A DNA stretch of 6,982 nt from a bacterium (lineage in GTDB: Bacteria > JACRDZ01 > JAJRWM01), in NCBI GenBank assembly GCA_024276815.1, contig JAJRWM010000012.1, forward strand, positions 1-6,982, given 5' to 3'. Made by a program: the position numbers and the translations under genes. Position 1 is the stretch's first letter. Every line of letters starts with the position of its first letter. Under the pieces are notes generated by a model, which was not told the origin of the DNA, searched no databases, and saw only the letters and a list, made by a program, of their open reading frames with translations. Positions 1 to 6,982 of the stretch are shown here, piece after piece.

Positions 1-129
1 AAGTTTTTCAGTTGGTTCTGGACGAAAGATGTGGAAGAGTTGGATGATCAGGTTGAGCATGCCTTAAAACATTACCTTGATCGTCCACACCTGGTTAAAT
101 CAATTTGCGCTATGTCACATTTTCATTAA
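1..129 (+). CDS. C-terminal fragment of a transposase, probably IS630 family (5' end outside window)
   Basis: The frame is open from base 1 to a TAA at 127-129 and encodes 42 residues ending in LVKSICAMSHFH. The fragment has a Trp-rich start (FFSWFW), an acidic helix (VEELDDQVEHALKHYLDR) and then RPHLVKS. This resembles the end of IS630-family DDE transposases, where a helix of the form V-x-x-A-L-x-x-L is followed by RPxLVRSFF. The catalytic DDE residues would lie upstream and are not visible, so the family call rests on the tail alone. The neighbouring non-coding region carries short repeats, which fits the edge of a mobile element. It could instead be the end of an unrelated protein; I am only moderately sure. 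Confidence 0.5.
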   Translation, partial: KFFSWFWTKDVEELDDQVEHALKHYLDRPHLVKSICAMSHFH

Positions 130-137
130 TAGGTACT

Positions 138-193
138 ATAGATTCTTGAACAACGCGAATGATAGATAGATTCTTGAACAACGCGAATGATAG
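138..193. repeat. Perfect tandem duplication of a 28-bp unit
   Basis: Two identical 28-bp units occupy 138-165 and 166-193; the identity continues for three more bases (to 196). Each unit begins ATAGATTCTTG and ends GCGAATGATAG, with the core GAACAACGCG at 148-157 and 176-185. The repeat sits 8 bp after the stop of the putative transposase fragment, so it may derive from the end of an insertion sequence or from replication slippage at its edge. No coding function is seen. Confidence 0.9.
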
Positions 194-237
194 ATATGCC
201 GGGTGCCGAGGGGAGCGGTCTTTTTTTTATATCTATC
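189..237. repeat. 9-bp perfect inverted repeat flanking a G-rich stretch and a T8 run
   Basis: GATAGATAT at 189-197 is the exact reverse complement of ATATCTATC at 229-237. Between the arms lie a G-rich segment and eight T residues at 221-228. The arms could form a long-loop hairpin. The left arm overlaps the end of the 28-bp tandem repeat. It may be an element-end remnant or a weak transcription stop after the transposase, but there is no strong GC stem directly before the T run. Confidence 0.45.
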
Positions 238-247
238 GACGAACTGA

Positions 248-267
248 CTTTTAGCGAAGTCTAAAAG
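248..267. other. Small hairpin, 7-bp stem with 6-nt loop
   Basis: CTTTTAG at 248-254 pairs perfectly with CTAAAAG at 261-267 around the loop CGAAGT. No T-tract follows, so it is not a standard intrinsic terminator. It lies about 75 bp before the yraN-like gene. The role is unknown. Confidence 0.4.
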
Positions 268-342
268 AGTTACCCCTAACAAATTTTACCCTTGGTTGCG
301 CGTTGTTCTGACTGATTTAACCATAACTGGAGCTGGCTCTTG

Positions 343-744
343 ATGGATAAAGAACCGAACCGCCGGCGGCTTGATTTGGGGAAACGTGGTGAAACAAAAG
401 CGGTTCGCTACCTGCGGCGAAGAAGATACCACATCGTCCGTCGTAATTACCGCTACCGGGGCGGAGAGATCGACATTATCGCGAGACGGGGCGATTACCT
501 GGTTTTTGTCGAGGTCAAGACGCGTTCCAGCCGGCAGTTCGGCCGGCCGATTGAAGCCATCGATCAGAAAAAAATCGGCAAAATTGTCCAGACCGCCGCT
601 CATTTTTGCCAGAGGTTCAACCTCGCTGGTTTCCAGCAACGCTTTGACATCATTGAGGCGGAGCGGGTTAAGTCTTTCTTTTTCTGGCATACCTGGAAGC
701 TCACTCATCATCCTCGGATCCTCGATTTAAATTCAGCTTATTAA
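343..744 (+). CDS. yraN: YraN/UPF0102 family protein (putative endonuclease-fold protein)
   Basis: The product has 133 residues, the usual length for the YraN/UPF0102 family, whose members have a PD-(D/E)XK nuclease-like fold. Family hallmarks are visible in order: G16-E17 with A20 (GKRGETKAVRYL), the block RNYRYRGGEIDIIAR with G41-E42 and D44, and FVEVKTR with E57 and K59, matching the nuclease core D...ExK. The tail HHPRILDLNSAY matches the family's end. The biochemical role is not established in most species; proposed roles are in DNA processing or recombination. I chose ATG 343, which has GGAG at 329-332; TTG at 340 is an alternative adding one residue. In many Firmicutes this gene lies near rnhB and comM. 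Here the upstream neighbour is a transposase remnant, suggesting a break in that order. Confidence 0.92.
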   Translation: MDKEPNRRRLDLGKRGETKAVRYLRRRRYHIVRRNYRYRGGEIDIIARRGDYLVFVEVKTRSSRQFGRPIEAIDQKKIGKIVQTAAHFCQRFNLAGFQQRFDIIEAERVKSFFFWHTWKLTHHPRILDLNSAY

Positions 745-775
745 CCGCGAAATTGTCATTCCGGCCGTGTTATTT

Positions 776-817
776 CCGGCATCCACACCGACAATACGCC
801 GGAGGAACCAATGCCGG
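776..817 (+). promoter_or_regulatory. Inverted repeat enclosing a Shine-Dalgarno sequence and including an ATG
   Basis: CCGGCAT at 776-782 is the exact reverse complement of ATGCCGG at 811-817; two G-T pairs could extend the stem outward to 774 and 819. The loop holds the strong GGAGG at 801-805, and the 3' arm contains the ATG of the small ORF at 811. GCCGG at 798-802, which includes the first two G of GGAGG, can also pair with CCGGC at 776-780 or 761-765, so the pairings would exclude one another. A role in controlling translation is inference; the region is rich in CCGG words, so chance pairing is possible. Confidence 0.35.
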
Positions 818-894
818 GGCTGCCGATTTCGCCCTGCCTGAGTAAGGCTCAAACGGATTTGACCAGGCAGAAACGTGTTACAATATTTGTATGA
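811..894 (+). CDS. Possible small ORF of 27 codons, translationally coupled to the DUF2723 gene
   Basis: ATG at 811 is preceded by GGAGG at 801-805 with a 5-nt gap, one of the best ribosome binding sites in the window. The ORF encodes 27 residues, starting MPGLPISPC and ending VTIFV. Its TGA at 892-894 overlaps the ATG (891-893) of the following large gene as ATGA, the classic coupling arrangement. That large gene has no Shine-Dalgarno of its own. The peptide has no recognisable domain, signal or membrane segment, so its likely value is as a leader ORF that brings ribosomes to the next start. The same frame is open from just after the stop of the yraN-like gene (745), so chance cannot be excluded. 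Confidence 0.42.
   Translation: MPGLPISPCLSKAQTDLTRQKRVTIFV
876..884 (+). promoter_or_regulatory. Possible extended -10 promoter (TGTTACAAT)
   Basis: TGTTACAAT matches the TGnTATAAT extended -10 pattern with one mismatch. TTGACC at 859-864 resembles a -35 box but is only 14 nt away, too close for a standard promoter. Transcription would start near 891, at the ATG of the DUF2723 gene, giving a leaderless message. This competes with the view that the gene is translated by coupling from the small ORF at 811. Confidence 0.3.
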
Positions 895-2744
895 CAGCAA
901 TCAGGATTAATCAATACAAAGAATTTCTCCCGCTGGTGATCTTTGGCCTGGTTTGGTCTTTCTACCTGAAGCTGACGTCAGCGGTTATCTGTGTGGGCGA
1001 TCCCCCGGAACTGATCGCCGCCGGGAAACTGCTGGGGGTAGCCCATCCCACCGGTTACCCGCTCTTCACAATTTTGCTGAAAATATTCTGCCAACTTCCG
1101 CTGGGCGGCATTGCCTGGCGGGCAAACCTCTTATCAACCCTCTCGGGCAGTGCGGCAGCGCTACTGTTTTTCTTGTTATGCCGACACCTTTACGATAACC
1201 AGACCGCTTTCTTCGCCACAACATTCTGGGTCTTTTCCACAACCTTCCAGGGCCAGAGCCTCTGCGCCCGGGTTTACGTTTTAAATATTTTCCTGACCCT
1301 GATGGTCCTCTATCCGCTGGCAACCAACAAGCGGAATCATTATTTAAGCCTGGTCGCCGTCACGATATTCGGCGTTGCCCTCGGTAATCATTTCGCTTTT
1401 TTAATCATGTTTCTTCCTTTGTATCTTTGGTGGGGTCGCGATCTTTTTCGGCTCAAAAGACTGATTACCGCCCTGGTCATAATCACCATGGGACTGGGAT
1501 TATACCTGGAGCTGCCCATCCGCTCTTCAGCCGATCCGCCAGCCAACTGGGATAAGCCGGCTACCTGGGAAAGCTTCAAAGGGGTTGTCACTCAGCGAAG
1601 ATACCGCGGCAAGATGTTGCAGCGCGACTTCACCTCGACGGTATGGCTGGTAAAAAAGATAGCGACCTCGCTCAGATATGAGTTCCGCCTGGGCGGGGTG
1701 GTGTTGCTTGTGACGGGCTTAATCATTTTGATCATCAAACCCGGCGGTCAGGTTGTCTGGCTGTTTTTGCTCTCGGGTATCCTGAACGCGCTTTTACATA
1801 TCATTTATGGTAAACCTTTTGAGTTTCACCATGTTTACCTACTGCCGTTTTATCTCTCCGGCCTGATGTTAATCGCGCACGCTCTCTCCTGGTTATTCAG
1901 TGTTGCCAACCGGAAAACCTGGCTGACAGCTGGTTTGGCGCTCGTTCTGTTTGTCATGATCGGGTTCCTGGAAAAATTCAGTTACCCAATTGCTAACCGG
2001 CGGAGCTATTACCTGGCAGCCGATTACGGCCATAACCTGCTGATGTCGCTCGCGCCCGGCTCAACCCTGGCAATGCAGGGCGATGCGGTTACATTTATCG
2101 TTGAGTATCTGGTCAACGTGGAAGGTAAGCGTCCCGACCTGACCTGGCGGCATTTAAGCCAAATAAGTGTCCGCGATTCATCCCGCAAAGTGTTTTTCCC
2201 GTTTGACCTGATCTCCTATTTTCGTCCCTATTTAAAAAAGAACGAAAAAATTCAGCAGCGGGGCCTGCTGTTTGAGATAGTCGGGGCAAACACGGCCCGC
2301 AAGAATTTTCAGCCCTTTTTCCGCTGGCGTAACACTGGCGGGATAGTTGAAAAATATAACCGGCTTCTGCTTGCCGAGTGTTACTTCCTGTTCGGACTTG
2401 AGAGTTACCAAAGCAATCTCGCCAAGGCCGAGTTATATTTTCGTAAATGCCTGGAATGCGCGCCAAAAAACATCCGCTACTATAATTTTATCTCCGCTAT
2501 CTATTTTGAGAAAGGATATTACGCCGGCGCGATTGAAGTTCTGTTTAAAGCCAGTAAACTGCCGCCGGAGAATCATTTCATCTACTACAACTTGGGCAAC
2601 GCCTATAAACTGCTGGGAGATTATCGGCGGGCGAAATTTTATTATGAAAAAACGTTGCGGCTCAAACCTGATTTCCCAAAAGCCCGATCCAAGCTGGACC
2701 AGATAAGCTTACAGCTTGAGGAAATTACGCTTCGCGACTTTTAA
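891..2744 (+). CDS. DUF2723 family membrane protein with C-terminal TPR repeats (putative GT-C glycosyltransferase)
   Basis: The product has 617 residues. The N-terminal part has about ten hydrophobic segments, starting near residue 12. The family signature follows the first segment: GDPPELIAAGKLLGVAHPTGYPL, residues 36-58, with D37, E40, H52 and P53, then RANLLSTLSG. This matches DUF2723, a GT-C-like group related to protein O-mannosyltransferases, which are thought to use polyprenyl-phosphate sugars at the outer membrane face; the acidic residues after the first helix are typical catalytic positions. From about residue 493 to the end there are roughly three TPR units (for example YYNLGNAYKLLGDYRRAKFYY), giving a protein-binding tail. 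ATG 891 lacks a Shine-Dalgarno but overlaps a small ORF's stop as ATGA. The gene is separated from the operon at 2943 by a 198-bp gap with its own promoter, though both fit a shared glycan pathway. The acceptor is unknown. Confidence 0.85.
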   Translation: MTAIRINQYKEFLPLVIFGLVWSFYLKLTSAVICVGDPPELIAAGKLLGVAHPTGYPLFTILLKIFCQLPLGGIAWRANLLSTLSGSAAALLFFLLCRHLYDNQTAFFATTFWVFSTTFQGQSLCARVYVLNIFLTLMVLYPLATNKRNHYLSLVAVTIFGVALGNHFAFLIMFLPLYLWWGRDLFRLKRLITALVIITMGLGLYLELPIRSSADPPANWDKPATWESFKGVVTQRRYRGKMLQRDFTSTVWLVKKIATSLRYEFRLGGVVLLVTGLIILIIKPGGQVVWLFLLSGILNALLHIIYGKPFEFHHVYLLPFYLSGLMLIAHALSWLFSVANRKTWLTAGLALVLFVMIGFLEKFSYPIANRRSYYLAADYGHNLLMSLAPGSTLAMQGDAVTFIVEYLVNVEGKRPDLTWRHLSQISVRDSSRKVFFPFDLISYFRPYLKKNEKIQQRGLLFEIVGANTARKNFQPFFRWRNTGGIVEKYNRLLLAECYFLFGLESYQSNLAKAELYFRKCLECAPKNIRYYNFISAIYFEKGYYAGAIEVLFKASKLPPENHFIYYNLGNAYKLLGDYRRAKFYYEKTLRLKPDFPKARSKLDQISLQLEEITLRDF

Positions 2745-2759
2745 ACTCGTTCGCAAGGT

Positions 2760-2794
2760 TGCTCACTTATGTCTTGGTAATACTTAAGCGAGCA
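2760..2794. other. Imperfect hairpin after the DUF2723 gene
   Basis: TGCTCACTTA at 2760-2769 pairs with TAAGCGAGCA at 2785-2794 with one A-C mismatch in ten positions, around a 15-nt loop. It starts 15 bp after the stop codon. No T run follows, so it is not a clear intrinsic terminator. It lies directly before the first 52-bp repeat unit and may belong to the same structured region. Confidence 0.35.
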
Positions 2795-2901
2795 CTGTTG
2801 CGAGCGGTTTTGAGCTGCCGAAGGCAAATATCCCCAGGTCGCAGACCTGTTGCGAGCGGTTTTGGTGTGCCGAAGGCAAGCATCTTCAAACCGTAGGTTT
2901 G
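2795..2901. repeat. Two 52-bp-spaced direct repeats, each with GNA-triloop hairpins
   Basis: Segments 2795-2827 and 2847-2879 match at 30 of 33 positions (period 52 bp); the only differences are AGC versus GTG at 2813-2815 and 2865-2867. Shared parts are CTGTTGCGAGCGGTTTTG and TGCCGAAGGCAA. The second holds a hairpin, TGCC-GAA-GGCA. Each unit then ends in a second hairpin with a 6-bp stem and 3-nt loop: CAGGTC-GCA-GACCTG at 2835-2849 and CAAACC-GTA-GGTTTG at 2887-2901. These stems differ at three pairs, and every difference is compensated. All four loops are G-N-A closed by C-G, a loop type known to be unusually stable. The 3' arm of the first hairpin runs into the second unit. No ORF is evident here. 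Confidence 0.85.
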
Positions 2902-2910
2902 TGGTATAAT
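2902..2910 (+). promoter_or_regulatory. Extended -10 promoter (TGGTATAAT) for the glycan operon
   Basis: TGGTATAAT is a perfect extended -10 element (TGn plus consensus TATAAT at 2905-2910). No good -35 box exists at 16-18 nt spacing, which fits an extended -10 promoter that can work without one. Transcription would begin near 2917, giving a leader of about 25 nt before the TTG start at 2943. The hairpin of the second 52-bp repeat ends one base upstream, occupying the usual spacer and -35 zone, so it could influence promoter opening. Confidence 0.65.
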
Positions 2911-2942
2911 ATCTGATATTTTATCTGGTTGAGAAAAAGCAC

Positions 2943-3872
2943 TTGAATAATAAAAAATGGGAACCTGAAGCCAAATATCTCATTGTCAACGCTGATGACT
3001 TCGGCTTGTCCGAGGGGATAAACAAGGCCATTGCTCAGGCGCATGATTTCGGCATCCTGACCAGCGCCACGATTTTAGCCAACATGCCGGCGACCGGACA
3101 GGTCGCGGAGCTTTGCCGGGATAATCCCGGTCTGGGCGTCGGGGTGCATCTCAACTTTATCAGGGGAAAACCGCTGGCCGAACCGGAGAGAATCAAAAGC
3201 CTGCTGAATAATCAGGGGCGGTTCGTGCAAAAAACCGGCGTGTTTTTGCGGCGGCTGTTCCTGGGTAAAATAAAGCGCGAGGAACTCGAAGAGGAATTAT
3301 CGGCTCAAGTGCGAAAGGTTATGGATCTGGGCATAACCCCCACTCATCTTGACAGTGAAAACAATCTGCACCTGTTGCCGCCGGTAACCGAAGCCTTGAT
3401 CAGCGTGGCGGATAAATTCAAGATAAAAGCCGTCCGTTTAACGAATGAAATGGCTTTAACGAGAATTATCAGGCGTAAAAGCAACTGGTTCAATCCTCAG
3501 TTTCGTAAAATGCGGTTTTGGACCATGTGTTCAAGCCTGGCGCGTTTGAAAGTCGAAAACGCCGGGTTGAGGTTTGCTGATTATTTCTGGGGCATAAGAG
3601 ATAGCGGTCAGATGAACGGAGCGGCTTACAAGGCGCTTTTGCCGGGACTTCCCGTGGGGGTTACCGAAATAATGACTCACCCCGGATTTGTGGATGATGA
3701 GCCGGGAAATTTCTCCCAAAATATTGGCGGGTATGATATCAATAAGAAGCGTGAAGATGAGTTCCATGGTCTGGTCGCGCCCGGCTTAAAAGAGATTATC
3801 CGTAAACGGAATATTACTTTAATAAATTATCGCGATCTATGCGAGCTTAAAAAAAGGAGTTCCCATGAGTGA
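2943..3872 (+). CDS. ChbG/HpnK (YdjC) family carbohydrate deacetylase
   Basis: The product has 309 residues, a normal length for the YdjC/ChbG/HpnK family of metal-dependent deacetylases acting on N-acetylated sugars or hopanoid sugar intermediates. Motifs in order: LIVNADDFGLSEGIN with D18-D19, GVGVHLNF with H69, THLDSENNLHLLP with H135, D137 and H143, and EIMTHPGF with H246. The third motif is often HxDxHxHxH; here it is HxDxExNxH, with E139 and N141 in place of His. The start is TTG 2943, since no in-frame ATG lies before the first motif; only a weak AGAAAAAG-like site precedes it. It is the first gene of an operon driven by the TGGTATAAT at 2902, and its end overlaps the GT2 start by 8 bp. 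Hopanoid involvement is possible, but no other hpn gene is visible. The glycan context favours an amino-sugar substrate. Confidence 0.87.
   Translation: MNNKKWEPEAKYLIVNADDFGLSEGINKAIAQAHDFGILTSATILANMPATGQVAELCRDNPGLGVGVHLNFIRGKPLAEPERIKSLLNNQGRFVQKTGVFLRRLFLGKIKREELEEELSAQVRKVMDLGITPTHLDSENNLHLLPPVTEALISVADKFKIKAVRLTNEMALTRIIRRKSNWFNPQFRKMRFWTMCSSLARLKVENAGLRFADYFWGIRDSGQMNGAAYKALLPGLPVGVTEIMTHPGFVDDEPGNFSQNIGGYDINKKREDEFHGLVAPGLKEIIRKRNITLINYRDLCELKKRSSHE
3855..3859 (+). promoter_or_regulatory. Strong ribosome binding site fixing the GT2 start at 3865
   Basis: AGGAG at 3855-3859 lies 5 nt before ATG 3865. It marks the true start of the GT2 gene, upstream of the in-frame TAG at 3913. Downstream TTG 3940 has no comparable site. 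Confidence 0.8.
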
Positions 3873-4830
3873 TATTTATTGCTCAATAGTTGTCCCTTTT
3901 TATAATGAAGCGTAGAGCATTCCCGAACTGTATCAGAGATTGTCCGAGGTAATGAAAAAACAAAAGCAAGGCTATGAACTTATTTTTGTTAATGACGGTA
4001 GCCTTGACCGAAGCGCTGAAATCCTTGAGGGAATACAGCGGCGGGATAAAAATGTTGTGGTCATCAACTTTTCCCGTAACTTTGGTCAGACAGCCAGCCT
4101 GGCGGCCGGCTTCGCCAGGGTGCGGGGAGAAATCATCATCGCCATGGATGGCGATCTGCAAAGCGCTCCTGAAGAAATCCCCGCCTTCCTCGAAAAAATA
4201 GAAGAGGGCTACGATGTTGTCAGCGGCCGGCGCGTTAACCGCAAGATATCGTTTTTCAGCCGCAAATTACCATCGCTGATCGCTAACAAGATCATGGCCA
4301 AACTTTCCGGCGTGCCACTGCATGATTTTGGCGCCACTTTCAAAGCCTACCGAAGATTTATCATCGATAATATTCAGCTCTACGGAGAGTTACACCGTTT
4401 TATTCCGGCGCTGGCCAGCAACCTGACCACTAAAATTGTGGAGATTCCGATTAGTGACGCTGAACGCCAGCATGGAAAATCAAATTACGGTATTTCACGA
4501 ACTTTCCGGGTCATATTTGATTTAATAACGGTTAAATTCCTCCTGAGTTTTTCCACCAGGCCGTTGCATGTGTTTGGTATGCTGGGCCTTTTGAGTGGAG
4601 GGTCGGGTTTTCTGATCCTGGTATTCATGGCGGCGAAAAAGTTGATTCTGCATGTCAACATAGGGACAGAGCCAATGTTACTGTTAGGCGCAATCCTGAG
4701 CATCATCGGGGTTCAGTTCGTCAGCCTGGGGGTTATCGCCGAGATTGTGGTCCGCACTTATTATGAGTCACAAGACAAGAAAATTTACCATATTAAAAGC
4801 GTTTTTGAGCATAACCAGGATAGTGAATGA
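3865..4830 (+). CDS. GT2 family membrane-anchored glycosyltransferase (ArnC/DPM1/GtrB-like), interrupted by an in-frame TAG at codon 17
   Basis: From ATG 3865 the frame reads MSDIYCSIVVPFYNEA, then TAG, then SIPELYQRL and on to TGA at 4828-4830, 321 codons in all. VVPFYNEAxSIPEL is the first conserved GT2 motif, and a Glu codon (GAG) is the likely ancestor of the TAG. The rest is intact: VNDGS with D44, the metal-binding MDGDLQ with D95 and D97, GATFKAY near 156, RQHGKS at 201-206, and two C-terminal membrane segments near 234-258 and 270-296. This layout and length fit enzymes that move a sugar from a nucleotide donor to a polyprenyl phosphate at the inner membrane face. Without readthrough the only product would be a protein restarting near TTG 3940 (296 residues), lacking the first nucleotide-binding strand. 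It is therefore either a recent pseudogene, a recoded gene or a base error. It overlaps both neighbours. Confidence 0.85.
3913..3915 (+). other. In-frame amber codon inside the GT2 reading frame
   Basis: TAG follows TATAATGAAGCG (YNEA) in the only frame that continues with good GT2 homology on both sides. One base change (T to G) restores GAG and the motif YNEAESIPEL. No frameshift is needed. Confidence 0.9.
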
Positions 4831-5804
4831 AACGTTCGATCAAAGTTTCCCTGTCAGTTCTGCTAACAATCGGACTGGTCGCGCTGTTAATAAAACAGAT
4901 TGGCTCTCAGGAGTTATTGGGTTTATTTCGTGAGTTTACCTGGGAAATTGGCCTGATAGGCTTCCTCCTTTATCTTTCAAGCTATTTTCTTCGCTGTTGG
5001 CGCTGGCGTTATTTTTTCCCGGGGCAAGACATCAATCTGCTGGACCTTTTTTCCTTAACCAGTTTGACCATCGTGAGCCAGAACATTCTGCCGGGGGGAT
5101 CGGGCGAAGTCTCTTTTGTCCTGGTTCTGAAAAAGATATTCAACATCAGTTACAGCCGGGGTATCATCGCTATGATCGTAGCTCGATTATTCGATTTAAT
5201 CGCCATGCTGCTGGTCTTTTCTGTCGCCCTGCTGCTTCTTTTACAGGATAAGCGGCTTGGTTATAACTGGCTGATATTGGTGGGTGTTTTAGTCGCTGTT
5301 CTGGGACTGGCCATTTACAAGCTGGATAGACTCACCGCGCTTTTAATCAGGTTAAATAACAGGATTGCCCGGCATCTTAAAAAACTGGCCGGGTTGAGTG
5401 AAAAACTGGCCGGGTTTCAGGAAAATATTGTCGAATTACATAAGAGCAAGGTCTATGGAAAGGTTTTTGGCGTTTCCCTGGTCAACCAGGTGGTGCGTTT
5501 TGTCGCTTTCCAGAAAATGGTCGAGGCGATTATCAATCGGGAGTTCAGCCTTCTGAGCACAATTTACGGCTCCACCTTTTCCGAGATATCCAGTAAAATC
5601 CCGATCCACGGCGTGCTGGGACTGGGCACCTATGAAGTCAGCTGGGTAGGCCCGCAAATGTTAATGGGAATGAGTAAAGAGGAAGCTGTTCTTTCCGCTT
5701 TTGGCTTACATGCCGTGCTTCTGATATTCTCAGCGATAATGGGGGGGCTGGGGCTGATAATTATGCTTTATCGCAAGAGGGGAATAAATGCGGGGCAGCC
5801 GTAA
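4827..5804 (+). CDS. UPF0104 / lysylphosphatidylglycerol synthase TM-region family membrane protein (YbhN/AglD-like)
   Basis: The product has 325 residues with about seven to eight hydrophobic helices, typical for this family (the membrane part of MprF-like proteins without the transferase domain). Conserved features are visible: FLRCWRWRYFF near residue 55, QNILPGGSGE with N86 and E94, the RLFDL stretch after the next helix, and KIPIHGVLGLGTYE with P259, G265 and E270. Family members are proposed to translocate or bind lipids and lipid-linked sugars, and often sit beside GT2 genes, as here. The start ATG overlaps the GT2 stop as ATGA and is preceded by AGGA at 4817-4820 with a 6-nt gap, so translation is coupled. 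The 3' end overlaps the GT9 gene by 17 bp. The exact substrate is unknown; a role in moving the GT2 product across the membrane is inference. Confidence 0.88.
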   Translation: MKRSIKVSLSVLLTIGLVALLIKQIGSQELLGLFREFTWEIGLIGFLLYLSSYFLRCWRWRYFFPGQDINLLDLFSLTSLTIVSQNILPGGSGEVSFVLVLKKIFNISYSRGIIAMIVARLFDLIAMLLVFSVALLLLLQDKRLGYNWLILVGVLVAVLGLAIYKLDRLTALLIRLNNRIARHLKKLAGLSEKLAGFQENIVELHKSKVYGKVFGVSLVNQVVRFVAFQKMVEAIINREFSLLSTIYGSTFSEISSKIPIHGVLGLGTYEVSWVGPQMLMGMSKEEAVLSAFGLHAVLLIFSAIMGGLGLIIMLYRKRGINAGQP

Positions 5805-6951
5805 ACATAAACTTGTTGATTACTATTTGGGGATCAGCCTGGTAGGCCTGCTTGGCATACTTAAAAGAATCATTCCCGCTCGTTTTTTTAAAAAAAAACA
5901 AAAACCAAGACGGGTACTTTTTATCAAACTGGCGGCTATCGGGGATACCGTTTTATTTTTAACGGCTGTTAAGGCCTTTAAAGTGAAGTTTCCTGATGTC
6001 GAACTTGATTTTTTGTGCAGTCCCATTAACCGGGAGTTGCTGGAGAGAGTTCCGTTTATTAACCGCTTGTGGGTAATGCCCTTAAGCGGAAAACAGTTTC
6101 GGCTCAAGGCTGTTTTGCAAATGTGCGGCGAGATCAGGGGGCAAGCCTATGACCTGGCGATTGACGGCGAGCAATGGAGCAGGATAACGCCCCTGATCGC
6201 GTTTTATGCTAGAATAAATAAGTTGGTTGGCTTTAAAACACCTGGGCAGTATCGGCATTATTTGTTTGACGAGGCGATTGACCATGGTCAAAACGCACAC
6301 GAACTGGAATTGTTCAAGGATCTGGTGAAGGGGCTGGGTGTCACGGAGTTTGAACCGCCCCAAATATATTTTAAGGAAGAGGATGCCAGAAAGGGTGGAA
6401 AACTTCTTCGGGAACTGACCCGAAAAGACGCTAAAACCATAATCATTCACCCGGGCTGCGGCAGCCACGGCTGGCAACGGGAATGGCCGCCCGAAAACTA
6501 TGTCCGGCTGATAACCGGTTTAAGAAAAGAACTGGGCAAGGTCACCGTTATTTTTACCGGTGGTAAGTCGGAAGTTGCTTTGGGGGAAGAGCTTAAGGTG
6601 AAACTGGGAGACACGGTTAACCTTTGCGGCCGGTTGGAATTAATGGAGATGTGCTTTTTAATCAGCGGGGCGGATATCTTCATCAGCGGTAATACCGGGC
6701 CGATGCACATCGCGGCGGCCGTGAAAACACCGTTAATCGCTTTGCACGGGCCGACGGACCAGCGGAAATGGGGACCGGTTGCGACCAGCGCCGGGGCAAT
6801 GGTAATAAAAAGTCCGTTGGAGTGTTCGCCCTGTTTATCATTGGGATTTGAATACCAATGCGGCGGCAATGAATGTCTGCGGTCGATAGAGCCTGGCGAG
6901 GTTTTGGCGGCCGCCTTGAAACTGCTGGGAACGGTAAAAAGAGATGCTTAA
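5788..6951 (+). CDS. Glycosyltransferase family 9 (heptosyltransferase-like)
   Basis: The product has 387 residues, slightly long for GT9 because of a basic and hydrophobic N-terminal extension (about 40 residues) that may associate with the membrane. The two Rossmann halves are clear: IKLAAIGDTVL with G52-D53, where D53 aligns with the proposed catalytic base of WaaC, and the donor-binding half with HPGCGSHGWQREWP (221-234) and SGNTGPMHIAAA (300-311). Near the C-terminus is a Cys cluster, C346xxC349-x8-C358-x4-C363, seen in many GT9 proteins and possibly structural. GT9 enzymes transfer heptose or another sugar from an ADP or NDP donor onto a glycan at the cytoplasmic face. ATG 5788 is preceded by GAGGGGA at 5777-5783, and the gene overlaps its upstream neighbour by 17 bp. 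The sugar cannot be told from sequence, and heptose is not required. Confidence 0.93.
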   Translation: MRGSRKHKLVDYYLGISLVGLLGILKRIIPARFFKKKQKPRRVLFIKLAAIGDTVLFLTAVKAFKVKFPDVELDFLCSPINRELLERVPFINRLWVMPLSGKQFRLKAVLQMCGEIRGQAYDLAIDGEQWSRITPLIAFYARINKLVGFKTPGQYRHYLFDEAIDHGQNAHELELFKDLVKGLGVTEFEPPQIYFKEEDARKGGKLLRELTRKDAKTIIIHPGCGSHGWQREWPPENYVRLITGLRKELGKVTVIFTGGKSEVALGEELKVKLGDTVNLCGRLELMEMCFLISGADIFISGNTGPMHIAAAVKTPLIALHGPTDQRKWGPVATSAGAMVIKSPLECSPCLSLGFEYQCGGNECLRSIEPGEVLAAALKLLGTVKRDA

Positions 6952-6982
6952 AAAACAGAACCAGTCGTATATCACGGTTTTG
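6944..6982 (+). CDS. Start of a further gene in the operon (runs off the window)
   Basis: ATG at 6944 overlaps the last 8 bp of the GT9 gene and the frame stays open to the window end: MLKKQNQSYITVL, 13 residues. The upstream site is weak (GGGA near 6927-6930). The pattern of basic residues followed by YITVL would suit the first strand of another GT2-type enzyme, but 13 residues are too few to name a family. The tight overlap matches the other gene junctions of this operon. Confidence 0.5.
   Translation, partial: MLKKQNQSYITVL

Follow-up and report, generated by a model that had tools for sequence, protein, structure and literature searches.

The two tandem hairpin units in the window (the whole 6,982-nt stretch of DNA that was analysed) are the right half of a palindromic element at approximately 2704-2901, and a covariance model detects 116 arms of this kind in the source genome. 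The arms group into about 69 loci, mostly between genes, and are best read as lineage-specific palindromic repeats: a known kind of sequence in bacteria, but a new family with unusual modular, compensated stems. We somewhat favor the view that the family is non-autonomous, of REPIN/BIME type, and uses DNA hairpins.

Results

A hairpin repeat family in one genome

We built the covariance model from 43 arms (alignment A1) and searched the genome of the uncultured source bacterium (2.39 Mb, 91% complete, 246 contigs) at an E threshold of up to 0.01. The closest matches to an ArgF homolog used for taxonomy are only about 50-56% identical and come from many different phyla. Five of the roughly 69 loci (116 arms) fall inside predicted ORFs, and a DNA query matched dozens of places in the same genome. 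Neither the model nor the DNA query returned any arm from a set of 59 other genomes that included three of the same phylum. Arm or centre patterns had no match in broader collections of genome contigs and viral contigs, the element had none in phage and plasmid collections, and no Rfam family matched it above the gathering score. The first-pass annotation had proposed, from the window, that a small family of repeats combines a constant core with a hairpin that varies in a compensated way, and had asked for further copies; these proved numerous in the source genome, within the limits of distribution just given. Chance similarity or simple local tandem duplication, which the presence of only two units within the window might suggest, has a negligible probability: the core pattern is expected 0 times in the window by chance and is present in 2 units, and the copies across the genome rule this explanation out.

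The consensus element consists of an inverted left arm, a centre TACTCGGCTATGTATTAGGTAATACTTAAGCGAGCAACTC of about 40 nt, and a right arm, with arms sometimes repeated in tandem (five units in C137, three in C223, and two in the window). Each arm runs from a root through an inner hairpin and a linker to a terminal hairpin at its outer end, and the roots differ by side, with TACGAGGCGG on the left and TTGCGAGCGG on the right. Every match to the model reaches its last position (53), and truncated matches lose the root, not the outer hairpin. GNA triloops closed by C-G are very stable in DNA, as in d(GCGNAGC), and the first-pass annotation had described the loops of the two units as G-N-A closed by C-G. 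Across the family GNA loops are indeed dominant, but the closing pairs also include T-A and G-C, and a second class of hairpins carries a CACC loop. An alternative inner hairpin, CGCGAAGCG, contains GCGAAGC.

The element in the window

Both 52-nt tandem units were confirmed where the first-pass annotation had placed them (Table 1), each running from a root TTGCGAGCGGTTTTG through an inner hairpin and an ~8-nt linker to a 6-bp terminal hairpin whose 3-nt loop is GCA in unit 1 and GTA in unit 2. Three base pairs separate their terminal stems, CAGGTC/GACCTG and CAAACC/GGTTTG, and each difference is compensated (two changes of G-C to A-T and one of T-A to C-G). The units had been said to diverge only in this stem; the stems do differ, but so do the unpaired parts, at 7 of 37 positions (87% over 38 nt). 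The left arm overlaps the 3' end of a TPR/TMEM260-like gene (891-2744) and supplies its last codons and stop (2742-2744), and its root is predicted to pair with positions 2798-2808 of the right arm. The centre of this copy is related to TACTCGGCTATGTATTAGGTAATACTTAAGCGAGCAACTC, the conserved centre of other copies. The promoter-like TGGTATAAT starts at the first base past the last hairpin, upstream of a YdjC-family gene (2943-3872); it is absent from the list returned by a TTGACA-TATAAT promoter scan.

Table 1. Parts of the element in the window and the promoter-like sequence that follows it
Feature	Position	Strand	Evidence
Left arm, inverted	2704-2756	-	Covariance model match, E 1.2e-11; hairpin listing
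Left-arm terminal hairpin AAGCT-tac-AGCTT	2705-2717		Hairpin listing
Left-arm inner hairpin CGC-ttc-GCG	2728-2736		Hairpin listing
Left-arm root CTCGTTCGCAA	2746-2756		
Centre/linker GGTTGCTCACTTATGTCTTGGTAATACTTAAGCGAGCACTG, ~41 nt	2757-2797	+	BLAST match over 2768-2849; alignment by eye
Right-arm unit 1, root TTGCGAGCGG	2798-2849	+	Model match, E 7.6e-16
Unit 1 inner hairpin TGCC-GAA-GGCA	2816-2826	+	
Unit 1 terminal hairpin CAGGTC-GCA-GACCTG	2835-2849 (stem 2835-2840/2844-2849)	+	
Right-arm unit 2, root TTGCGAGCGG	2850-2901	+	Model match, E 6.2e-17
Unit 2 inner hairpin TGCC-GAA-GGCA	2868-2878	+	
Unit 2 terminal hairpin CAAACC-GTA-GGTTTG	2887-2901 (stem 2887-2892/2896-2901)	+	
Promoter-like TGGTATAAT, extended -10 form	2902-2910	+	Sequence

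Two other features of the window were recorded. A second dispersed repeat family occupies 138-300, with a tandem 28-mer TTCTTGAACAACGCGAATGATAGATA followed by GGGAGCGGTCTTTTTT and TTTTAGCGAAGTCTAAAAGAGTTACCCC, and related stretches lie on at least 10 other contigs, several of them fused directly to hairpin arms. At 3865-4830, a family 2 glycosyltransferase frame contains one in-frame TAG at codon 17 (NEA*SIPEL), which could reflect gene breakage, misassembly, or recoding.

Covariation of the terminal stems

With arms anchored on the root, we picked terminal hairpins by their outer pairs and loop only, leaving the four inner pairs unselected. In 48 root-anchored arms, 186 of 192 inner stem cells (97%) are Watson-Crick, compared to 52% with the 3' letters shuffled, and eight perfect stem types occur: CAGGTC, CAAGTC, CAAGCG, CAGGCT, CAAACC, CAGGAC, CAAACT, and CAAGCT. 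Of the 22 anchored arms not included in this set, most have a different hairpin, chiefly CAGGCC-CACC-GGCCTG, and a few are degenerate. Alignment A1 has 98.1% of cells paired in the terminal helix and 85.7% in the inner helix, with a covariation score of 0.510, whereas shuffles score 0.183 and slid structures no more than 0.178. In the same alignment, neither pairs with a double change nor pairs with further pair types exceed the shuffles, so the evidence for covariation lies in the score, the share of paired cells, and the cells with a double change, and such counts are inflated by the common ancestry of copies. Among 38 further arms outside the model, which are not fully independent because they were found by a model rewarding pairing, 140 of 152 inner cells (92%) are Watson-Crick and 7 more are G-T. 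Further stems have a flipped outer pair (for example GAGGTG/CACCTC, GAAGCA/TGCTTC, and CTGGCT/AGCCAG). The first-pass annotation had asked whether stem positions in additional copies vary without compensation, and in both sets of arms compensated variation prevails.

Position relative to genes

Outer arms face gene 3' ends in 45 cases and gene starts in 33. Nine of the 45 begin at the base that follows the stop codon; in 12 the reading frame runs into the arm and ends there, usually with TGA at the hairpin/linker border; and a further six have a gap value of 2-6. A gap of zero accounts for nine of the 28 gaps up to 50 nt (p~2.5e-9 versus a uniform gap, a simple null with genes called by longest ORF). 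This abutment may reflect an insertion preference or the loss of other spacer DNA while hairpins were kept. Start-facing arms lie mostly 25-160 nt from the gene start, and of the 27 that are more than 20 nt from the gene, five show an exact TATAAT no farther than 30 nt away, against an expectation of 0.55. Gaps with an element comprise 35 tandem, 13 convergent, and 6 divergent cases versus 29, 7, and 10 among gaps without one, a weak bias toward tandem and convergent gaps.

Discussion

Hairpins that so often start right at a stop codon might work at the RNA level, stabilising the 3' end of the upstream transcript or terminating it, and hairpins of the CACC class, which are GC-rich and followed by TTTTAA when read from the gene, would suit such a role. 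We consider an RNA function unlikely. Perfect terminal hairpins are equally common in arms facing 3' ends (33 of 45) and in arms facing starts (25 of 33, Fisher p=1), and the mismatched cells on the arm strand comprise about five T-G and four A-C, with no G-U preference on the transcript strand. Most terminal hairpins have no T-run, a terminator scan of window 2500-3100 finds no GC-rich hairpin with a T-run, TTTTAA occurs only at the CACC-loop subtype in other copies, and the zero matches among Rfam families also speak against this function. The arm's outward strand carries the GNA loops irrespective of gene direction, which, together with equal pairing in both directions and the lack of a G-U bias, favors a role at the DNA level; selection on structure in RNA, one of the options in the first-pass annotation, is not supported. 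That annotation had also placed the repeats just upstream of a promoter. In the window TGGTATAAT does follow directly after the hairpin, and exact TATAAT near the hairpin in start-facing arms could likewise indicate a protein-binding or regulatory site upstream of promoters, as could the binding of host proteins by known REPs and BIMEs. Such a site is nevertheless improbable, in that more arms face gene 3' ends than starts and the variable stem sequence is ill-suited to sequence-specific double-strand binding.

The compensated changes had been taken to point to selection on structure, which is not established by the family as a whole: at low divergence, terminal stems change at least as fast as the unpaired flank (0.22 versus 0.15 and 0.30 versus 0.22 per site, from few unit pairs) yet stay paired, whereas selection for pairing alone would slow the stems. 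Unit 2 of the window, for example, differs from a C238 unit at one flank site but at three stem pairs. Stems that diverge fast and remain paired also fit an exchange of hairpin modules or template switching, both of which give fast, paired change. Replication template switching has been reported to create compensated stems, and to create and maintain perfect stems through multibase compensated changes (PMC8794818). The compensation could accordingly be mutational, arising by template switching (quasipalindrome correction) or hairpin-to-hairpin conversion with no structural selection, in elements that may be inert. Double transversions (C-G to G-C, T-A to A-T), which have no wobble path, and a loop inverted relative to the others (TTC, in C7) agree with this account, to which we give a substantial chance, if one well short of even. 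It is weakened by the scarcity of low-divergence pairs and by the rarity of loop inversion, an expected by-product of template switching of which there is about one clear case. Linker and stem types are also partly tied (ATGGT with CAAGCG; TTAAAA with CAGGAC/CAGGCC), and such a limited stem menu, with rare loop inversion, favors subfamilies and module exchange, not free rewriting. A mobile DNA family with a replaceable terminal hairpin, in which hairpin exchange or template switching rewrites both stem sides at once, would show covariation of RNA strength at the DNA level without RNA function; we regard this as possible but doubtful.

The REPIN/BIME-type reading is supported by copy number and dispersal, the inverted two-arm layout, tandem expansion, and compensated stems, and by arms that abut stop codons mostly between tandem or convergent genes, as for REPs. 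Pairing independent of gene direction argues for DNA and not mRNA, and relics of Y1 transposases in the genome count for this reading as well. Counted against it are the lack of an intact Y1/RAYT gene, the position of the relics away from elements, the weak gap bias, and the fact that no empty site or target duplication is shown, as there is no close relative with the family to compare. Y1 transposase matches in the genome are limited to a C210 fragment with a TAG and a C90 ORF (L083 1387-1848), which weakly matches a REP-associated tyrosine transposase and has an unrecognisable HUH motif. The covariance model has no match on C90 or C210, so neither relic adjoins an element. Ahead of the C90 ORF lies GCGGAAGCAACTCTTTGTCAAGC, a sequence similar to part of the element centre. 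With the genome 91% complete and in 246 contigs, the mobilising enzyme could be missing from the assembly. No reverse transcriptase (RVT_1) match was found in the genome, and mobilisation by such an enzyme was rejected.

Under the REPIN/BIME-type reading, we propose that copies would spread as folded single-stranded DNA, the outward strand bearing the GNA hairpins. A transposase of HUH/Y1 type that binds hairpins would recognise these copies and may now be lost, degenerate, or encoded in an unassembled part of the genome. Hairpins with intact stems would be those copied or kept, while the stem sequence would be free to change as copies exchanged modules or as templates were switched between the arms of a hairpin, and copies would survive where genes are undamaged, between a stop codon and the next promoter. 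The mobile palindrome suggested in the first-pass annotation is most likely correct as a (formerly) mobile palindrome, although movement itself was not observed.

Like REPINs, or REP doublets, the elements have two inverted units around a spacer, are extragenic, form hairpins, and occur in tandem clusters. Compensatory changes on both hairpin sides have been reported for REPINs of Pseudomonas fluorescens SBW25 and others, but REPINs are built on a conserved REP core that is linked to a RAYT gene (PMC3116915). In the present family each arm contains a pair of small hairpins, it is the terminal stem that varies, and no working RAYT was found. With REPs (GTAG/CGTC tags) and BIMEs the family shares mosaic arrays and small palindromes that lie between tandem or convergent genes (PMC3733652, PMC8266576). 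REPs are reported to abut genes, frequently at the 3' end, and to provide stop codons (PMC3733652); the present family differs in its 6-bp stems with a 3-nt loop and its occurrence in a single genome. Many dispersed extragenic palindromic copies, inverted doublets with a spacer, and mosaic arrays are thus all present. However, there is no unpaired GTAG or CGTC at the palindrome base: the bases before the terminal hairpin are ATCCT, ATGGT, TTAAAA, and similar, and GTAG arises solely within the hairpin, where the GTA loop is followed by G. Nor does the 91%-complete genome contain an intact RAYT gene (HUH, Y1) flanked by repeats. For these two reasons the family should not be filed as REP, though it appears to work like a REPIN or BIME. 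As in MITEs, there are terminal inverted repeats, the left and right arms being inverted copies of one arm unit.

ERIC and 67 previously undescribed stem-loop families (PMC2267715) are likewise dispersed intergenic repeats with a common secondary structure, but those families are defined by sequence, and interchangeable compensated stems are unmentioned in the text of that paper. Mitochondrial repetitive hairpin-forming and double-hairpin elements also consist of tandem small hairpins dispersed in intergenic DNA, and two types differ by complementary substitutions; their stems are mostly conserved and their loops variable, the reverse of the present family (PMC2800124). Two other genomes have an excess of the hairpin pattern that proved to come from other repeats with fixed stems and not from family members. 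G110 (L084-L112 even) has an intergenic multi-hairpin repeat, present in about 80 copies, in which the hairpin CAAATCGAAGATTTG is fixed, and G173 (L085-L113 odd) has a dispersed repeat CAAATCGCAGGTTTG followed by TAAAATAGCGAGGTTTTTAATCGCTATTTTACGG. Both share with our family many dispersed copies containing a CARRYY-GNA-RRYYTG hairpin, but each has one or two dominant stem sequences and unrelated surroundings, and the likeness is probably convergent.

Compensated changes are often taken to prove that an RNA structure is functional. With about a hundred copies in one genome and strong covariation independent of the direction of neighbouring genes, this family provides a natural test of how far DNA-level processes can yield covariation, and it adds a palindromic repeat family to a poorly sampled phylum.
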